Position numbers and translations under genes: made by a program
Notes under the pieces: model-generated
Database searches by the model: none
Told to the model about the DNA's origin: nothing
Seen by the model: the letters and a program-made list of their open reading frames with translations, nothing else
DNA from: Streptomyces lienomycini
GTDB taxonomy: Bacteria; Actinomycetota; Actinomycetes; Streptomycetales; Streptomycetaceae
Direction of reading: 5' to 3'
Length of the DNA stretch: 64,000 bases
Assembly (NCBI RefSeq): GCF_027947595.1
Contig: NZ_CP116257.1
Coordinates: 6,880,001-6,944,000, forward strand
In this document: in pieces, positions 1 through 64,000 of the stretch
Position numbering within the stretch: the first letter of the stretch is position 1
Layout: each line of letters opens with the position of its first letter

Positions 1-476
1 ACCTCGACACCCGGCGGCACGACCACGTTCATCCCGCCCATGATCGCGACGCAGTTGATCACGATCTCGCCGGCCGCGAAGTCCGCCTCGCGCAGGTCGA
101 TCTCCCCACCGCCCCAGAACGCGAAGGAGTTGAACCGCCTCGGCACCGTCCAGCGCCCCTTGCGCTGGAAACCGGACATCACCGCGACCGCCCAGGTCGA
201 CGAGGCCTCCCCGCCGGTGATCCGCCCCGCCCAGCCCCCGCCCCGCTCGGGCTCCTTGGTCATCGACACCCGGGGCGCCCCGCCCGCCCCGCCGACCGGC
301 AGGTCACGGGTGATCGGCGCCAACTCCCCGTACGTACGCGCGCTGTACGTGGCGTCCAGCCGCTCCTCGAACTCGCTCATGTCCAGCCGCCCCTCCGCGA
401 GGGCGTCCCTCAGGACCTCGGCGACTCGTTCACGGTCGGCGTCGGATGCGCGGAGTTCCGGGGCGTCGTCGGTCAT
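1..476 (-). CDS. DUF1707 domain protein, 3' end outside window
   Basis: The ATG at 476 (complement) opens a reading frame that runs off the left edge; about 158 codons are visible. The N-terminus (MTDDAPELRASDADRERVAE) is the short helical DUF1707/SHOCT-like module typical of actinobacterial proteins: an RxSDADRE motif, then an EGRLxxxEFEERL-like stretch. After a linker comes a beta-rich region with repeated I/V and G residues, as in the cell-wall-active or DUF2154-like second domain. The function is not established for the family, and a membrane- or stress-associated role is only inferred. The ABC exporter genes start 33 bp upstream on the same strand, so it may be the last gene of that unit. 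Confidence 0.75.
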   Translation of the reverse strand, partial: MTDDAPELRASDADRERVAEVLRDALAEGRLDMSEFEERLDATYSARTYGELAPITRDLPVGGAGGAPRVSMTKEPERGGGWAGRITGGEASSTWAVAVMSGFQRKGRWTVPRRFNSFAFWGGGEIDLREADFAAGEIVINCVAIMGGMNVVVPPGVE

Positions 477-509
477 GGACAGCAGCCTACGAGTTCGCCG
501 CGCCGGACA

Positions 510-1514
510 CTACGCGCCCGCGCGTTCCGCGTACATCTTCGCGATCACCGACTCGATGTCCGGCTCCCGCACCGACAGGTCCACCAGCGGATACTCCGCC
601 GCGATCCGCGCCACCAGCCCGGCCGCCGACGCCGACGCCGGGAACGCCAGCCACTGCCGCGGCCCCTCCACCCGCACCACCCTCGCCGGCTCCGGCGCCT
701 CGATCGGCGGCAACTCCCTTTCCAGGTCCACCACCAGCGTGCGTTCGCTCTCCCCCGCCTCGTGCAGCCCCTCCAGCGGACCGTCGTACATCAGCCGCCC
801 GTGGTCGATCACCATCACCCGCGAGCACAACTGCTCGATGTCCTGGAGATCGTGCGTGGTCAGCAGCACCGTCGTACCCCGCTCGGCGTTCAGGTCCCGC
901 AGGAACCCGCGCACCTTGGACTTGGACACCACGTCCAGACCGATCGTCGGCTCGTCCAGGTACAGCACCTCCGGATCGTGCAGCAGCGCCGCCGCGATGT
1001 CCCCGCGCATCCGCTGCCCCAGGGACAGTTGCCGCACCGGCACGTCCAGCAGCGCCTCCAGTCGCAGGAGTTCGACGCAGCGGTCCAGGTTCTCCCGGTA
1101 ACGGGCGTCCGGAATGCGGTACATGCGGTGCATCAGCCGGTAGGAGTCGATCAGCGGCAGGTCCCACCACAGCGTCGTGCGCTGCCCGAAGACGACCCCG
1201 ATACGGTGCGCCAGCCGCGTCCGCTCCCGGGACGGATCGACACCGGCCACCCGCAGCCGCCCGCCGCTCGGCGTCAGGATGCCGGTGAGCATCTTGATCG
1301 TCGTCGACTTCCCGGCCCCGTTCGGCCCGATGTAGCCGACCATCTCCCCGCGCGACACGGTGAACGACAACCCGTCCACGGCGCGCACCTGCCGCCGCTC
1401 CCGCTTCATGAAGCCCGTCTTCTTGCGCACGTCGAAGACCTTCTCGACACCGTCCAGCTCGATGAAGGCCGCCGCGCCCGCCCCGGTCGGCGTCATCGAC
1501 TCCCGCTCCGTCAT
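510..1514 (-). CDS. ABC-2 exporter ATP-binding protein
   Basis: This 334-residue ATPase energises the two permeases encoded just upstream. Walker A GPNGAGKST is at residues 63-71, the signature LSLGQ near 163-167, and Walker B LYLDEP near 184-189, followed by the LTTHD switch histidine. The C-terminal 90 residues form the accessory domain seen in ABC-2/DUF990-type exporters. The start chosen is ATG 1514 (MTERES). A second ATG at 1496 is also possible. The frame stays open further upstream through the permease region, but that is an overprinted frame. The 32-bp gap to the permease consists of 9-bp repeats, each carrying a GAGGGA Shine-Dalgarno-like core. The substrate is unknown. Confidence 0.9.
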   Translation of the reverse strand: MTERESMTPTGAGAAAFIELDGVEKVFDVRKKTGFMKRERRQVRAVDGLSFTVSRGEMVGYIGPNGAGKSTTIKMLTGILTPSGGRLRVAGVDPSRERTRLAHRIGVVFGQRTTLWWDLPLIDSYRLMHRMYRIPDARYRENLDRCVELLRLEALLDVPVRQLSLGQRMRGDIAAALLHDPEVLYLDEPTIGLDVVSKSKVRGFLRDLNAERGTTVLLTTHDLQDIEQLCSRVMVIDHGRLMYDGPLEGLHEAGESERTLVVDLERELPPIEAPEPARVVRVEGPRQWLAFPASASAAGLVARIAAEYPLVDLSVREPDIESVIAKMYAERAGA

Positions 1515-1546
1515 CTCCCTCACGTCCCTCGCGTCCCTCATGTCCC

Positions 1547-2389
1547 TCAGCTCCCCGTACTCCGGTACGAACGCAGACCCGCCCGCCAGGCCAGCCCCGC
1601 CAGCGCACAGCAGCCCACCGCCACGAACGGCGGCGCGAACGCCGCCCACCCGGGCAGGTCCAGCGGGTACGGCCGCCCCAGCAGGTAACTCGCCGGCAGC
1701 CAGTTCACGAACGCCAGCGGCACCACGAACGTCGCCCCGCGCACCAGGTCGAGTGCGAACACCGTCGGCGGGTACTGGAGCATCGTCGTACCGCCGTAGG
1801 TGAAGGCGTTGGACACCTCCGAGGCGTCCTGCGCCACGAACTGGAAGGCCGCCGCAGCCACGAACACCGCGCAGAAGATCCCGGCCCCGCTCAGCACCGC
1901 CAACGGCAGCAGCAGCACCCTCCCCGGCGTCCAGTCGATGTCGACGACCGCCAGCGCGTACCCCAGCACCAGCAGCCCCTGCACCACCCGGCCGAGCCGG
2001 CGCAGCGCGAACCGGTCCGCCGCCACCTGGGCCAGCACCGGCACCGGACGCACCAGCAGCGTGTCCAGCGTGCCGTCGCGCACCCGGCGGCCCAGCCGCT
2101 CCATCGAACCGATCGCCAGGTCGGCCAGCCCGAAGGACACCCCGGACAGCCCGTACAGGAACGCCACCTCGGGCAGCGACCAGCCGCCCAGCGCGTCCAC
2201 CCGGGAGAACATCAGCAGGATCGTCACGAAGTCCAGCGCGGTCATCGCGAAGTTCCCGAACGTCGTCAGCGCGAACGACGTGCGGTACGCCATCGTCGAC
2301 CTGATCCACATCCCGGCGATCAGCCCGTACGCGCGCACCCCCTCCACCGCCCGGCCGCGCCGCACCCCCCACCCGGTCGCCTCAGCCAC
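1547..2389 (-). CDS. ABC-2 family permease (second permease)
   Basis: This integral membrane protein of about 280 residues has six hydrophobic segments and an early MERLGRRVRDGTLDTLLVRP stretch. That pattern, a cytoplasmic loop ending in DxLLxRP, is characteristic of the DUF990/ABC-2 permease group. The GTG at 2389 was chosen because it overlaps the stop of the upstream permease by 8 bp (GTGGCTGA), which suggests translational coupling. The longer ATG form would begin with an implausible Arg/Trp-rich stretch. It pairs with the preceding permease and the ATPase to form an exporter. No substrate can be named. Confidence 0.85.
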   Translation of the reverse strand: MAEATGWGVRRGRAVEGVRAYGLIAGMWIRSTMAYRTSFALTTFGNFAMTALDFVTILLMFSRVDALGGWSLPEVAFLYGLSGVSFGLADLAIGSMERLGRRVRDGTLDTLLVRPVPVLAQVAADRFALRRLGRVVQGLLVLGYALAVVDIDWTPGRVLLLPLAVLSGAGIFCAVFVAAAAFQFVAQDASEVSNAFTYGGTTMLQYPPTVFALDLVRGATFVVPLAFVNWLPASYLLGRPYPLDLPGWAAFAPPFVAVGCCALAGLAWRAGLRSYRSTGS

Positions 2390-3188
2390 CCTGGACCACC
2401 ACCCGCCGCGTCGCCGCCGACTGCACCAGCCGGCCCAGCGCGAGCAGCGCCACCGCCCACGCCCCCTGGAACAGATACGTGCCCAGCGGATCCGCCTCGC
2501 CCAGCAGCACATCCGCAGGCGCCTGCAGCAGCGACGACCACGGCAGCGCCCGCACCACCTCGCCGAGCGCCCCCGGGAACACGTTCAGCGGCAGCAGCAT
2601 CCCCGAACAGAACAGCCCCGCCAGCCACGCCATCTGCGTCACCCCCGTGCCGTCGAGCAGCCAGAACGCCGACAGCGCCACCAGATACCGCAGCGCGAAC
2701 CCCACCAGCATCGCCAGCACCACCGCCACCACGAACGCCGCCCACACGGACACCTCCCGCGGCAGCGCCACCGGGAAGAACAGCGACCCGAACACGAACG
2801 GCACCACCCCGCGCCCCAGCAACTGGAACAGCGAGCGCCCCACGTCCGCCGCCAGCCACCACAGCTGGAGATCGACCGGCCGGTACAGATCGACGGCCAC
2901 ATCACCCGTACGGATGCGTTCCATCAACTCGTCCTCGAACCCGCCGCCGCCGATCGCCAACGCCGCCAGCAGCGCCTGCCCCAGCCACACGAACGTCACG
3001 GCCTGCGCCTGGTCGTACCCTCCGAGCTGCGGTTTCTCGTCCCACAGGGCCAGATAGGTGTAAACCAGGATCAATCCGAACACGGTGTTGGTGAACACCC
3101 CGGCGGCAGTGGCCGCCCGATAGGTCGCGTACCGTCGGAATCCCCCCACCGCGACGGCCACGTACAACCGCCCCGATCCCGCACCCAC
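2382..3188 (-). CDS. ABC-2 family permease (first permease of operon)
   Basis: This 268-residue polytopic membrane protein is homologous in style to its downstream partner. It carries the loop ELMERIRTGDVAVDLYRPVD that precedes the third membrane segment in this family. The GTG at 3188 is preferred over the upstream ATG because a purine-rich ribosome-binding site (GGAGGGGGAGG) lies directly upstream. The region before it codes for an Arg-rich, non-membrane stretch. It is the first gene of a three-gene unit (permease, permease, ATPase), and its promoter must lie in the 3189-3369 gap shared with the divergent penicillin-binding protein. Confidence 0.85.
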   Translation of the reverse strand: MGAGSGRLYVAVAVGGFRRYATYRAATAAGVFTNTVFGLILVYTYLALWDEKPQLGGYDQAQAVTFVWLGQALLAALAIGGGGFEDELMERIRTGDVAVDLYRPVDLQLWWLAADVGRSLFQLLGRGVVPFVFGSLFFPVALPREVSVWAAFVVAVVLAMLVGFALRYLVALSAFWLLDGTGVTQMAWLAGLFCSGMLLPLNVFPGALGEVVRALPWSSLLQAPADVLLGEADPLGTYLFQGAWAVALLALGRLVQSAATRRVVVQGG

Positions 3189-3369
3189 AGCCCTCCCCCT
3201 CCGACCGGCACCAAAGCGCAGGAGCCTAGTACGGGCGCGCAGGCCCGTGCCACGGAATTTCACGGGTGTGCCGTCGAGTGGGAACGGAACGCACGGTGCG
3301 AGAGTCTTCTCCTGAAGAACTCAGACGTTCCGAAAACCGTACGAAGTGAAACAGGAGTCCGTGCACGAG

Positions 3370-5838
3370 ATGAGTGACGAGCCGCAGCCGCGACAGCCGG
3401 ACGAGGGCTGGGCGCCGAAAGAGCCCCAGCCGGCCGGCGAGGGGCCGACGGGGGAACCGGGCGAACAGGGACAGCGCGCGGAACACGCGGAGCACGGAGA
3501 GCCGGGCAAGGCGAAGAAGCCCAAGCGGCCCAAGCGCACCGGCTGGCGCCGGCTGATCCCCACCTGGCGCATCGTGCTGAGCACCGTCGTCATCGGCCTG
3601 CTGCTCATCGTCGGCGGCTTCTTCCTCGGCTACCACCTGGTGCAGATCCCCGCCGCCAACGCGCTCGCCACCAAGCAGTCCAACGTCTACCTCTACGCCG
3701 ACGGCAGCGTCCTCGCCCGCGACGGCGAGGTCAACCGGGAGAGCGTCGGCCTCGCCCGCATCTCCAAGGACGCCCAGCACGCCGTCCTCGCCGCCGAGGA
3801 CCGCGACTTCTACACCGAGTCCGCCATCGACCCCGGCGCGATGATCCGGGCCGGCTGGAACACCGCCACCGGCAAGGGCAAGCAGTCCGGCTCCACCATC
3901 ACCCAGCAGTACGTCAAGAACTACTACCTGGGCCAGGAGCAGACCGTCACCCGCAAGGTGAAGGAGTTCTTCATCTCGATCAAGCTCGACCGGGAGAAGA
4001 GCAAGAGCGAGATCCTCGAGGGCTACCTCAACACCAGCTTCTTCGGCCGCGGCGCCTACGGCATCCAGGCCGCCGCCCAGGCCTACTTCGGCGTCGACGC
4101 CAAGGACCTCACCGCCGCCCAGGGCGCCTACCTCGCCTCCCTCCTCAACGCCCCCAGCCAGTACGACGTCGTCGCCCACCCCGAGAACCGGCCCGCCGCC
4201 GAGGGGCGCTGGAACTACGTCATGAACGGCATGGCCGACAAGGGCTGGATCAGCGCCACCGACCGCGCCGCCGCGAAGTTCCCCAAGCCAAAGCAGTCCA
4301 CGATCTCCACCGGCATGTCCGGACAGCGCGGCTACGTCGTCAACATCGTGCGGAAGTACCTCATCGAGAACGACATCGTCGACGAGGAGGAACTCGGCCG
4401 CGGCGGCTACCGCATCACCACCACCCTCCAGAAGGACAAGCAGGACGCCTTCGTCAAGGCCGTCGACGACAAGCTGATGTCACAGCTGGACCAGAAGGAG
4501 CGCAAGGTCGACACCTACGTCCGCGCGGGCGGCGCCTCCGTCGACCCGAAGACCGGCAAGGTCGTCGCGATGTACAACGGCATCGACTACGTCAAGCAGT
4601 ACACACCCAACGCCGTACGCCGCGACTTCCAGGTCGGCTCCACCTTCAAGCCCTTCGTCTTCACCTCCGCCGTCGAGAACGACTCCGAGACGCAGGACGG
4701 CCGCACGATCAACCCCAACACCCGCTACGACGGCACCAGCGAACGCCCCGTCCAGGGCTGGAGCGGCGGCCGCTACGCCCCCGAGAACGAGGACCACCGC
4801 GACTACGGCGACGTCACCGTCCGCGAGGCCACCGACAAGTCCATCAACGCCGTGTACGCCCAGATGGCCGTCGACGTCGGCTCCGACAAGGTCAAGCAGA
4901 CCGCAATCGACCTCGGGCTCTCCCCGGACACCCCGGAACTGACCCCCTCCCCCTCCATCGCCCTCGGCGTCGCCACCGCCAGCCCCCTGGACATGGCGGA
5001 GGCCTACGCGACCATCGCCAACCACGGCAAGCACGGCACCTACACGCTGGTCGAGCAGGTCATGAAGGACGGCAAGCGGGAGGTCGAGCTGCCCGAGCGG
5101 CGCGAGCGCCAGGCCGTCAGCCGCCAGGCCGCCGACACCACCACCTCCGTCCTGCGCAGCGTCGTCGAGAAGGGCACCGCCACCGCCGCCCAGGCCGCCG
5201 GCCGGCCCGCCGCGGGCAAGACCGGCACCGCCGAGGAGGACACGGCCGCCTGGTTCGCCGGCTACACCCCCGACCTGGCCACCGTCGTCGCCGTCATGGG
5301 CCAGGACCCGAAGACCGCCGCCCACAAACCGCTGTACGGCGCCATGGGCCTGGAGCGGATCAACGGCGGCGGCGCCCCCGCCGAGATCTGGGGCCAGTAC
5401 ACCCGCAACGCCCTCAAGGGCGAACCGGTCGCCGAGTTCAGCCTCCGGCTCCAGGAGGGCGCCGACGTCACCGCACCCCCGTCCGGCGACGCCTCGGACG
5501 AACCCGGCGACGGCGACGCGAGCGGCAGCGGCGACCCGGACGAGGGCACCACCGGCGACGAGGACACCTCCGAGACGCCGGGCGACTCCGGCACCGGCAG
5601 CACTCCGCCCGGCGACTCCGGCGGCACCGAGTCCGGCCCCCCGACGACCGGCGGCGGCACCCCCGGCACGGGCGGCCCCAGCACCGAGCCGGGCCCCACG
5701 GGCGGCGGCGACTCGGGCGGCGACGACTCCGCGAACGGCGGCACCGACGACGGCGGCGGGGCCACCGAGGGCGCGGGCGGCGGCGACTCCGACACCGGCT
5801 TCCCCGGCATCCCCGTCACACCGCCCCGCCGTCAGTGA
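3370..5838 (+). CDS. class A penicillin-binding protein (transglycosylase/transpeptidase)
   Basis: This bifunctional peptidoglycan synthase polymerises lipid II and cross-links stem peptides outside the membrane. A charged cytoplasmic tail is followed by one membrane anchor at about residues 65-88. The GT51 domain has its catalytic glutamate in EDRDFY near residue 143 and then GSTITQQYVKN. The transpeptidase domain has STFK near 424, SIN near 491 and KTGT near 617. From about residue 700 the protein is a low-complexity Gly/Asp/Pro/Thr-rich tail, probably extended into the wall. ATG 3370 follows AGGAG and matches a MSDE start; GTG codons at 3361 and 3346 are in frame and cannot be excluded. 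Confidence 0.93.
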   Translation: MSDEPQPRQPDEGWAPKEPQPAGEGPTGEPGEQGQRAEHAEHGEPGKAKKPKRPKRTGWRRLIPTWRIVLSTVVIGLLLIVGGFFLGYHLVQIPAANALATKQSNVYLYADGSVLARDGEVNRESVGLARISKDAQHAVLAAEDRDFYTESAIDPGAMIRAGWNTATGKGKQSGSTITQQYVKNYYLGQEQTVTRKVKEFFISIKLDREKSKSEILEGYLNTSFFGRGAYGIQAAAQAYFGVDAKDLTAAQGAYLASLLNAPSQYDVVAHPENRPAAEGRWNYVMNGMADKGWISATDRAAAKFPKPKQSTISTGMSGQRGYVVNIVRKYLIENDIVDEEELGRGGYRITTTLQKDKQDAFVKAVDDKLMSQLDQKERKVDTYVRAGGASVDPKTGKVVAMYNGIDYVKQYTPNAVRRDFQVGSTFKPFVFTSAVENDSETQDGRTINPNTRYDGTSERPVQGWSGGRYAPENEDHRDYGDVTVREATDKSINAVYAQMAVDVGSDKVKQTAIDLGLSPDTPELTPSPSIALGVATASPLDMAEAYATIANHGKHGTYTLVEQVMKDGKREVELPERRERQAVSRQAADTTTSVLRSVVEKGTATAAQAAGRPAAGKTGTAEEDTAAWFAGYTPDLATVVAVMGQDPKTAAHKPLYGAMGLERINGGGAPAEIWGQYTRNALKGEPVAEFSLRLQEGADVTAPPSGDASDEPGDGDASGSGDPDEGTTGDEDTSETPGDSGTGSTPPGDSGGTESGPPTTGGGTPGTGGPSTEPGPTGGGDSGGDDSANGGTDDGGGATEGAGGGDSDTGFPGIPVTPPRRQ

Positions 5839-5847
5839 CCGAGGCCG

Positions 5848-6168
5848 TCAGTGACCGGAGGTCGCCTTCAGCCCCACCACGGCGACCAGCAGCAGACAGA
5901 TGAAGAAGATCCGGGCGGCGGTCGCCGGCTCCCCCAGCACCACCATGCCGAGCACCGCCGCCCCGGCCGCACCGATGCCCACCCACACGCCGTAGGCGGT
6001 ACCGATGGGCAGCGTCCGCGCCGCGTACGACAGCAGCACCATGCTCGCGACGATCCCGGCACCGGTGAACACGCTCGGCCACAGCCGCGTGAAACCGTCG
6101 GTGTACTTCATCCCGATCGACCAGCCGACCTCGAGCAGACCGGCGACCAACAACAGAACCCACGCCAT
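5848..6168 (-). CDS. sugE: SMR-family guanidinium exporter SugE/Gdx
   Basis: This 106-residue small multidrug resistance protein has four predicted membrane helices and the essential helix-1 glutamate at position 13 (MAWVLLLVAGLLEVGW). The W-S-I-G-M-K-Y-T continuation is typical of the SugE/Gdx branch, which exports guanidinium by proton antiport, rather than of the EmrE branch. ATG 6168 is preceded by GAGGTG. A longer in-frame start at 6312 would translate the leader and is rejected. The leader at 6201-6243 matches a guanidine-III riboswitch, supporting guanidine export. The 3' end lies 9 bp from the convergent PBP gene. Confidence 0.9.
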   Translation of the reverse strand: MAWVLLLVAGLLEVGWSIGMKYTDGFTRLWPSVFTGAGIVASMVLLSYAARTLPIGTAYGVWVGIGAAGAAVLGMVVLGEPATAARIFFICLLLVAVVGLKATSGH

Positions 6169-6200
6169 GACAGGCACCTCCGTGAGCGAACTGAACGGTG

Positions 6201-6243
6201 GTGCGTCGTCTTTGCCAGCCCGGTACGGCGCGTCTCGTCGGGG
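6201..6243 (-). promoter_or_regulatory. probable guanidine-III riboswitch upstream of sugE
   Basis: Read on the complement, this leader carries CCCGACGAGACGCGCCGTAC, then CGGG, then AAAGACGACGC. That closely follows the guanidine-III aptamer as I recall it from Thermobifida: P1 arm, ACGAG, GCGCCGUAC, returning P1 arm, then an AAGACG segment that pairs back to make a pseudoknot. P1 pairs CCCG (6242-6239) with CGGG (6222-6219). The pseudoknot pairs GCGCC with GACGC and contains one C-A mismatch. It ends about 32 nt before the sugE start, close enough to control the Shine-Dalgarno. Confidence 0.8.
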
Positions 6244-6273
6244 TGCTCCCAAAGGTAGCAAAGACAAGGGAAA

Positions 6274-6301
6274 GGGGCTGGTGACACCGGTCACCAGCCC
6301 C
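6274..6301 (-). terminator. strong hairpin between GroES-like gene and sugE leader
   Basis: A perfect 12-bp inverted repeat (GGGGCTGGTGAC / GTCACCAGCCCC) with a 4-nt loop lies 32 bp after the GroES-like stop. On the complement it is followed by TTTCCCTTGTCTTT. It should end the upstream transcript and insulate the guanidine-responsive sugE leader. The alternative is that it is part of the sugE leader expression platform. Confidence 0.65.
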
Positions 6302-6333
6302 TGCTGCCCCACGGTCCGCGGGTACCGCCCCGT

Positions 6334-6690
6334 CTACAGATACAGCCCCGTCGAGTCCTCGGACCCCTCGAACCGGTCCGCCGCGACGGCGTGCAGATCG
6401 CGCTCGCGCATCAGCACGTAGCCCACACCCCGCACCTCGACCTCCGCACGGTCCTCCGGGTCGTACAGCACCCGGTCGCCGGGCTCCACCGTCCGGACGT
6501 TCTGCCCGACGGCGACGACCGCCGCCCAGGCCAGCCGCTTGCCGACCGCGGCGGTCGCGGGGATCAGGATGCCGCCCCCGGAACGCCGCTCGCCCTCACC
6601 GGAGTCCTGCCGCACGAGCACGCGGTCGTGCAGCATCCGGATGGGCAGCTTGTCGTCCTGGGGACCGGACTCGTTTCTCTTGGCGCTCAC
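6334..6690 (-). CDS. GroES-family co-chaperonin-like protein
   Basis: This 118-residue protein has the Cpn10 fold signature: IRMLHDRVLVRQD, then GGGILIPATA, then GDRVLYDPED and a VLMRERDLHAV end. The glycine-rich mobile-loop region is replaced by SGEGERRSGGG. It is a stand-alone GroES paralog with no GroEL gene next to it, and it carries an extra N-terminal 17 residues. Whether it caps a chaperonin is unknown. It starts at GTG 6690 and is followed by a strong terminator. The DUF3618 gene lies 23 bp upstream on the same strand. Confidence 0.85.
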   Translation of the reverse strand: MSAKRNESGPQDDKLPIRMLHDRVLVRQDSGEGERRSGGGILIPATAAVGKRLAWAAVVAVGQNVRTVEPGDRVLYDPEDRAEVEVRGVGYVLMRERDLHAVAADRFEGSEDSTGLYL

Positions 6691-6713
6691 GCCCTGAACC
6701 TACCTGCCGCCGC

Positions 6714-7046
6714 TCAGCGCCCGCGCCGCCGGGTGCCGCCCAGGGCGATCAGGCCCACGACCCCGGCCACCACCAGCGCCGCGGGGACGACCCGCTCCAT
6801 CCGAGGTGAGCCCTGCTCGTCCACGAACTGCGCCTTCACCTCGCTGACCACCCGGTTGACCTGGACGTACGCCCGCCCGAGGGTGTGGTCGACGCTGGAG
6901 GCGACCTTGGCCTTCGCGTCGTCGACGATCGTCTTCGGGTGCACCCGCATCCCGAGCTCGTCGAGCGTCTCGGCCAGCACCTCGCGGCGGCGCTTGATGT
7001 CCGCCTCGATCTGCGCCGGGGTTCTGATGTCCGACGTGTCCGCCAC
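6714..7046 (-). CDS. DUF3618 membrane-anchored protein
   Basis: The protein has 110 residues. The N-terminal half, TPAQIEADIKRRREVLAETLDELGMRVHPK broken over residues 9-40, is the DUF3618 helical hairpin. An amphipathic helix follows, and then one C-terminal membrane segment (VVPAALVVAGVVGLIALGG) with a positive tail, so it is probably a tail-anchored membrane protein. The molecular function is unknown; relatives are widespread in actinobacteria. It starts at GTG 7046 and is divergent from bcp. A small palindrome CTGTCCCGGACAG at 7072-7084 lies between the two genes and could be an operator. Confidence 0.8.
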   Translation of the reverse strand: MADTSDIRTPAQIEADIKRRREVLAETLDELGMRVHPKTIVDDAKAKVASSVDHTLGRAYVQVNRVVSEVKAQFVDEQGSPRMERVVPAALVVAGVVGLIALGGTRRRGR

Positions 7047-7138
7047 CGTACGCCTCCGAAGTCTTCTGACACTGTCCCGGACAGTCTGTCAGCTACTGGC
7101 CGCTCCGCACTGTCAGGACCCCCCGTTACGCTGGATCG

Positions 7139-7606
7139 ATGAGCGAGCGACTCCAGCCCGGGGACCGGGCCCCGGCCTTCACCCTCCCGGACGCCGACGG
7201 CAACGAGGTGTCCCTGTCCGACCACAAGGGCCGCAAGGTCATCGTCTACTTCTACCCTGCCGCGCTTACCCCCGGCTGCACGAAGCAGGCGTGCGACTTC
7301 ACGGACAACCTGGAGCTGCTGGCCGGCGCCGGGTACGACGTCATCGGCATCTCCCCCGACAAGCCGGAGAAGCTGGCCAAGTTCCGCGAGACCGAGTCCC
7401 TGAAGGTCACCCTCCTCGCCGACCCGGACAAGAAGACCCTCGACGCCTACGGCGCCTTCGGCGAGAAGAAGAACTACGGCAAGACCTACCTGGGCGTCAT
7501 CCGCTCCACGATCGTCGTCGACGAGGAGGGCAAGGTGGAACGCGCCCTGTACAACGTCCGCGCGACGGGCCACGTGGCCAAGATCATCAAGGACCTGGGA
7601 ATCTGA
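7139..7606 (+). CDS. bcp: thioredoxin-dependent thiol peroxidase (Bcp/PrxQ)
   Basis: This 155-residue peroxiredoxin reduces hydrogen peroxide and organic hydroperoxides in the cytoplasm. The peroxidatic cysteine is in TPGCTKQAC (Cys47), with the resolving Cys52 in the same helix, the atypical two-cysteine arrangement of Bcp. FTLPDADGNEVSLSD and the ISPDKPEKLAKF region complete the family pattern. ATG 7139 is only 6 nt after a TACGCT -10-like element, so the mRNA may be leaderless. It is followed by a terminator at 7620-7651. Confidence 0.95.
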   Translation: MSERLQPGDRAPAFTLPDADGNEVSLSDHKGRKVIVYFYPAALTPGCTKQACDFTDNLELLAGAGYDVIGISPDKPEKLAKFRETESLKVTLLADPDKKTLDAYGAFGEKKNYGKTYLGVIRSTIVVDEEGKVERALYNVRATGHVAKIIKDLGI

Positions 7607-7619
7607 GTCCCCTCCGACG

Positions 7620-7651
7620 GGGCCCGCACCGGAACCCTCCGGTACGGGCCC
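7620..7651 (+). terminator. terminator after bcp
   Basis: The inverted repeat GGGCCCG-C-ACCGGA / TCCGGT-A-CGGGCCC has a 13-bp stem, a single internal mismatch and a 4-nt loop. It begins 13 bp after the bcp stop and is followed by TTCC. Confidence 0.7.
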
Positions 7652-7738
7652 TTCCGCATGCCGCGCGCGACTGTCCGACAACCGGTTCGTTACTCCGTAC
7701 GAGGCCGCGAACGCGCGGCCGGAAACGGAGGGGGTTCG

Positions 7739-8358
7739 ATGGGGGCCAGGTATACCCGTGAGCTGCTCGAAGAGGCAGCTCGGACGACAACGAACTGGGA
7801 CGACGCCGTACGTTGGTGCGGCGGTACACCTACACCTGGCAGCAGGCGCTATCTGCGTCAGAAGATGGCCGAGGCGGGCGTAGACGTCACCCACTTCCCC
7901 ACACAATGGACGCGCCACTCCCAGGAGACACTGCGAGTGGCTGTCGCCGCGTCGACCAGCGTCAAGGACGTGCTGCGCCACCTGGGCATCAACCCGGTGG
8001 GCGGCAACCACACGCACATCAGCCGTCGTATCGCGACGCTGGACATCGACACGTCCCACTTCGCCGGGCGACCGCGAAACCCACGGAGTCCGCGGGGCGA
8101 AATGCTGACCCTCCGCACGCCCGAGGCCGGCCGGACCCCGGGAAGCCGGCTACTGCCACACCTACTCCGGACCGGAGTTCCCGAAAGTTGCGCCATGTGC
8201 GGCACCGGACCCGAGTGGAACGGCAAACCCCTCCGGCTGGAGGTCGACCACCTCGACGGCTCCTGGTGGGACAACCGTCCGAAGAACCTTCGGTTGCTCT
8301 GCCCGACTGCCATGCCGTGACGGACACGTATCGAGGCCGCAGGCGCAGGGCTTCATGA
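7739..8358 (+). pseudogene. HNH protein with frameshift in the zinc-binding tail
   Basis: The intact frame from ATG 7739 (good GGAGGGGG site) stops at 8320 after CPTAMP. The protein has two copies of an approximately 50-residue module ending in VTHF or DTSHF, then an HNH core: CAMCG, then VDHLDGSWWDN, then NLRLLCP. The family next needs xCH. Reading one base out of phase from about 8308 gives P-D-C-H-A-V-T-D-T-Y, restoring the second zinc pair. That frame ends at 8358 in an ATGA overlap with the next gene. A single missing base at about 8305-8310 therefore breaks the gene, through a real mutation or a sequence error. Confidence 0.75.
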
Positions 8359-9221
8359 GTAAGCCGAGGTACACACGGGACCTGCTGACGCGCACCGCGG
8401 CCGAGGCCACGAGCTTGGTCGACCTGATGCGCAGGCTCGGAACGCCTATGGGAAGCACCCCCCGCCGCTATCTCAGCAAGCGGCTGCAGCACTACGGCAT
8501 CACCATCTCGCACTTCCGCGAGGAACCGCTGCCGGAACGCGAACGACGCAGCTATCCGGAAGCACTTCTCAGAGAAGCGGCCGCCCATGCGAGCAGCATC
8601 AGGGAGATGCTGGAGTACATGGGTCTGCCTCCGCAGGACAGCCCGTACGGTCACATCAAGAAGAGACTGGACACGTTTGGCATCGACACCTCGCACTTCA
8701 CCAGCGGACGCGGACACGGCCCCAGCCTTCTGGCCCGCGCCGAACTGACGGCAGCAGTGGAGGGGGCTACAAGCCTGGCCGGAGTTCTCGCGGCCCTTGG
8801 CCGAAGCGGCAGCGGTGCGGCTCGGACACTCGTGAAGCGCAGCATCGAAGCGTACGGCCTGTCGATCGACCACTTCACGGGTCAGGGCCACTTTCGCGGC
8901 ACGCGCTCCCCAAACCGCAAGTCCGCGGCCGAGATCTTGGTGCGTCTCGCTCCCGGATGCGCCCGCAGCAAGACGGCTCTGCTCAGGCGGGCCCTCGACG
9001 ATCTAGGCACAGCGCAGGTCTGCGGCGAGTGCGGCCTCGAAGGCACCTGGCAGGGCAAGCGACTCGTACTGGAGATCGATCACATCAACGGCGACCGTCT
9101 GGACAATCGTCACGAGAACCTGCGGTACCTCTGCCCGTCCTGCCACAGCCAGACGAACACGTTTGCCAACCGGTCGGGCGTTAGCTCGGTCCCACCGCGA
9201 CGACTCGGCAGATACCAGTAA
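8355..9221 (+). CDS. HNH endonuclease with three N-terminal SHF-type modules
   Basis: This 288-residue protein is paralogous to the preceding broken gene. Residues 5-155 hold three copies of a module of the form L..A...ATS..D.LR.LG....G.....I..R....GI..SHF. These resemble small helix-turn-helix DNA-binding units and end at ITISHF, IDTSHF and SIDHF. The C-terminus is a complete HNH domain with CGECG, then EIDHINGDRLDNRHENLRYLCPSCH in two pieces. HNH proteins of this form occur in phages and mobile DNA. The cellular role here is unknown. The ATGA overlap with the upstream frame suggests that the two were one operon. Confidence 0.8.
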   Translation: MSKPRYTRDLLTRTAAEATSLVDLMRRLGTPMGSTPRRYLSKRLQHYGITISHFREEPLPERERRSYPEALLREAAAHASSIREMLEYMGLPPQDSPYGHIKKRLDTFGIDTSHFTSGRGHGPSLLARAELTAAVEGATSLAGVLAALGRSGSGAARTLVKRSIEAYGLSIDHFTGQGHFRGTRSPNRKSAAEILVRLAPGCARSKTALLRRALDDLGTAQVCGECGLEGTWQGKRLVLEIDHINGDRLDNRHENLRYLCPSCHSQTNTFANRSGVSSVPPRRLGRYQ

Positions 9222-9230
9222 GCTGTGCGT

Positions 9231-9310
9231 GGGGCCGTAGCCCAATTTCGGCAGGAGGCACCACTTTTAGGTAGTGGACAGTGCGAGTTCGAGTCTCGTC
9301 GGCCCCACCA
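9231..9310 (+). tRNA. tRNA-Leu(UAG)-like with short variable loop, CCA encoded
   Basis: The acceptor stem pairs GGGGCCG with CGGCCCC. The anticodon arm is CCACT-TTTAGGT-AGTGG, giving anticodon UAG (codon CUA). The T-arm is GCGAG-TTCGAGT-CTCGT, the discriminator is A and CCA is encoded. The D-arm has only three pairs with a long loop containing GGCAG, as in leucine tRNAs. However, the variable region is just five bases (ACAGT), not the long arm expected of bacterial tRNA-Leu. A terminator-like hairpin follows at 9314-9341. Confidence 0.85.
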
Positions 9311-9313
9311 ACA

Positions 9314-9341
9314 GGGCGCGGCTCCAGCAGGAGTCGCGCCC
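9314..9341 (+). terminator. terminator after the tRNA
   Basis: The inverted repeat GGGCGCGGCTCC / GGAGTCGCGCCC has a 12-bp stem with one G-T pair and a 4-nt loop. It starts four bases after the CCA end and is followed by a CTTCTTGGGTGTT run. It also lies beyond the 3' end of the convergent rdgB gene. Confidence 0.65.
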
Positions 9342-9365
9342 GACCGGCTTCTTGGGTGTTCGGTC

Positions 9366-9968
9366 TCAGCCCAAAAGCTCCCGCACCACCGGCACCAGTG
9401 CCCGGAACGCCTTCCCCCGGTGGCTGATCGCGTTCTTCTCCGCCGCCGTCAGTTCCGCGCAGGTGCGTGTCTCGCCCTCCGGCTGGAGGATCGGGTCGTA
9501 GCCGAAGCCGTTCGATCCGGCGGGGGCGTGGCGGAGGGTGCCCCTCAGCTGGCCCTCGACCACCCTCTCCGTGCCGTCGGGCAGGGCCAGGGCCGCCGCG
9601 CAGGCGAAGTAGGCGCCTCGGTGTTCGTCGGCGATGTCGGCGATCTGGGCGAGGAGGAGGTCCAGGTTGGCCTTGTCGTCGCCGTGGCGGCCGGACCAGC
9701 GGGCGGAGAAGATGCCGGGGGCGCCGCTCAGGACGTCGACGCAGAGGCCGGAGTCGTCGGCGACGGCGGGCAGGCCGGTGGCCCGGGCCAGGGCGTGGGC
9801 CTTGAGGAGGGCGTTCTCGGCGAAGGTGACGCCGGTTTCCCTGACGTCGGGGATCTCCGGGTAGGCGTCCGCGCCGACGAGTTCGTGGGGCAGGCCCGCG
9901 TCGGCGAGGATGGCCCTCAGTTCGGTGATCTTTCCGGCGTTGCGGGTGGCGAGGATCAGGCGGGTCAT
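9366..9968 (-). CDS. rdgB: XTP/dITP diphosphatase (RdgB/HAM1)
   Basis: This 200-residue housecleaning enzyme hydrolyses XTP, ITP and dITP to monophosphates, keeping deaminated purines out of DNA and RNA. It begins MTRLILATRNAGKITEL, the classic nucleotide-binding start. It also contains ENALLKA, ADDSGLCVDVL, GxFSARW and the SNGFGYDPIL / AELTAAEKNAISHRGKA blocks of the Ham1 family. The length matches the family. RNase PH lies upstream with a small lipoprotein gene between them, an order common in actinobacteria. Confidence 0.96.
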   Translation of the reverse strand: MTRLILATRNAGKITELRAILADAGLPHELVGADAYPEIPDVRETGVTFAENALLKAHALARATGLPAVADDSGLCVDVLSGAPGIFSARWSGRHGDDKANLDLLLAQIADIADEHRGAYFACAAALALPDGTERVVEGQLRGTLRHAPAGSNGFGYDPILQPEGETRTCAELTAAEKNAISHRGKAFRALVPVVRELLG

Positions 9969-10019
9969 GGGGTCCAGTATCCCTGCCGGACCCCCTGCGC
10001 CCCTTTCCCCCGGCTCCGC

Positions 10020-10424
10020 CTACGGCGTGCAGACCTTCGTCAGTTCGCCCGCCGCGTCGGTGACGGGGCTGAGGTCGGGGGTCTCGTCGCCGTTCTCCAC
10101 CGCGGTGCGGACGTTGTCGACGGCCTTGCCGAGATCGTCGACGGCCTGGTTGACGTCGGCGTTGTCGGTCTTGTCGCCGATCTTGCCGAGGTTCTTGTCT
10201 ATGGAGTCGAGGGACTCCTCCCACTGGGTGGGGTCGTCCGTGTTCTCCACGGCCTGTTGGAGCGCGGTGACGCTGTCGGCTATGGCGTCGGCCGTGCGCA
10301 CGCAGTCGAGTGCCTTGTCGACGGCGTCGCAGCCGGTGGTGAGGCCGGCCGTCAGGGCGATGGTCGCCACGGTGGCGGCGACGGTGGCGGTGCGGCGAAG
10401 GCTGCGGTGGCGGCTCGCGGCCAT
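10020..10424 (-). CDS. small secreted lipoprotein, unknown function
   Basis: The protein has 134 residues. The N-terminal 30 residues form a lipoprotein signal: an Arg-rich start, the hydrophobic stretch VAATVATIALTAG, and the lipobox LTTGC with the modified cysteine at about position 32. The mature part is a short acidic helical protein rich in D, A and V (DNADVNQAVDDLGKAVDNVR) with two further cysteines. No known domain is recognised. It probably sits on the outer face of the membrane. The start is ATG 10424, and an exceptionally stable hairpin lies upstream at 10481-10513. Confidence 0.75.
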   Translation of the reverse strand: MAASRHRSLRRTATVAATVATIALTAGLTTGCDAVDKALDCVRTADAIADSVTALQQAVENTDDPTQWEESLDSIDKNLGKIGDKTDNADVNQAVDDLGKAVDNVRTAVENGDETPDLSPVTDAAGELTKVCTP

Positions 10425-10480
10425 GGGTCTCGGTCCTCCCCTTGGGACAGGGCCGGGCGGCCCGTGTGCGGTGCGGCGTC

Positions 10481-10513
10481 GGGCGTACGGCGGGTGCTGA
10501 CCGCCGTACGCCC
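10481..10513 (-). terminator. perfect 13-bp hairpin between rph and lipoprotein gene
   Basis: GGGCGTACGGCGG and CCGCCGTACGCCC are perfectly complementary with a 7-nt loop. Both flanking genes are on the complement, and rph ends 150 bp before it, so it could terminate the rph transcript or shape the lipoprotein leader. No T-tract follows. Confidence 0.45.
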
Positions 10514-10522
10514 GTGGTGCTG

Positions 10523-10588
10523 TACTGCCGGTCGCGTACTGCCGGTGGCCGGAGCCGGTGCCGTACTGCCGGTTGCTGTACTGCTAGT
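10523..10588. repeat. short direct repeats TACTGCCGGT
   Basis: Copies start at 10523, 10537 and 10564, with a diverged fourth (TACTGCTAGT) at 10579. They lie in the 241-bp gap between the lipoprotein gene and rph. I see no gene in that gap. The repeats could be slippage products or binding sites. Confidence 0.45.
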
Positions 10589-10665
10589 GACGCGGGATCG
10601 GGCGGCCGAGTTGCCTGGGCGGCCGCCTTTTCCTTGATGCGCCCTTGGCGTTTCCTTTGCTTCCT

Positions 10666-11406
<741 letters not shown>

Positions 11407-11432
11407 GCGGGTGAGCCTAGCGGCCCATGGGG

Positions 11433-11465
11433 AAGGGGCCTTCCTCACGGTGGAGGAGGCCCCTT
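11433..11465 (-). terminator. terminator after nagF
   Basis: A hairpin of AAGGGGCC with GGCCCCTT, extended inward by TCCTC with GAGGA, lies 26 bp after the nagF stop on the complement. It separates nagF from rph. Confidence 0.7.
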
Positions 11466-11490
11466 GCGGTGCACCGGTGGAACCGGTGGC

Positions 11491-11724
11491 TCACATCATG
11501 TCTTCGATCTCCGCGGCGATCGGGTCGGCGTCGGTGCCGATGACGACCTGGATGGCGGTGCCCATCTTGACGACGCCGTGGGCGCCGGCGGCCTTGAGGG
11601 CGGCTTCGTTGACCAGCGCGGGGTCGTTGACCTCGGTGCGGAGGCGGGTGATGCAGCCTTCGATCTCGTCGATGTTCTCGATGCCGCCGAGGCCGGCGAC
11701 GATCTTCTCAGCCTTGCTGGCCAT
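11491..11724 (-). CDS. nagF: GlcNAc-specific PTS enzyme IIB
   Basis: This 77-residue phosphocarrier receives phosphate from the general PTS (Crr/IIA) and passes it to GlcNAc during import. The phosphorylated cysteine is in the family motif EGCITRLR. The flanking MASKAEKIVAGLGGIENI and MGTAIQVVIGTDADPIAAEI segments complete the small IIB-glucose fold. ATG 11724 has a GGGAG site; the longer frame to 11820 is only an open frame. The gene is divergent from nagE1, with a dre-like operator at 11841-11856 between them. The name follows the S. coelicolor nagF/nagE1/nagE2 arrangement. Confidence 0.92.
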   Translation of the reverse strand: MASKAEKIVAGLGGIENIDEIEGCITRLRTEVNDPALVNEAALKAAGAHGVVKMGTAIQVVIGTDADPIAAEIEDMM

Positions 11725-11840
11725 GTCGTTCTCCCTGATCCGAACCGCTTTGTCGCAGTAACCCACAGTTGGCCCATCTTCGCGAGCGTTCATACGGTGC
11801 GTACCGAATGATGGCGTCACGACGGCGGAGCCCTCCGTCT

Positions 11841-11856
11841 ACTGGTCTACACCAGT
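11841..11856. promoter_or_regulatory. dre-like DasR operator between nagF and nagE1
   Basis: ACTGGTCTACACCAGT is a near-perfect palindrome and close to the DasR responsive element consensus ACTGGTCTAGACCACT. It sits 117 bp before nagF and 36 bp before nagE1, so one operator can control both directions. Confidence 0.85.
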
Positions 11857-11891
11857 GTACCGGCGGCCGGATCGAACCGGATGGAGACCGG

Positions 11892-13187
11892 ATGAGTGCC
11901 GACAGCACGGTCAGTCCCGCCCGTGTCCGCTGGAACAAGGCGTTCCAGGGGCTGCAGAAGATGGGTCGCAGTCTTCAGCTGCCCATCGCGGTCCTGCCCG
12001 CCGCGGGCATTCTCAACCGGCTGGGGCAGCCGGACGTGTTCGGGGACGACGGTCTGGGCTGGACGAACGTCTCGAAGGTGATGACCGGCGCGGGCGGGGC
12101 GCTGCTGGACGGGTCGTTGGGGCTGCCGCTGCTGTTCTGTGTGGGTGTGGCCATCGGGATGGCGAAGAAGGCCGACGGTTCGACGGCGTTGGCGGCGGTG
12201 GCGGGGTTCCTCGTCTACTACAACGTGCTGCGGCAGTTTCCGGAGGACTGTCCCAAGGGGTCGAAGGTGCTCCCGCAGATCGGTTGCCAGGTGGCCGACG
12301 GTTCGGGTGAGGTGACCGCGTTCGTCTTCCAGAATCCGGGGGTGTTCGGCGGCATCGTGATGGGGTTCCTGACGGCGTACCTCTGGCAGCGGTTCCACCG
12401 GACGAGGCTGGTGGACTGGCTGGGCTTCTTCAACGGGCGCCGGCTGGTGCCGATCATCATGGCGTTCGTGGCGATCCTGTTCGCGGCGCTGTGCCTGTGG
12501 GTGTGGCCGCCGATCGGTGACGCGCTGGAGAGTTTCAGCGACTGGCTGACGGGGATCGGCGCCTGGGGCGCGGGTGTGTTCGGGCTGGCGAACCGGGCGT
12601 TGCTGGTGATCGGTCTGCATCAGTTCCTGAACGTGCCGATGTGGTTCCAGTTCGGTTCGTACACGAAGCCGGACGGCACGGTGGTGCACGGTGACATCAA
12701 CATGTTCCTGGCGGGGGATCCGAACGCGGGTCAGTTCACCACCGGCTTCTTCCCGATCATGATGTTCGCGCTGCCGGCGGCGGCGTTGGCGATCACGCAC
12801 TGCGCGAGGCCGCAGCGGCGCAAGGAGGTCGGCGGCCTGATGCTGTCGGTGGGGCTGACGTCGTTCGTGACGGGGATCACGGAGCCGCTGGAGTACTCGT
12901 TCATGTTCATCGCTCCGCTGCTGTACGTGGTGCACGCGGTGCTGACGGGTGTGTCGATGGCGGTGACGTGGGCGCTGGGTGTGAAGGACGGGTTCAGCTT
13001 CTCGGCGGGGTTGATCGACTACGTCATCAACTGGAACCTGGCGACCAGGCCGTGGCTGATCATTCCGATCGGTCTGTGTTTCGCGGTGGTGTACTACGGG
13101 GTTTTCCGGTTCGCGATCACGAAGTTCGATCTGAAGACTCCGGGGCGGGAGCCTGAGGAAGAGGTGGAGGACGTCACCAAGGGATAG
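11892..13187 (+). CDS. nagE1: PTS GlcNAc/glucose-type enzyme IIC
   Basis: This 431-residue polytopic permease translocates and phosphorylates the sugar together with the separate IIB protein. The family hallmarks are SLQLPIAVLPAAGIL, GVAIGMAKKADGSTALAAVAGFLVY, VDWLGFFNGRRLVPI, and the substrate-binding ITEPLEYSFMF with HAVLTGVSMAV. It lacks a fused IIB domain, consistent with nagF encoding it in trans. ATG 11892 follows GGAGACCGG. It is a close paralog of nagE2, which lies 226 bp downstream after a terminator. Confidence 0.9.
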   Translation: MSADSTVSPARVRWNKAFQGLQKMGRSLQLPIAVLPAAGILNRLGQPDVFGDDGLGWTNVSKVMTGAGGALLDGSLGLPLLFCVGVAIGMAKKADGSTALAAVAGFLVYYNVLRQFPEDCPKGSKVLPQIGCQVADGSGEVTAFVFQNPGVFGGIVMGFLTAYLWQRFHRTRLVDWLGFFNGRRLVPIIMAFVAILFAALCLWVWPPIGDALESFSDWLTGIGAWGAGVFGLANRALLVIGLHQFLNVPMWFQFGSYTKPDGTVVHGDINMFLAGDPNAGQFTTGFFPIMMFALPAAALAITHCARPQRRKEVGGLMLSVGLTSFVTGITEPLEYSFMFIAPLLYVVHAVLTGVSMAVTWALGVKDGFSFSAGLIDYVINWNLATRPWLIIPIGLCFAVVYYGVFRFAITKFDLKTPGREPEEEVEDVTKG

Positions 13188-13228
13188 GTCGCCGCCGACC
13201 TCACGTACCCTTTGAGGGTGGTCTCGCG

Positions 13229-13260
13229 AAGGCCCCCGGACCTGCCGGTCCGGGGGCCTT
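13229..13260 (+). terminator. terminator after nagE1
   Basis: The perfect 12-bp stem GGCCCCCGGACC / GGTCCGGGGGCC has a 4-nt loop and is flanked by AA and TTT, 42 bp after the nagE1 stop. It separates nagE1 from the independently controlled nagE2. Confidence 0.85.
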
Positions 13261-13364
13261 TCCGCGCCCTCGCACGCGTGTGAGCAGGGGACTTGGCCGG
13301 GCACTGCGCGTAGCGCCGCGGTCGCGGAATCACGGGTTCCTTACGTGGCCTTCATCGTGCTACA

Positions 13365-13397
13365 ACAGGTCTACACCACTGAGTGGTGTAGACCACC
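13365..13397. promoter_or_regulatory. double dre-like DasR operator upstream of nagE2
   Basis: Two adjacent sites, ACAGGTCTACACCACT (13365-13380) and AGTGGTGTAGACCACC (13382-13397), both match the dre consensus and are offset by 17 bp. They end 16 bp before the nagE2 start, overlapping the expected promoter and leader. Binding should therefore block transcription. Confidence 0.85.
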
Positions 13398-13413
13398 ACC
13401 CGATGGAGGAAGT

Positions 13414-14664
13414 ATGAGCACCGCCACCGACAAGGCGGCCCCCGCAAAGAAGCGGGGATCTGGTCTTCTGCAGGGCTTGCAGAAGGTGGGCCGCAGTCTC
13501 CAGCTGCCCATCGCCGTGCTGCCGGCCGCGGGCATCATGGTCCGGCTCGGCCAGGACGACATCTTCGGCAAGGACGGCCTGGGCTGGGACAAGGTCGCCG
13601 CCGTCTTCAACAACGCGGGCGGTGCCCTCACCGGTTCGCTGCCGATCCTGTTCTGCATAGGCGTGGCCATCGGCTTCGCCAAGAAGGCCGATGGCTCGAC
13701 CGCGCTGGCCGCGGTGGTCGGCTTCCTCGTCTACAGCAAGGTGCTCGAGGCCTTCCCGGTCACCGAGGCGGTGGTCAAGAACGGCGAGGACGTCGCCGCG
13801 ACGTACAACGACCCGGGTGTGCTCGGCGGCATCATCATGGGTCTGCTCGCCGCCGTGCTGTGGCAGCGGTTCCACCGCACCAAGCTGGTGGACTGGCTCG
13901 GCTTCTTCAACGGCCGTCGCCTGGTGCCGATCATCATGGCGTTCGTCGGCATCGTGGTGGGTGTGTTCTTCGGTCTGGTCTGGGAGCCCATCGGCACCGG
14001 CATCTCCAACTTCGGCGAGTGGATGACCGGCCTCGGCTCCGGCGGCGCCGCCCTGTTCGGTGGCGTGAACCGCGCGCTGATCCCGGTCGGCATGCACCAG
14101 TTCGTGAACACGGTGGCCTGGTTCCAGCTCGGTGACTTCACCAACTCCGCCGGTGAGGTCGTGCACGGTGACATCACGCGCTTCCTGGCCGGTGACCCCT
14201 CCGCCGGTATCTTCCAGGCGGGCTTCTTCCCGATCATGATGTTCGGTCTGCCGGCCGCCGCCCTGGCCATGGCGCACACCGCCCGCCCGGAGCGCCGCAA
14301 GGCCGTCCTCGGCATGATGGTCTCGCTCGCGCTGACCTCGTTCGTCACCGGCGTGACCGAGCCGATCGAGTTCTCGTTCATGTTCATCGCGCCGGTCCTG
14401 TACGTGCTGCACGCGGTGCTGACCGCGGTCTCGATGGCCGTGACGTGGGGTCTGGGTGTGCACGCCGGGTTCAACTTCTCGGCCGGTGCCATCGACTACG
14501 CCCTGAACTGGCACCTGGCGACGAAGCCATGGCTGATCATCCCGATCGGCCTGGTGTTCGCGGCGATCTACTACGTGACGTTCCGTTTCGCGATCGTCAA
14601 GTTCAACCTGAAGACCCCGGGCCGCGAGCCCGAGGAGGAGGTCGAGGACCTCACCAAGGCGTGA
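13414..14664 (+). CDS. nagE2: PTS GlcNAc enzyme IIC, principal GlcNAc permease
   Basis: This 416-residue paralog of nagE1 has the same blocks: SLQLPIAVLPAAGIM, FAKKADGSTALAAVVGFLVY, DWLGFFNGRRLVP, GVTEPIEFSFMF. ATG 13414 has a GGAGGA site. In S. coelicolor nagE2 is the main GlcNAc permease and nagE1 is minor; the double dre site here fits tight GlcN-6-P/DasR control. It needs nagF for the IIB function. The tail KTPGREPEEEVEDLTKA is shared with nagE1, pointing to tandem duplication. Confidence 0.92.
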   Translation: MSTATDKAAPAKKRGSGLLQGLQKVGRSLQLPIAVLPAAGIMVRLGQDDIFGKDGLGWDKVAAVFNNAGGALTGSLPILFCIGVAIGFAKKADGSTALAAVVGFLVYSKVLEAFPVTEAVVKNGEDVAATYNDPGVLGGIIMGLLAAVLWQRFHRTKLVDWLGFFNGRRLVPIIMAFVGIVVGVFFGLVWEPIGTGISNFGEWMTGLGSGGAALFGGVNRALIPVGMHQFVNTVAWFQLGDFTNSAGEVVHGDITRFLAGDPSAGIFQAGFFPIMMFGLPAAALAMAHTARPERRKAVLGMMVSLALTSFVTGVTEPIEFSFMFIAPVLYVLHAVLTAVSMAVTWGLGVHAGFNFSAGAIDYALNWHLATKPWLIIPIGLVFAAIYYVTFRFAIVKFNLKTPGREPEEEVEDLTKA

Positions 14665-14684
14665 GACCTCGCCGTACGGCACGA

Positions 14685-14721
14685 CGAAGGCCCCGGAACC
14701 GCGAAGGTTCCGGGGCCTTCG
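14685..14721. terminator. bidirectional terminator between nagE2 and the MBL gene
   Basis: CGAAGGCCCCGGAACC pairs with GGTTCCGGGGCCTTCG, a 16-bp perfect stem with a 5-nt loop. It lies between convergent genes 20 bp after nagE2 and 15 bp before the other stop. Confidence 0.85.
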
Positions 14722-14735
14722 TGCTGCGTTCGGGC

Positions 14736-15488
14736 TCAGATCTCGTACACCGCGCCGGCCGCCGCGACCTCCACCGCACCGTCGTAGACCTCGCGCGCGT
14801 CGGCCAGGTTGACCTCGGGGTCGGTCCACGGGGGGATGTGGGTGAGCACCAGGCGCCGGGCGCCCGCGCGGGCGGCGCTCTGGCCTGCCTCGCGTCCGTT
14901 GAGGTGCAGGTCGGGGATGTTCTCCTTGCCGTGCGTGAAGGCGGCCTCGCACAGGAACAGGTCGGTGTCGCGGGCGAGTTCGTCCAGCACGGGGGTGGCG
15001 CCCGTGTCACCGGAGTAGGTCAGTGACCGGCCGCCGTGCTCGACGCGGATGCCGTAGGCCTCCACGGGGTGGGCGACGCGTTCGGTGTGCACGGTGAACG
15101 GGCCGACGTCGAAGGTGGACGGCTTGACCGTGTGGAAGTCGAACACCTCGCTCATGGAGGAGGCGGAGGGGGTGTCGGCGTAGGCGGTGGTCAGCCGGTG
15201 CTCGGTGCCCTCGGGTCCGTAGACCGGGAGGGGGGCGCAGCGGCCGCCGTCGTGCCGGTAGTAGCGGGCCACGAAGTAGCCGCACATGTCGATGCAGTGG
15301 TCGGCGTGCAGATGGCTGAGGAAGATCGCGTCGAGGTCGTAGAGACCGCAGTGGCGCTGCAGCTCGCCCAGGGCGCCGTTGCCCATGTCGAGGAGCAGCC
15401 GGAAGCCGTCGGCCTCGACGAGGTAGCTCGAGCAGGCCGATTCCGCGGACGGGAACGACCCCGAGCAGCCGACGACGGTGAGCTTCAT
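14736..15488 (-). CDS. MBL-fold metal-dependent hydrolase
   Basis: This 250-residue protein of the metallo-beta-lactamase fold resembles the RNase Z/cyclic-phosphodiesterase-like group. The metal-binding motif HLHADHCID lies at about residues 59-67. Additional ligands are likely in the SGDTGATP and LTHIPPW regions. It begins MKLTVVGCSGSFPS. A phosphodiesterase or hydrolase activity is inferred from the fold, and the substrate is unknown. ATG 15488 gives the usual family start. The gene is monocistronic between a terminator and a 205-bp promoter region. Confidence 0.85.
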   Translation of the reverse strand: MKLTVVGCSGSFPSAESACSSYLVEADGFRLLLDMGNGALGELQRHCGLYDLDAIFLSHLHADHCIDMCGYFVARYYRHDGGRCAPLPVYGPEGTEHRLTTAYADTPSASSMSEVFDFHTVKPSTFDVGPFTVHTERVAHPVEAYGIRVEHGGRSLTYSGDTGATPVLDELARDTDLFLCEAAFTHGKENIPDLHLNGREAGQSAARAGARRLVLTHIPPWTDPEVNLADAREVYDGAVEVAAAGAVYEI

Positions 15489-15693
15489 GAAGCAGAAACC
15501 TCCGCTGGCGCGTGTGGAGAGACGGGGGTCGTGCGGGTTTGTCGAGCGTAAGGCGCAAAACCTCGGGTCGCTCCTCCGCCAGGGGCCGTTGTGGGCGAAC
15601 TCACCTGTGGTGTCACCGGTTCGGCTGGAAGTAGGGCGCTTGGGGCCACTGAGGGGGCGCGCGGGGGCGGCGCGCGCCGGTACGGTCTTCGGT

Positions 15694-16158
15694 ATGCACA
15701 CGTCCTGGTGGCTCGCCTTCGCGGCGGTGGTGCTGCTCGCCCTCGTCGCCACGGTCGTCGACGGCTGGGGCCGGGGGCGGCGGCCTCGTGGGCCGGGCGG
15801 CACCCGGCGTCCGCCCGCGCGTCCTCGCGGTCCGGGTGGGCGGGCGCGGCGGCCGCGGCCCGCGGAGATCTGGTGGGCGAACGTGCCGTACGAGGACGTG
15901 GGCGGTGCGAAGGACCGGCCGTGTCTGGTGATCTCGGTGCGCGGGCGGCGGGTGCTGGTCGCGAAGATCACCTCCCGGTACCGGGAGGGGCGGGCCGGGG
16001 TGATCACGCTGCCGCCGGGCTCGGTCGGGGACGCGCGGGGGCGGACGAGCTACCTGGAGACCGGCGAGCTGCGCGATGTTCCGGTGCGGGACTTCCGGCG
16101 CCGGGTGGGTGTAGTGGACCCGGTCCTGTGGGACCAGGTCCGTCACCTCGCGGGGTGA
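15694..16158 (+). CDS. membrane-anchored PemK/MazF-like protein
   Basis: The protein has 154 residues. One N-terminal membrane helix (WWLAFAAVVLLALVATVV) and an Arg/Pro-rich linker lead to a small PemK/MazF-like beta-barrel: EIWWANVPYEDVGGAKDRPCLVI, then VAKITSRYREGR and YLETGELRDVPVRDFRRRVG. MazF-family proteins are mRNA interferases, but no antitoxin gene is adjacent and the protein is membrane tethered, so toxin activity is doubtful. TACGGT lies 7 nt before ATG 15694, suggesting a leaderless mRNA. It ends 7 bp from the convergent cysM stop. Confidence 0.75.
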   Translation: MHTSWWLAFAAVVLLALVATVVDGWGRGRRPRGPGGTRRPPARPRGPGGRARRPRPAEIWWANVPYEDVGGAKDRPCLVISVRGRRVLVAKITSRYREGRAGVITLPPGSVGDARGRTSYLETGELRDVPVRDFRRRVGVVDPVLWDQVRHLAG

Positions 16159-16165
16159 GGTTCCC

Positions 16166-17122
<957 letters not shown>

Positions 17123-17410
17123 TCAGGCCATGCCGCCGGCGACGGCCGGCAGGATCGTGATGCTGTCGCCGTCGGACAGCTTGGTGTCGATGCCGTCGAG
17201 GAAGCGGACGTCCTCGTCGTTCAGGTAGACGTTGACGAAGCGGCGGAGCTGCTCGCCGTTCGCCTTGTCGATGAGTCGGTCCTGAATGCCCGTGTGCCGG
17301 GTCTCGAGGTCGGCGAAGAGCTTGGCGAGGGTGTCCCCGTTGCCCTCCACCGCCTTCTGGCCGTCGGTGTACTGGCGGAGGATGGTCGGGATGCGGACCT
17401 CGATGGCCAT
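17123..17410 (-). CDS. cysO: sulfur-carrier protein CysO (ThiS/MoaD-like)
   Basis: This 95-residue beta-grasp protein carries sulfur as a C-terminal thiocarboxylate for cysteine synthesis. Typical segments are VRIPTILRQYTDGQK and FVNVYLNDEDVRFLDGIDTKLSDGDSI, ending AVAGGMA. Carriers must end in GG to be activated, so the final Met-Ala must first be removed, presumably by the JAMM protease Mec encoded upstream. It starts at ATG 17410 and is followed 6 bp later by cysM. The cysteine leader peptide lies upstream. Confidence 0.92.
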   Translation of the reverse strand: MAIEVRIPTILRQYTDGQKAVEGNGDTLAKLFADLETRHTGIQDRLIDKANGEQLRRFVNVYLNDEDVRFLDGIDTKLSDGDSITILPAVAGGMA

Positions 17411-17509
17411 GGCTGAGGGCTCCTGTCGGAAGTGGGTCGTGGGTTCTGCGGGCGCGCGGCGGCACGCTTCAGCACGCCGCGGCTCACGGCCGTACGGCGG
17501 CGGCGAAGA

Positions 17510-17605
17510 TCAACAGATGGCGCTTTTCAGCCTGCACAGGTCGACGTGCAGACGCGCCACGAGCAGCGTGCCCGGCGCCTTGTCGCTCACGTCGAGAAGA
17601 ACCAT
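17510..17605 (-). CDS. cysteine leader peptide upstream of cysO-cysM
   Basis: A 31-codon frame from ATG 17605 ends RLHVDLCRLKSAIC followed by TGA. This is the actinobacterial leader-peptide family that regulates sulfur genes, whose members end in a cysteine codon run. Ribosome behaviour at the Cys codons (positions 24 and 31) is expected to control the cysO-cysM mRNA in response to cysteine. The stop lies 99 nt before cysO, leaving space for an alternative hairpin around 17440-17480. TACGAT 12 nt before the ATG could be a -10 element. Confidence 0.85.
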   Translation of the reverse strand: MVLLDVSDKAPGTLLVARLHVDLCRLKSAIC

Positions 17606-17684
17606 GGGCTCATCGTATCGATTCCCGGTCCGGCTTCCGGAGTGTGATCTCACCTGATGGACCGATTCCGTCCGCGGTCCGGGA

Positions 17685-18107
17685 TCAGTAGGTTTCGACG
17701 ACCTTGACCTCCTCCTCCGTGACCTCGCCCTCCAGGATGCGGAACGAGCGGAACTGGAAGTCGCCGGCGCCGTCGGTGTCCGCGGTGGAGACGAGGACGT
17801 AGTGGGCGCCGGGCTCGTTGGCGTAGGTGATGTCGGTGCGGGAGGGGTGGGCCTCGGTGGCGGTGTGGGAGTGGTAGATGATCACCGGCTCCTCGTCGCG
17901 GTCGTCCATCTCGCGGTAGAGCTTGAGGAGGTCCTGCGAGTCGAACTCGTAGAAGGTGGGTGAGCGGGCGGCGTTGAGCATGGGGATGAACCGCTCGGGG
18001 CGGCCCTGGCCTACGGGGCCGGCCACCACGCCGCATGCCTCGTCGGGGTGGTCCTCGCGCGCGTGGGCGACGATCTGGTCGTACAGGGCCTGGGTGAGGG
18101 TCAGCAT
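17685..18107 (-). CDS. mec: JAMM metallopeptidase Mec (CysO-cysteine peptidase)
   Basis: This 140-residue Mov34/MPN protease has a zinc-binding JAMM motif, HSHTATEAHPSRTD, plus an upstream ACGVVAG segment. It releases cysteine from the CysO-Cys adduct and probably trims the C-terminal Met-Ala of CysO. The start MLTLTQALYDQIV at ATG 18107 is preferred over the upstream ATG at 18167, which would translate the terminator hairpin. TATCCT lies 6-7 nt before the ATG, so it is probably leaderless. The gene order mec, cysO, cysM matches Mycobacterium. Confidence 0.92.
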   Translation of the reverse strand: MLTLTQALYDQIVAHAREDHPDEACGVVAGPVGQGRPERFIPMLNAARSPTFYEFDSQDLLKLYREMDDRDEEPVIIYHSHTATEAHPSRTDITYANEPGAHYVLVSTADTDGAGDFQFRSFRILEGEVTEEEVKVVETY

Positions 18108-18126
18108 GCGGCCAGGATAAGCAGAG

Positions 18127-18163
18127 GGACCGACCCGTACCGGTGGGTGGTACGGGTCGGTCC
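18127..18163 (-). terminator. terminator after the amino-acid permease
   Basis: A perfect 15-bp stem (GGACCGACCCGTACC / GGTACGGGTCGGTCC) with a 7-nt loop lies 39 bp after the permease stop on the complement and 20 bp upstream of mec. Confidence 0.8.
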
Positions 18164-18201
18164 ACATGCCGGACGGCCTTGAGTGGCGGCCGGTGCGGCG
18201 G

Positions 18202-19629
18202 TCAGCCGATCTTCTCGAACTCCGGCTCGCCCGGACGCTCGGTGATCCCCGGGTTGCGGCTCTTGAGCACGAACCAGCCGATACCGAGGGCGGCGGCCCA
18301 GCCGGCCATCACGTAGAGGCAGACGCGGGCGTCGGCGTCGTAGGCGATGAGGCAGGTGACGAAGAGCAGGAAGGCGATGGCGATGTAGGAGCACACGGAG
18401 CCGCCGGGCGCCGGGAAGGAGGAGGCGGGCAGGCGGCCCGCGACGACCCCCCGGCGGTAGCGCACGTGGCTGATCAGGATCATCAGCCAGGTCCAGATGC
18501 CGGCGGCGGTGGCGACGGAGGTGACGTAGCCGAAGGCCTTCTCCGGGACGAGGTAGTTCAGGACCACGCCGATGGCCATGAAGACGACCGAGACGGCGAT
18601 GCCGATGGCCGGGGTCTTGGTCGAGGACAGCTTGTTGAAGACCTTGGGCGCCTCGCCGTTGTCCGCGAGGGTGCGCAGCATGCGGCCCGTGGAGTACATG
18701 CCGGAGTTGCAGGAGGACAGGGCGGCGGTGAGGACGACGAAGTTGACGATGCCCGCGCCGGCCGGGATGCCGATGACCGCGAAGGCCTCCACGAAGGGGC
18801 TGACGCCCTCGGCGAACTCGGTCCACTTGACCACCGCCAGGATGACGGTGAGGGCGCCGACGTAGAAGAGGGCGATGCGCCAGGGCAGGGTGTTGATCGC
18901 CTTGGGGAGGGTCTTCTCCGGGTTCTCGGACTCTCCGGCGGTGACGCCGACCAGCTCGACGGCGAGGTAGGCGAACATGACGCCCTGGAGGGTCATCAGG
19001 GACGAGCCGATGCCCTTGGGGAAGAAGCCGTCGAACTCCCACAGGTTGGAGACGGCGGCGGTGTCGCCGGCCTGGCTGAAGCCGAGGGTGAGCACGCCGA
19101 CGCCGATCACGATCATGCCGATGATGGCGGTGACCTTGACCATCGAGAACCAGAACTCGATTTCGCCGAACAGCTTCACCGAGATCAGGTTGGCGACGAA
19201 CAGCAGGACCAGGAAGACCAGGGCCGAGACCCACTGCGGGATGTCGGGGAACCAGTAGTGGATGTAGATGGCGGCGGCGGTGAGTTCCGCCATGCCGGTG
19301 ACCACCCACATCAGCCAGTACGTCCAGCCGGTGAAGTAGCCGAAGAAGGGGCCGAGGAACTCGCGCGAGTACTCGGCGAAGGAGCCGGAGACGGGTCGGT
19401 AGAGGAGCAGCTCGCCGAGCGCCCGCATGATGAAGAAGATGATCACGCCCGCGAGGGCGTACATGAGGATGATGCTGGGGCCGGCCTTGGCGATGTTGGC
19501 CCCGGCGCCCAGGAAGAGACCGACGCCGATGGCGCCGCCGATCGCGATCATCTGGACCTGGCGGCTGTTGAGCCCGCGCTCGTAGCCCTCTTCGGGGGCC
19601 TTGTCCGTGTCGACCTGCGCAGAGGTCAT
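18202..19629 (-). CDS. AAT-family amino-acid permease
   Basis: This 475-residue APC-superfamily proton symporter has 12 predicted membrane helices. It begins GLNSRQVQMIAIGGAIGVGLFLGAGA, with the helix-1 GAIGxGLFLG motif. GELLLYRPVSGSFAEYSREF follows, the helix-3 signature of the AAT group that includes the CycA, AroP and GabP types. ELVGVTAGESENPEKTLPKAIN is the conserved loop. The substrate cannot be fixed from sequence. ATG 19629 follows GGAGAAAGG; an ATG 21 bp upstream is part of that ribosome-binding region. Confidence 0.9.
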   Translation of the reverse strand: MTSAQVDTDKAPEEGYERGLNSRQVQMIAIGGAIGVGLFLGAGANIAKAGPSIILMYALAGVIIFFIMRALGELLLYRPVSGSFAEYSREFLGPFFGYFTGWTYWLMWVVTGMAELTAAAIYIHYWFPDIPQWVSALVFLVLLFVANLISVKLFGEIEFWFSMVKVTAIIGMIVIGVGVLTLGFSQAGDTAAVSNLWEFDGFFPKGIGSSLMTLQGVMFAYLAVELVGVTAGESENPEKTLPKAINTLPWRIALFYVGALTVILAVVKWTEFAEGVSPFVEAFAVIGIPAGAGIVNFVVLTAALSSCNSGMYSTGRMLRTLADNGEAPKVFNKLSSTKTPAIGIAVSVVFMAIGVVLNYLVPEKAFGYVTSVATAAGIWTWLMILISHVRYRRGVVAGRLPASSFPAPGGSVCSYIAIAFLLFVTCLIAYDADARVCLYVMAGWAAALGIGWFVLKSRNPGITERPGEPEFEKIG

Positions 19630-19997
19630 GTGTGGTGCGCCTTTCTCCATGCCGAACCGGGCCTTGACTCGGCCGCGGATCGGGTCTCGATCCCCCCGGA
19701 TGATGGAGCTGAGCGGGCCTCACATCCCGCTCGGTGCCTGGCCGGCGGTCGCCGGCTCAGTGGCGCACCCGGCCGAACATTCGGGTGGTGTTCGCCGGGC
19801 GGTCGTGAAGATTTACCACGACCGCGGCGCCGATCACAGGGGTGGTCTGTGACGTGTCCCACAGGGAGAAGCGGACAAAAGGCGCGCTGACGGTGCAAAG
19901 AAGGGCGCGGCTTTGACGGGATCGTTATCCGGATTTGAGACTCCGCTGAGCGGACACGGAGAGTGGCGAAACCGGGACGTTCAGGGCATGGAGGTAC
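19630..19997. other. 368-bp intergenic stretch with a palindrome
   Basis: No gene is visible here. It must contain the permease promoter. A perfect inverted repeat GCGGTCGTG / CACGACCGC around AAGATTTAC occupies 19799-19825 and is the most AT-rich spot of the region. A smaller palindrome GGATCG-N5-CGATCC lies at about 19678-19694, close to the permease start. Confidence 0.5.
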
Positions 19998-20606
19998 TCA
20001 GGTCAGGAGTGTCGCGACGAGTGACTCCTGGAGCCCGCCGAGCCACAGGTACGCCATCACCATCGGCTTGCGCGGGTCCTCGTCGGGGAGCCGGTAGAGC
20101 AGGTCGGTGTCCTCCTCGTCGGCGATCTCGAGGCGCGCGCCGATCGCGAGCCGCAGGTCGTTCAGGGCGCCGAGCCACTGCCGGGACTCGTCCGCCGACA
20201 GCTTCAGCACCGCCCCGTCCTCGCCGGCGGACCGCGCGGCCACGCCGTCCAGGCCCCGGATGACCGCGAGGGCGCTCTCCCGCTTGCCGGCCCGCAGGTC
20301 GTTCTCGGTGTAGCGGCGGAACTCCGCGGAGTGCGCCCGCTGCTCCTCGGCCTCCCGGGCCTGCGGGGCGCCCTCGGGATCGCCGTAGGCGTCCGGGAAC
20401 AGGCGGCGCAGCACCGGGTCGGAGGGCGGTTCGCTCGGGCCCTCGGCGAACAGTTCGGCGAGCGGGTCGTCGGAGGCGTCCTCGGCGGGGCCCGGGCCGA
20501 TCAGCTCCAGGAGCTGCACGGCCAGGGAGCGGATGATGGAGATCTCGACGTCGTCGAGCGCGACGGCCGCGCCGCCGCCGGGGAGCGGTTCGAATTGTCC
20601 GGGCAT
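19998..20606 (-). CDS. DUF2017 family protein
   Basis: This 202-residue soluble acidic protein matches the actinobacterial DUF2017 family. It has an N-terminal LDDVEISIIRSLAVQLLELIGPG and a C-terminal LNDLRLAIGARLEI with PRKPMVMAYLWLGGLQESLV. The function is unknown. It lies 53 bp downstream of clpS on the same strand, a conserved pairing in actinobacteria that suggests a role linked to protein turnover or N-end-rule adaptors; that is inference. Confidence 0.85.
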   Translation of the reverse strand: MPGQFEPLPGGGAAVALDDVEISIIRSLAVQLLELIGPGPAEDASDDPLAELFAEGPSEPPSDPVLRRLFPDAYGDPEGAPQAREAEEQRAHSAEFRRYTENDLRAGKRESALAVIRGLDGVAARSAGEDGAVLKLSADESRQWLGALNDLRLAIGARLEIADEEDTDLLYRLPDEDPRKPMVMAYLWLGGLQESLVATLLT

Positions 20607-20659
20607 GAAGGCGATTCAGCTGCTTCCGTCCTGCGGGCGGGCGTGGGTCGTTTCCGGGC

Positions 20660-20977
20660 TCATTTCCGGTCCTGCTGGAGGGTGGCCCACAGGCCGTAGC
20701 CGTGCATGGCCTGTACGTCCCGTTCCATCTCCTCCCGGCTGCCGCTGGAGACGACCGCCCGGCCCTTGTGATGGACGTCCATCATGAGCTTGGTGGCCTT
20801 GTCCTTGGAGTAGCCGAAGTACGACTGGAAGACGTACGTCACGTAGCTCATCAGGTTGACGGGATCGTTGTGGACGATCGTCACCCAGGGCACGTCGGGC
20901 TCGGGTACGGCGAAGACCTCCTCCGCCGACTCGGTCTTCTCGATCTCCATGGGTGCGGCTGCCGTCACAGGGACCAT
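20660..20977 (-). CDS. clpS: ATP-dependent Clp protease adaptor ClpS
   Basis: This 105-residue adaptor delivers N-degron substrates to ClpC/ClpA. The family core is [21 protein letters not shown] followed by [20 protein letters not shown]. The acidic, flexible N-terminal tail is normal. ATG 20977 is chosen, and ATG 20950 (MEIEKTES) is equally possible because neither has a strong ribosome-binding site. It is divergent from pncB across 109 bp. Confidence 0.93.
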
Positions 20978-21086
20978 GCTGCCACCACAGGGGGGCACCC
21001 GCACAAACGGGCCTGTGGCGGGCGCCACGCGAACCGGGCGGACCTTGAAATCGTCAGAGTGACGAAATGGGGGTACGATCCGTCGT

Positions 21087-22433
21087 ATGAACACAGCGGA
21101 CCTTGGGCTGCCGGTGGACGTCCCCTCGACGGCGCTCTTCACGGACCAGTACGAGCTGACCATGCTGCGCGCAGCCCTGAAGGCCGGCACGGCCGGGCGG
21201 CGCAGCGTGTTCGAGGTCTTCACCCGGCGGCTGCCGGACGGGCGCCGCTACGGCGTCGTGGCGGGCACCGGGCGGGTGCTGGACGCGGTGGAGAACTTCC
21301 GTTTCGACGCGGACGTCCTGCGCTTCCTGCGCGAGAAGGACATCGTCGACGAGGAGACCCTGGAGTGGCTCGCCGGATACCGCTTCGGCGGTGACATCTG
21401 GGGCTACCCAGAGGGCGAGGTGTACTTCCCGGGCTCGCCGATCATGCGGGTCGAGGGGACCTTCGCCGAGTGCGTGCTGCTGGAGACGGTGATCCTCTCC
21501 ATCCTCAACCACGACTCGGCGATCGCGGCCGCCGCCTCCCGGATGTCGTCCGCCGCCGGGGAGCGGCCGCTGATCGAGATGGGGGCCCGCCGCACCCACG
21601 AGCTGGCCGCCGTCGCCGCCGCCCGCTCCGCCTACGTCGGCGGCTTCGCCACCACGTCCGACCTGGCCGCGGGCTTCCGCTACAACATCCCCACCGTCGG
21701 CACCTCCGCCCACGCCTTCACCCTGCTGCACGACGACGAGCGCGACGCCTTCCGCGCCCAGGTGGACTCCCTGGGCCGGGACACCACGCTCCTGGTGGAC
21801 ACCTACGACGTCGCCGAGGCCGTCCGCACCGCCGTGGAGGTCGCCGGGCCCGAGCTGGGCGCGGTGCGCATCGACTCCGGCGACCTGCTCCTGGTCGCCC
21901 ACCGGGTGCGCCAGCAGCTGGACGAGCTGGGCGCCACCGAAACGAAGATCGTCGTGACCTCCGACCTGGACGAGTACGCCATCGCCTCGCTGGCGGCAGC
22001 GCCCGTGGACGCGTACGGCGTCGGCACCCAGTTGGTGACGGGGTCCGGGCACCCGACGGCCTCGATGGTCTACAAGCTGGTCGCCCGCGCCGAGACCGGC
22101 GAGCAGGACGCCCCGCTGGTGGCGGTGGCCAAGAAGTCCAGCGGCGGCAAGACCTCGATCGGCGGCCGCAAGTGGGCCGCGCGGCGGCTGGACGCGTACG
22201 GGCACGCCGAGGCGGAGGTGGTCGGCACCGGGCCGGTGCCCGACGATCTCGCCGACCGGCAGCTCCTGGTCGAGCTGGTCAAGGGCGGCGAGGTCGTCGC
22301 CCGCGAGCCGCTGGACGCCGCCCGGGACCGGCACACGGCCGCCCGCGCCAACCTTCCGCTGTCCGCCACCCAGCTCTCCCGAGGGGAACCCGTCATTCCG
22401 ACGGAGTACGCGCACGGGGGGTCGGGTAGCTAG
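21087..22433 (+). CDS. pncB: nicotinate phosphoribosyltransferase
   Basis: This 448-residue enzyme of NAD salvage converts nicotinate and PRPP to nicotinate mononucleotide. Family features include [15 protein letters not shown] near the N-terminus, the [16 protein letters not shown] segment, the autophosphorylated-histidine region TVGTSAHAF, and [19 protein letters not shown] 21087 gives [15 protein letters not shown]. The nicotinamidase gene lies 82 bp downstream, so the pair deamidates nicotinamide and captures nicotinate. Confidence 0.95.
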
Positions 22434-22515
22434 ATCTGGTGCGGCCCCGCAAGGCCCGAACCAGCCCCGTCCGTCCGGCCCTCCGCTCCTCCCATCCAGT
22501 CGAAGGACACCGACC

Positions 22516-23103
22516 ATGCGCCGCGCCTTGATCGTCGTAGACGTGCAGAACGACTTCTGCGAGGGAGGCAGCCTCGCGGTGTCCGGCGGTGCCGACGTGG
22601 CCGCCGCCATCACCGAGCTGATCGGGCAGGCGCCCGCCGGCTACCGCCACGTCGTGGCCACCCGCGACCACCACGTCGCGCCGGGCAACCACTTCGCCGA
22701 CCATCCCGACTACGTCCACTCCTGGCCGGCGCACTGCGTCGCGGGCACGGAGGGCGTCGGCTTCCATCCGAACTTCGCGCCCGCCGTCGCCTCCGGGGCG
22801 ATAGACGCCGTCTTCGACAAGGGCGCCTACTCGGCCGCCTACAGCGGCTTCGAGGGCGCCGACGAGAACGGCACGGCGCTCGCCGAGTGGCTGCGCGGCC
22901 GCGAGATCGACGAGGTCGACGTCGTGGGCATCGCCACCGACCACTGCGTACGGGCCACCGCCCTGGACGCGGCCCGTGCGGGCTTCCGCACCCAGGTGCT
23001 GCTCGACCTGACCGCCGGGGTGGCCGGGGAGACCACGGAGCGGGCCCTGGAGGAGCTGCGGGCGGCGGGCGTGGAGCTGTCCGGGAAGCCGGTCGTCCGG
23101 TAG
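22516..23103 (+). CDS. pncA: nicotinamidase / pyrazinamidase
   Basis: This 195-residue isochorismatase-fold amidase converts nicotinamide to nicotinate. The catalytic triad is visible: Asp9 in IVVDVQNDF, the lysine in VFDKGAYS, and Cys144 in ATDHCVRATALDA. Metal ligands lie in TRDHHVAPGNHF. It supplies the substrate for the upstream PncB. ATG 22516 is preceded by a GAAGGA-type site. Confidence 0.95.
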   Translation: MRRALIVVDVQNDFCEGGSLAVSGGADVAAAITELIGQAPAGYRHVVATRDHHVAPGNHFADHPDYVHSWPAHCVAGTEGVGFHPNFAPAVASGAIDAVFDKGAYSAAYSGFEGADENGTALAEWLRGREIDEVDVVGIATDHCVRATALDAARAGFRTQVLLDLTAGVAGETTERALEELRAAGVELSGKPVVR

Positions 23104-23157
23104 TCCGGCGGGCGGCCGGTGCCGGGCTCGGCGCCCCCCCGGGGGCTGGTCGTACTA

Positions 23158-23502
23158 CTAGGTCTGGGCGGTCGGGCGTCTGAGCAGTGCCCGGATCGGG
23201 TGCCACAGCTCCTGGACGAGGTCCGGGCCGCTCACGGCGCCGGCCGCCGGTGCCGTGCGCCATATCAGGCCGTCCGGGTGGTGCAGGACCGCGGTGACCT
23301 CGTCCGGGGTCGGCGGGGCCGCGTTGCCCCGCAGGTAGACCGCGCGCAGCCCCAGGTTGCGCAGCCTGGTCAGGGCGCGCGCCCGGTTCTGGGCGTGGAC
23401 GAGAAAACGCACGCTGCCGACGCTCGACGGGAGGGGGCTGGGCAGGTTCAGTGCCACCACCACCGTGCCGTTCGGCAGCTTGCAGAAGCCTCCTGCGGCC
23501 AT
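23158..23502 (-). CDS. hypothetical protein
   Basis: This 114-residue protein of unknown function reads MAAGGFCKLPNGTVVVALNLPSP, then VGSVRFLVHAQNRARALTRLRNLGLRAVYLRGNAA and LIWRTAP. Regular codon use and a clean ATG start at 23502 support a real gene. I recognise no domain. It is convergent with pncA (54 bp) and monocistronic. Confidence 0.6.
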   Translation of the reverse strand: MAAGGFCKLPNGTVVVALNLPSPLPSSVGSVRFLVHAQNRARALTRLRNLGLRAVYLRGNAAPPTPDEVTAVLHHPDGLIWRTAPAAGAVSGPDLVQELWHPIRALLRRPTAQT

Positions 23503-23587
23503 GCGGTCATACCCCCGGGTCAGCTGGTGCCGGTCCCGGTTCCGGGGCCGGTGTCAATAAGAGAACCACAGGAGGCACCTAAACACG

Positions 23588-23623
23588 GATCGGCGGCGAC
23601 CCGCCAGGGGGTCACCGCCGATC
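23588..23623 (-). terminator. terminator after the M6 protease gene
   Basis: GATCGGCGGCGACCC pairs with GGGTCACCGCCGATC, a 15-bp stem with one mismatch and a 6-nt loop, 26 bp past the protease stop on the complement. Confidence 0.7.
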
Positions 23624-23648
23624 ACGCTCTGACCTGGGCAGATGCTAA

Positions 23649-25994
23649 TTACCTGCCTGCGGGGCCAACCTCGAGCTCGATCGTCGAGCCGTTCTTGGCC
23701 TCCTTCAGGATCTTGATCTTCGTGTTGGTGTCAGTGATCTGGACACCGCCGGTCGGGTTCGCCGGGTCCCAGTAGTCGTTCTTGCGGTCGTTGAAGACCG
23801 AGACGCCCTTGGAGCCCGGGACGTACTTCGCGACGTCCGCCTTGTGCAGCGTCATGCCGTCCGTGCGGTAGAGGCTGAACGGCGAGTCGTACGCCTGGAA
23901 GCGGTTGCGCATGAGCGTCCCGTCCTTCCACTTCAGCGCGGTCGGGTGCGAGTCGATCGGCAGGACCAGGCCCTTGCCGGGGTGCTGGCTGGTGTTGTTG
24001 TCCGCCTGGGAGGTGTCCCACTTCCAGATCAGCAGGCCGTTCTGGTACGCGTAGTGCTCGACCCAGTTCGGGCGCTCCGAGAAGCCGAAGTTGTACGGGC
24101 CGGTCTTCAGCGTCTTGTCGTACGACGTGTACTGCCGGTTCTCGGCGATGTAGTACTGCGCGTACTCCTTGGTGAAGGAGGCGCCCTTGCGGGTGAAGCC
24201 GACCGCCGTCCACGCGTCGTCCGCGGTCTCCGCGTTGTCGGAGAAGAGCGTCTCGCCGTCGGCCGTCACCGCGATCTCGTCGGCGGTGAAGCCCTTCATC
24301 GCCAGGCCGCCGTCGGTCTGGTAGCGGAAGCGCAGGTCGATCTTCTTGCCCGCGTAGGCGTCCAGCGGGTAGACCAGCTTGCCGTAGGCGTCCACGGTGG
24401 CGCTCAGGGCGGGCTTGTCACTGCCGTCGCGCTGGATCGGCTGCCCGTCGAAGGTGCCGTCGACCGCGGTCCAGTTGGCGCCGCCGTCGGTCGACACCTC
24501 GGTGTAGAGGAAGTCGTAGTCGGCCTCGATGTCGTACCAGCCGTCCAGGGTGAGGGAGGCGGACGACTTGCCGGTGAGGTCGACGCTGCGGCTCAGGGTG
24601 TTCTTGAGGTCGTTGCCGCTTCCGCTCCACCACTGGGTCTCGCCCTCGGCGGGGGTGACGATCTCGGTGGTCACCTTCTCCTTCGGCAGCTCGACGACCA
24701 GGCCCTGCTTGTGCTTGGTGTTGTACTCGGCCAGGCCCAGCTTGTGCCAGGAGTTGACGCCCGCCTTGGCGGTGTCGTAGTTCAGCCAGCCCAGCTGGAG
24801 CTTGTCCCAGGCGTTCATGTCGCCGGGCAGGTCGCCGATCTCGTTGCGGCCGGTGCCGAGCCAGGAACCGGACGACATCAGCGTCCAGAAGCCGGTGGAG
24901 TTGTCGCCGCCGGCGGTGTCGTAGTGGTCCGGCAGGCCGAGGTCGTGGCCGTACTCGTGGGCGTAGACGCCGAGTCCGCCGTTCTCCGGCTGGATGGTGT
25001 AGTCGCCGACCCAGATGCCGGTGTCGCCGATCTGGGTGCCGCCGAGCTTGTTGTCGGCGGGGCCGGTGGCGCCGGCGTCGGTGCCGAAGGCGTACCAGCG
25101 GTGGGCCCAGATGGCGTCCTCGCCCTGCGCGCCGCCGCCCGCGGACTCGTCCTCGCCGGCGTGCACGATCTGGAAGTGGTCGATGTAGCCGTCGGGCTCG
25201 TTGAAGTCGCCGTCGCCGTCGAAGTCGTAGCGGTCCCACTGGTCGTACTGGGCGAGCTGCGACTTGATCTGGGCGTCGGTGCGGCCGGCCGCCTTCTGGT
25301 CCGCGACCCAGGCGGTGACGCCGTCCTGCACCGCGTACCAGGCGCAGTTGTCGGGGTCGCACTTGTTGGAGCCGTACCGGGCCTCGTTGTAGGGCACCTT
25401 GACCCAGTCGGAGACCTCGCCGTCGACCGAGTAGCGGCCCGAGGACTGCTTCTCGTAGTACGTCTTGACCGAGTTGACGCCCTTGCCGGAACCGAAGTAC
25501 AGGTCCTGGAAGTGCTCCTGGTCGTAGTCCTCCTGCCAGGCCGTGGAGTTGTCCGTCCTCCGGTTCGGCTTGGCTATCTCGTTGTGCAGCGGGCCGGCGT
25601 CGCCGCCGTAGCGGCTGTCGACCTTGTCGCCGAACTCGACCAGGATGGTGAAGATCTTGTCGGTCTTCTCCCGGCCCAGCTCGACGTACTTGGCGTCGCC
25701 CTTCTTGCTCTTCAGCTGGACGACGTTGGAGCCGTCCTTCTTCTTCACCGAGGCGTTGCCGGATATGACCTGCTTCAGGGCCTCCTCACGCTGGGCGGCC
25801 TGAGTGTCGCTCAGGGGGCCCTTGAGGTCGTGGGAGCGCGTGGTCTTGTCCGGGCTCGGGTCGTGGCGGTTCACGGCGTCCGGCCGGGACGGCGAGTCCG
25901 CCTGGGCCACGCCCGCCGCCGACAGGGTGGCGGTGGCCGCGGCCAGTGCGACGGTGGTCGCCGCGGTTCTGAACGTCCAGGATCTTCTGGTCAC
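23649..25994 (-). CDS. secreted M6-family metalloprotease (immune inhibitor A type)
   Basis: This 781-residue secreted zinc protease has a twin-basic signal peptide (VTRRSWTFRTAATTVALAAA) ending near AGVAQADS, then a propeptide-like charged region. The catalytic domain carries HEYGHDLGLPDHYD near residue 345, the M6 HExxH-H-D pattern. The C-terminal half is beta-rich and resembles the MAM/VEG repeats of InhA proteins. GTG 25994 follows GGAGGAA with ideal spacing, so the longer frame to 26069 is rejected. An inverted repeat at 26076-26099 may be its operator. Confidence 0.93.
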   Translation of the reverse strand: MTRRSWTFRTAATTVALAAATATLSAAGVAQADSPSRPDAVNRHDPSPDKTTRSHDLKGPLSDTQAAQREEALKQVISGNASVKKKDGSNVVQLKSKKGDAKYVELGREKTDKIFTILVEFGDKVDSRYGGDAGPLHNEIAKPNRRTDNSTAWQEDYDQEHFQDLYFGSGKGVNSVKTYYEKQSSGRYSVDGEVSDWVKVPYNEARYGSNKCDPDNCAWYAVQDGVTAWVADQKAAGRTDAQIKSQLAQYDQWDRYDFDGDGDFNEPDGYIDHFQIVHAGEDESAGGGAQGEDAIWAHRWYAFGTDAGATGPADNKLGGTQIGDTGIWVGDYTIQPENGGLGVYAHEYGHDLGLPDHYDTAGGDNSTGFWTLMSSGSWLGTGRNEIGDLPGDMNAWDKLQLGWLNYDTAKAGVNSWHKLGLAEYNTKHKQGLVVELPKEKVTTEIVTPAEGETQWWSGSGNDLKNTLSRSVDLTGKSSASLTLDGWYDIEADYDFLYTEVSTDGGANWTAVDGTFDGQPIQRDGSDKPALSATVDAYGKLVYPLDAYAGKKIDLRFRYQTDGGLAMKGFTADEIAVTADGETLFSDNAETADDAWTAVGFTRKGASFTKEYAQYYIAENRQYTSYDKTLKTGPYNFGFSERPNWVEHYAYQNGLLIWKWDTSQADNNTSQHPGKGLVLPIDSHPTALKWKDGTLMRNRFQAYDSPFSLYRTDGMTLHKADVAKYVPGSKGVSVFNDRKNDYWDPANPTGGVQITDTNTKIKILKEAKNGSTIELEVGPAGR

Positions 25995-26403
25995 TTGAGT
26001 TCCTCCCCCGCGTCCACGCGCGCGGAAGGGGGGACAAAGACAGAGCGAAGTCCGCGCACACGTGTTCAACGCGTGTAGTCAAGTGACGACATTTGACTAG
26101 AGGTTCCCCGGAAAAGACAGACCTTGACTTGAGCAGAACAAGTGCACTATGCGGAGCCGTGGTTCGCTTTGCGGACACCGGATCGTGACCGTTCCGCGTC
26201 CGACGGGCGCGCGAACCCGTCCACGCACCGGACGTCATGAATCCGTGCGCCCCCCGTGCATCGGCCGTGCCGGTTAGGTCGTGCTTACTGCCGGTTCCCC
26301 TCGGGCACACAGCGGGTTAGAGTCGCTTGGCGGAACGCCCGGAAGCCGGCGGAAAGCCAGGCCCACAGCCCGTCTCACCCCCATGATGTCTTCCGAGGAC
26401 ACG
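25995..26403. other. 409-bp intergenic stretch upstream of the M6 protease
   Basis: No gene is seen. It is the most AT-rich gap of the window. It contains the palindrome at 26076-26099 and a possible plus-strand promoter, TTGACT (26124-26129) with CACTAT (26145-26150). The 15-bp spacing of that pair is short. It serves the divergent protease and the small membrane protein. Confidence 0.5.
26076..26099. promoter_or_regulatory. inverted repeat TAGTCAA-N10-TTGACTA
   Basis: Seven-base perfect arms with a 10-bp spacer place the two half-sites about 1.7 helical turns apart. It lies 82 bp upstream of the protease start, where a repressor or activator operator is expected. On the complement the arm TTGACTA also resembles a -35 element. 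Confidence 0.5.
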
Positions 26404-26703
26404 ATGGCCATGCCCCGTCCGACTGCCGCACAGTTCGCCTACGGTTCGTGCACCGTGATCTTCTCGACACTCGCCATGCTGCTGCTGTCGCGGACGAGTT
26501 CGGGTCCTGGAGTCGCTCTCATCGCCGTCGCGGCCCTCGCTCTCGGGCTGCTGGTCGCCATGACGGTGCCGCTGCCGAGGACGCGCGCGGTGACCACCGC
26601 GCCGGCCCACCGGGGCGCCGCCGACCGGGGGCCCGTGCCGGTGCGTGCGGCGGCCCGGGTCTCCGCGGGCGCGGGTGAGACGACGCGCGGACGAGCCGCC
26701 TGA
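26404..26703 (+). CDS. small membrane protein, unknown
   Basis: The protein has 99 residues and two hydrophobic segments (FAYGSCTVIFSTLAMLLLS and ALIAVAALALGLLVAMTVP), followed by a basic/Pro-rich tail. ATG 26404 (MAMPRPTAAQ) has GAGGA seven bases upstream; other in-frame ATGs at 26383, 26386 and 26410 are less well placed. No domain is recognised. It is convergent with the RDD gene across a palindromic terminator. Confidence 0.6.
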   Translation: MAMPRPTAAQFAYGSCTVIFSTLAMLLLSRTSSGPGVALIAVAALALGLLVAMTVPLPRTRAVTTAPAHRGAADRGPVPVRAAARVSAGAGETTRGRAA

Positions 26704-26705
26704 GA

Positions 26706-26722
26706 CCGGGGCCGGGCCCCGG
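26706..26722. terminator. bidirectional hairpin between convergent genes
   Basis: CCGGGGC-CGG-GCCCCGG is a compact perfect palindrome between the stops at 26703 and 26755. Confidence 0.5.
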
Positions 26723-26754
26723 GACGTCCCGCGTTCCCGTGTCCGCCGCGGACC

Positions 26755-27441
26755 TCAGCGGGTGTTGACCACGACCGTCTTGGCCGCCTTGTCGTGCAGG
26801 CCCTGCTTGTAGGGCCGGTCGAAGAAGCTCCAGCCACCCGCGATGATCGTCCACACGCAGGCGCAGCAGAACGCGAACGGGATCCACAGCACCAGCGCGC
26901 GGATCAGCGACGTCTGCCCCGAGGGCGTCGCTCCGTCGGACAGGTTGGCCACCCGCATCCCGAGCCACTTCTTGCCGAGCGTCTGCCCCGTCTTGGTGGT
27001 CATGTAGGTGTCGTAGCCGACGTAGAGCACGGCGGCGATCAGGGACTGCCAGAAGGACTTGCCGACGGAGACGTCGTCGCCGTCCACCTGGTATTCCTGG
27101 ACGTTGAAGGCCCAGCTGAGCAGCCAGACCACGATGCCCACGAGGATCATGTCGATGATCCGCGCGAGCGTGCGTCGGCCGCTGTCGGCGAGGGGCGGCA
27201 TCCCGGCGAGCGGATCGGAGGGGGAGCCGCCTCCGCCGTACGGGTCGCCGCCGTACGGGCCGCCGCCGTAGGGGCCACCGCCGCCGGGGGGAGGCGGGCC
27301 GCCGTAGGGGCCACCGCCGTAAGGACCGCCGCCGTCACCGGGGGGCGGGGGTGGGGGCGGGTTGTCGTAGGGGTTCTTCCTCAGCGGGTCGTCGTCCGGC
27401 GGCTGCTGCCCGCCGGCGCCGGGGGGCGGTTCGCTGCTCAT
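26755..27441 (-). CDS. RDD-family membrane protein with Gly-Pro-Tyr repeats
   Basis: The protein has 228 residues. The first 95 are low complexity, with GGGPYGGGPYGG-type repeats and a poly-Pro run. The RDD domain starts at GRRTLARIIDMILVGIVVWLLS (the Arg/Asp pair) and ends at FFDRPYKQGLHDKAAKTVVV, the terminal motif of the family. Three or four membrane helices are predicted. The function is unknown. ATG 27441 was chosen because the frame upstream translates the interspersed repeat. The neighbouring gene upstream is a second RDD protein. Confidence 0.85.
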   Translation of the reverse strand: MSSEPPPGAGGQQPPDDDPLRKNPYDNPPPPPPPGDGGGPYGGGPYGGPPPPGGGGPYGGGPYGGDPYGGGGSPSDPLAGMPPLADSGRRTLARIIDMILVGIVVWLLSWAFNVQEYQVDGDDVSVGKSFWQSLIAAVLYVGYDTYMTTKTGQTLGKKWLGMRVANLSDGATPSGQTSLIRALVLWIPFAFCCACVWTIIAGGWSFFDRPYKQGLHDKAAKTVVVNTR

Positions 27442-27577
27442 GTCCCGAGTCGAACCCGGAGTCTCTCTCCTCGCATCCGGCGAGCGGCCGTCCGGAGTAG
27501 CGAGGGCGCGTGGTCCGTTCGCCGTCGGGGCGGGGGCTGACGGTGCGTCGGCGGGTGCGGGTGGTTTGTGGTCGCCC

Positions 27578-27646
27578 GCGCAGTTCCCCGCGCCCCTTAT
27601 GGGGCGCGTCCACTGCACGGACCTCAAGGGGCGCGGGGAACTGCGC
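27578..27646. repeat. interspersed palindromic repeat, both arms
   Basis: The left arm, GCGCAGTTCCCCGCGCCCCT plus T (27578-27598), is perfectly complementary over 21 bp to the right arm at 27626-27646. A nested hairpin GCGCCCC-TTAT-GGGGCGC lies at 27590-27607. It sits between two RDD genes, where it may act as a terminator. The same 21-mer recurs at 62984-63004. From general knowledge this motif is scattered through Streptomyces genomes. Confidence 0.85.
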
Positions 27647-27700
27647 GACCAGCCCCCCACACACCCGCACCCGACCGCGAACCGCTCCTCCCCCGCCCAG

Positions 27701-29333
27701 CTAGCCCGCGACAAACGTGCCGGCCACCTTGTCGTGCCAGCACTGGTGCCACGGGCGGTCGAACAGGCACCACGCGACCCCGACCACGCCGACGACCAGC
27801 AGACCCGGGACGCTGTAGACCAGCCAGCGGCGCAGGGCCGCCCCGAAGGACGGCGGCTCGTGGGCCTCGATGTCCCGCACCTCCAGACCGAGCAGCCTCT
27901 TGCCCAGGGTGCGGCCCCACCTGGCGGTGGGCAGCGCCTCGTAGCCGACGCCGAAGAGGAGCAGGACGGCGAGCACGATGCCCAGGTACGTGGACGTCGT
28001 GCCGTCCAGCAGCCAGACCGTGACCGTCTCGCCGGAGAGCTTGGCCTGGTCGATCTTGTCGTTGACGTGGTCGGCGGCCTTGACCCCGAGGGGTACGGCG
28101 GCCACGGCGGTGACGCCCGCGAGGACGACGGTGTCGATCAGCCGGGCGGCCAGCCGCTTGCCGAGCCCGGCGGGCCTGGCCTCCGCCTGGCGCCGGGCGG
28201 CGGCCTGGAACACGTCCTCCACGGGGGGCTTCCACGGGGCGACGGGCTGCTCCTCCCCGCCGGCGAGCCGGTGCACCTGCTGCGCCCAGGACGGCTGCCC
28301 GCCGCCCGGACCGGCCGCCGCGACCGGCCCCGGGGCGGCCGGCTGCGGCGCCGCCTGGTGGGGAACCGCGGGGCGGCGGGACCGCTCGTCGGCTGAGCGT
28401 GGGGCTGGGGCAGCGGCTGCGGGGCGGAGGGGAGGCGGAGACGGGCGTGGGGCCCTGCCCGGCGGCGGCCCGGGCGGCGGCGTCCTTGCCCGCCCCGAAA
28501 CCCGGTCCTGAACGGGGACCCGCACCGGAACCGGAACCGGCCCCGCCGGACTGCGCGCCGCCCGCGCGCGGCGGGGCGACCGCGCGGAAGGTCATGGTGC
28601 CCTCGTCGGCCGCGGCCGGGGCGCTGCGCGGACCGGCCGCGGGACGGCGGAAGACGAAGGTGCTGCCCGCCTGCCCCTCGGCGCCGCCGGTCGCGGGGGC
28701 GCCCTGTGCGGCGGCGTCCCGCGCGGCACCGTCGCCGCCCGCCGGGTCCACGGAGGCGGCACGGGCCGGCCCACCGGGTCCACCAGGTCCACCGGATCCA
28801 CTAGGTCCACCGGGTCCACCAGGTCCACCGGGTCCACCGGGTCCACCAGGGGACCGTCCCTCACCGGTCCCACCGGCCGCCGCGGCGGTCCCCGCGGCCT
28901 CGGCGCGGGGATCACCGGCGGCGCCGTCGGCGGGCAGCCCCGCCTGCCGGGCGTGCGGGACCCTCGGGTCCGCGCCCCGCGCCGGGCCGGGCCAGGCGAC
29001 CTGCCGGGCCGGTGCGTCGGCGGGGCCGGAGGGGCCCGAGCGGTCGGCGCCCCAGGCCGCGGCGGGCTCCGGATGGCTGCCGTGCTGGGAACCGGTGGCG
29101 GGCGGCGGGTCCTCGACCGGGTCCTCGTCGAAGAAGTGCGGGCCGGTCTCCTCGACGGAGGGCCGCGCGCCGGGCGGAGCCGCGAGCGGCTCGCCGTCCT
29201 TGGGGGCGGGCCGGCTGGTGCCCGCCACCCAGGAGACGCCGTTCCAGTACCGGACATATCCGGGAATGGACGGGTCCGGGTAATACCCTTCGCGGGGCCT
29301 GTCGTCACCGGGGGCCGGGGTTGGGGCGCTCAT
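27701..29333 (-). pseudogene. DUF2510-RDD membrane protein, frameshifted
   Basis: The N-terminal part from ATG 29333 (MSAPTPAPGDDRPREGYYPD, then RYWNGVSWVAGT) is a DUF2510 tryptophan-zipper module followed by a Pro/Gly-rich linker. The C-terminal RDD domain (GLGKRLAARLIDTVVLAGV to FDRPWHQCWHDKVAGTFV, ending 27701) lies in another frame. The natural-looking Pro/Gln linker at 28370-28430 is in the third frame, which suggests two one-base deletions in G/C runs. Either the gene is broken or the assembly has two homopolymer errors. Without repair, translation would continue out of frame to 27624. Confidence 0.75.
28771..28852. repeat. tandem 9-bp repeats encoding Gly-Gly-Pro
   Basis: About eight copies of GGTCCACC(A/G), read on the plus strand, encode a collagen-like (GGP)n run in the linker of the frameshifted RDD protein on the complement. 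Variation among units is mostly silent. The run is slippage-prone DNA inside a coding region. Confidence 0.75.
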
Positions 29334-29618
29334 GTCCGTCGTCCCGTATCTGCTCGGGGGTTGATAGGGGGCCTCAACATCTATCAGACGGGCGCAATCC
29401 GCACCGCCGGTCCCGCAGGACCCGCCCCTTTCCGGGCAACCTCGTGCAAGGACCTTCACCCCCGGGACAGAGTCGAGCCCGGAACGGGGGTCGGGAAACA
29501 GTTCCGCGAACCCGCGTAATGCTCGCGGCTTCGACCGCTCTCCCTCGTGCGGGCCCGTTCCGGACGCCCGCACGGCCCGCACGGACCGTACGAGGAGTGA
29601 GAGAGGAACCCCCGCGCC

Positions 29619-30107
29619 ATGCACCCCGACCCCACCGGCTCCACCGGTCCCACACATTCCGAGAGCCCCACCCATCCCACCGGCCCCCACGGTCCCACCG
29701 TCACCGTCGTGGAACGCGAACTGGAGCTGAGGCTCATCGTGTCGCCCGAGTACGGCGTCCCGGTGCCGGCCCGGCTCGGCTACCGCAGCGACGACCCCTG
29801 CGCCGTCCACATCGCCTTCCACATCGACTCCGGCCACCCGGTGCACTGGACGTTCGCCCGCGATCTCCTGGTGGAGGGCGTCTTCCGGCCGTCCGGGCAC
29901 GGGGACGTGCGGGTGTGGCCGTCGAAGGCCGAGGGGCGCAGCGTCGTACTGATCGCGCTGAGCAGCCCGGACGGCGACGCCCTCCTGGAGGCGCCCACCC
30001 CGCAGGTGTCGGCCTGGCTGGAGCGGACCCTGCGGACGGTGCCGCCGGGGACGGAGGGCGGGCAGCTCGGCATCGACGACGGGCTGGCCGAGCTGCTCGC
30101 CCGGTGA
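29619..30107 (+). CDS. ssgG: SsgA-like sporulation/cell-division protein
   Basis: This 162-residue SALP family protein has the core ELELRLIVSPEYGVPVPARLGYRSDDPCAVHIAFHIDSG, then VHWTFARDLLVEGVFRPSGHGDVRVWPS. This is the domain of the actinomycete proteins that position septa and peptidoglycan maturation during sporulation. A Pro/Thr/His-rich 28-residue extension precedes it. The assignment to ssgG rests on position relative to the GlcD and hpd genes, as I recall for S. coelicolor SCO2924; other SALP members are possible. ATG 29619 follows GAGAGGAA. Confidence 0.85.
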   Translation: MHPDPTGSTGPTHSESPTHPTGPHGPTVTVVERELELRLIVSPEYGVPVPARLGYRSDDPCAVHIAFHIDSGHPVHWTFARDLLVEGVFRPSGHGDVRVWPSKAEGRSVVLIALSSPDGDALLEAPTPQVSAWLERTLRTVPPGTEGGQLGIDDGLAELLAR

Positions 30108-30123
30108 GGGCGGGCGGCCCGGG

Positions 30124-31575
30124 TCAGAAGAGTTTGCCCGGGTTGAGGATGCCCAGCGGGTCGAAGACCTGTTTGACGGCCCGCTGCATCTCCAGGCCCA
30201 CCGGGCCGATCTCCCGCGCCAGCCATTCCTTCTTCAGGACGCCCACGCCGTGCTCGCCGGTGATGGTGCCGCCGAGCTCCAGGCCGAGGGCCATGATCTC
30301 GTCGAAGGACTCGCGGGCCCGCCGGGACTCGTCCGGGTCGCAGGCGTCGAAGCAGACGGTGGGGTGGGTGTTGCCGTCGCCCGCGTGGGCGCAGACGCCG
30401 ATCGTGAGGCCGTACTTCGCGGCGATCCGCTCGATGCCCTCCAGCATCTCGCCGAGCCGGGAGCGCGGCACGCACACGTCGTCGATCATGGTGGTGCCCT
30501 TGACGGCTTCGAGGGCGGTGAGGGCCAGCCGTCGCGCCTGGAGGAGGAGTTCGGACTCGGCCGCGTCCTCGGCCGGGACCACCTGGGTGGCGCCCGCGGC
30601 CTCGCACAGGGCGCCGACGGCGGCGAGGTCGGCGGCCGGGTCGGTGGTGTCGAAGGCGGCCAGCAGGAGTGCCTCGGTGGTCTCCGGGAGGCCCATGTGG
30701 GCGAGGTCGTTGACCGCCTGGACGGTCGTACGGTCCATCAGTTCGAGGAGGGAGGGGACGTGTCCCCCTTCCATGATCGCGCAGAGCGCGTCGCAGGCGG
30801 CGGACGCCGAGGCGAACTCGGCGGCCAGCACGAGCTGCTCGGGCGGCTGGGGGCGCAGCGCCAGGACGGCCCGTACGACGATGCCGAGGGAGCCCTCGGA
30901 GCCGACGAAGAGCCGGGTGAGGTCGTATCCGGCGACGCCCTTGGCGGTGCGGCGGCCGGTGGACATCAGGCGGCCGTCGGCGAGGACGACGTCGAGGCCG
31001 AGGACGTACTCGGCGGTCACCCCGTACTTGACGCAGCACAGGCCGCCGGAGGCGGTGCCGATGTTGCCGCCGATGGTGCAGGTCTCCCAGCTGGAGGGGT
31101 CGGGAGGGTAGGAGAGGCCGTGTTCGTTCACCGCGCGGGAGAGTGCGGCGTTGACGACGCCCGGTTCGACGACGGCGACGCGGTCGACCGGGTTGATCTC
31201 CAGGATGCGGTCCATCTTGGTCAGGGAGAGGACCACGCAGCCGTCGGTGGCGTTGGCCGCGCCGGACAGGCCGGTGCGGGCGCCCTGGGGGACCACCGGG
31301 ACGCGCAGTTCGGTGGCGGTGCGCATGACGTGCTGGACGTCCTCCACGGTGCGCGGCAGGACGACCGCGGCGGGGGCGCCGGCCGGGCAGAAGCTCGCCA
31401 TGTCGTGGGCGTAGGAGGCGGTGACGTCGGGGTCGGTGAGGACGGATCCGGCGGGCAGTGCGGCGAGCAGCCGGTCGACGAGGGTGCTCCGGTCGCCGGG
31501 GGTGCTCCGGTCGCCGGTGCGGTTGACCGTCGCGGCTGCGTCGTCTTCGTCGCGAGGCGCTTCGATACGGCTCAT
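30124..31575 (-). CDS. FAD-linked oxidase, GlcD/D-lactate dehydrogenase type
   Basis: The protein has 483 residues with a VAO-type FAD domain: VVLPRTVEDVQHVMRTA, VPQGARTGLSGAA, PPDPSSWETCTIGGNIGTASGG, and GVAGYDLTRLFVGSEGSLGI. The C-terminal cap ends GEHGVGVLKKEWL and LGILNPGKLF, typical of glycolate or D-lactate dehydrogenases. The physiological substrate is a 2-hydroxyacid by family inference. It starts at ATG 31575. The ssgG gene converges 17 bp away. Confidence 0.9.
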   Translation of the reverse strand: MSRIEAPRDEDDAAATVNRTGDRSTPGDRSTLVDRLLAALPAGSVLTDPDVTASYAHDMASFCPAGAPAAVVLPRTVEDVQHVMRTATELRVPVVPQGARTGLSGAANATDGCVVLSLTKMDRILEINPVDRVAVVEPGVVNAALSRAVNEHGLSYPPDPSSWETCTIGGNIGTASGGLCCVKYGVTAEYVLGLDVVLADGRLMSTGRRTAKGVAGYDLTRLFVGSEGSLGIVVRAVLALRPQPPEQLVLAAEFASASAACDALCAIMEGGHVPSLLELMDRTTVQAVNDLAHMGLPETTEALLLAAFDTTDPAADLAAVGALCEAAGATQVVPAEDAAESELLLQARRLALTALEAVKGTTMIDDVCVPRSRLGEMLEGIERIAAKYGLTIGVCAHAGDGNTHPTVCFDACDPDESRRARESFDEIMALGLELGGTITGEHGVGVLKKEWLAREIGPVGLEMQRAVKQVFDPLGILNPGKLF

Positions 31576-31663
31576 GATCAAAGGCTCGCATCCACGGCCA
31601 TCGGTGTGAACCCCGTCGACGGCACCCGCCGCCTGCCTGGTGTGATCGTCGTATTGGCGCACA

Positions 31664-33109
31664 GTGAGCGCCATGGAGGTCATGGAGAGGCGGACCCGGC
31701 GGGAACACGGCGAGGTACCGGCATCCGGGCGGCGGTCGCGGCGCGGGCGCCGGGTGCTGATCGCCTCCGTCGCCGGGGCGGCCGTACTCGGCGGGGTCCT
31801 GGTGCTGCTCCCCCGGGGAGCCGGTGACGCTCCCCCGCCCGCGCCGGGGCCCGCGGCGCTGGCGCGCGGGGCGGTCACCACGGGGGTACCGGCCGCGCTG
31901 CCGGACCTGGCGGCGCTGATCGGCGACCGGGAGACCCATCTGCGGGCCCATCCGCTGGACGGGGCGTCGTGGGCGGTCCTCGGCGCGGCCTACGTCGAGC
32001 AGGGCCGCCGGACGGCCGACGGCGCGAACTGGCCGAAGGCGGAGGAGGCGCTGCGCACCTCGCTGAAGACGGGGCCGAAGCGCAACCCGCAGGCCCTGGA
32101 GGGGCTCGCGGCGCTGGCGGTGGCCCGGCGGGACTTCCCGGCGGCGCGGAAGTGGGGCGAGAGCGCGGTGAAGGCGGCGCCGAAGCGGTGGACGGCGCAC
32201 GCGGTGCTGGTCGACGCGTACACCGGGCTCGGCGACCACAAGGGCGTGGGCCGGGCCCTGGACAAGGTGATGGCGCTGCGGCCGGGCACCGCGGCCGTCG
32301 GCGCGCTGGCCGCGGCCGTCTACCGGGACCGGGGCTGGCGGGAGGACGCGGCGGCCCGGATCTCGGACGCGGCGGCGTCGGCCGGGGCTCCGGCCGAGCG
32401 GGCGGCGTACCTGGAGCAGGCCGGACGCCTCGCGTTCGAGCGCGGGGACCGCGAGGAGGCGCTGCGGTTCTTCCAGGAGGCGCTGCGCACCGACCCCGAC
32501 CAGCGGGCGGCGCAGGCCGGGCAGGGCCGGGCGCTGGCCGCGCTGGGCCGCACGACGGAGGCACTGTCGGCGTACCAGGCGGCGCTGGCCAAGCGGCCGG
32601 GCCCGGAGTACGCCCTGGAGCTGGGCGAGCTGTACGAGTCGCTGGACCTCGGGCAGGCGGCGCGGGTGGAGTACGACCTGCTGCGGGAGCGGGCGCGGGG
32701 TGCCGAGGAGGCCGGGGCGGACGAGGCGCTGGTGCTGGGGCGGCTGGAGGCGGACCACGGGGACCCGGCCGAGGCGGTGCGCCTGCTGCGGGCCGAGTGG
32801 GGGCGGCAGCCGGGGACCGCGGTCGCCGACGCGCTGGGCTGGGCGCTGCACCGCACGGGCGCGGACGAGGAGGCCCTGGAGTTCGCGACGCTCGCCACCG
32901 ACGGCGACAAGGGCGGCGGGGTGCGCAGCGCGCTGTACGTGTTCCACCGGGGGGCGATCGAGCAGGGGCTGGGGCGGTCCGGGCCCGCGCGGCGGCACCT
33001 CGGGGAGGCGCTGGCGATCAACCCGTACTTCTCGCCGCTGCGGGCGCCGGAGGCGAAGCGGGCGCTGACGGAGCTGGGCGAGCCCCCGGTGGAGGGCCCG
33101 CCCGACTAG
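31664..33109 (+). CDS. membrane-anchored TPR protein
   Basis: This protein of about 481 residues has one N-terminal membrane segment (RVLIASVAGAAVLGGVLVLLP) and an extracytoplasmic array of tetratricopeptide repeats from about residue 90 to 450. Units such as AYLEQAGRLAFERGDREEALRFFQEAL show the TPR pattern. No catalytic domain is seen, and a scaffolding role is inferred. The start is uncertain: GTG 31664, ATG 31673 and ATG 31682 are all in frame. A weak hairpin GGGTGC/GCACCC at 33115-33131 follows before the convergent hpd. Confidence 0.8.
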   Translation: MSAMEVMERRTRREHGEVPASGRRSRRGRRVLIASVAGAAVLGGVLVLLPRGAGDAPPPAPGPAALARGAVTTGVPAALPDLAALIGDRETHLRAHPLDGASWAVLGAAYVEQGRRTADGANWPKAEEALRTSLKTGPKRNPQALEGLAALAVARRDFPAARKWGESAVKAAPKRWTAHAVLVDAYTGLGDHKGVGRALDKVMALRPGTAAVGALAAAVYRDRGWREDAAARISDAAASAGAPAERAAYLEQAGRLAFERGDREEALRFFQEALRTDPDQRAAQAGQGRALAALGRTTEALSAYQAALAKRPGPEYALELGELYESLDLGQAARVEYDLLRERARGAEEAGADEALVLGRLEADHGDPAEAVRLLRAEWGRQPGTAVADALGWALHRTGADEEALEFATLATDGDKGGGVRSALYVFHRGAIEQGLGRSGPARRHLGEALAINPYFSPLRAPEAKRALTELGEPPVEGPPD

Positions 33110-33138
33110 CACCTGGGTGCGGACAGCACCCGCGCGGG

Positions 33139-35571
<2,433 letters not shown>

Positions 35572-35579
<8 letters not shown>

Positions 35580-36867
35580 GATCGGTCAGGTCGGTGCCGC
35601 CGGGGCGGACGACCGCGGCGGTGCGGGCGGTGCGGGCGGTGCCACGGGGGCGACCATCGAGCTGGAGGCCCTCACCAAGGTCTACCCGGGCAACCCGCAG
35701 CCCGCCGTGGAGAACGTGTCGATGGAGATCAAGGCCGGTGAGACGGTCATCTTCGTCGGCCCCTCTGGCTGCGGGAAGTCCACCACCCTGAAGATGATCA
35801 ACCGGCTGATCGAGCCCAGCGGCGGACGCATCCGCATCAACGGCGAGGACGTCACCGACATCGACCCGGTGAAGCTGCGCCGCAAGGTCGGCTACGCGAT
35901 CCAGTCCTCCGGTCTCTTCCCGCACATGACCGTCGCCCAGAACATCGCGCTGGTGCCGAAGATGATCGGCTGGTCCAAGTCCCGCATCCGCTCCCGGGTG
36001 GAGGAGATGCTCGACCTGGTCGGCCTGGACGCCGGGGAGTTCCACAACCGCTATCCCCGCCAGCTCTCCGGCGGCCAGCAGCAGCGGGTGGGCGTGGCGC
36101 GGGCCCTGGCGGCCGATCCGCCGGTGCTGCTGATGGACGAGCCGTTCGGCGCGGTCGACCCGATCACCCGGGACCACCTCCAGGACGAGCTGATCCGCCT
36201 CCAGCGGGAACTGCACAAGACGATCGTCTTCGTCACCCACGACTTCGACGAGGCGATCAAGATCGGCGACCGGATCGCGGTGCTGCGCGAACGCTCCCAC
36301 ATCGCGCAGTTCGACACCCCGGAGGCGATCCTCACCAACCCGGCGGACGACTTCGTCTCCGGCTTCGTGGGCGCGGGCGCGGCCCTCAAGCGGCTGAACC
36401 TGACCCGCGTGCGGGACGTCGGCATCACCGACTACCCGACGGTGACCGTGGAGGACCCGCTCCAGCACATCTTCGCCCGGCTGCGGGAGTCGGGCACCAA
36501 CGAGATCCTGCTCCTGGACCGGCGCGGGCGCCCCTACAAGTGGCTGCGGCGCGGCGACCTGATGCGGGCCAAGGGCTCACTGGCGCGGGCCGGGACGCTG
36601 GTCCACGACACGGTGACCCGGGACGCGACGCTGCGGGACGCGCTGGAGGCGGTGCTCACCGACAACGCGGGGCGGGTCGCGGTCACCGGGCGGCGCGGCG
36701 CGTACGAGGGGGTCGTCGACATGGAGACGCTGATGAACTCCGTGCACGAACTGCTGGAGGCCGACCGGCTCGACGCCCTCGAGCACCAGCACGACCTCGA
36801 GGAGACCCAGGCCGGGCAGACGCAGAGCGAGCAGGAGGGCTTCGGCGGGGTCGGGGGCCGCGCGTGA
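35572..36867 (+). CDS. osmolyte ABC transporter ATP-binding protein (OpuCA-like)
   Basis: The protein has 431 residues: Walker A GPSGCGKST, signature LSGGQQQR, and Walker B VLLMDEPFGAVDP. A C-terminal pair of CBS domains from about residue 285 may sense ionic strength or nucleotides in this family. GTG 35572 overlaps the upstream permease by 8 bp (GTGTCTGA). The first 25 residues are a Gly/Ala-rich lead not needed for the ABC fold. Confidence 0.92.
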
Positions 36868-37754
36868 GCGGCTCCTCCCGGCCCTCCCCCGGCCGCCGTC
36901 CCGCGGGCGAGCACGAGGTCAAGGGGCTCGCGTTCCGGGACGGAAGTGATGAGCGGGACGAGCGGGACGACGAGGAAGGGGACGGTGCTCCCCCGCCGCC
37001 CCCGGCCGCGGCCGGGTCCCGGGTCGGCTGGCGGAAGCTGACCTTCCTGCCCGTGGCCCTGATCGCCGTACTGCTGGCGACCTGGCTGTGGTTCCGCGCG
37101 GCCGACCTGGACGCGCTCAGCCGCAACGCCCTCGGCAACGGCCAGGTCACCAAGGCCCTGTGGCAGCACGTGCAGCTCACGGTGATCTCCACCTTCTTCG
37201 TGCTGATCATCGCGATCCCGCTGGGCATCCTGCTGACCCGCGGGGCGTTCCGGAAGGCCACGCCGTTCGCGATGGCGTTCGCCAACATGGGCCAGGCGAC
37301 CCCGGCGATCGGTCTGCTGGCGCTGCTGGTGATCTGGCTGGGCATCGGCCGCAGGGCCGCCCTGATCGGCATCATCATCTACGCCGTCCTGCCCGTCCTC
37401 TCCAACACCATCGCCGGCCTGAAGGCGAACGACCCGACGCTCCTGGAGGCGGCCCGCGGCATCGGCATGTCCCCGCTGGGCGTCCTCACCCGGGTGGAAC
37501 TGCCCCTGGCCGTCCCCCTCATCCTGGCCGGCGTGCGCACGGCCCTCGTGCTGAACGTCGGTACGGCGACGCTGGCGACCTTCGGCGGCGGCGGCGGCCT
37601 GGGCGTGCTCATCACCACCGGCATCACCAGTCAGCGCATGCCGGTGCTGGTGCTGGGCTCGATCCTCACCGTCGCCCTCGCGCTGCTGGTGGACTGGCTG
37701 GCGTCGCTGGCCGAACTGCTGCTGCGCCCGCGGGGACTGGAGGTGGGCACATGA
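36864..37754 (+). CDS. osmolyte ABC transporter permease (OpuCD-like)
   Basis: This 296-residue permease has an EAA loop, LLEAARGIGMSPLGVLTRVELPLAVPLILAGVR, that parallels the first permease. It carries an unusual hydrophilic N-terminus of about 60 residues with a DERDERDDEE run before the first membrane helix. GTG 36864 makes a GTGA overlap with the ATPase stop. The following gene begins in an ATGA overlap. Confidence 0.9.
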   Translation: MSGSSRPSPGRRPAGEHEVKGLAFRDGSDERDERDDEEGDGAPPPPPAAAGSRVGWRKLTFLPVALIAVLLATWLWFRAADLDALSRNALGNGQVTKALWQHVQLTVISTFFVLIIAIPLGILLTRGAFRKATPFAMAFANMGQATPAIGLLALLVIWLGIGRRAALIGIIIYAVLPVLSNTIAGLKANDPTLLEAARGIGMSPLGVLTRVELPLAVPLILAGVRTALVLNVGTATLATFGGGGGLGVLITTGITSQRMPVLVLGSILTVALALLVDWLASLAELLLRPRGLEVGT

Positions 37755-38719
37755 GGCGCCGTACCTGCCTGGCGCTGGCCGCCGTGCTCCTGGCGGCCCC
37801 CGCCGGGTGCGGTCTGACCAGCGGCTCGCCGATGGTCGACGACGTGGAGCCGGGCAGCATCGGGAAGGGCAAACCGCTGGAGGGGGCCGATCTGACGGTC
37901 ACCTCCAAGGAGTTCACCGAGCAGCTGGTCCTGGGCGCGATCATGGGCATCGCCTTCGAGGCGGCGGGCGCGGAGGTGCTCGACCGCACCGGCATCCAGG
38001 GCTCCGTCGGCACCCGCGCGGCGGTGGAGAACGGCGACGCCGACGCCACCTACGAGTACACGGGCACCGCCTGGATCACCTACCTGGGGCACAGCAAGCC
38101 GATCCCCGACCCGGAGCAGCAGTGGAAGGCGGTGAAGGAGGCCGACGCGAAGAAGGGCCTGACCTGGCTGCCGCCGGCCCGCCTGAACAACACGTACGCG
38201 CTGGCCATGAACCAGGCCAACTACAAGAAGTACCGGACGAAGACCCTCTCGGAGGTCACCGCCCTGTCGAAGTCCGACCCGGGCGCGGTGACGCTGTGCG
38301 TGGAGGGCGAGTTCGCCAACCGCGCGGACGGGCTGCCGGGGCTGGAGAAGGCGTACGGGATGGACATCCCGGCGCGGAACATCACGCAGATGGACACCGG
38401 CATCATCTACACCCAGACCGCGAAGGGCGCCTGCACGTACGGCGAGGTGTACACCACCGACGGGCGGATCAAGTCCATGAACCTGGTGGTGATGGAGGAC
38501 GACAAGAAGTTCTTCCCGAACTACAACGCGGCGCCCATGGTGCGCACGGCGACGCTGAAGAAGTGGCCCGCGATCGCCTCCGTCCTGGACCCGGTCACCA
38601 GGGCCCTGACCAACGACGTCGCGCAGACCCTGAACGCGAAGGTCGACGTGGACGGCGAGGACCCGCATCAGGTGGCGCTGGACTGGATGAAGGAGAGGGG
38701 CTTCGTGAAGGAGGGGTAG
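37751..38719 (+). CDS. osmolyte-binding lipoprotein (OpuCC-like)
   Basis: This 322-residue substrate-binding lipoprotein has signal LALAAVLLAAPAGC with the lipobox cysteine near position 20. The OpuAC-like domain begins LTVTSKEFTEQLVLGAIMGIAFEAAGAEV and includes YTGTAWITYL and NNTYALAMN. It delivers betaine, choline or a similar compatible solute to the two permeases. It is last in the operon. A GCGGGC/GCCCGC hairpin at 38719-38742 follows, before the convergent protease gene. Confidence 0.92.
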   Translation: MRRRTCLALAAVLLAAPAGCGLTSGSPMVDDVEPGSIGKGKPLEGADLTVTSKEFTEQLVLGAIMGIAFEAAGAEVLDRTGIQGSVGTRAAVENGDADATYEYTGTAWITYLGHSKPIPDPEQQWKAVKEADAKKGLTWLPPARLNNTYALAMNQANYKKYRTKTLSEVTALSKSDPGAVTLCVEGEFANRADGLPGLEKAYGMDIPARNITQMDTGIIYTQTAKGACTYGEVYTTDGRIKSMNLVVMEDDKKFFPNYNAAPMVRTATLKKWPAIASVLDPVTRALTNDVAQTLNAKVDVDGEDPHQVALDWMKERGFVKEG

Positions 38720-38747
38720 CGGGCGGTCCGGTCCGGGCCCGCGGTGG

Positions 38748-39527
38748 TCAGCAGGCGGGGACGTCGCCCTTGCCGCTCCGCAGTGCCTTGAGCGAGTCGA
38801 CCGCGCCCTTGAGGGTGGTGACCGGCACCAGCCGGAGCCCCTTCGGCAGCTCGGCCCGCGCGTCCGAGCACTCCGCCTTCGGCACCAGGAAGACGGTGGC
38901 CCCGTCCCGCCGGGCAGCCTGCGTCTTGAGCGGCACGCCGCCGACGGCGCCGACCTTGCCGTCGTCGGTGATGGTCCCGGTGCCCGCGACGACCTTGCCC
39001 CCGGTGAGATCACCGGGGCCGAGCTTGTCGACGATGCCGAGCGAGAAGAGCAGCCCGGCGCTGGGGCCGCCGACGTCCTCCAGGCGGAGCTTGACGTCGA
39101 CGCCGTCCCCGTCCATCCGGAGGTACCGGAGCGCGGCCGTGGTGGCCGAGTCCTGCGACTCCTCCATCTGCTCCCGGTTGTACTCCTCGATCTCGCCGAC
39201 GTCGTCGCCGCTCGGGTAGACGGCGTCGCGCGGCATCACGGCCCGGTCGGTGTCGAACCAGCTGCCGAGCACGTCGCCGAGGTGGATGTCGGCGTCCGGT
39301 CCGGTCGCCTCGATCGTCGTCATCCGCAGCTGACCGCTGGTGGCGTGCGTCGGCGCCCCGCTGACGGTGATCACCTCGGCCCCCTGGTTCTCGCCCAGCA
39401 CATCGGCCGTGAGCCCCGGCTGCGCCACGGAGAACGGCAGCGGCGCGAATACGGCGGTCGCGAGCAGCGCCGCGACGGGAAGGCCGCAGACGGCGAGGAA
39501 CTGGGGGCGCGTGAGACGAGAGAGCAC
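38748..39527 (-). CDS. membrane-anchored S16 (Lon-like) PDZ protease
   Basis: The protein has 259 residues: one N-terminal membrane helix (FLAVCGLPVAALLATAVFAPLPF), a PDZ-like middle, and a Lon-type proteolytic domain with the serine in GGPSAGLLFSL and the lysine in PLKTQAARRDGAT. It lacks an ATPase domain, as in the YlbL group. GTG 39527 is 7 nt after TAGATT, suggesting a leaderless mRNA. Substrates are unknown. Confidence 0.88.
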   Translation of the reverse strand: MLSRLTRPQFLAVCGLPVAALLATAVFAPLPFSVAQPGLTADVLGENQGAEVITVSGAPTHATSGQLRMTTIEATGPDADIHLGDVLGSWFDTDRAVMPRDAVYPSGDDVGEIEEYNREQMEESQDSATTAALRYLRMDGDGVDVKLRLEDVGGPSAGLLFSLGIVDKLGPGDLTGGKVVAGTGTITDDGKVGAVGGVPLKTQAARRDGATVFLVPKAECSDARAELPKGLRLVPVTTLKGAVDSLKALRSGKGDVPAC

Positions 39528-39604
39528 GGAGTCAATCTAACGTGGCGCCGTCCCGGCGGCTCGGACGCCCGGGGCCCGCCGGTATCGGCGCGCGCGGCGG
39601 GAGG

Positions 39605-40264
39605 TCACCGCAGCGCCTCCGCCACCTCCCGGGCCGCGTGCATCACGCGTTCGCCCACGCGCTCGGGGACGACGTCGGCCAGCATGACCACGCCGACGCT
39701 GCCCTCCACGCCCGTCACGCCGAGCAGCGGGGCGGCCGCTCCGCAGGCGCCGGCCTCGAGTTCGCCGTGGGTGAGGGTGTAGCCGGACCCGTCCACGGGC
39801 TCGCCCGCGGGCTGGGGCGGCTGGCGGGCGGCCAGGATCGCCTTGCCCGCGGCGCCCCGCTCCAGGGGGTGCCGGAATCCCGCGCGGTAGGCGACGTGGT
39901 AGTCGGTCCAGGTCGGCTCCACCACGGCCACGGCCAGCGCCTCCGCGCCGTCCACCAGGGTGAGGTGGGCCGTCGCCCCGATGTCCTCGGCCAGCGAGCG
40001 CAGCGCCGGCATCGCCGCCTCGCGGACCAGGGGGTGCACCTGGCGGCCCAGGCCCAGCACTCCGAGTCCGACGCGGGCGCGGCCGCCCAGGTCACGGCGT
40101 ACGAGTGCGTGCTGCTCCAGCGTGGCGAGCAACCGGTACACAACGGTCCGGTTCACGCCCAGTTTGTGGGATAGCTCGGTGACGGTCAGCCCGTGGTCGG
40201 TGTCGGCCAGCAGCTTGAGGACCCGCAGTCCCCGGTCGAGCGTCTGAGAGGTCTCCGCGGTCAC
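39605..40264 (-). CDS. IclR-family transcriptional regulator
   Basis: The protein has 219 residues: N-terminal winged helix SQTLDRGLRVLKLLADTDHGLTVTELSHKLGVNRTVVYRLLATLEQHALV and a C-terminal effector-binding domain (GATAHLTLVDGAEALAVAVVEP, PLERGAAGKAIL). The internal GTG at 40264 is chosen because AAGGAG sits eight bases upstream; GTG 40273 would overlap that site. The effector and targets are unknown. It is monocistronic, with 11-bp tandem repeats about 260 bp upstream. Confidence 0.88.
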   Translation of the reverse strand: MTAETSQTLDRGLRVLKLLADTDHGLTVTELSHKLGVNRTVVYRLLATLEQHALVRRDLGGRARVGLGVLGLGRQVHPLVREAAMPALRSLAEDIGATAHLTLVDGAEALAVAVVEPTWTDYHVAYRAGFRHPLERGAAGKAILAARQPPQPAGEPVDGSGYTLTHGELEAGACGAAAPLLGVTGVEGSVGVVMLADVVPERVGERVMHAAREVAEALR

Positions 40265-40590
40265 GACGCCCACTCCTTAGTGGTGAGGTCGGCGGCCCTC
40301 CTCGCGGGGTATGCGTCACCGAGTCCCGTCAGTGACGCGCTTCAGAGGCCGCCGATCGGCTGACGGCCCGGCATTGTCGCGGGCCCAGTCGCTTCACGGC
40401 TGCGCTCCGCGGCGGCGCTGCCACGGGGCGTGTGCGTAGCGGGACAGTAACGACCAGGTCCGCTCAGCGGAAGGCTCCGTCCAGAATCCGGGCGCCAACC
40501 GTTATCGACTGCCTGTGTTTGTCCCGATACGTATCGCGTACGCATCGTGTACGGATCGCGCGCGCGGACCGGACTCCGCGCCCCGCGCGG
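40265..40590. other. 326-bp intergenic stretch with 11-bp tandem repeats
   Basis: No gene is seen between the helicase stop and the IclR start. At 40527-40559 three 11-bp units follow in tandem: ATACGTATCGC, GTACGCATCGT, GTACGGATCGC. The first contains the perfect palindrome CGATACGTATCG (40525-40536). The period of one helical turn suits a cooperative binding site. Confidence 0.55.
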
Positions 40591-42387
40591 TCACTTCATC
40601 CGCGTCGCCCACTCCTGCACCTTGGCGATGCGCTGGCGCAGTTGGCCGCCGGTGGCCTCGGCGCTGGGCGGTCCGCCGCACACGCGGCGCAGTTCGGTGT
40701 GGATGACGCCGTGCGGCTTGCCGCTCTGGTGGACGTAGGCGCCGACCATGGTGTTGAGCTGCTTGCGCAGTTCCATCAGCTCCTTGTGGGAGACGACGGG
40801 GCGGCGGTCGGCGGGCAGTTCGAGCAGGTCGGCGTCTTCGTCGGGCTTCCTGCGGCTGTGCGCGATCTGCCGCGCCTGCCGCTTCTGGAGGAGGAGTTGG
40901 ACCTGGTCGGGTTCCAGCAGGCCGGGGATGCCGAGGTAGTCCTGCTCCTCCTCGCTGCCGGGGTGGGCCTGCATGCCGAACTCGGCGCCGTTGTACATGA
41001 CCCGGTCGAAGGTGGCCTCGGACTCCAGGGCCTCGAAGGAGAACTGCTCCTGCTCGCCGGTGTCCTCGTCCTGCTCCCGGTTCGCCTCGTCCATCTCCTT
41101 CTCGGACTCGGCGTAGGGGTCCTCCTCGCCCTCCTTCTTGGGCTTGTCGAGGACGTGGTCGCGCTCGCGCTCCATCTCGTTGGCGAAGGTCAGCAGGTCG
41201 GGCACGGTGGGCAGGAACACGGAGGCGGTCTCGCCGCGCCGCCGGGACCGTACGAAGCGGCCGACGGCCTGGGCGAAGAAGAGCGGGGTGGAGATCGTGG
41301 TGGCGTAGACGCCGACGGCGAGGCGGGGGACGTCGACGCCCTCGGACACCATGCGGACGGCGACCATCCAGCGGTCGGTGCTGCCGCTGAACGCGTCGAT
41401 GTTCTTGGACGCGCCGGTGTCGTCGGACAGCACGACGGTGGCCTTGTCGCCGGTGATCTCCCGGATCAGCTTGGCGTAGGCGCGGGCGGAGTCCTGATCG
41501 GCGGCGATGACGAGCGCCCCGGCGTCCGGGATGGCCTTCCTGACCTCGGTCAGCCGCTGGTCGGCGGCGCGCAGCACGGCCGGCATCCACTCGCCGCGCG
41601 GGTCGAGCGCGGTGCGCCACGCCTGGCTGACGGCGTCCTTGGTCATCGGTTCGCCGAGCCGGGCGGCGATCTCGTCGCCCGCCTTCGTGCGCCAGCGCAT
41701 GTTGCCGCTGTAGCTCATGAAGATGACGGGACGCACGACGCCGTCGGCGAGGGCGGAGCCGTACCCGTAGGTGTAGTCGGCGGCGGAGCGGCGGATGCCG
41801 TCGTTGCCCTCCTCGTACGCCACGAAGGGGATCGGGTTGGTGTCGGAGCGGAAGGGCGTGCCGGTGAGGGCGAGGCGGCGGGTGGCGGGCTCGAACGCCT
41901 CCAGGCAGGCCTCGCCCCAGGACTTGGAGTCACCGGCGTGGTGGATCTCGTCGAGGATGACGAGGGTCTTGCGCTGCTCGACGCGGTTGCGGTGCAGCAT
42001 GGGGCGCACGCCGACGCCCGCGTAGGTGATGGCGATGCCCTGGTACTCGCGGCTGAGGGGCCCGGCGCTGTACTCGGGGTCCAGCTTGATCCCTATCCGC
42101 GCCGCGGCCTCGGCCCACTGCTTCTTCAGGTGCTCGGTCGGCGCGACGACGGTCACCTGCTGCACGACGTGGTGGTGCAGCAGCCAGGACGCCAGCGTCA
42201 GCGCGAAGGTCGTCTTTCCGGCACCGGGGGTGGCGACGGCCAGGAAGTCCCGGGGCTGGTCCTGGAGGTACTTCTCCATCGCCCCCTGCTGCCAGGCCCG
42301 CAGCTTGCCGGCGGTGCCCCAGGGGGCACGGCCGGGGAAGGCCGGGGACAGGTGGTGCGAGGTGCTGGAGCTGGCGGTGGTAGTCAC
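40591..42387 (-). CDS. SF2 DEAD/DEAH-box helicase
   Basis: This 598-residue ATP-dependent nucleic-acid helicase or translocase has motif I ATPGAGKTT (52-60), motif Ia VVAPTEHL, motif II DEIHH (146-150), motif III LTGTPFRSD and motif VI QAVGRFVRS. A charged insertion rich in E, D and K (about residues 410-450) and a C-terminal helical region follow. The family is conserved in actinobacteria, often near stress or DNA-repair genes; the exact role is unknown. It starts at GTG 42387. Confidence 0.9.
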   Translation of the reverse strand: MTTTASSSTSHHLSPAFPGRAPWGTAGKLRAWQQGAMEKYLQDQPRDFLAVATPGAGKTTFALTLASWLLHHHVVQQVTVVAPTEHLKKQWAEAAARIGIKLDPEYSAGPLSREYQGIAITYAGVGVRPMLHRNRVEQRKTLVILDEIHHAGDSKSWGEACLEAFEPATRRLALTGTPFRSDTNPIPFVAYEEGNDGIRRSAADYTYGYGSALADGVVRPVIFMSYSGNMRWRTKAGDEIAARLGEPMTKDAVSQAWRTALDPRGEWMPAVLRAADQRLTEVRKAIPDAGALVIAADQDSARAYAKLIREITGDKATVVLSDDTGASKNIDAFSGSTDRWMVAVRMVSEGVDVPRLAVGVYATTISTPLFFAQAVGRFVRSRRRGETASVFLPTVPDLLTFANEMERERDHVLDKPKKEGEEDPYAESEKEMDEANREQDEDTGEQEQFSFEALESEATFDRVMYNGAEFGMQAHPGSEEEQDYLGIPGLLEPDQVQLLLQKRQARQIAHSRRKPDEDADLLELPADRRPVVSHKELMELRKQLNTMVGAYVHQSGKPHGVIHTELRRVCGGPPSAEATGGQLRQRIAKVQEWATRMK

Positions 42388-42552
42388 GGTCTCCGAAGGG
42401 GGTAGAGCGGCTCGGCCACGTATGACAACCGGGCCACCCTACCGGCGGGCCGAGGCGATCGACGCGCGCACGGGGTCGGGTCACCCCCGGGTGGGACGGA
42501 CGTCACAGCGGCCCGCCCCGGACGTCACGGCGGCCCGCCCCATCGCACCGGC

Positions 42553-44022
42553 TCAGCGCTCCCGCACGCGCGTCGCGACCCACGCGCCGGCCAGCGCGAC
42601 CGCCGCCATCGGCAGGAACACCGCCGCGAAAGCCGCCGGGTGGGAGCCGGTGGCCCCGGCGGCGTCGGTGGCCGCGTGGGTCACCGTGCCACCGCCGAGG
42701 GCCGCGAAGGCCGCGCCGCCGGCGGACAGGAGGACGACGTTGGAGAGGCCGTCGGAGATCTGCAGGGCGGCGGAATTGGAACCGGCCTCCTCGGGGGCGG
42801 ACAGCTTGAGCAGGAGCACGCTGGTGGAGGAGATCACCAGGCCCATGCCGAAGCAGCCGAAGCCCCAGGCGACGGCCACCGTCCAGACCGGTACGGCGTC
42901 GATCAGCACGCTGGGAGCCGCGGCGACGGCCGCCGCGACCAGCAGCATGCCCAGCGCCATCAGACGCTCCCGGTACGGCTCCAGGCGCGGCCGGGACTGC
43001 AGCCAGGACCCGGCGGCCCAGGTCGCGCCGCCCGCCGCGAGGGAGAGTCCGGCCAGCGTCGGGCTGAGCCCCCGCTGGGTGACCAGCATCAGCGGGACAA
43101 AGGACTCGGCTGCGATGAAGGACCCCGCGGCCACGCCCCGCAGCAGCACCACGGAGGGCAGCCCGCGCACCGCCCGGTAGGTGCCGCGGGGCAGCAGCCC
43201 GAGGACAGCCGGGACGAGCAGCGCGACGCCCACCGCACCGGGGAGCAGGGAGATCCAGCGCAGGTCCTGGGCGGCGTACTGGAGCAGGCCGGCGCCCAGC
43301 GAGATGGCGAGGGCGAGGCGGATGCGGCGGCGGTCGAAGGAGGCCGGTGCGCCCCCTCCCCCGACGGGGCCCGCCGCGCGGCTGCGTATCTGCGGCAGCG
43401 CGAGGGCGAGCGGGACGACGACCAGCACCGGGATGCCGACGAACACCCAGCGCCAGCCGAGGTGCTCGGTCACCGCGCCGGAGGCCAGCGGCCCGACGAC
43501 GGAGGGGACGACCCAGCCCGCCGCGAACGCCGCCATGATCGCGGGCCGCAGCCGCTCCGGGTAGGCCCGCCCGACGACGACGTACAGCGCGACGATCACC
43601 AGCCCGCCGCCGAGCCCCTGCACGGCCCGCCCGAGGATGAACAGCCACATCGCACCGGCCGTGCCCGACAGCACCAGCCCGGCGGCGAAGGCGGCGATGC
43701 CGGTCGTCAGCGGCGCCAGCGGCCCGCGCCGGTCCGACCACTGGCCGGCGAGCACCATCCCGAACAGGCTGGTCGTGAAGTACCCCGAGAACGCGAACGC
43801 GTACAGCGACACCCCGTCCAGCTCCCGCGCCGCCACCGGCATCGCGGTACCGACCGCGGTCGCTTCGAAGGCGATCAGCACGATGACGGAGACGATGCCG
43901 ATGCTGAGCGCCCGATAGGCACGGCTCAGCACGGTCTCGGCGGGTTCCGTGGTCGCGGCGCCGGTCGTGGCGGGGGCGGCGGGTACGGCGACCTCGGTGT
44001 CGCGGGGCTCAGGGACGGTCAT
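42553..44022 (-). CDS. MFS drug-export-type transporter
   Basis: This 489-residue major facilitator has motif A (LAGQWSDRRGPL), motif C-like GWVVPSVVGPLASGAVTEHLGWRWVF, and 12-14 membrane helices, placing it with the DHA2/EmrB drug-proton antiporters. The Ala/Thr/Glu-rich N-terminal tail is cytoplasmic. ATG 44022 is seven bases after TACGCT, suggesting a leaderless transcript; the longer frame to 44223 runs into the WbqC gene. The substrate is unknown. Confidence 0.88.
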   Translation of the reverse strand: MTVPEPRDTEVAVPAAPATTGAATTEPAETVLSRAYRALSIGIVSVIVLIAFEATAVGTAMPVAARELDGVSLYAFAFSGYFTTSLFGMVLAGQWSDRRGPLAPLTTGIAAFAAGLVLSGTAGAMWLFILGRAVQGLGGGLVIVALYVVVGRAYPERLRPAIMAAFAAGWVVPSVVGPLASGAVTEHLGWRWVFVGIPVLVVVPLALALPQIRSRAAGPVGGGGAPASFDRRRIRLALAISLGAGLLQYAAQDLRWISLLPGAVGVALLVPAVLGLLPRGTYRAVRGLPSVVLLRGVAAGSFIAAESFVPLMLVTQRGLSPTLAGLSLAAGGATWAAGSWLQSRPRLEPYRERLMALGMLLVAAAVAAAPSVLIDAVPVWTVAVAWGFGCFGMGLVISSTSVLLLKLSAPEEAGSNSAALQISDGLSNVVLLSAGGAAFAALGGGTVTHAATDAAGATGSHPAAFAAVFLPMAAVALAGAWVATRVRER

Positions 44023-44161
44023 GGTCGTCAGCGTAAGGGCCGCAGCCCGCCTTGACCCCTGTCGGGAGGCGGTACGGAACCGGGACCTTGGTCGTACGAC
44101 CCGCCGGGTCAGGATGCCGTTGGCGAAGGGGGTGCGGCAGTCCTGCTGTGGCGGCCGCAAG

Positions 44162-44932
44162 TCAAGCAGCGGACCCCGGAAGGCCTTGTTCTGAGGCGAG
44201 CGTCCGCATGCGGGCGGCCACATCCTGTGGGCCGAGTGCCGCCACGGCCGACAGCGCAGTGAGTCTTCGGCCGGAAGACCAGATGTTGGTCGTCGGCGGC
44301 TGGAACGGCATGACTGCTATGCCCCTGGCAGCGAATGGGGCCGGATCGAGGTAGGTCATCCCGCCGGTCCCGCAAGCGTACGCGCGGGCGCCGGTCACGA
44401 CGCAGAGGTCGGCGAGCCGCTGAGAGCGTCCCGGCCGAGAGGGCAGATCGCTGCTGAGCAGGACTTGGCCCTGCCAGCCGAGCAGGTCCAGCAGTAGGCG
44501 GGGGGAAGCTGCGGCGACGGCGGCGGTCCTGCCGGTGACGAAGGCCTCCAGCACCTTGTCCAGCACCTTGGCGAGAGTCGGCCAGTGCGGGCTGGCTCCG
44601 TAGTGCTGCCGCAGTGTCCCCATGGTCTTGCGGCGGGCCCGGTCGGGATCGACGATCAACGCGTCCCGGATGAGAGTCGGCCTGCCCTGGGGAAGACGGG
44701 TGGGGACGGTGAGCCACTGCCGACGGCCCGGTGCGTCGAGGACGCCGAGGCGTGCTCGGTGCTGGTAGTCGCGGCGGGCGAACTGCACGTCGTCCAGGAC
44801 GATCCAGTAGTCCGCCGCGAACAGCTTGGCCAGTGTGGCCAGTCTCGGGAACAGGTTGGGCTGGTGAATCGCGCACAGCCCGCCCGGTTCCGGCAGGTCA
44901 GGAAGCGATGAGGCGGCTGGTGAAGCCGTCAC
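44162..44932 (-). CDS. WbqC-family protein
   Basis: This protein of about 256 residues has the WbqC-like opening CAIHQPNLFPRLATLAKLFAADYWIVLDDVQFARRDYQHRARL and the later TYLDPAPFAARGIAVMPFQ. The family is tied to polysaccharide or sugar-modification loci, but the reaction is unproven. GTG 44932 overlaps the 3' end of the YdcF gene by 35 bp and is taken as start; ATG 45028 is a longer alternative. It is the last of three genes (XRE, YdcF, WbqC) on the complement. Confidence 0.8.
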   Translation of the reverse strand: MTASPAASSLPDLPEPGGLCAIHQPNLFPRLATLAKLFAADYWIVLDDVQFARRDYQHRARLGVLDAPGRRQWLTVPTRLPQGRPTLIRDALIVDPDRARRKTMGTLRQHYGASPHWPTLAKVLDKVLEAFVTGRTAAVAAASPRLLLDLLGWQGQVLLSSDLPSRPGRSQRLADLCVVTGARAYACGTGGMTYLDPAPFAARGIAVMPFQPPTTNIWSSGRRLTALSAVAALGPQDVAARMRTLASEQGLPGSAA

Positions 44933-45566
44933 GGATGAGAGATTCGTACGCTCCACGCACGTCCTCCGGGACTTCCTGCTCGATGGCGAATCCGAGCTTC
45001 GGATACTCAACGACGCGCTGGAGGTCACCGACGAGCATGTCCAGGACGAGCTTCACGTCGCCGATGGACTTGACGTAGTCGTCGAACTCCAGCGGCTCCG
45101 ACGCGCAAAGGGTCTCGACGTCGGGCCACAGCTTGCGAGCGGTCGCGAACGACCTCCGCTCCATGTAGGGCTTGGAGACCAGCATCACCGTGGTCGGGGT
45201 GATGCCGGCGGCGGAGATGACCTCGCGGGAGAGGGCGATGTTCTGCCCCGTGTTGCCGGCGTTCGGTTCGAGCAGGATCGCCTCCGCAGGAACGCCGAGG
45301 TCGATGGCGTGCTCGCGGAAGTGGATGGCCTCACCGCGCGGGAAGACCTTGGCAGTGGTGGGACTGTTGCCGCCGGTGAAGACCAGGGTCGGAAACAGCC
45401 CGGTGCGGTACAGCTCGGCGGCGTGGGTGGCAACGCCCAGGTCATGGCTCCCCAGCCCGATCGCCACGTCGACGGGACGCGGCTCATGGTGCATCTGGTG
45501 GTAGTCCCAGATGAGCGCGGCCCGTTGCCACTGGTTCTCGGTAATGGCCTGCTGGCTGTCGCTCAC
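44898..45566 (-). CDS. YdcF-family (DUF218) protein
   Basis: This 222-residue DUF218 protein has a Rossmann-like fold: VDVAIGLGSHDLGVATHAAELY, LVFTGGNSPTTA and LEPNAGNTGQNIALSREVI. Relatives include ElyC and SanA envelope proteins, but this one has no membrane anchor and looks cytosolic. The partner genes suggest a nucleotide- or sugar-linked role. It starts at GTG 45566, 13 bp after the XRE gene. Confidence 0.85.
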   Translation of the reverse strand: MSDSQQAITENQWQRAALIWDYHQMHHEPRPVDVAIGLGSHDLGVATHAAELYRTGLFPTLVFTGGNSPTTAKVFPRGEAIHFREHAIDLGVPAEAILLEPNAGNTGQNIALSREVISAAGITPTTVMLVSKPYMERRSFATARKLWPDVETLCASEPLEFDDYVKSIGDVKLVLDMLVGDLQRVVEYPKLGFAIEQEVPEDVRGAYESLIRDGFTSRLIAS

Positions 45567-45579
45567 GCGTACTCCCTGA

Positions 45580-46680
45580 TCACCGTCGCCCGGGGCCAGT
45601 CGGCCCCTCGTTCATGGCCTTGATCCCCTCGATACTGCGCAGTTGATGCACAAGCCCGTACTGCGCGGCTGCGCGGGCAGCCTGGTCGAGGACCTGGAGC
45701 CCATCATCCTGCGTCGCTGCGTCGGAGAGCAGGATGTGGCCATGCGCGGTGTCCAGCCGTACGCGTTGCATCGGCGAGTCGGTGGCCCCGCTGCTGCGGG
45801 CGATGCCGATGAAGTGCAGGGCTTGGTCGAGGTCGCCGACGCCACGGCGGGCGAGGGCGAGTTTCTGGTGAGCCACCGACCAGTCGTCGGGTTCGGTGAG
45901 TTCCTCGAAGTCGCGGGTCGCGGCCTGCATCACCCGGGTCGCATAGTCGTGTCGACCGTTCTTGCTCAGCGCCGTGCCCACCCACAGGCGTGCCCTGGCG
46001 CGGTCGCGGTGAGACAGACGGTCGTCAACGGCGAGGCTTTCGTATTGGCGCGCGGCGGTCTCCACGTTGCCGGACATTTCCGTGACCACCGCGAGGGAGA
46101 GGTCGAGCTGGGCGACACGACGCGGGATGTCGAGTTGGGTGAAGACCGCGCGAGCACCTGTGTAGGAGTGCTGGGCGGAAAGCGGGCCGAGAACGGAGCC
46201 TTGATCGCGTTTGAGGTCACCGAGCAGTGCCGTCGAGCGGGCAAACAGATACAGCCCCTTCTCGTCCAGCCCATGGGCGTCGAACCGCGCCAACCAGCGG
46301 CTGAGCAGGCTGTCGGCAAAGGTGAAGTTCTGACGGGAGAGAGCGACCACGACACGGTCCAGGTCGTCGGCCCACGATTCGTACTCCCAGGCTCGGGGGC
46401 CGATGGCAGTGACGCGCCGTCCGGCACCTTGCATGCTGCTGGCCATCTCGGACAGGAGCGTCTCGAAGCGCAGGTGGGCAGGGGCGTTCGCGCGTCCGAG
46501 GGCGGTGTCGAGGATGGCCTGGGTGTCGGGTCTGGGCTCAGTGTCGGCGCGCTTGCTCTCCCACTTCGAGACCGTCGCGACGGCCACGCCGAGGTGCTCG
46601 GCGAAGGCCCGCACACTCAGACGCAGGGCGAGACGCAGAGCTCTGGCCTCCAGGCCGGTCCACTGGTGCACAGTAGCCAC
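45580..46680 (-). CDS. XRE-family regulator with TPR-like sensor domain
   Basis: The protein has 366 residues. The N-terminal helix-turn-helix reads ALRLALRLSVRAFAEHLGVAVATVSKWESKRADTEPRPDTQAILDTAL. The remaining 270 residues form helical TPR-like repeats (for example AVVTEMSGNVETAARQYESLA), as in quorum-type or ligand-responsive regulators. It probably controls the adjacent operons in both directions. It starts at GTG 46680. Confidence 0.88.
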   Translation of the reverse strand: MATVHQWTGLEARALRLALRLSVRAFAEHLGVAVATVSKWESKRADTEPRPDTQAILDTALGRANAPAHLRFETLLSEMASSMQGAGRRVTAIGPRAWEYESWADDLDRVVVALSRQNFTFADSLLSRWLARFDAHGLDEKGLYLFARSTALLGDLKRDQGSVLGPLSAQHSYTGARAVFTQLDIPRRVAQLDLSLAVVTEMSGNVETAARQYESLAVDDRLSHRDRARARLWVGTALSKNGRHDYATRVMQAATRDFEELTEPDDWSVAHQKLALARRGVGDLDQALHFIGIARSSGATDSPMQRVRLDTAHGHILLSDAATQDDGLQVLDQAARAAAQYGLVHQLRSIEGIKAMNEGPTGPGRR

Positions 46681-46683
46681 GCC

Positions 46684-46788
46684 TCACTCCCTTCCACCGT
46701 CATCGAAGCAGATGCGGGGGAGCGGCGGCACGGAAGCAGGACGGAAGTAGAACAGCGGGTGATTGGCCCGGAGGTCGGCGACCTCCAT
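46684..46788 (-). CDS. possible small protein upstream of the XRE gene
   Basis: A 34-codon frame (MEVADLRANHPLFYFRPASV continuing to CFDDGGRE) ends 4 bp before the XRE start, with GGAAGGGAG near its end serving the XRE gene. A GTG at 46803 would add five residues. Composition is not obviously an overprinted shadow, but there is no strong ribosome-binding site. It may be a leader peptide or may not be coding at all. Confidence 0.3.
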   Translation of the reverse strand: MEVADLRANHPLFYFRPASVPPLPRICFDDGGRE

Positions 46789-46833
46789 GCTCAGGATCGT
46801 CACCACGTGTCGGCACTTTGGACGGTCTCCCGC

Positions 46834-47262
46834 ATGGAACCTCTCACAGAAAATCGCCTGATCGGCGGACCAGTCGTCTACGGCTTCCTGCGGCTGGTGC
46901 ACGTCTCCGAAGCCCGCAGGGAGGCACTGGTCGCCTCGCTGGCCGAGTACTCCCGCAGCCACGAGCTGACATTGTCCGGCATCTTCACCGAACACACGGC
47001 CGGCGTCGGCTCCGGCTCGGCCGCCTTCACCGGCCTGCTGGACGTGTTGGCCCTGCCGGACGTCTACGGCGTGCTCGCCCCGGCCGCGTCGCACCTGGGC
47101 CCAAGGGCGATAGCCGCAGAACGAGGCCGACAAATCGAGGCCGTCGGCTCCCGGCTGCTTCTGGTCCGCCGGTCTCGCCACACATGCCCGGCGGCCACTT
47201 CCACCACGGCGGCCCATTGCCACAGCCCGGAAGCCACCTGCCTCCTGCAGAGCGAGTCATGA
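46834..47262 (+). CDS. small resolvase-like protein lacking the catalytic motif
   Basis: This 142-residue protein has a pattern recalling the serine-recombinase N-terminal fold: VVYGFLRLVHVSEARREALVASL, LTLSGIFTEHTAG, then AAFTGLLDVLALPDVYGVLAP and a late IEAVGSRLLLVR. The catalytic Y-x-R-x-S start is not conserved (YGFLRLVHVSE), and no DNA-binding domain follows. A binding or regulatory role is inferred. It is the first of four plus-strand genes, with ATGA coupling toward the next. Confidence 0.65.
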   Translation: MEPLTENRLIGGPVVYGFLRLVHVSEARREALVASLAEYSRSHELTLSGIFTEHTAGVGSGSAAFTGLLDVLALPDVYGVLAPAASHLGPRAIAAERGRQIEAVGSRLLLVRRSRHTCPAATSTTAAHCHSPEATCLLQSES

Positions 47263-47270
47263 GGACAGCA

Positions 47271-47657
47271 ATGATCGAAACAGTGCAGCGCTTCTTCGAG
47301 TCCCGCCCCGAATCCGTGGGGCAGGCGAGGGAATTCGTCTCCATGGTCCTGACCGGATGGGGCTGTACGGAACGGACGGACGACATCCGCCTCTGCCTCT
47401 CCGAGCTCGCCACGAACGCACTGGTCCACGGCACTGTCGCCGACCACGGGTTCCTGGTCCGTCTCAACGCCGAGGACGGTGTCGTACGCCTGGAGGTACA
47501 CGACAGCCGCCGCCAGCGACCCGAGCCCCGTCAGACCGTCGACACCGACCTGTCGGGACGCGGTCTGGTCCTGGTGGCCGCCCTCGCCGATGGCTGGGGT
47601 GTTCAGGACCGCGCACCGCTCGGAAAGATCGTTTGGTCCTGCTTCAAGGGTGCATGA
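47271..47657 (+). CDS. HATPase anti-sigma-factor-like ATP-binding protein
   Basis: This 128-residue protein is an RsbW/SpoIIAB-like GHKL kinase fold. The N-box LSELATNALVHGTV and the G-box TDLSGRGLVLVAALADGWGV are present. Such stand-alone domains are abundant in Streptomyces and often act as anti-sigma factors. ATG 47271 has GAGGA six bases upstream; ATG 47259, which overlaps the previous stop as ATGA, is the alternative. Confidence 0.85.
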   Translation: MIETVQRFFESRPESVGQAREFVSMVLTGWGCTERTDDIRLCLSELATNALVHGTVADHGFLVRLNAEDGVVRLEVHDSRRQRPEPRQTVDTDLSGRGLVLVAALADGWGVQDRAPLGKIVWSCFKGA

Positions 47658-47778
47658 CGTACGACCGCGCACCACAAGCGGGGTCGATCAGCTGATGTTC
47701 GGCCGACTTACCCGCACTCTCTGACACACCTGGGACTTCCCATAGGGACTCGGTCATACGGACGAGAGGAAAACTGCC

Positions 47779-48900
47779 GTGGAAACCTTCGAACGCGCCA
47801 GGCTGGACGCCTATTTCTCCCGCATCGCCGTCCATTTCGCCCCCGACGAGCAGAGCTCGTCGTTCCTGATCACCCATCTCCTCGCCGAACGTCCTGCGTT
47901 TGTCCGCGCCGTTGCCGCGATGACTCGTCTCGTGGCGGTGCTGCCCAAGCCGAAGTCTGTCCATCCGGCTGCCCAACGCGAGACCGAGCGGACCGTCGTC
48001 GTCGATGCCCTGACCCGCGAACTGTTCACCACTCCGGACACCACGCTGGACTACTTCGAATCCCGGGCCGCCGGGGAACCCATCTCCCTCCTCGACGTCG
48101 GCGGCTACTTCGCCCCCACGTTGACCGAGATCCACAGCCGCTTCACGGGCCGCCTGCTCGGTGTCGTCGAGGACACCGAGAACGGCCACCGCCGCTACGA
48201 AACTCTCGACAAACTGCCTTGCCCTGTCGTCTCAGTGGCCCGTTCCCCGCTCAAGGACCCCGAGGACTACCTCGTCGGCCAGTCCGTCGTGTTCTCCACC
48301 GAGGCCGTCATGCGCGGCCGTGGCGACATCCTCCACGGCCGCCCCGCCCTCGTGATCGGCTTCGGCAAGCTCGGGTCCTCCATTGCCCGGCTCCTGCACG
48401 CCAAGGGCGTCCAGGTCACCGTCTTCGACATCGACCCTGTACGCCGCACCCAGGCCCTGTCCCAGGGATTCACCGTCGCCCGTGCGCGCGAGACCGCGCT
48501 GACCGGCGCCGGCCTGGTGCTCTGCGCCACCGGCGCGGTCTCCCTGCGCGGCGAGGACTTCTCCCATCTGCGCAACGGTGCCTACGTCGCCACCGTCACC
48601 TCCAGCGAGGACGAACTCGACCTCGCCGGCCTGCCGGACGTCTACACCCGCACGGTCGTCGGCGACCACGTCACCCGCTATCAGACCACCGGCCACTACT
48701 TCTATCTGGCGAACGGTGGCAATGCCGTCAACTTCATCCACGGCGCGAGCGTTGGGCCGTTCATCTTCCTGATCCAGGCAGAGATCCTCGCCGCGATCAG
48801 GATGCTCACCCGCGGAGACCTCTCCCCCGGCATGCACGAGGTCCCCGCACCTGACCGCGAGGCCATCGCGGCGACCTGGCTCTCCTACTTCAACAGGTGA
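47779..48900 (+). CDS. SAH-hydrolase-like NAD-binding protein
   Basis: The protein has 373 residues. The centre holds a Rossmann NAD-binding domain, LHGRPALVIGFGKLGSSIARLLHAKGVQVTVFDIDPVRR, like that of adenosylhomocysteinase. TVTSSEDELDLAGLP and GGNAVNFIHG follow, also SAHH-like. The N-terminal substrate domain is shortened and diverged, so SAH hydrolysis is doubtful; a related nucleoside or oxidoreductase chemistry is inferred. GTG 47779 is followed by NUDIX coupling at its stop. Confidence 0.8.
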   Translation: METFERARLDAYFSRIAVHFAPDEQSSSFLITHLLAERPAFVRAVAAMTRLVAVLPKPKSVHPAAQRETERTVVVDALTRELFTTPDTTLDYFESRAAGEPISLLDVGGYFAPTLTEIHSRFTGRLLGVVEDTENGHRRYETLDKLPCPVVSVARSPLKDPEDYLVGQSVVFSTEAVMRGRGDILHGRPALVIGFGKLGSSIARLLHAKGVQVTVFDIDPVRRTQALSQGFTVARARETALTGAGLVLCATGAVSLRGEDFSHLRNGAYVATVTSSEDELDLAGLPDVYTRTVVGDHVTRYQTTGHYFYLANGGNAVNFIHGASVGPFIFLIQAEILAAIRMLTRGDLSPGMHEVPAPDREAIAATWLSYFNR

Positions 48901-49448
48901 TCACCGTGCCCATCCCGGCCGACCACATCCGCACCACCATCACTGCCTACCTCGCCCAGCACCCCGAGGACGAACATGAGGTTGCCGTCGTCCGGGAGCT
49001 CCTTGACGCGGGCGGCGACCTCACCAGCCGCAAGTTTCTGCCGGGACACGTCACCGCGGGCGCGATCCTCGTCAGCCACGACGGCCGTGTCCTCCACATC
49101 CTTCACAACGCCACCGGCAAGTGGCTGCTTCCCGGTGGCCACATCGAGCCCAGCGACGACACCCTCTTGCAAGCTGCCAGTCGTGAACTTGCCGAGGAGA
49201 CCGGCATCTCGCCCCACGTCGTCACCCCGCACAGCGAAACCGCTCTACACGTGGACGTCCACCTTATCGACGCCAACCCGGCAAAGGACGAGCCTGCCCA
49301 TCGGCACTTCGACTTCCGCTTCCTCTTCCGCACCACCGCCGACATCGGCCAGCTGCAAACTGAAGAGGTCACCGACGCTGCGTGGCGAACGGTGGAAGGC
49401 TTCACCAACGAAGAGCTGAAGCGACGGGTCGTTCAAGCGCTTCTCTGA
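48897..49448 (+). CDS. NUDIX hydrolase
   Basis: The protein has 183 residues. The Nudix box reads GGHIEPSDDTLLQAASRELAEETGI (about 79-103) in two parts: GGHIEPSDD and REXXEETG-type RELAEETG. The usual glutamate of G-x5-E is an aspartate, while the metal-binding REXXEE core is intact. A nucleoside-diphosphate substrate is expected. GTG 48897 overlaps the upstream stop (GTGA). It is the last gene before the tRNA-Cys. Confidence 0.88.
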   Translation: MITVPIPADHIRTTITAYLAQHPEDEHEVAVVRELLDAGGDLTSRKFLPGHVTAGAILVSHDGRVLHILHNATGKWLLPGGHIEPSDDTLLQAASRELAEETGISPHVVTPHSETALHVDVHLIDANPAKDEPAHRHFDFRFLFRTTADIGQLQTEEVTDAAWRTVEGFTNEELKRRVVQALL

Positions 49449-49672
49449 CCAGCGCGTGGCCGGTGATTCCCGGCACACGGCCAGAGTGCCACCGGGACAG
49501 AGGCTCTTCCGGAATCTGTTGCGTAGGCAGTACGGGGCCGGTACTTGGATCGTATAACCGTCCCTCGCGCGCCCGTTAATGAACGGTGTATGGCAGTCGT
49601 GTTGCGGCCTCCCTCAAATCCTTGAGCACCTCCCCGCCCCGCCCTATCGTCGAGTCACCGAGTCACAGACCC

Positions 49673-49744
49673 GGCCGTGTGCCCGAGTGGTTGAGGGGCT
49701 CGCCTGCAAAGCGAGTTACGCGGGTTCGAATCCCGCCACGGCCT
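49673..49744 (+). tRNA. tRNA-Cys(GCA)
   Basis: The acceptor GGCCGTG/CACGGCC, the anticodon arm CTCGC-CTGCAAA-GCGAG with anticodon GCA, the T-arm GCGGG-TTCGAAT-CCCGC and the discriminator U all fit tRNA-Cys. CCA is not encoded. Its 3' part is duplicated, decayed, at 53286-53316, which marks the gene as an integration target. Confidence 0.97.
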
Positions 49745-49767
49745 CTACCCCGTGATCAGGGGCACAC

Positions 49768-49802
49768 GGAAGGGCGGCACACCGGCGAGGTGCGGCCCTT
49801 CC
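49768..49802 (+). terminator. terminator-like hairpin after tRNA-Cys
   Basis: GGAAGGGC pairs with GCCCTTCC, with an inner GCAC/GTGC stem, 24 bp after the tRNA. A CGGCTCTTCG run follows. Confidence 0.55.
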
Positions 49803-50141
49803 GGCTCTTCGTCCCAGTTCCGGGTTGCTGGTCCTTCCAGCCGTGTGCATTCGGCTCCTTGACCGGGCCCGCGTCCAGCTGGGCACATTGCTGCTCACTC
49901 AGCCTCGGCAGCGGCGCCGCTCAGGCACTACCCGCACAATGGCGATGTCAGCGGCCGGACCGCCGACATCGCCGCACAGGACGACGAGCCACTTCTGCAC
50001 CATGTCTGTCTGGATCGGCGCGGCCGAGCACCGAGTCGACAAGCGCTCTGATGACCAGGCGAACGCCCGGCCCACAGGCCAAGCCGGAGTCCACCACCAC
50101 GAGGCGGGACGGCCAGCGGGGCGCAGCACTGTCCCCGTTCG
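49803..50141. other. non-coding stretch at the start of the tRNA-Cys island
   Basis: About 340 bp hold no convincing gene. Short complement frames at 49899-50129 (QKWLVVLCGDVGGPAADIAI) and 49948-50259 (RLVVVDSGLACGPGVRLVI) look like pieces of decayed coding sequence in two phases. I cannot assign either to a family. An integrase remnant would be expected here but is not recognised. Confidence 0.35.
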
Positions 50142-52001
50142 TCAGTCTGTGTCGCCCTTGGGCTTTGGCCATGCCTCTAGGGCGATACGGGCAAGCCACA
50201 AGGTGCGCAGCTGAATCCGATCCTCGTCCCAGCACTCGGCCCAACGCTCGTTGCTCCACTTGTCCCGAAGCTCCTCCGGCGCGGAGAGCACTGACGAGGT
50301 CGTCAACCGCAAAAGGCTGTGCGTGCCGAGACTCCCCTTCTTATGGAGCCATTCGCGGTTGCTCAACGCAGGGTTGAGCTTCGCAGTGGTGAGCGTGAGG
50401 TTGCCGAGCTGGTGGACCGCCTCATGTCGCTTCTTCAAGCTCTCCTCGCCATCACCGTCGTTCAGCGGCCAGTGTGTTTCCCATTTCTGTGGCAGAACAT
50501 GCTCAATGTTCAGCCGAGCGTCCGCACTTGACAGTGCCGGCGCATGCTCGGTCTTCGGGGTCCGCAGGTGATTCTCCAGTCCGACCAGCAGGGCCTTCAG
50601 CCGGGCACGGTAGGATCGACGGTAGAGATCGGTCGAGATCAGGGCGTCCAGGAACGTCAGATCGTCAGGCCACAACCGGGCCTCGGCTGTCTGATTCCAC
50701 AGGCTGCGCACGACGGCGTGACCTGCCCGAGTGGGATCGCTCTGCTGAACATCGGCAAGTACCTGGACGAAGAGTCGGTTGTAGTCCTTCGTCGTCATCA
50801 GGCACACGGCGCGCCGCATGAGAAATGAGTCGATGGCGCGGGCCGCGATGGCTCGCTGGTCGTTCGGTACGTCGTCTGTCGCGTGCAGGTAAAGCAGCAC
50901 TGGCCAAGGCGTCGTCGTCATGGTCTGCATGCGGTCGAGCAAGCGACCGGTGGGATCGGTCAGCGGCAACCTTCGCACTCGCTGATGCGTCTCGGCGTAA
51001 TGCCTGATGTCCCGAATCACATCCGATGCCTGCCTGGCACTCTTCGGTAGCCATTCTTTGAAGTCGGCAAACAGGTGCTCCACCAAGACGTCTTGATGCT
51101 TTTGAACAGTCAGCCAATAAGCCAGGAGCAAATCGATCAGAGCGCGTCTGATGCGTCCGGTGGTGACCTGACCACGCCAGGGTTCGGCATCCAGAGGCAG
51201 CCAGGCGTTCATCAACAGCTCTTCGGAGTGCTGGTGCTCCCCCTGCGACTCGACGGTCTGGAAAAGGAGGTTCTTGACGAGGTCCGCGGCGTCAAGGCGC
51301 ACTCCCCGGTGGTTCAATGCCTCGAAGATCACCTGCGGGTCGTCACCCGCGTCCAGGACGATCTCGACAAGTTGCATGCGCTCTTGAAGCGTGTAGAACA
51401 GGTCGTCGAGCCGCTGGGCTGGGTTGGCCACGGCCTTGGCCCAGTCGCCGATCTCCTGCTCGAACCACACGCGGGCACGGACCAGCCGGTGGTCGGGGGC
51501 GGGCGCCGTATCGTCGTCGTCGGTCCCGCGTACGGCCCAGAGGAATGCCGCACGGTCCTGAGGGAGCGGCCAGACCTTGTAGCGGTCGTCCGGGAACGCC
51601 TCGTGAACCGTCTCCGCCCGGTTCTCCAGCAGACTCGTGAAACGCCCGACGACGCTGTCAGCGGCCATGTCGTGGGCGACGGCCCGGGCCGCCGCGAAGA
51701 GGATCTGCAGCGTGGTCATACGCTGCTGGCCGTCGATGATGTGAGAGGAACTGAGGCGCCGGGGCGGCCGGTACCGCTCCTGTACGACCACGGCTCCCAG
51801 GAAGTAGGTGCGCGGCTTCGACCCCATACCACTCTGGTTCTCTGTCTCCGCCTCCACTTCCTCCGCCGCCGTCCGGACGTCCATCCACAAGGGTTCCCAG
51901 TTGTCCTTCTCGTCCCATACATAGGGCCTCTGGAAGATCGGGATCACGCTCTGGTGGTCGTTCGCGAAGACCTTCCCCAGCTTGACGTCGCCGGCCTGCA
52001 T
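50142..52001 (-). CDS. DUF262/DUF1524 (GmrSD-like) nuclease
   Basis: The protein has 619 residues. The N-terminal DUF262 domain has IPIFQRPYVWDEKDNWEPLW (20-39) and the nucleotide-binding DGQQRMTTL (90-98). A long helical middle leads to a DUF1524 HNH-type nuclease near the C-terminus (NIEHVLPQKW, then QLGNLTLTTAKLNPALSN). This is the single-chain form of GmrSD, a restriction family directed at modified phage DNA. ATG 52001 follows GGAGGGG. It is divergent from the Mrr-like gene across 181 bp, forming a probable defence pair. Confidence 0.9.
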   Translation of the reverse strand: MQAGDVKLGKVFANDHQSVIPIFQRPYVWDEKDNWEPLWMDVRTAAEEVEAETENQSGMGSKPRTYFLGAVVVQERYRPPRRLSSSHIIDGQQRMTTLQILFAAARAVAHDMAADSVVGRFTSLLENRAETVHEAFPDDRYKVWPLPQDRAAFLWAVRGTDDDDTAPAPDHRLVRARVWFEQEIGDWAKAVANPAQRLDDLFYTLQERMQLVEIVLDAGDDPQVIFEALNHRGVRLDAADLVKNLLFQTVESQGEHQHSEELLMNAWLPLDAEPWRGQVTTGRIRRALIDLLLAYWLTVQKHQDVLVEHLFADFKEWLPKSARQASDVIRDIRHYAETHQRVRRLPLTDPTGRLLDRMQTMTTTPWPVLLYLHATDDVPNDQRAIAARAIDSFLMRRAVCLMTTKDYNRLFVQVLADVQQSDPTRAGHAVVRSLWNQTAEARLWPDDLTFLDALISTDLYRRSYRARLKALLVGLENHLRTPKTEHAPALSSADARLNIEHVLPQKWETHWPLNDGDGEESLKKRHEAVHQLGNLTLTTAKLNPALSNREWLHKKGSLGTHSLLRLTTSSVLSAPEELRDKWSNERWAECWDEDRIQLRTLWLARIALEAWPKPKGDTD

Positions 52002-52182
52002 CGCCCCTCCGGTCCCCCAGCACCTGCATGGTCATCGCAGCGTAACGGCGCGTCGCCAGATCTGATCGTCCTTCCACTAATCTTCGCTCTCAACGTCGAT
52101 TGAGCTGACGGCTCTTGGACCTAGCATCATCAGCGGTCCACCCTGGCGTCCGTCAGGAGAGAGCGAAGGAGGATCGGCACTC

Positions 52183-53172
52183 ATGTGGTTCGGAGACCCT
52201 GGGCACGTCAGCGATGTCACGATCCGGGGCGCCGCTGAGAAGGCACTTGCGGGTATGCCCGGCAGCGTGCGCGCCGCATGGACGGCAGCGTTGGAGGAGG
52301 CACGCAAGGACATCCTTGGCAGCGGCACGGTGCTGGAGTCGAAGCAGTACACAGGCACCTACGACCACCGGTACGACTCCTGGCACATGCCCGTCGAACT
52401 GGGCATCGGCATCGACGCCGTGGACGACGGCAACGCCACCGTGCGGCTCGTTCAGCACCGTGCCGGGGAATTCGACACCATCAGCCAGATCGTGTCGTAC
52501 GTCAACGGCAGACGGCTGTTCCACAAGGTGACGGTGGGCGAGATTTTGCCTGCAGGGTCCCGGAACAACTACAGCCCGGAGGACTACACAGTCCAACTCC
52601 GCGAGGCAGATGACGCCTACCGCACTCTCCGGGCTGCCTTCGCAACTCCCGACAGCCGTACAGAGCGCTACCAGTATCTTCTCCAACTGACCACGTTCCT
52701 GAAGGAACAGGCGCGTGCCCTGGAGACGACCGCGCCCACCCCAACTGAGCCCCGCGCGGTATCCGACTGGTTCGCCTTGTCCCCGACCGAGTTCGAGTAC
52801 GCCGTCGCCGAGTTGTGCCGCAAGGACGGCTGCACCCGAGTGCAGGCGATCGGTGGGGCCGGAGACCTTGGGGCGGATGTCGTCGCCTACACCCCTGACG
52901 GGTGCAAGGTGGTGATCCAGTGCAAGCAGTACCGGGGTAAGGTCGCCAGCCCCGATCTGCAGAGGTTTGCCGGAACCGTTTTCAACGTCCACCGCGCCGA
53001 CGTCGCGGTGCTGGTAACGACCGGAACCGTCACCACCCCCGCGGCGCGGCTCGCCAAGGCTACGGGCATCGAAATCGTGCACGCCGAGCGGCTCGACCGA
53101 TGGGCCGACGGGAGAGACCGGCCGCCCTGGTATCACCACCACACCTTGTTGCCGCCCGAAAGCGGCCTTTGA
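52183..53172 (+). CDS. Mrr-like restriction endonuclease
   Basis: The protein has 329 residues. Residues 1-190 are a novel-looking N-terminal region (MWFGDPGHVSDVTIRGAAEK, later YNSPEDYT-like segments) that I cannot name. Residues 200-310 are an Mrr_cat fold: GGAGDLGADVV carries the catalytic aspartate and VVIQCKQY the Q-x-K, followed by the helix SPDLQRFAGTVFNVHRADVAVLVTTG. Mrr proteins cut methylated DNA. ATG 52183 has AAGGAGG. It lies against the att-like tRNA remnant. Confidence 0.88.
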   Translation: MWFGDPGHVSDVTIRGAAEKALAGMPGSVRAAWTAALEEARKDILGSGTVLESKQYTGTYDHRYDSWHMPVELGIGIDAVDDGNATVRLVQHRAGEFDTISQIVSYVNGRRLFHKVTVGEILPAGSRNNYSPEDYTVQLREADDAYRTLRAAFATPDSRTERYQYLLQLTTFLKEQARALETTAPTPTEPRAVSDWFALSPTEFEYAVAELCRKDGCTRVQAIGGAGDLGADVVAYTPDGCKVVIQCKQYRGKVASPDLQRFAGTVFNVHRADVAVLVTTGTVTTPAARLAKATGIEIVHAERLDRWADGRDRPPWYHHHTLLPPESGL

Positions 53173-53251
53173 CCGGACCGCACATCCTGGTCGGAGCCCT
53201 GTGGGCTCCAACAACGGCGTGCCGTCCCGTTACGGGGCATGCCTGGCCTGA

Positions 53252-53316
53252 GCCGTGTGACGGGCCGGATGGGCCCGCAAAGCCTGTTACGTGGGTTCGA
53301 ATCCCACCACGGTCTC
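53252..53316 (+). pseudogene. decayed tRNA-Cys copy, putative att site
   Basis: GCCGTGTG at 53252, GCAAAG at 53277 and GTTACG at 53286 match the tRNA-Cys in order. The 31-nt tail 53286-53316 matches tRNA-Cys 49715-49745 with three substitutions. Two of them turn a C-G pair of the T-stem into T-A, so the stem is kept. The 5' acceptor and D-arm are degraded. It is read as the far attachment scar of an element inserted in tRNA-Cys. Confidence 0.7.
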
Positions 53317-53961
53317 CAGCAGCGTCGTGCGGCGCAGCGCCCACAGGGTGAGGGCGAGGGCGGAGACGTCCGACATCAGGGGGTGGAGGGTGCCGTCGGG
53401 TGTCCGCCAGGTCAGGACGGTGCCTGTCGTGCCGTCGACGGCGACGTGGGCGCCGTCCGCGAGGCGTCCCAGGCGGACCAGGTGCTCTGCGTCCGCCGGG
53501 ACCGGGTGTTCGGGGTGGTCCTCGCCGTACTCCGCCAGGGTCGGGAGCGGCAGGTCGTCCGTGTCGAGGCGGAAGGGGCGGGCGTCCTCGGGCAGGCCCG
53601 TCTCGCGCAGGAAGCGGCGGGTGGGCTCGTGGGTGAGGGTCCTCGGGAAGTCGATGTCCTCGAAGCGCGTCACCCGGTGACGGCCGAACTCCCGGTCCAG
53701 GAAGCGGGGCGGCAGGTCCCGGGAGGTCCCCGGCTCCGCGCGGTGGCTCACCGCCAGGAGCAGGCAGCTCATCAGGGTGGACGTGTTCCACAGCGACGGC
53801 CGCTCGCCGCTCCCCTGGGGCCGCCGGGACGCGCCGCGCGTCCACGACGGGTCCTCCACCGTCGTGGCGAGGCGGACCCGGGTCAGCAGCGAGGGAGCCT
53901 CCGTCCGGACGGCCGCCGCCGCGCCCCGCGTGATCGTCGTACCGCCGGTGACCGCGTGCAT
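53287..53961 (-). CDS. SUKH-4-family immunity-like protein
   Basis: The protein has 224 residues. The SUKH-4-like region includes RVTRFEDIDFPRTLTHEPTRRFLRETGLP, then FRLDTDDLP, LVRLGRLADGAHVAVDGTTGTVLTW and LMSDVSALALTLWALRR. SUKH proteins neutralise polymorphic or contact-dependent toxins, but no toxin gene is adjacent. The final residues ETVVGFEPT are encoded by the antisense of the decayed tRNA copy, so the natural C-terminus was probably replaced by the integration. ATG 53961 follows GGGGAGA. Confidence 0.75.
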   Translation of the reverse strand: MHAVTGGTTITRGAAAAVRTEAPSLLTRVRLATTVEDPSWTRGASRRPQGSGERPSLWNTSTLMSCLLLAVSHRAEPGTSRDLPPRFLDREFGRHRVTRFEDIDFPRTLTHEPTRRFLRETGLPEDARPFRLDTDDLPLPTLAEYGEDHPEHPVPADAEHLVRLGRLADGAHVAVDGTTGTVLTWRTPDGTLHPLMSDVSALALTLWALRRTTLLETVVGFEPT

Positions 53962-54122
53962 CGTCTCCCCCGAGAAAGTATGGCCCTCCGCGTGCCGGCG
54001 GCTGCCGTTCGCGCTCCTTCGGAGACTACGCGCCACCACTGACAACGCGCCTGCGCACGGACCCCGTTCACCTCGTAGGACGCGCCGGAACACGCACCCG
54101 TTGCCTCACGCGCGCGAGCGGC

Positions 54123-56444
54123 TCAGTTCCCGGTCACCACCGCGGCCTGGGGGCGGATCGGGAGGCGGTTGACCGGGCGTCCGGTGGCCGCGCGTACGGC
54201 GGAGGCGACGGCCGCCGGGGAGGCCACCACCGGGACCGCGCTGACGGCCTTGGCGCCGAAGGGGGCGACCACGTCGCGTTCCTCGACGAGCTTCACGATC
54301 CGGATGTCGGGGGTGTCGAGTGCCGTCGGCAGGGCGTAGCCGGTGAGGTCGGGGTGGCGGACCAGGCCGCGGGGGGTGCGCAGGTTCTCCGTCAGGGCGA
54401 TGCCGACGCCCTGGGTGACGCCCGCCTCGATCCGGGCGGTCAGCTGGGCCGGGTTCAGGACGCGGCCCACGTCCTGGGCGACGGCCAGTTCCACGACTCG
54501 GACCGAGCCGATCTCGATGTCGACGTCGACCACCGCGCGGATCGCGCAGAAGGCCATGCCGACGAACGCGTCGCCCTGCCCGGCCTCGTCGAGCGGCTCG
54601 GTGGGGTGCGGGCGGCACTGGGCGGTGGCCCACAGCTCCTTGCCCTCCAGCGCCTCGGCGACCGTCGTCGACAGCACACCGTCGTACGAGGTGATCTTGC
54701 CGTCGGCGATCTGGAGCAGCTCGGTCGACATGCCGAACTGGTGGGCGAGCGGCTGGAGGAGCTGGGTGCGGACCATCTTGGCCGCGCGCTCCACCGCGCC
54801 GCCCGAGACCCAGGTGTGGCGGCCGCGGCAGCCCGGACCGGCCGGGGGCTGGTCGGTGTCGACGGGCGCCACCTGCACCTCGTCGACGCCGAGGGTGTCC
54901 TGCACGATCTGCCGGGCCAGGGTGGTGAAGCCCTGGCCGGTCTCGACGGCCGCGCACAGCACCGTCGCCACGCCGTCCTGGACCTTCACGGTGGCCGTGG
55001 AGACCTCGTCGGCGCCCTCGGCGCCCAGCATGTGCACCATGCCGATGCCGTAGCCCACGCCCCGGCGCACCGCGCCCGGTTCGCCCGCGCCCTCGGGGCC
55101 GCCGGGCAGCAGCCACTCGTCCTCGGGCGTGTCCTTGGGCAGCGCGGGAAGCGGAAAGTCGCGGACCGCCTGGAGGAGTTCGGCGACGGGGGCCGGGCAG
55201 GTGACCGTCTGGCCGGTGGGGAGCACGTCGCCGGTGGCCAGGACGTTGCGCAGGCGCACCTCGGCCGGGTCGAGGCCGAGTTTCTTGGCGACCTTGTCCA
55301 TCTGCGCCTCGTACGCGGCGCACACCTGCATGGCGCCCTCGCCGCGCACATGGCCGGAGGGCGGGTTGTTGGTGCGCACCGCCCAGCCCTCGATGAAGGC
55401 GTTCGGGACGACGTACGGGCCGCAGGCGAAGGACACCGCGGCGGCCAGGGCGTCCGAGGAGGTGTCCGCGTAGGCGCCCGCGTCGAGCAGGATCTGCGCC
55501 TCGACCTTCACGATCCGGCCCTCGACGTCCGCGTGGTGGCGGTAGCGCAGGAGGGTGGGGTGGCGGTGGGTGTGCCCGAGGAAGGACTCCTCGCGCGTGG
55601 CGGTCAGTTTCACCGGGCAGCCGGTCCTGAGCGCCAGCAGGCCGAGCGGCAGCTGGAAGCCCTGGTCCTCGCGGTCGGCGGTGGCCCCAGGCACCCCGGT
55701 GACGACGATCTTCACCTGTTCGGGGGGCAGACCGTAGCAGGCGGCGGCGATGTCGCGGTCGCCGTGCGGGTCGGTGGAGGCCAGGTACAGCTCCACGCCG
55801 CCGTCGGGACGCGGTACGGCCAGACCGGCCTCGGCCCCTATGGGCGCCGGGTCCTGACGGCCGATGCGGTACAGGCCCTCGACGACGACCTCGCCGGCCG
55901 CCTCCGGGTCGCCGTGGCGCAGCGGGATGTGCCGGATCAGGTTGCCGTCGGGGTGCAGCGGCTCGGCCTCGAATGCCTGCTCCGGCTCGGTCACCGGATC
56001 GAGCACCTCGTACTCGACGATGACGGCGGCGGCCGCCATCCGCGCGGTGTCCGGATGGTCGGCGGCGACGGCGGCGAGCGGCTCGCCGTGGTGGCGTACG
56101 ACGTCGGAGGCGAACACCGGCCGGTCGGCGCGGCCGCCGCGGCCGTGCAGCGGGGTGCCGGGCACGTCCTCGTGCGTGACGACCGCCCGTACGCCGGGCA
56201 TCTCGCGCGCGTGGGTGGTGTCGATGGAGACGATGCGCGCGTGCGGGTGCGGTGAGCGCAGCACAGCCGCCCACAGCAGGCCCTCGGCCCACAGGTCGGC
56301 GGCGTAGGGGAAGGTGCCCTCGGTCTTGGCGCGGGCGTCGGCGGGCGGCAGCGACGCGCCGAGGCCGTGCGGGATCGGTTCGGGCACGGGGGTGGCCGCC
56401 TCGGCGGTCCCCTCGGCCTCCGCAGTCGCGGCGTCGTTGCTCAC
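54123..56444 (-). CDS. xanthine dehydrogenase-type molybdopterin subunit
   Basis: This 773-residue large subunit binds molybdopterin and the substrate purine. Family segments include GLGASLPPADARAKTEGTFPYAADL, LRSPHPHARI, NPPSGHVRGEGAMQVCAAYEAQ, ETGQGFTTLARQIVQ and APFGAKAVSAVPVVASPAAVASAVR. The catalytic glutamate normally lies late, in the FGAKxVxE position, which here reads AKAVSAV; the exact residue cannot be confirmed by eye. GTG 56444 overlaps the iron-sulfur subunit stop (GTGA). It is the last gene of the operon. Confidence 0.88.
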   Translation of the reverse strand: MSNDAATAEAEGTAEAATPVPEPIPHGLGASLPPADARAKTEGTFPYAADLWAEGLLWAAVLRSPHPHARIVSIDTTHAREMPGVRAVVTHEDVPGTPLHGRGGRADRPVFASDVVRHHGEPLAAVAADHPDTARMAAAAVIVEYEVLDPVTEPEQAFEAEPLHPDGNLIRHIPLRHGDPEAAGEVVVEGLYRIGRQDPAPIGAEAGLAVPRPDGGVELYLASTDPHGDRDIAAACYGLPPEQVKIVVTGVPGATADREDQGFQLPLGLLALRTGCPVKLTATREESFLGHTHRHPTLLRYRHHADVEGRIVKVEAQILLDAGAYADTSSDALAAAVSFACGPYVVPNAFIEGWAVRTNNPPSGHVRGEGAMQVCAAYEAQMDKVAKKLGLDPAEVRLRNVLATGDVLPTGQTVTCPAPVAELLQAVRDFPLPALPKDTPEDEWLLPGGPEGAGEPGAVRRGVGYGIGMVHMLGAEGADEVSTATVKVQDGVATVLCAAVETGQGFTTLARQIVQDTLGVDEVQVAPVDTDQPPAGPGCRGRHTWVSGGAVERAAKMVRTQLLQPLAHQFGMSTELLQIADGKITSYDGVLSTTVAEALEGKELWATAQCRPHPTEPLDEAGQGDAFVGMAFCAIRAVVDVDIEIGSVRVVELAVAQDVGRVLNPAQLTARIEAGVTQGVGIALTENLRTPRGLVRHPDLTGYALPTALDTPDIRIVKLVEERDVVAPFGAKAVSAVPVVASPAAVASAVRAATGRPVNRLPIRPQAAVVTGN

Positions 56445-58477
56445 GCGTGGCCTCCGTCCTGGCCGTGGTCACCGTAGGGCTGGTCGTGCGGTGCTGTCGC
56501 GTCCGGCGTCCCCGGCGGTGGCTGGGACTCGAACGCCGACGGGTTGACGCCGCCCGCGCCCGGCCCCGCCTGGTGCGGGATGCGGGGTTCGTCGGGACCC
56601 GCGCCGCCCTGGGCGTCCGTGTCGGCGTGCGCCTCGCGTTCGGCGACGACCTCCTTGACGGCCTCCAGGACGCCCCGGTAGCCGGAGCAGCGGCACAGGT
56701 TGCCGCACAGGGCCTGGCGGGCCTCCAGCTCGGTGGGGGCCGGGTTGCCCTCCAGGAGGTTGTGCACGGTCATGGCCATGCCGGGCACGCAGAAGCCGCA
56801 CTGCACCGCGCCGCGTCGGGCGAGCGCGCGCTGCACGTCCGACGGCCGCCCGTCGGTGGCCAGGCCCTCGACCGTACGCACCTCGCTGCCGGCCGAGGTC
56901 ACGGCCGGGACCAGGCAGGAGGCGACGAGCCGTCCGTCGACCTGGACGTTGCAGGCGCCGCACTCGCCCTGCGAGCAGCCGTCCTTGGCGCCCGCGAGAC
57001 CGAGGCGCTCGCGCAGCACGTACAGCAGCGACTCGCCGATCCAGGCGTCGGTGACGGGCCGGTCGGTGCCGTTGACGCGCAGGACGTACGAGGCGAGGGG
57101 GTGCTCCTCGTGCGGACCGGCGGCGGACGGCTCCTGGGGGAGGGCGGGGTCGGCCGACTCCGACGTCTCCACCGACTCCACCGGCTCCGACGTCTCCGCC
57201 GACTCCGCTGTCGCCTCGGCCGTCTCCGCCGCCGCTGCCGTCTCGGGCGTGGCGTCCGGCTCGGGCGTGGCGGCGGATTCGGACACGGAGGCTGTGTCCG
57301 CCACGTCCGCCCGGGGGGCCGTCGCGTGCGGGTCGTGGCCGGTCGCGTCGGGGTCCTGGCCGGGGTGTGGTTCGGGCTGCGGCGCCGACTCCCGCGTGAC
57401 GGCCGGTGCCGAGTCCGTCACGGGCCGCTCGGCGGCCTCCGGTACGGATGCGGCCCCCGTGTCCTCCGCGGGGTCCGGCGCGGCTTCGGCGGGGCCCTCA
57501 GGGGCTTCCTCGGGGTCGCCGGGCACGTCGGTCGCGTCGGGCGCGGTCCTGCCGGCCGGTGGAGTTCCGGGGGCGGGTCCCACGGCCGGTTCGGTGTGCG
57601 GGTGTTGCCCGTACGGGCCGACTGCGGGTCCGGGGACGGGCGGCGTCTCGGCCGGCTGCCCTTCGGGCCTCGCGTCGGGCTCCACCGCCGGGTCGCCCCA
57701 GGGCTGTCCGGCCGGCTGCGTCGCCCAGGGGGCGGGGGCACCGCCGGGCAGGGTGGCGGGCGCGGCGCCGCCGCCCCACTGCTCGGCCAGCGACGAGGTC
57801 GTGAACTCGCCCGACTCGTCCGGCAGATCACCGTCGGCGACGGGGATGGACCACTGCCCGGTCACGTCCTGGCCGGGCACGGCACCCCGGGCCGCCGCGG
57901 CCTCCGCCTCCGCCTCCGCCTCGGCCTGGGAGAAGTCCCACTGCCCGGTCGCCCCGGGCCGGTAGGTGAACCGGTCGCCCTGTCCGGCGCCGGTGTCGTA
58001 GGGCGCGGCCCCGCCGTACGGGTCCTGCTGGGCGTACTCGGCGTATCCCGGGTGGGCGGCGGGCTCCGGCCCCGCGTCCGGGACGTGCCACTGGGCGCCG
58101 TCCACGGGCGCGGACGGTGCCGACGGCATCGTCCAGGAGCCGGTGGCGGCCGGGTCGGTGCCGGTGGCTGGCGCGACCGTGATCTGGGGCGGCACGTAGC
58201 CGTGTCCGGGCGCGGCGAGCGGGCTGTCGGAGGAGGCGAGGAGCGCGTCCACGCCGCCCTCGGGGAGCTTCACGAAGGCGGTGGCACCGTCGTCGTAGTC
58301 GCCCTGGGGCAGCGGGTCCCAGCGTCCGCCGCTCGGGGGCGTGCCCTCCGCGTGCCGGTCCCGGCGCTGATCGCCGTACTGGTCGTCGTACTGGTCCCCG
58401 TACCGCTCGCCGTACTGGTCCCCGTACGGGCCACCGCCCCGGTCGCCATGCCGGTCGTCGTGCTGGTCGTCGGTCAC
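56441..58477 (-). CDS. [2Fe-2S] subunit with long disordered N-terminus
   Basis: The protein has 678 residues where the family normally has 150-200. Residues 1-465 are low complexity: GDQYGERYGDQYDDQYG-type repeats, then acidic Pro/Ala/Glu stretches. The conserved domain follows: CSQGECGACNVQVDG with a further C for one cluster, and CGFCVPG and CGNLCRCSGYRG for the second. It shuttles electrons between the molybdenum and FAD subunits. GTG 58477 overlaps the FAD-subunit stop. An internal start nearer residue 460 would give a normal-sized protein. Confidence 0.85.
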   Translation of the reverse strand: MTDDQHDDRHGDRGGGPYGDQYGERYGDQYDDQYGDQRRDRHAEGTPPSGGRWDPLPQGDYDDGATAFVKLPEGGVDALLASSDSPLAAPGHGYVPPQITVAPATGTDPAATGSWTMPSAPSAPVDGAQWHVPDAGPEPAAHPGYAEYAQQDPYGGAAPYDTGAGQGDRFTYRPGATGQWDFSQAEAEAEAEAAAARGAVPGQDVTGQWSIPVADGDLPDESGEFTTSSLAEQWGGGAAPATLPGGAPAPWATQPAGQPWGDPAVEPDARPEGQPAETPPVPGPAVGPYGQHPHTEPAVGPAPGTPPAGRTAPDATDVPGDPEEAPEGPAEAAPDPAEDTGAASVPEAAERPVTDSAPAVTRESAPQPEPHPGQDPDATGHDPHATAPRADVADTASVSESAATPEPDATPETAAAAETAEATAESAETSEPVESVETSESADPALPQEPSAAGPHEEHPLASYVLRVNGTDRPVTDAWIGESLLYVLRERLGLAGAKDGCSQGECGACNVQVDGRLVASCLVPAVTSAGSEVRTVEGLATDGRPSDVQRALARRGAVQCGFCVPGMAMTVHNLLEGNPAPTELEARQALCGNLCRCSGYRGVLEAVKEVVAEREAHADTDAQGGAGPDEPRIPHQAGPGAGGVNPSAFESQPPPGTPDATAPHDQPYGDHGQDGGHA

Positions 58478-59367
58478 GACAGCGCCCTCCCCAGTGCTCG
58501 TCGGGCCAGCGCGGCGACGGTGCGCCGCAGGTGCAGTACGGCGGGCGGGAGCTGCGGTACGGAGCCGTCCTCGGCCGGGGCCGCGTCGGGGATGCAGGCC
58601 GCGGCGACGTACTCGCCGAAGCCGTGCAGCGCCTCGGGGACGATGGTGCGGCCGTTGTCCCAGTCGATGAGCGAGGCCACCCACTGCTCGGCCTCCAGGG
58701 GCCGCAGCGGCATCGGCGCGATGGCACCCACGGCACACCGCACGCCGCGCCGGGCGGGGTCGAGGACCAGCGCCACGGAGGCCGTGGCGCGGCCGGGGCC
58801 GGTGCGGCCGGTCGCCTTCAGGAAGACCTGCGGCGCGTGCAGCAGCGGCACGCGCACGTAGCCGATCAGCTCGCCCGCGCGGAGCATCTCCATGCCCGCC
58901 AGCAGGTGCGAGACCGGCATCTCCCGGCGAAGGCCGTCCGGGCCCGCGATGATGAGCGTCGCCTCCAGGGCGGCCAGCACCGGCAGCGCGTCCCCGGTCG
59001 GGGCGGCCGAGGCGATGTTGCCGCCCAGGGTGCCCGCGTTGCGGATCTGCGGCGGTCCCGCGGCGCGTGCGGCGGCGGCGAGCGCCGGGATGAGCGCGGC
59101 GAAGTCGGGGCGGCCCATGCGGGCGTGGGTGAGTCCCGCGCCGAGCAGGGCGTGCCCGTCCTGGTACTGCCAGCCGCGGATCTCGCTGATCCGGCCGAGG
59201 CCCACCAGCGCGGCGGGCCTGAGCTGCCCGGAGTTGACGGAGGCCATCAGGTCGGTGCCGCCCGCGACCGGAACGGCCGCGGGCATCGCGGCGAGCGCCG
59301 CCACGGCCTCGTCCAGTGTCGTGGGCAGCGTCACGGCCTGCGCCGCCTGCGGTGCGTGCGTGGTCAA
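58474..59367 (-). CDS. xanthine dehydrogenase-type FAD subunit
   Basis: This 297-residue CO-dehydrogenase-flavoprotein-like subunit has PVAGGTDLMASVNSGQ, then IRNAGTLGGNIASAAPTGDALPVLAAL, the FAD-binding loops. It accepts electrons from the Fe-S subunit and passes them to NAD. A TTG start at 59367 is proposed because GGAAGGGG lies eight bases upstream and the protein then begins near the usual VTLPTTLDEAVAAL; the ATG at 59532 would add 55 Arg-rich residues. It is the first gene of the operon. Confidence 0.85.
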   Translation of the reverse strand: MTTHAPQAAQAVTLPTTLDEAVAALAAMPAAVPVAGGTDLMASVNSGQLRPAALVGLGRISEIRGWQYQDGHALLGAGLTHARMGRPDFAALIPALAAAARAAGPPQIRNAGTLGGNIASAAPTGDALPVLAALEATLIIAGPDGLRREMPVSHLLAGMEMLRAGELIGYVRVPLLHAPQVFLKATGRTGPGRATASVALVLDPARRGVRCAVGAIAPMPLRPLEAEQWVASLIDWDNGRTIVPEALHGFGEYVAAACIPDAAPAEDGSVPQLPPAVLHLRRTVAALARRALGRALS

Positions 59368-59649
59368 ACCGACTGCCCCTTCCCGCTGTCCCACCTGGTC
59401 CCGCCCATGTGGCCGTACGGTACGACCTGACAGGGCGGACGTGGCAACTCTGGCACATCTTCGCAGGGCCCGAACGCAGGGGTCCGCTAGGAGGCATTCG
59501 CCCGTCTCGTCCGTGAGATGGCCCGTTATCACACGAGATCTCCGACGATCGGGGCTACGCGCGATGCGCGCGAGTTGCCACTCTTCGGTGGCTTTTGGGG
59601 CGCTTTCCCTACTTGTTGCTCGATATCACTTGTTGTCGCTTGCCGCTTG

Positions 59650-61263
59650 TCACATGTTCGGCGGCGGCCCGTCCATCGGCCGGCCGAGCACACCGGGCCG
59701 CTGCTGCCAGGGCAGGGGGCCGGTGGGCGGGCGGTAGGCGACGCCCAGGGCGTCGAGTCGCGCGTAGTGGGCGGTCATCCGCCGCTCGAAGGCCGCGTAG
59801 TCCCGGTCGGCCGGGGCCGGCAGGGCGCTCCAGGCGACCTCGGCGAAGGCGGCGAGCCTCGGGAACAGCTGGTAGTCCACCCGTTCCTGGTTCTCCGTCA
59901 CCTCGGTCCACAGGTTCGCCTGGGTGCCGATCACGTGTGCGGACTCCTGCGGGGTCAGTTCCGCCGGAACCGGTTCGAACCGGTAGACGTCCTCCAGGGT
60001 GCGCACGAAGGCGATCGGCACGGGTTCGTCCTCGCCCCCGTGCTCCCGGAAGTTGAGGTACACCTGCTGCTCGGGGCACATCACCACGTCGTGCCCCGCG
60101 CGTGCGGCGGCGATCCCGCCCGCGTAACCGCGCCAGGAGGACACGGCCGCACCCTTGGCCAGTCCGCCCTCCAGGATCTCGTCCCAGCCGATGAGCCGGC
60201 GCCCGCGTCCGCCGAGCCAGGTGTCGAAGTGCTGGATGAACCAGGACTGGAGTTCGTACTCGTCGGCGAGACCGAGTTCCTCGATCCGCGCCTGCGCGGT
60301 GGCCGACTCCCGCCACTGGTCCTTGGGGCATTCGTCGCCGCCGACGTGGATGAACTCCGAGGGGAAAAGCTCCAGGAGTTCCTCGAACACGCCCTCGTAG
60401 AACCGCAGCACGGCGTCCGTGGGAGCGAGTACGTTCGGGTTGACGCCCCAGGTGTCCCAGACGGAGAGGGCGGTGGTGTCGATCACATCCGTGTTGCCGA
60501 GTTCCGGATACGCGGCGATGGCGGCCTGCGAGTGTCCGGGTACGTCGATTTCCGGGACGACGGTGATGTGCCGTTCGGCGGCGTAGGCGACGATCTCCCG
60601 GATGTCCTCCTGGGTGTAGTAACCGCCGTGGGGTTTGTCCTCCCACAGCGGCGAGGCGCGGTGCCCGAATTTCGTGCGCGACCGCCAGGAGCCGGTCTCG
60701 GTGAGCTTCGGATGGCGTTTGATCTCGACGCGCCAGCCCTGGTCGTCCGTCAGGTGGAAGTGCAGGACGTTGAGTTTGTGGGCGGCCATCAGGTCCAGGT
60801 AGCGCAGGACGCCGTCCTTCGGCATGAAGTGCCGGGAGACGTCCAGCATCAGGCCCCGCCAGTGGAAGCGCGGCGCGTCCTCGACGCGCAGCAGCGGCAG
60901 CCGCCACCGGCGGCCGGGCAGCGGGGCACGCCGGAAGGCGTCCGGGCCGAGCAGTTGGCGCAGCGTCTGGGCGCCCCAGAAGAGTCCGGCCGGGTCGGCG
61001 CCGGTGAGGTGCACGCCCTCCGGCGTGATGTCGAGGCGGTAGCCCTCGTCGGCCAGTTCACCGTCGAGGGACAGCCGGACGGCGCCGGCGCCGTTCGCTC
61101 CGGGCGCCAGCGGCAGGCCGGTGGCGGCGCCCAGCGTGGCGCGCAGCCAGCGCTCGGTGCGCCCGGTGCCGTCCTCGGCGACCAGCCCGGTGTCCGGGCC
61201 GAGGTCGAAGAAGGCGTCCGTGTGGCACGCCACGTGCTGTGGCTGGGGAAGAACGTCGGTCAC
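59650..61263 (-). CDS. GH20 beta-N-acetylhexosaminidase
   Basis: This 537-residue enzyme releases GlcNAc from chito-oligosaccharides. It has the N-terminal alpha/beta domain and the GH20 barrel with RFHWRGLMLDVSRHF, HLTDDQGWR, EIDVPGHSQAA and the catalytic pair in HVGGDECPK (about 310-318). No signal peptide is seen, so it acts inside the cell on imported oligomers. GTG 61263 lies one base after the permease stop. The product feeds GlcNAc metabolism. Confidence 0.93.
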   Translation of the reverse strand: MTDVLPQPQHVACHTDAFFDLGPDTGLVAEDGTGRTERWLRATLGAATGLPLAPGANGAGAVRLSLDGELADEGYRLDITPEGVHLTGADPAGLFWGAQTLRQLLGPDAFRRAPLPGRRWRLPLLRVEDAPRFHWRGLMLDVSRHFMPKDGVLRYLDLMAAHKLNVLHFHLTDDQGWRVEIKRHPKLTETGSWRSRTKFGHRASPLWEDKPHGGYYTQEDIREIVAYAAERHITVVPEIDVPGHSQAAIAAYPELGNTDVIDTTALSVWDTWGVNPNVLAPTDAVLRFYEGVFEELLELFPSEFIHVGGDECPKDQWRESATAQARIEELGLADEYELQSWFIQHFDTWLGGRGRRLIGWDEILEGGLAKGAAVSSWRGYAGGIAAARAGHDVVMCPEQQVYLNFREHGGEDEPVPIAFVRTLEDVYRFEPVPAELTPQESAHVIGTQANLWTEVTENQERVDYQLFPRLAAFAEVAWSALPAPADRDYAAFERRMTAHYARLDALGVAYRPPTGPLPWQQRPGVLGRPMDGPPPNM

Positions 61264-61264
61264 G

Positions 61265-62110
61265 TCAGTCCTTTACCGCTCCGCCGAGGCCGGAGACGAG
61301 TCGTCGTTGTACGAGTACGAAGAAGACCAGCACCGGAATGGTCATCACCGTGGACGCGGCCATGACGCCGCCCCAGTCGGGATCGTCCGGTTTGTAGAAG
61401 ACCAGCAGCGCCATCGGGAGCGTCGACTGGGAGGTGTCGCTGATGATGAACGACTTGGCGAACAGGAAGTCGTTCCAGGTCGAGATGAAGGAGAAGACGC
61501 TGGTGGCCACCAGCCCGGGGAAGACCAGCGGGAAGAGGATTTGCCAGAGAAATCGGGACCGGCTCGCCCCGTCGATGTAGGCGGCCTCCTCCAGGGCCTC
61601 CGGCACGGCTTTCACAAAGCCCCGCAGCATCCAGATCGCGAAGGGCAGCGAGAAGGCGATGTGGGGCAGGATCAGCGATCCCAGCGTGTTCAGCTGGCCG
61701 AAGTCCCGCATGAGGAAGAACAGCGGGATCGTGAGCGCCTCCACGGGCACCATCTGGGCCACCAGGAACATGATCAGCAGGGTGGTCCGGAATCGGAACC
61801 GGAATCGTGTCACCGCGGTCGCCGCGAGGAACGCGATCAGCGCCGACGCGATCACGACGGTACCCGCCACGAGCAGGCTGTTGAGAAAGTACCGGCCGAA
61901 TTCCTGTTGCCCGAAGACGCGCCGGAAGGAATCCAGTGTGGGCGTCAGTGTCCAGGGCCGGGGCTCGCTCGACTCGATCTCCCCGGCCGGTTTGAAGGCG
62001 CTCAGCACCATCCAGTACAGCGGGAAGGCGACGACGACGGCGATCAGCAGCGCGGACACCTCGGCCGCGAGCCGCCACGGACGGCGCACCCGCGCGCGCG
62101 GAAGATTCAC
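61265..62110 (-). CDS. sugar ABC transporter permease (MalG type)
   Basis: This 281-residue inner-membrane permease has the EAA motif EALEEAAYIDGASRSRFLWQILFPLVFPGL and six helices. It pairs with the preceding permease to carry a di- or oligosaccharide, probably chitobiose, given the hexosaminidase next in the operon. GTG 62110 makes a GTGA overlap with the first permease. No ATPase gene is in the visible operon, as is usual for MsiK-dependent Streptomyces importers. Confidence 0.92.
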   Translation of the reverse strand: MNLPRARVRRPWRLAAEVSALLIAVVVAFPLYWMVLSAFKPAGEIESSEPRPWTLTPTLDSFRRVFGQQEFGRYFLNSLLVAGTVVIASALIAFLAATAVTRFRFRFRTTLLIMFLVAQMVPVEALTIPLFFLMRDFGQLNTLGSLILPHIAFSLPFAIWMLRGFVKAVPEALEEAAYIDGASRSRFLWQILFPLVFPGLVATSVFSFISTWNDFLFAKSFIISDTSQSTLPMALLVFYKPDDPDWGGVMAASTVMTIPVLVFFVLVQRRLVSGLGGAVKD

Positions 62111-63072
62111 AGCTCCTCCCCCTGGCGGCGCAGCAGCCGCAGGTAGACCAGCGTCACGGCGAGCAGGATCAGCAGCATGACGACGCCGATCGCGGAGCCG
62201 AGGCTGTACTGCGAGGACGCGAAGGCCTTCTGGTAGGCGTAGACGTTCAGGACCATGTTCTGGCCGGCGATGCCGCCGCCGTTCGTCATGACGTAGATCT
62301 GGGTGAAGACCTTGAAGTCCCAGATGACCGACTGGATGGTGACGACCACCAGGATCGGCCGGAGCATCGGCGCGAGCACCGAGCGCCAGATCCGCCACTG
62401 GGAGGCCCCGTCGAGCGCGGCGGCCTCCAGGACCTCGGACGGCACGGCCCGGATTCCGGCGTAGACGGTCACCATGACGAACGGGAAGGAGCACCAGACC
62501 ACTTCGAGCAGGACGAGCAGGAAGGCGCTGTAGCGCCCGTACGTCCACGAGTGGTCGCCGAGGCCCAGCATGCGGTTGACGGGCCCGAAGTCGGGGTCGA
62601 ACAGCAGCAGCCAGACCGTCGACCCGGTGACCGCCGGGGTCGCCCACGCACCCAGTCCCGCCAGCATCAGCGCCAGCCGCGGCAGGGCCCGCACCCGGGT
62701 GAGCAGCACGGCGAGCGCACACCCGACGGCCAGTGTCGAGACGACACAGGCGGCGGCGAACACCACGGTGGCGAGCAGCACCCGCCAGAACTCGCCGTCC
62801 CCGAACAGCTCCGCGTAGTTCCCGAACCCCTGGAAGGTCGCCGGCTCCCCACCGGACACCTGCGCCTGCGTGTACTCCAGGAAGGAGATCAACCCAAGCT
62901 GGTAAACGGGGTAGACGAGCAACCCACCGAGGACGACAAGAGCGGGGGCGAGATATATCCAGGGGGTAGCAGAGGAGCGCCCGAAGGGGCGCGGGGAACT
63001 GCGCGAGAGACCACGACGCACCGTAACCCGCCCACGCACCGCACCCTTCGAGCTACCGGGCGCTGCACTCAT
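62107..63072 (-). CDS. sugar ABC transporter permease (MalF type)
   Basis: This 321-residue permease has EAA motif EVLEAAALDGASQWRIWRSVLAPMLRPIL. The first 35 residues are Arg/Ser-rich, and RGLSRSSPRPFGRSS is encoded by the interspersed repeat seen at 27.6 kb. The membrane part begins at WIYLAPALVVLGGLLVYP. ATG 63072 overlaps the binding-protein stop (ATGA), so the repeat-derived tail is translated as written. Confidence 0.92.
   Translation of the reverse strand: MSAAPGSSKGAVRGRVTVRRGLSRSSPRPFGRSSATPWIYLAPALVVLGGLLVYPVYQLGLISFLEYTQAQVSGGEPATFQGFGNYAELFGDGEFWRVLLATVVFAAACVVSTLAVGCALAVLLTRVRALPRLALMLAGLGAWATPAVTGSTVWLLLFDPDFGPVNRMLGLGDHSWTYGRYSAFLLVLLEVVWCSFPFVMVTVYAGIRAVPSEVLEAAALDGASQWRIWRSVLAPMLRPILVVVTIQSVIWDFKVFTQIYVMTNGGGIAGQNMVLNVYAYQKAFASSQYSLGSAIGVVMLLILLAVTLVYLRLLRRQGEEL
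62984..63004. repeat. second copy of the interspersed repeat arm, inside a CDS
   Basis: The 21-base arm is identical to 27626-27646. The following bases, CGAGAGACCACGACGCACCG, extend a wider Streptomyces-type consensus. Here it forms part of the permease N-terminal coding sequence. Confidence 0.85.
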
Positions 63073-64000
63073 CCGGCGGAGCCAAACGCGTCGTCCATCT
63101 TCTTCGCCGCGTCCCCAGCGGCCGCGCCCACGTCCTTCTTGCCGCTGACCACCTCCTGGAACATCGTCGGCAGCACCTGCGAGGAGTCGATCGTCGCCCA
63201 CGCGGGAGACGCCGGGACGAACTTCGTGCCCGCGGCGAGCGTGTCGACGAACGGCTTCACGAACGGCTCCTTCGCCGCGACCTGCTGCCGTACGTCCGCG
63301 AAGGTCGGCAGGAAGCCCATCGCGTCGAACAGGTCGCCCTGCGCCTCCTTCGACGCGAGCCGCTTCATCAGGTCGACGGCGAGGGTGCGGTGCGAGGTGC
63401 TCTTCAGGACGCCGATGTTGTTGCCGCCCGCGAAGGCGGGAGCGATGGAGCCGGGCTCGACGCCGGGCAGCGGCACGACCGCGTACTTGCCCTTCACCGA
63501 GCCGGCCTCCACGGCCTGGTGGCTGAAGTCGCCGCCGATGGCCATGGCGGCCTTGCCGGCGGCGAAGGCGGTGACGGTGTCGTTGCCGCCCATGCCGGCG
63601 CACTTGGCGGCGGGGCAGTTGTCGTCCCCGAAGAGGGAGGTGTACGCCTCGATGCCCTTGCGGGCGGCGGCGCTGTCGATGGCGGAGGCGTACGAGCCGC
63701 CCTTGCCGGTGGCGAGTTCGCCTCCGTTGGCCCAGATGAAGGGCATGGCGCCGTAGGTGTAGGCGCCGCCGACCGCGATGCCGTAGAGGTCCGGCTCGGC
63801 CTTGCGGACCTGCTGGGCGGCGGACGCCAGTTCGTCGAGCGACTTGGGGGCCTTCAGGCCCAGTTCGTCGAAGACGTCGGTGCGGTAGTAGAGGGCGCGG
63901 ACGCCGACGAAGTAGGGGGCGCCGTAGACCTTTCCGTCCACGGTGACCGACTGGCGGGCGGTGGGGTCGGCGTCCTTGGCCTCGTCCCAGGCCGCGAACT
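63069..64000 (-). CDS. sugar-binding protein of the ABC importer, 5' end outside window
   Basis: About 310 C-terminal residues of an extracellular solute-binding protein family 1 member are visible: VTVDGKVYGAPYFVGVRALYYRTDVFDELGL, IGGDFSHQAVEAGSVKGKYAVVPLPG, GNNIGVLKSTSHRTLAVDLMKRLAS and VVSGKKDVGAAAGDAAKKMD. It captures sugar outside the membrane and passes it to the two permeases. A lipoprotein signal is expected beyond the window edge. It is coupled to the first permease by an ATGA overlap. Confidence 0.92.
   Translation of the reverse strand, partial: FAAWDEAKDADPTARQSVTVDGKVYGAPYFVGVRALYYRTDVFDELGLKAPKSLDELASAAQQVRKAEPDLYGIAVGGAYTYGAMPFIWANGGELATGKGGSYASAIDSAAARKGIEAYTSLFGDDNCPAAKCAGMGGNDTVTAFAAGKAAMAIGGDFSHQAVEAGSVKGKYAVVPLPGVEPGSIAPAFAGGNNIGVLKSTSHRTLAVDLMKRLASKEAQGDLFDAMGFLPTFADVRQQVAAKEPFVKPFVDTLAAGTKFVPASPAWATIDSSQVLPTMFQEVVSGKKDVGAAAGDAAKKMDDAFGSAG

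Follow-up and report, generated by a model that had tools for sequence, protein, structure and literature searches.

How did two genes for likely DNA-cutting enzymes come to lie between a tRNA-Cys gene and a damaged copy of its 3' end in Streptomyces lienomycini, and what is the task of the N-terminal domain that one of the two enzymes carries in front of its nuclease? The window is the whole stretch of 64,000 nucleotides analysed here, and the positions given below are counted along it.

The tRNA-Cys gene and its distal copy

The proximal end of the island is an intact tRNA-Cys(GCA) gene (49673..49745, forward strand), on which ARAGORN and Rfam (66.1 bits) agree with the preliminary description. 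Next come, in this order, a GmrSD-type gene, an Mrr-like gene divergent from it and a repeat of the tRNA 3' end. This tRNA-Cys gene is the second of the genome; a Gly-Cys-Val cluster at about 5.378 Mb holds another. The 31-bp imperfect repeat reported earlier (49715-49745 and 53286-53316) is present as claimed, with three substitutions, two of which make up a compensatory C-G to T-A change in the T stem, and an ungapped extension brings it to 44 nt at 86% identity (tRNA nucleotides 30-73; 49702..49745, forward strand, and 53273-53316). When the tRNA was used as a query against the 7.86-Mb genome, the distal copy was the only second match at E<=1e-3 (E 4.2e-8).

The decayed copy is an attR-like scar at 53251..53316 (forward strand). 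The longer degraded tRNA that had been described holds for its 3' 44 nt, which are certain, and in Rfam the stretch 53251-53315 reaches 31.3 bits as a whole tRNA, barely exceeding the cut-off of 29; but the 5' half is doubtful, since tRNA nucleotides 1-29 are matched equally well or better by 1206 of 5000 shuffles and other distal copies (2/8 tested) gave no tRNA match. A relic of a whole tRNA was accordingly set aside, the Rfam score being weak and the shuffle control contrary to it. The left side of the scar had no match in the left flanks of the distal copies of eight relatives.

Between the two copies lies about 3.5 kb of inserted cargo (49746..53272), an interval whose counterpart, from the tRNA to the downstream block, varies among relatives. 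The downstream neighbour is a SUKH-4 gene (53287..54093, reverse strand), which is present at 12 of the 40 relative loci; the scar is overlapped by its 3' end, as is the tRNA itself in L046. A separate insertion of about 5.4 kb, absent from the preliminary description, lies 5' of the tRNA promoter, between the latter and a native MFS gene (44224..49571, boundaries approximate), and carries DUF218, HTH, HATPase, SAHH-like and NUDIX genes.

The tRNA-Cys site in other Streptomyces

The tRNA-Cys site is an insertion hotspot. Among 40 other Streptomyces loci, 29 keep the upstream neighbour near the tRNA, and the distance from the tRNA to the downstream block ranges from 0.36 to 14.7 kb in the 34 loci where it could be measured. 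The search for empty sites that had been proposed found two that are nearly so (L046 and L070). A 43-nt tRNA copy lies downstream in eight of the 40 loci, and in five of these eight there is a tyrosine integrase of one family, apparently complete or shortened. No trace of an integrase was found in the island of the window with the integrases of the relatives as queries (best E 0.18).

At the closest relative locus, that of Streptomyces sp. NRRL B-1140 (L105), the gene pair again accompanies this tRNA, with 5.3 kb of other genes and no detectable distal repeat. The same genes without a flanking repeat, an arrangement counted in advance against an integrative origin, are thus in part what this locus shows.

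A broader role of the hotspot as a defence island was considered and dropped, because PADLOC, run on 94 of the 206 called open reading frames from variable intervals, matched 35 families, and the 25 of these that were listed are mostly PD-T4-6, a kinase; Pfam found seven protein kinases among the same 94. A tRNA-Cys hotspot in Streptomyces was not met in the literature searched, which was covered mostly as listings and selected passages and included few subscription papers.

The two nucleases

The DUF262/DUF1524 nuclease and the divergent Mrr-like nuclease noted from the sequence are both confirmed by their domains, GmrSD_N with GmrSD_C and Mrr_cat, respectively. The GmrSD-type protein (619 aa; 50142..52001, reverse strand) has a DUF262 domain at residues 9-247 (PF03235, 106 bits) with DGQQR at 90, a motif of GmrSD type IV nucleases, and a DUF1524 HNH domain at residues 444-605 (PF07510, 78.6 bits) with EHVLP at 500. 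EHxxP is given as a motif of GmrSD-type nucleases in the available text of PMC12707154. Comparison of the gene with that of L105 gives a dN/dS of 0.10.

An intergenic space of 181 bp (52002..52182) separates this gene from that of the Mrr-like protein (329 aa; 52183..53172, forward strand). The catalytic domain of the latter, of the PD-QxK type, occupies residues 199-307 (52777..53103, forward strand; PF04471, 87 bits against a cut-off of 21), with GAD at 230-232 and QCK at 246-248, and no Mrr_N winged helix was matched in Pfam up to E 10 (P0002). Its N-terminal domain, which had not been recognised and had been recommended for profile searches and structure prediction, is now seen by both approaches as probably of the RelE/ParE type (residues 1-124; 52183..52554, forward strand), and a helical linker is also present. 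RelE/ParE-type toxins were the first 42 of the best 50 matches listed for the predicted fold, itself based on shallow AF2 input alignments of 14-15 sequences. Foldseek alone returned nothing for the N-terminal domain at E<=0.001, and Pfam and PDB sequence-profile searches of the N-terminus gave no RelE match. Profile-profile comparison with 12 RelE-like proteins picked by eye, a choice that favours a cleaner profile, scored 31.3, above all of 200 shuffles (best 19.1). The predicted fold and this comparison together suggest that the protein is probably a RelE-fold/Mrr fusion.

The first RelE profile, built from 14 PF05016 matches of which many resemble antisense false matches, was contaminated and gave only 15.4 against 14.3 for the best of 60 shuffles. 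For the second set 19 frames were inspected and the 12 with a RelE pattern kept (seven from the same genus and five from the same order); of the seven dropped, six lacked the pattern and the other, L154, is nearly identical to L149. Nine more frames of the first profile were excluded, eight of them antisense-like and one, L133, possibly a genuine ParE; L148 and L156 were outside the frames inspected.

The fusion is rare, with 14 proteins in 5.8 billion, and by calculation is under purifying selection. Its other holders include S. zhihengii, NPDC020747 and S. cyaneofuscatus. No relatives were found in viral contigs and phage records. Matches came from 35 plasmid records, of which none spans more than 80% of the protein and the best 10 cover the Mrr part only. 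GmrSD type IV nucleases cut modified DNA and are stimulated by NTPs. The two nucleases may act in modification-dependent restriction, but the proposal that they form one restriction pair has fared less well, since their genes are found apart: G030, G153 and G242 have GmrSD relatives with no RelE-Mrr relative in the surrounding DNA examined, and no GmrSD relative was found in the 16 kb around the RelE-Mrr gene of G174.

Origin of the island

The explanation that we favour, and regard as probable, is that the locus is the remnant of an integrative element at tRNA-Cys that has lost its integrase and kept a GmrSD and RelE-Mrr cargo. The element would have entered the 3' end of the second tRNA-Cys gene by means of a tyrosine integrase, which may have belonged to the family that other Streptomyces still carry at this tRNA. 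The tRNA 3' end brought by the element would have been joined to the host tRNA, whilst the host's own 3' end became the decayed copy beside SUKH-4, and the integrase would later have been lost. What remains would be a single-chain GmrSD-type nuclease and a divergent RelE/ParE-fold-Mrr nuclease, both of which may cut incoming DNA and so may serve against phages. In the original proposal of a cargo left after loss of the integrase, insertion at the tRNA 3' end with a scar is borne out by the hotspot, the near-empty sites, the distal copies and the complete or shortened integrases; loss of the integrase from the copy in the window is a step that we infer. Points against this explanation are the lack of any integrase trace in the window, the L105 locus with its genes but no distal repeat, the left side of the scar, which differs from that of the relatives' copies, and the occurrence of the two genes apart from each other.

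Two other histories need to be weighed against this remnant. The genes may have been accreted at the hotspot by ordinary recombination and be unrelated to the tRNA copy, which would then go back to another, earlier element or to duplication of the tRNA in tandem; we consider this possible but somewhat unlikely. In L069 a distance of 2.6 kb separates two full tRNA-Cys genes, L105 has both nuclease genes without the copy, and a scar that may be a whole tRNA, as the Rfam score allows, would be unlike a simple attR. However, the scar lies at the SUKH-4 boundary, as expected of an attR, its 5' half is no better than shuffles, and in the 77 bp preceding it nothing resembles the tRNA promoter region at an E below 0.18. 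A distinctly improbable history is that the intact tRNA-Cys and the DNA from about 44.2 to 53.25 kb arrived together, so that the relic is the original host tRNA. In its favour, the DNA from the MFS gene to SUKH-4 has a lower GC content than the right flank, and apart from a 32% HATPase match in L040 nothing of it turned up next to the tRNA in the 40 other loci. The 3' end of the relic most resembles the tRNAs of L046 and L038. A host-like 3' end of the relic is, however, also predicted by ordinary integration, and the promoter stretch is common to the intact tRNA of the window and that of L105, whilst none is seen at the relic.

Proposed role of the predicted RelE-fold domain

The arginine of the YR(I/V)xY pattern in the RelE set, which we take to be the catalytic residue of RNase members and the usual active-site arginine, has no evident conserved counterpart in the fusion family. 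Since the domain is conserved and this arginine apparently lost, we favour a role in recognition or gating, in which the domain would replace the winged helix of classical Mrr. Other conserved polar residues of the domain (D43, Y60, W67, H114 and E120) could provide alternative catalytic residues.

It is rather unlikely, in our estimate, that the domain has kept the activity of a ribosome-dependent RNase or gyrase poison, which would make the fusion a two-headed abortive-infection effector cutting both RNA and DNA. Ribosome-bound Cami1 is among the fold matches, and in G174 a distance of about 350 bp separates the fusion from a RelE-like gene of 83 aa, for which the RelE profile gives P 1e-6. 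Against an active toxin stand the arginine's lack of an evident counterpart, the lack of any adjoining antitoxin gene, for which the spaces of 181 and 78 bp to the GmrSD and SUKH-4 genes leave little room, and the lack of a ParE_toxin (PF05016) match in the genome of the window. An equally tentative view is that the domain recognises no DNA marks and docks instead on ribosomes, RNA or a phage product; the Mrr-type DNase, with GmrSD as its partner, would then be set free when translation is attacked or a foreign transcript appears.

Comparison with known systems

The fusion resembles EcoKMrr and the Mrr family (PF04471) in having a C-terminal PD-QxK catalytic domain behind an N-terminal domain, but in EcoKMrr the available text of PMC12707154 places a winged helix in front, in contrast to the predicted RelE/ParE-fold domain and helical linker. 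The GmrSD-type protein resembles GmrSD, BrxU and SspE in carrying DUF262 and DUF1524 in a single chain, with the DGQQR and EHxxP motifs. SspE is among its PDB sequence matches, yet its sequence is far from those of the solved members detected (best E 5.8e-9).

The ptuXYZ locus, as far as the consulted part of PMC11980606 describes it, likewise specifies a DUF262 protein and a protein with a BECR (RelE) fold domain. It differs in having a PtuY ATPase gene between the other two, where the island has only 181 bp, and in that its RelE-fold domain is joined to a PIN-like domain, in the island to a DNase-type domain; DUF1524 is present in the island. CoCoNuT CnuH, in the accessible text of PMC11090510, also places a RelE/colicin-D-fold domain (RTL) inside a type IV restriction protein, but there the domain is part of a helicase, in an McrBC-type system whose predicted target is RNA; neither such a helicase nor McrBC parts were found in the island. 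Accretion of AICEs and ICEs at Streptomyces tRNA genes similarly gives successive elements and remnants with direct repeats at one tRNA; the portion of PMC9513070 available names tRNA-Arg, Thr and Val, unlike the second tRNA-Cys here.

Implications

SRA and other domains are further readers of modification-dependent nucleases. Winged-helix and other readers are known for Mrr-type and other such enzymes from the available parts of PMC12707154 and PMC11037411. The union of a toxin-shaped domain and a DNA-cutting enzyme in one protein appears to be new to the literature searched (covered as stated above), in which no RelE-Mrr fusion was met. The series of tRNA-Cys loci with full, shortened and no integrase gives a concrete picture of the cargo of an element turning resident. 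If the RelE/ParE-fold front end is real, it would be a new reader or trigger for an Mrr-type nuclease, and the fusion would link a toxin fold to DNA restriction within one chain.

The island and its tRNA

The window lies in a genome assembled as one contig of 7.86 Mb, and the island within it is bounded by an intact tRNA-Cys gene (49673-49745) and a decayed tRNA copy, the relic (53251-53316). The gene content proposed in the preliminary description stands: a 619-aa protein with GmrSD_N and GmrSD_C domains (50142-52001, minus strand) is encoded divergently from a 329-aa protein with a C-terminal Mrr_cat domain (52183-53172, plus strand). The N-terminal part of the latter probably has a RelE-type fold, and the protein is called the RelE-Mrr fusion below. 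The imperfect 31-bp repeat of the tRNA 3' end is likewise present as described and can be extended to 44 nt at 86% identity. The relic is the sole second match of the tRNA genome-wide at E<=1e-3. Another tRNA-Cys gene sits in a Gly-Cys-Val cluster, so the island tRNA is a second copy. Upstream of the promoter of the tRNA-Cys, and reaching to a native MFS gene, lies another insertion, about 5.4 kb long (44224-49571), that encodes DUF218, HTH, HATPase, SAHH-like and NUDIX proteins; its SAHH-like protein occurs in 6 of 61 genomes searched, counting the window genome.

The site is an insertion hotspot. The tRNA query matched 81 of 100 genomes (the window's own among them) at E<=1e-3, weaker matches being counted, and 40 fetched tRNA-Cys loci were compared. 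On the left, 29 of these have the start of an MFS gene no more than about 0.6 kb from the tRNA. On the right, at least one usual neighbour (the SUKH-4 gene, a 773-788-aa gene, a [2Fe-2S] gene or others) is found in 34, SUKH-4 itself in 12, and the distance from the tRNA to the block behind SUKH-4 ranges from 0.36 to 14.7 kb; this block was not found within the fetched stretch in four loci, and two further contigs were short. Variability confined to one side is the pattern that insertion at a tRNA 3' end yields.

Distal copies and the relic

In 8 of the 40 loci, the tRNA from nucleotide 31 to its 3' end is repeated 0.8-14.6 kb downstream, and in all eight the left flank of the distal copy ends in ACAAA, as expected from the attP of one element family. 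Five of the eight carry a tyrosine integrase, of 423 aa (L067), 420 aa (L047), 343 aa (L045) and 253 aa (L049), these four being 83-87% alike in pairs, or a 131-aa fragment (L063); none was found in the other three at E<=1e-10. The supposed loss of an integrase is thus visible in stages among the relatives, from apparently complete to shortened to none found; the window island itself has none (best match to the relatives' integrases, E 0.18).

Other tRNA-like pieces occur at these loci. L069 has two complete tRNA-Cys genes around 2.6 kb, the distal one diverged; L058 and L043 have short tandem 3' pieces just downstream of tRNA-Cys, and L037, L044 and L045 have split copies just upstream. The copies in the last five loci have tRNA-Cys-like arms with about 30 extra nucleotides in the anticodon/variable region, those of L043 and L058 resembling tRNA-Cys mainly in the 3' part. 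The L045 copy scores 41.2 bits with Rfam and is called tRNA-Gly(ccc) by ARAGORN, which made no such call for the other four.

The search for empty sites across Streptomyces tRNA-Cys loci, as had been proposed, yielded near-empty ones, among them L046, where the SUKH-4 frame overlaps the tRNA itself, as that of the window overlaps the relic. Over its 3' 35 nt, a comparison covering 39 of the 40 loci, the relic differs at three positions from the tRNAs of L046 and L038 and at six from the window's own tRNA, and its right part therefore resembles an original host 3' end, as an attR should. The two compensatory T-stem substitutions remarked on earlier need no special explanation, since the first alone, giving a G-U pair, is already carried by relatives, L046 among them, in tRNAs that are intact. 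Counting against an attR, the left part of the relic matches none of the flanks of the other elements' distal copies, and Rfam scores the relic as a whole tRNA (31.3 bits); a sequence control, however, gave no support to its 5' half as tRNA. The reading of the island as a remnant of an ordinary kind, associated with a tRNA, is well supported.

Probably two systems at one site

The closest relative, in Streptomyces sp. NRRL B-1140 (L105), has tRNA-Cys, GmrSD and the fusion in the same order and orientation (3.07 kb at 90% DNA identity; 94% protein identity for GmrSD and 87% for the fusion), which confirms the location and the gene pair. There are 5.3 kb of additional genes ahead of SUKH-4 in L105, and no distal tRNA copy was found there. 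The preliminary description had held the same genes without a flanking repeat to be contrary to its proposal; L105 partly fits that case and weakens the idea of the cargo as a single unit delimited by the repeat.

The two genes are adjacent in the window and L105, and in S. microflavus (L106) a GmrSD relative, 36% identical, lies within 2 kb of the fusion. They occur apart as well: no fusion relative was found in the DNA fetched around GmrSD relatives of 88% (G030, with one internal stop), 79% (G153) and 70% (G242) identity, nor any GmrSD in 16 kb of DNA around the G174 fusion. The two are regarded as two systems able to travel together. In L106, an OGG-like 8-oxoguanine glycosylase gene (PF21790; 11513-12526, minus strand) directly adjoins the GmrSD relative, beside the fusion. 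The RelE-Mrr gene of G174 (L104) is adjoined by an 83-aa RelE-like gene (9505-9756, minus strand; profile P 1e-6; no Pfam match), with a possible antitoxin frame upstream.

The probable RelE-Mrr fusion

The Mrr domain is common, with 282 of 392 genomes matching at E<=1e-20. Residues 1-195 of the fusion, in contrast, found 14 proteins among 5.8 billion, one of them 99% identical to the window's and 12 with an Mrr domain; every named holder is a Streptomyces, as are all named relatives of the fusion. Six short relatives found by profile, two already among the 14, are apparently copies that were frameshifted or truncated. The N-terminal domain occurred in four of 362 genomes in a second draw that overlaps the first: the window genome, G174, G195 (a frame without Mrr) and G186 (a fragment). 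A RelE-fold-domain frame without Mrr in L127 (9767-10189) would give 140 aa with the ATG at the domain as its start, or 216 aa if translation began at the first start codon, and the genes ahead of it look, by eye, like a Tn554-type transposon. The window genes are open and appear to be maintained; within the fusion, dN/dS against L105 comes to 0.31 (RelE-fold part), 0.33 (linker) and 0.12 (nuclease), and GmrSD has a value of 0.10.

Nuclease motifs are present in both proteins (DGQQR and EHVLP in GmrSD, GAD and QCK in the fusion). According to PMC12707154, GmrSD, BrxU and similar DUF262/DUF1524 enzymes cleave DNA that carries modified cytosines, and methylated DNA is the target of Mrr; judged by their families, both window nucleases would cut modified DNA. 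For the predicted RelE-fold domain, a recognition or gating role is favoured over RNase action, because no conserved counterpart of the arginine of the RelE YR(I/V)xY motif is evident in the fusion family, while D43, Y60, W67, H114 and E120 vary little or not at all. RelE folds in type IV-like systems have two published precedents, the RTL domain of CoCoNuT CnuH (PMC11090510) and ptuXYZ (PMC11980606), which encodes a DUF262 protein together with a RelE-fold protein, as predicted for the island.

Judged by eye, several Streptomyces matches to PF05016 seem to be reading frames antisense to a conserved gene family rather than toxins, and PF05016 searches in high-GC genomes call for checking. No description of a RelE-Mrr fusion was found in the literature searched, and the novelty lies in this protein, which is of the Mrr type but unusual in its N-terminal part.
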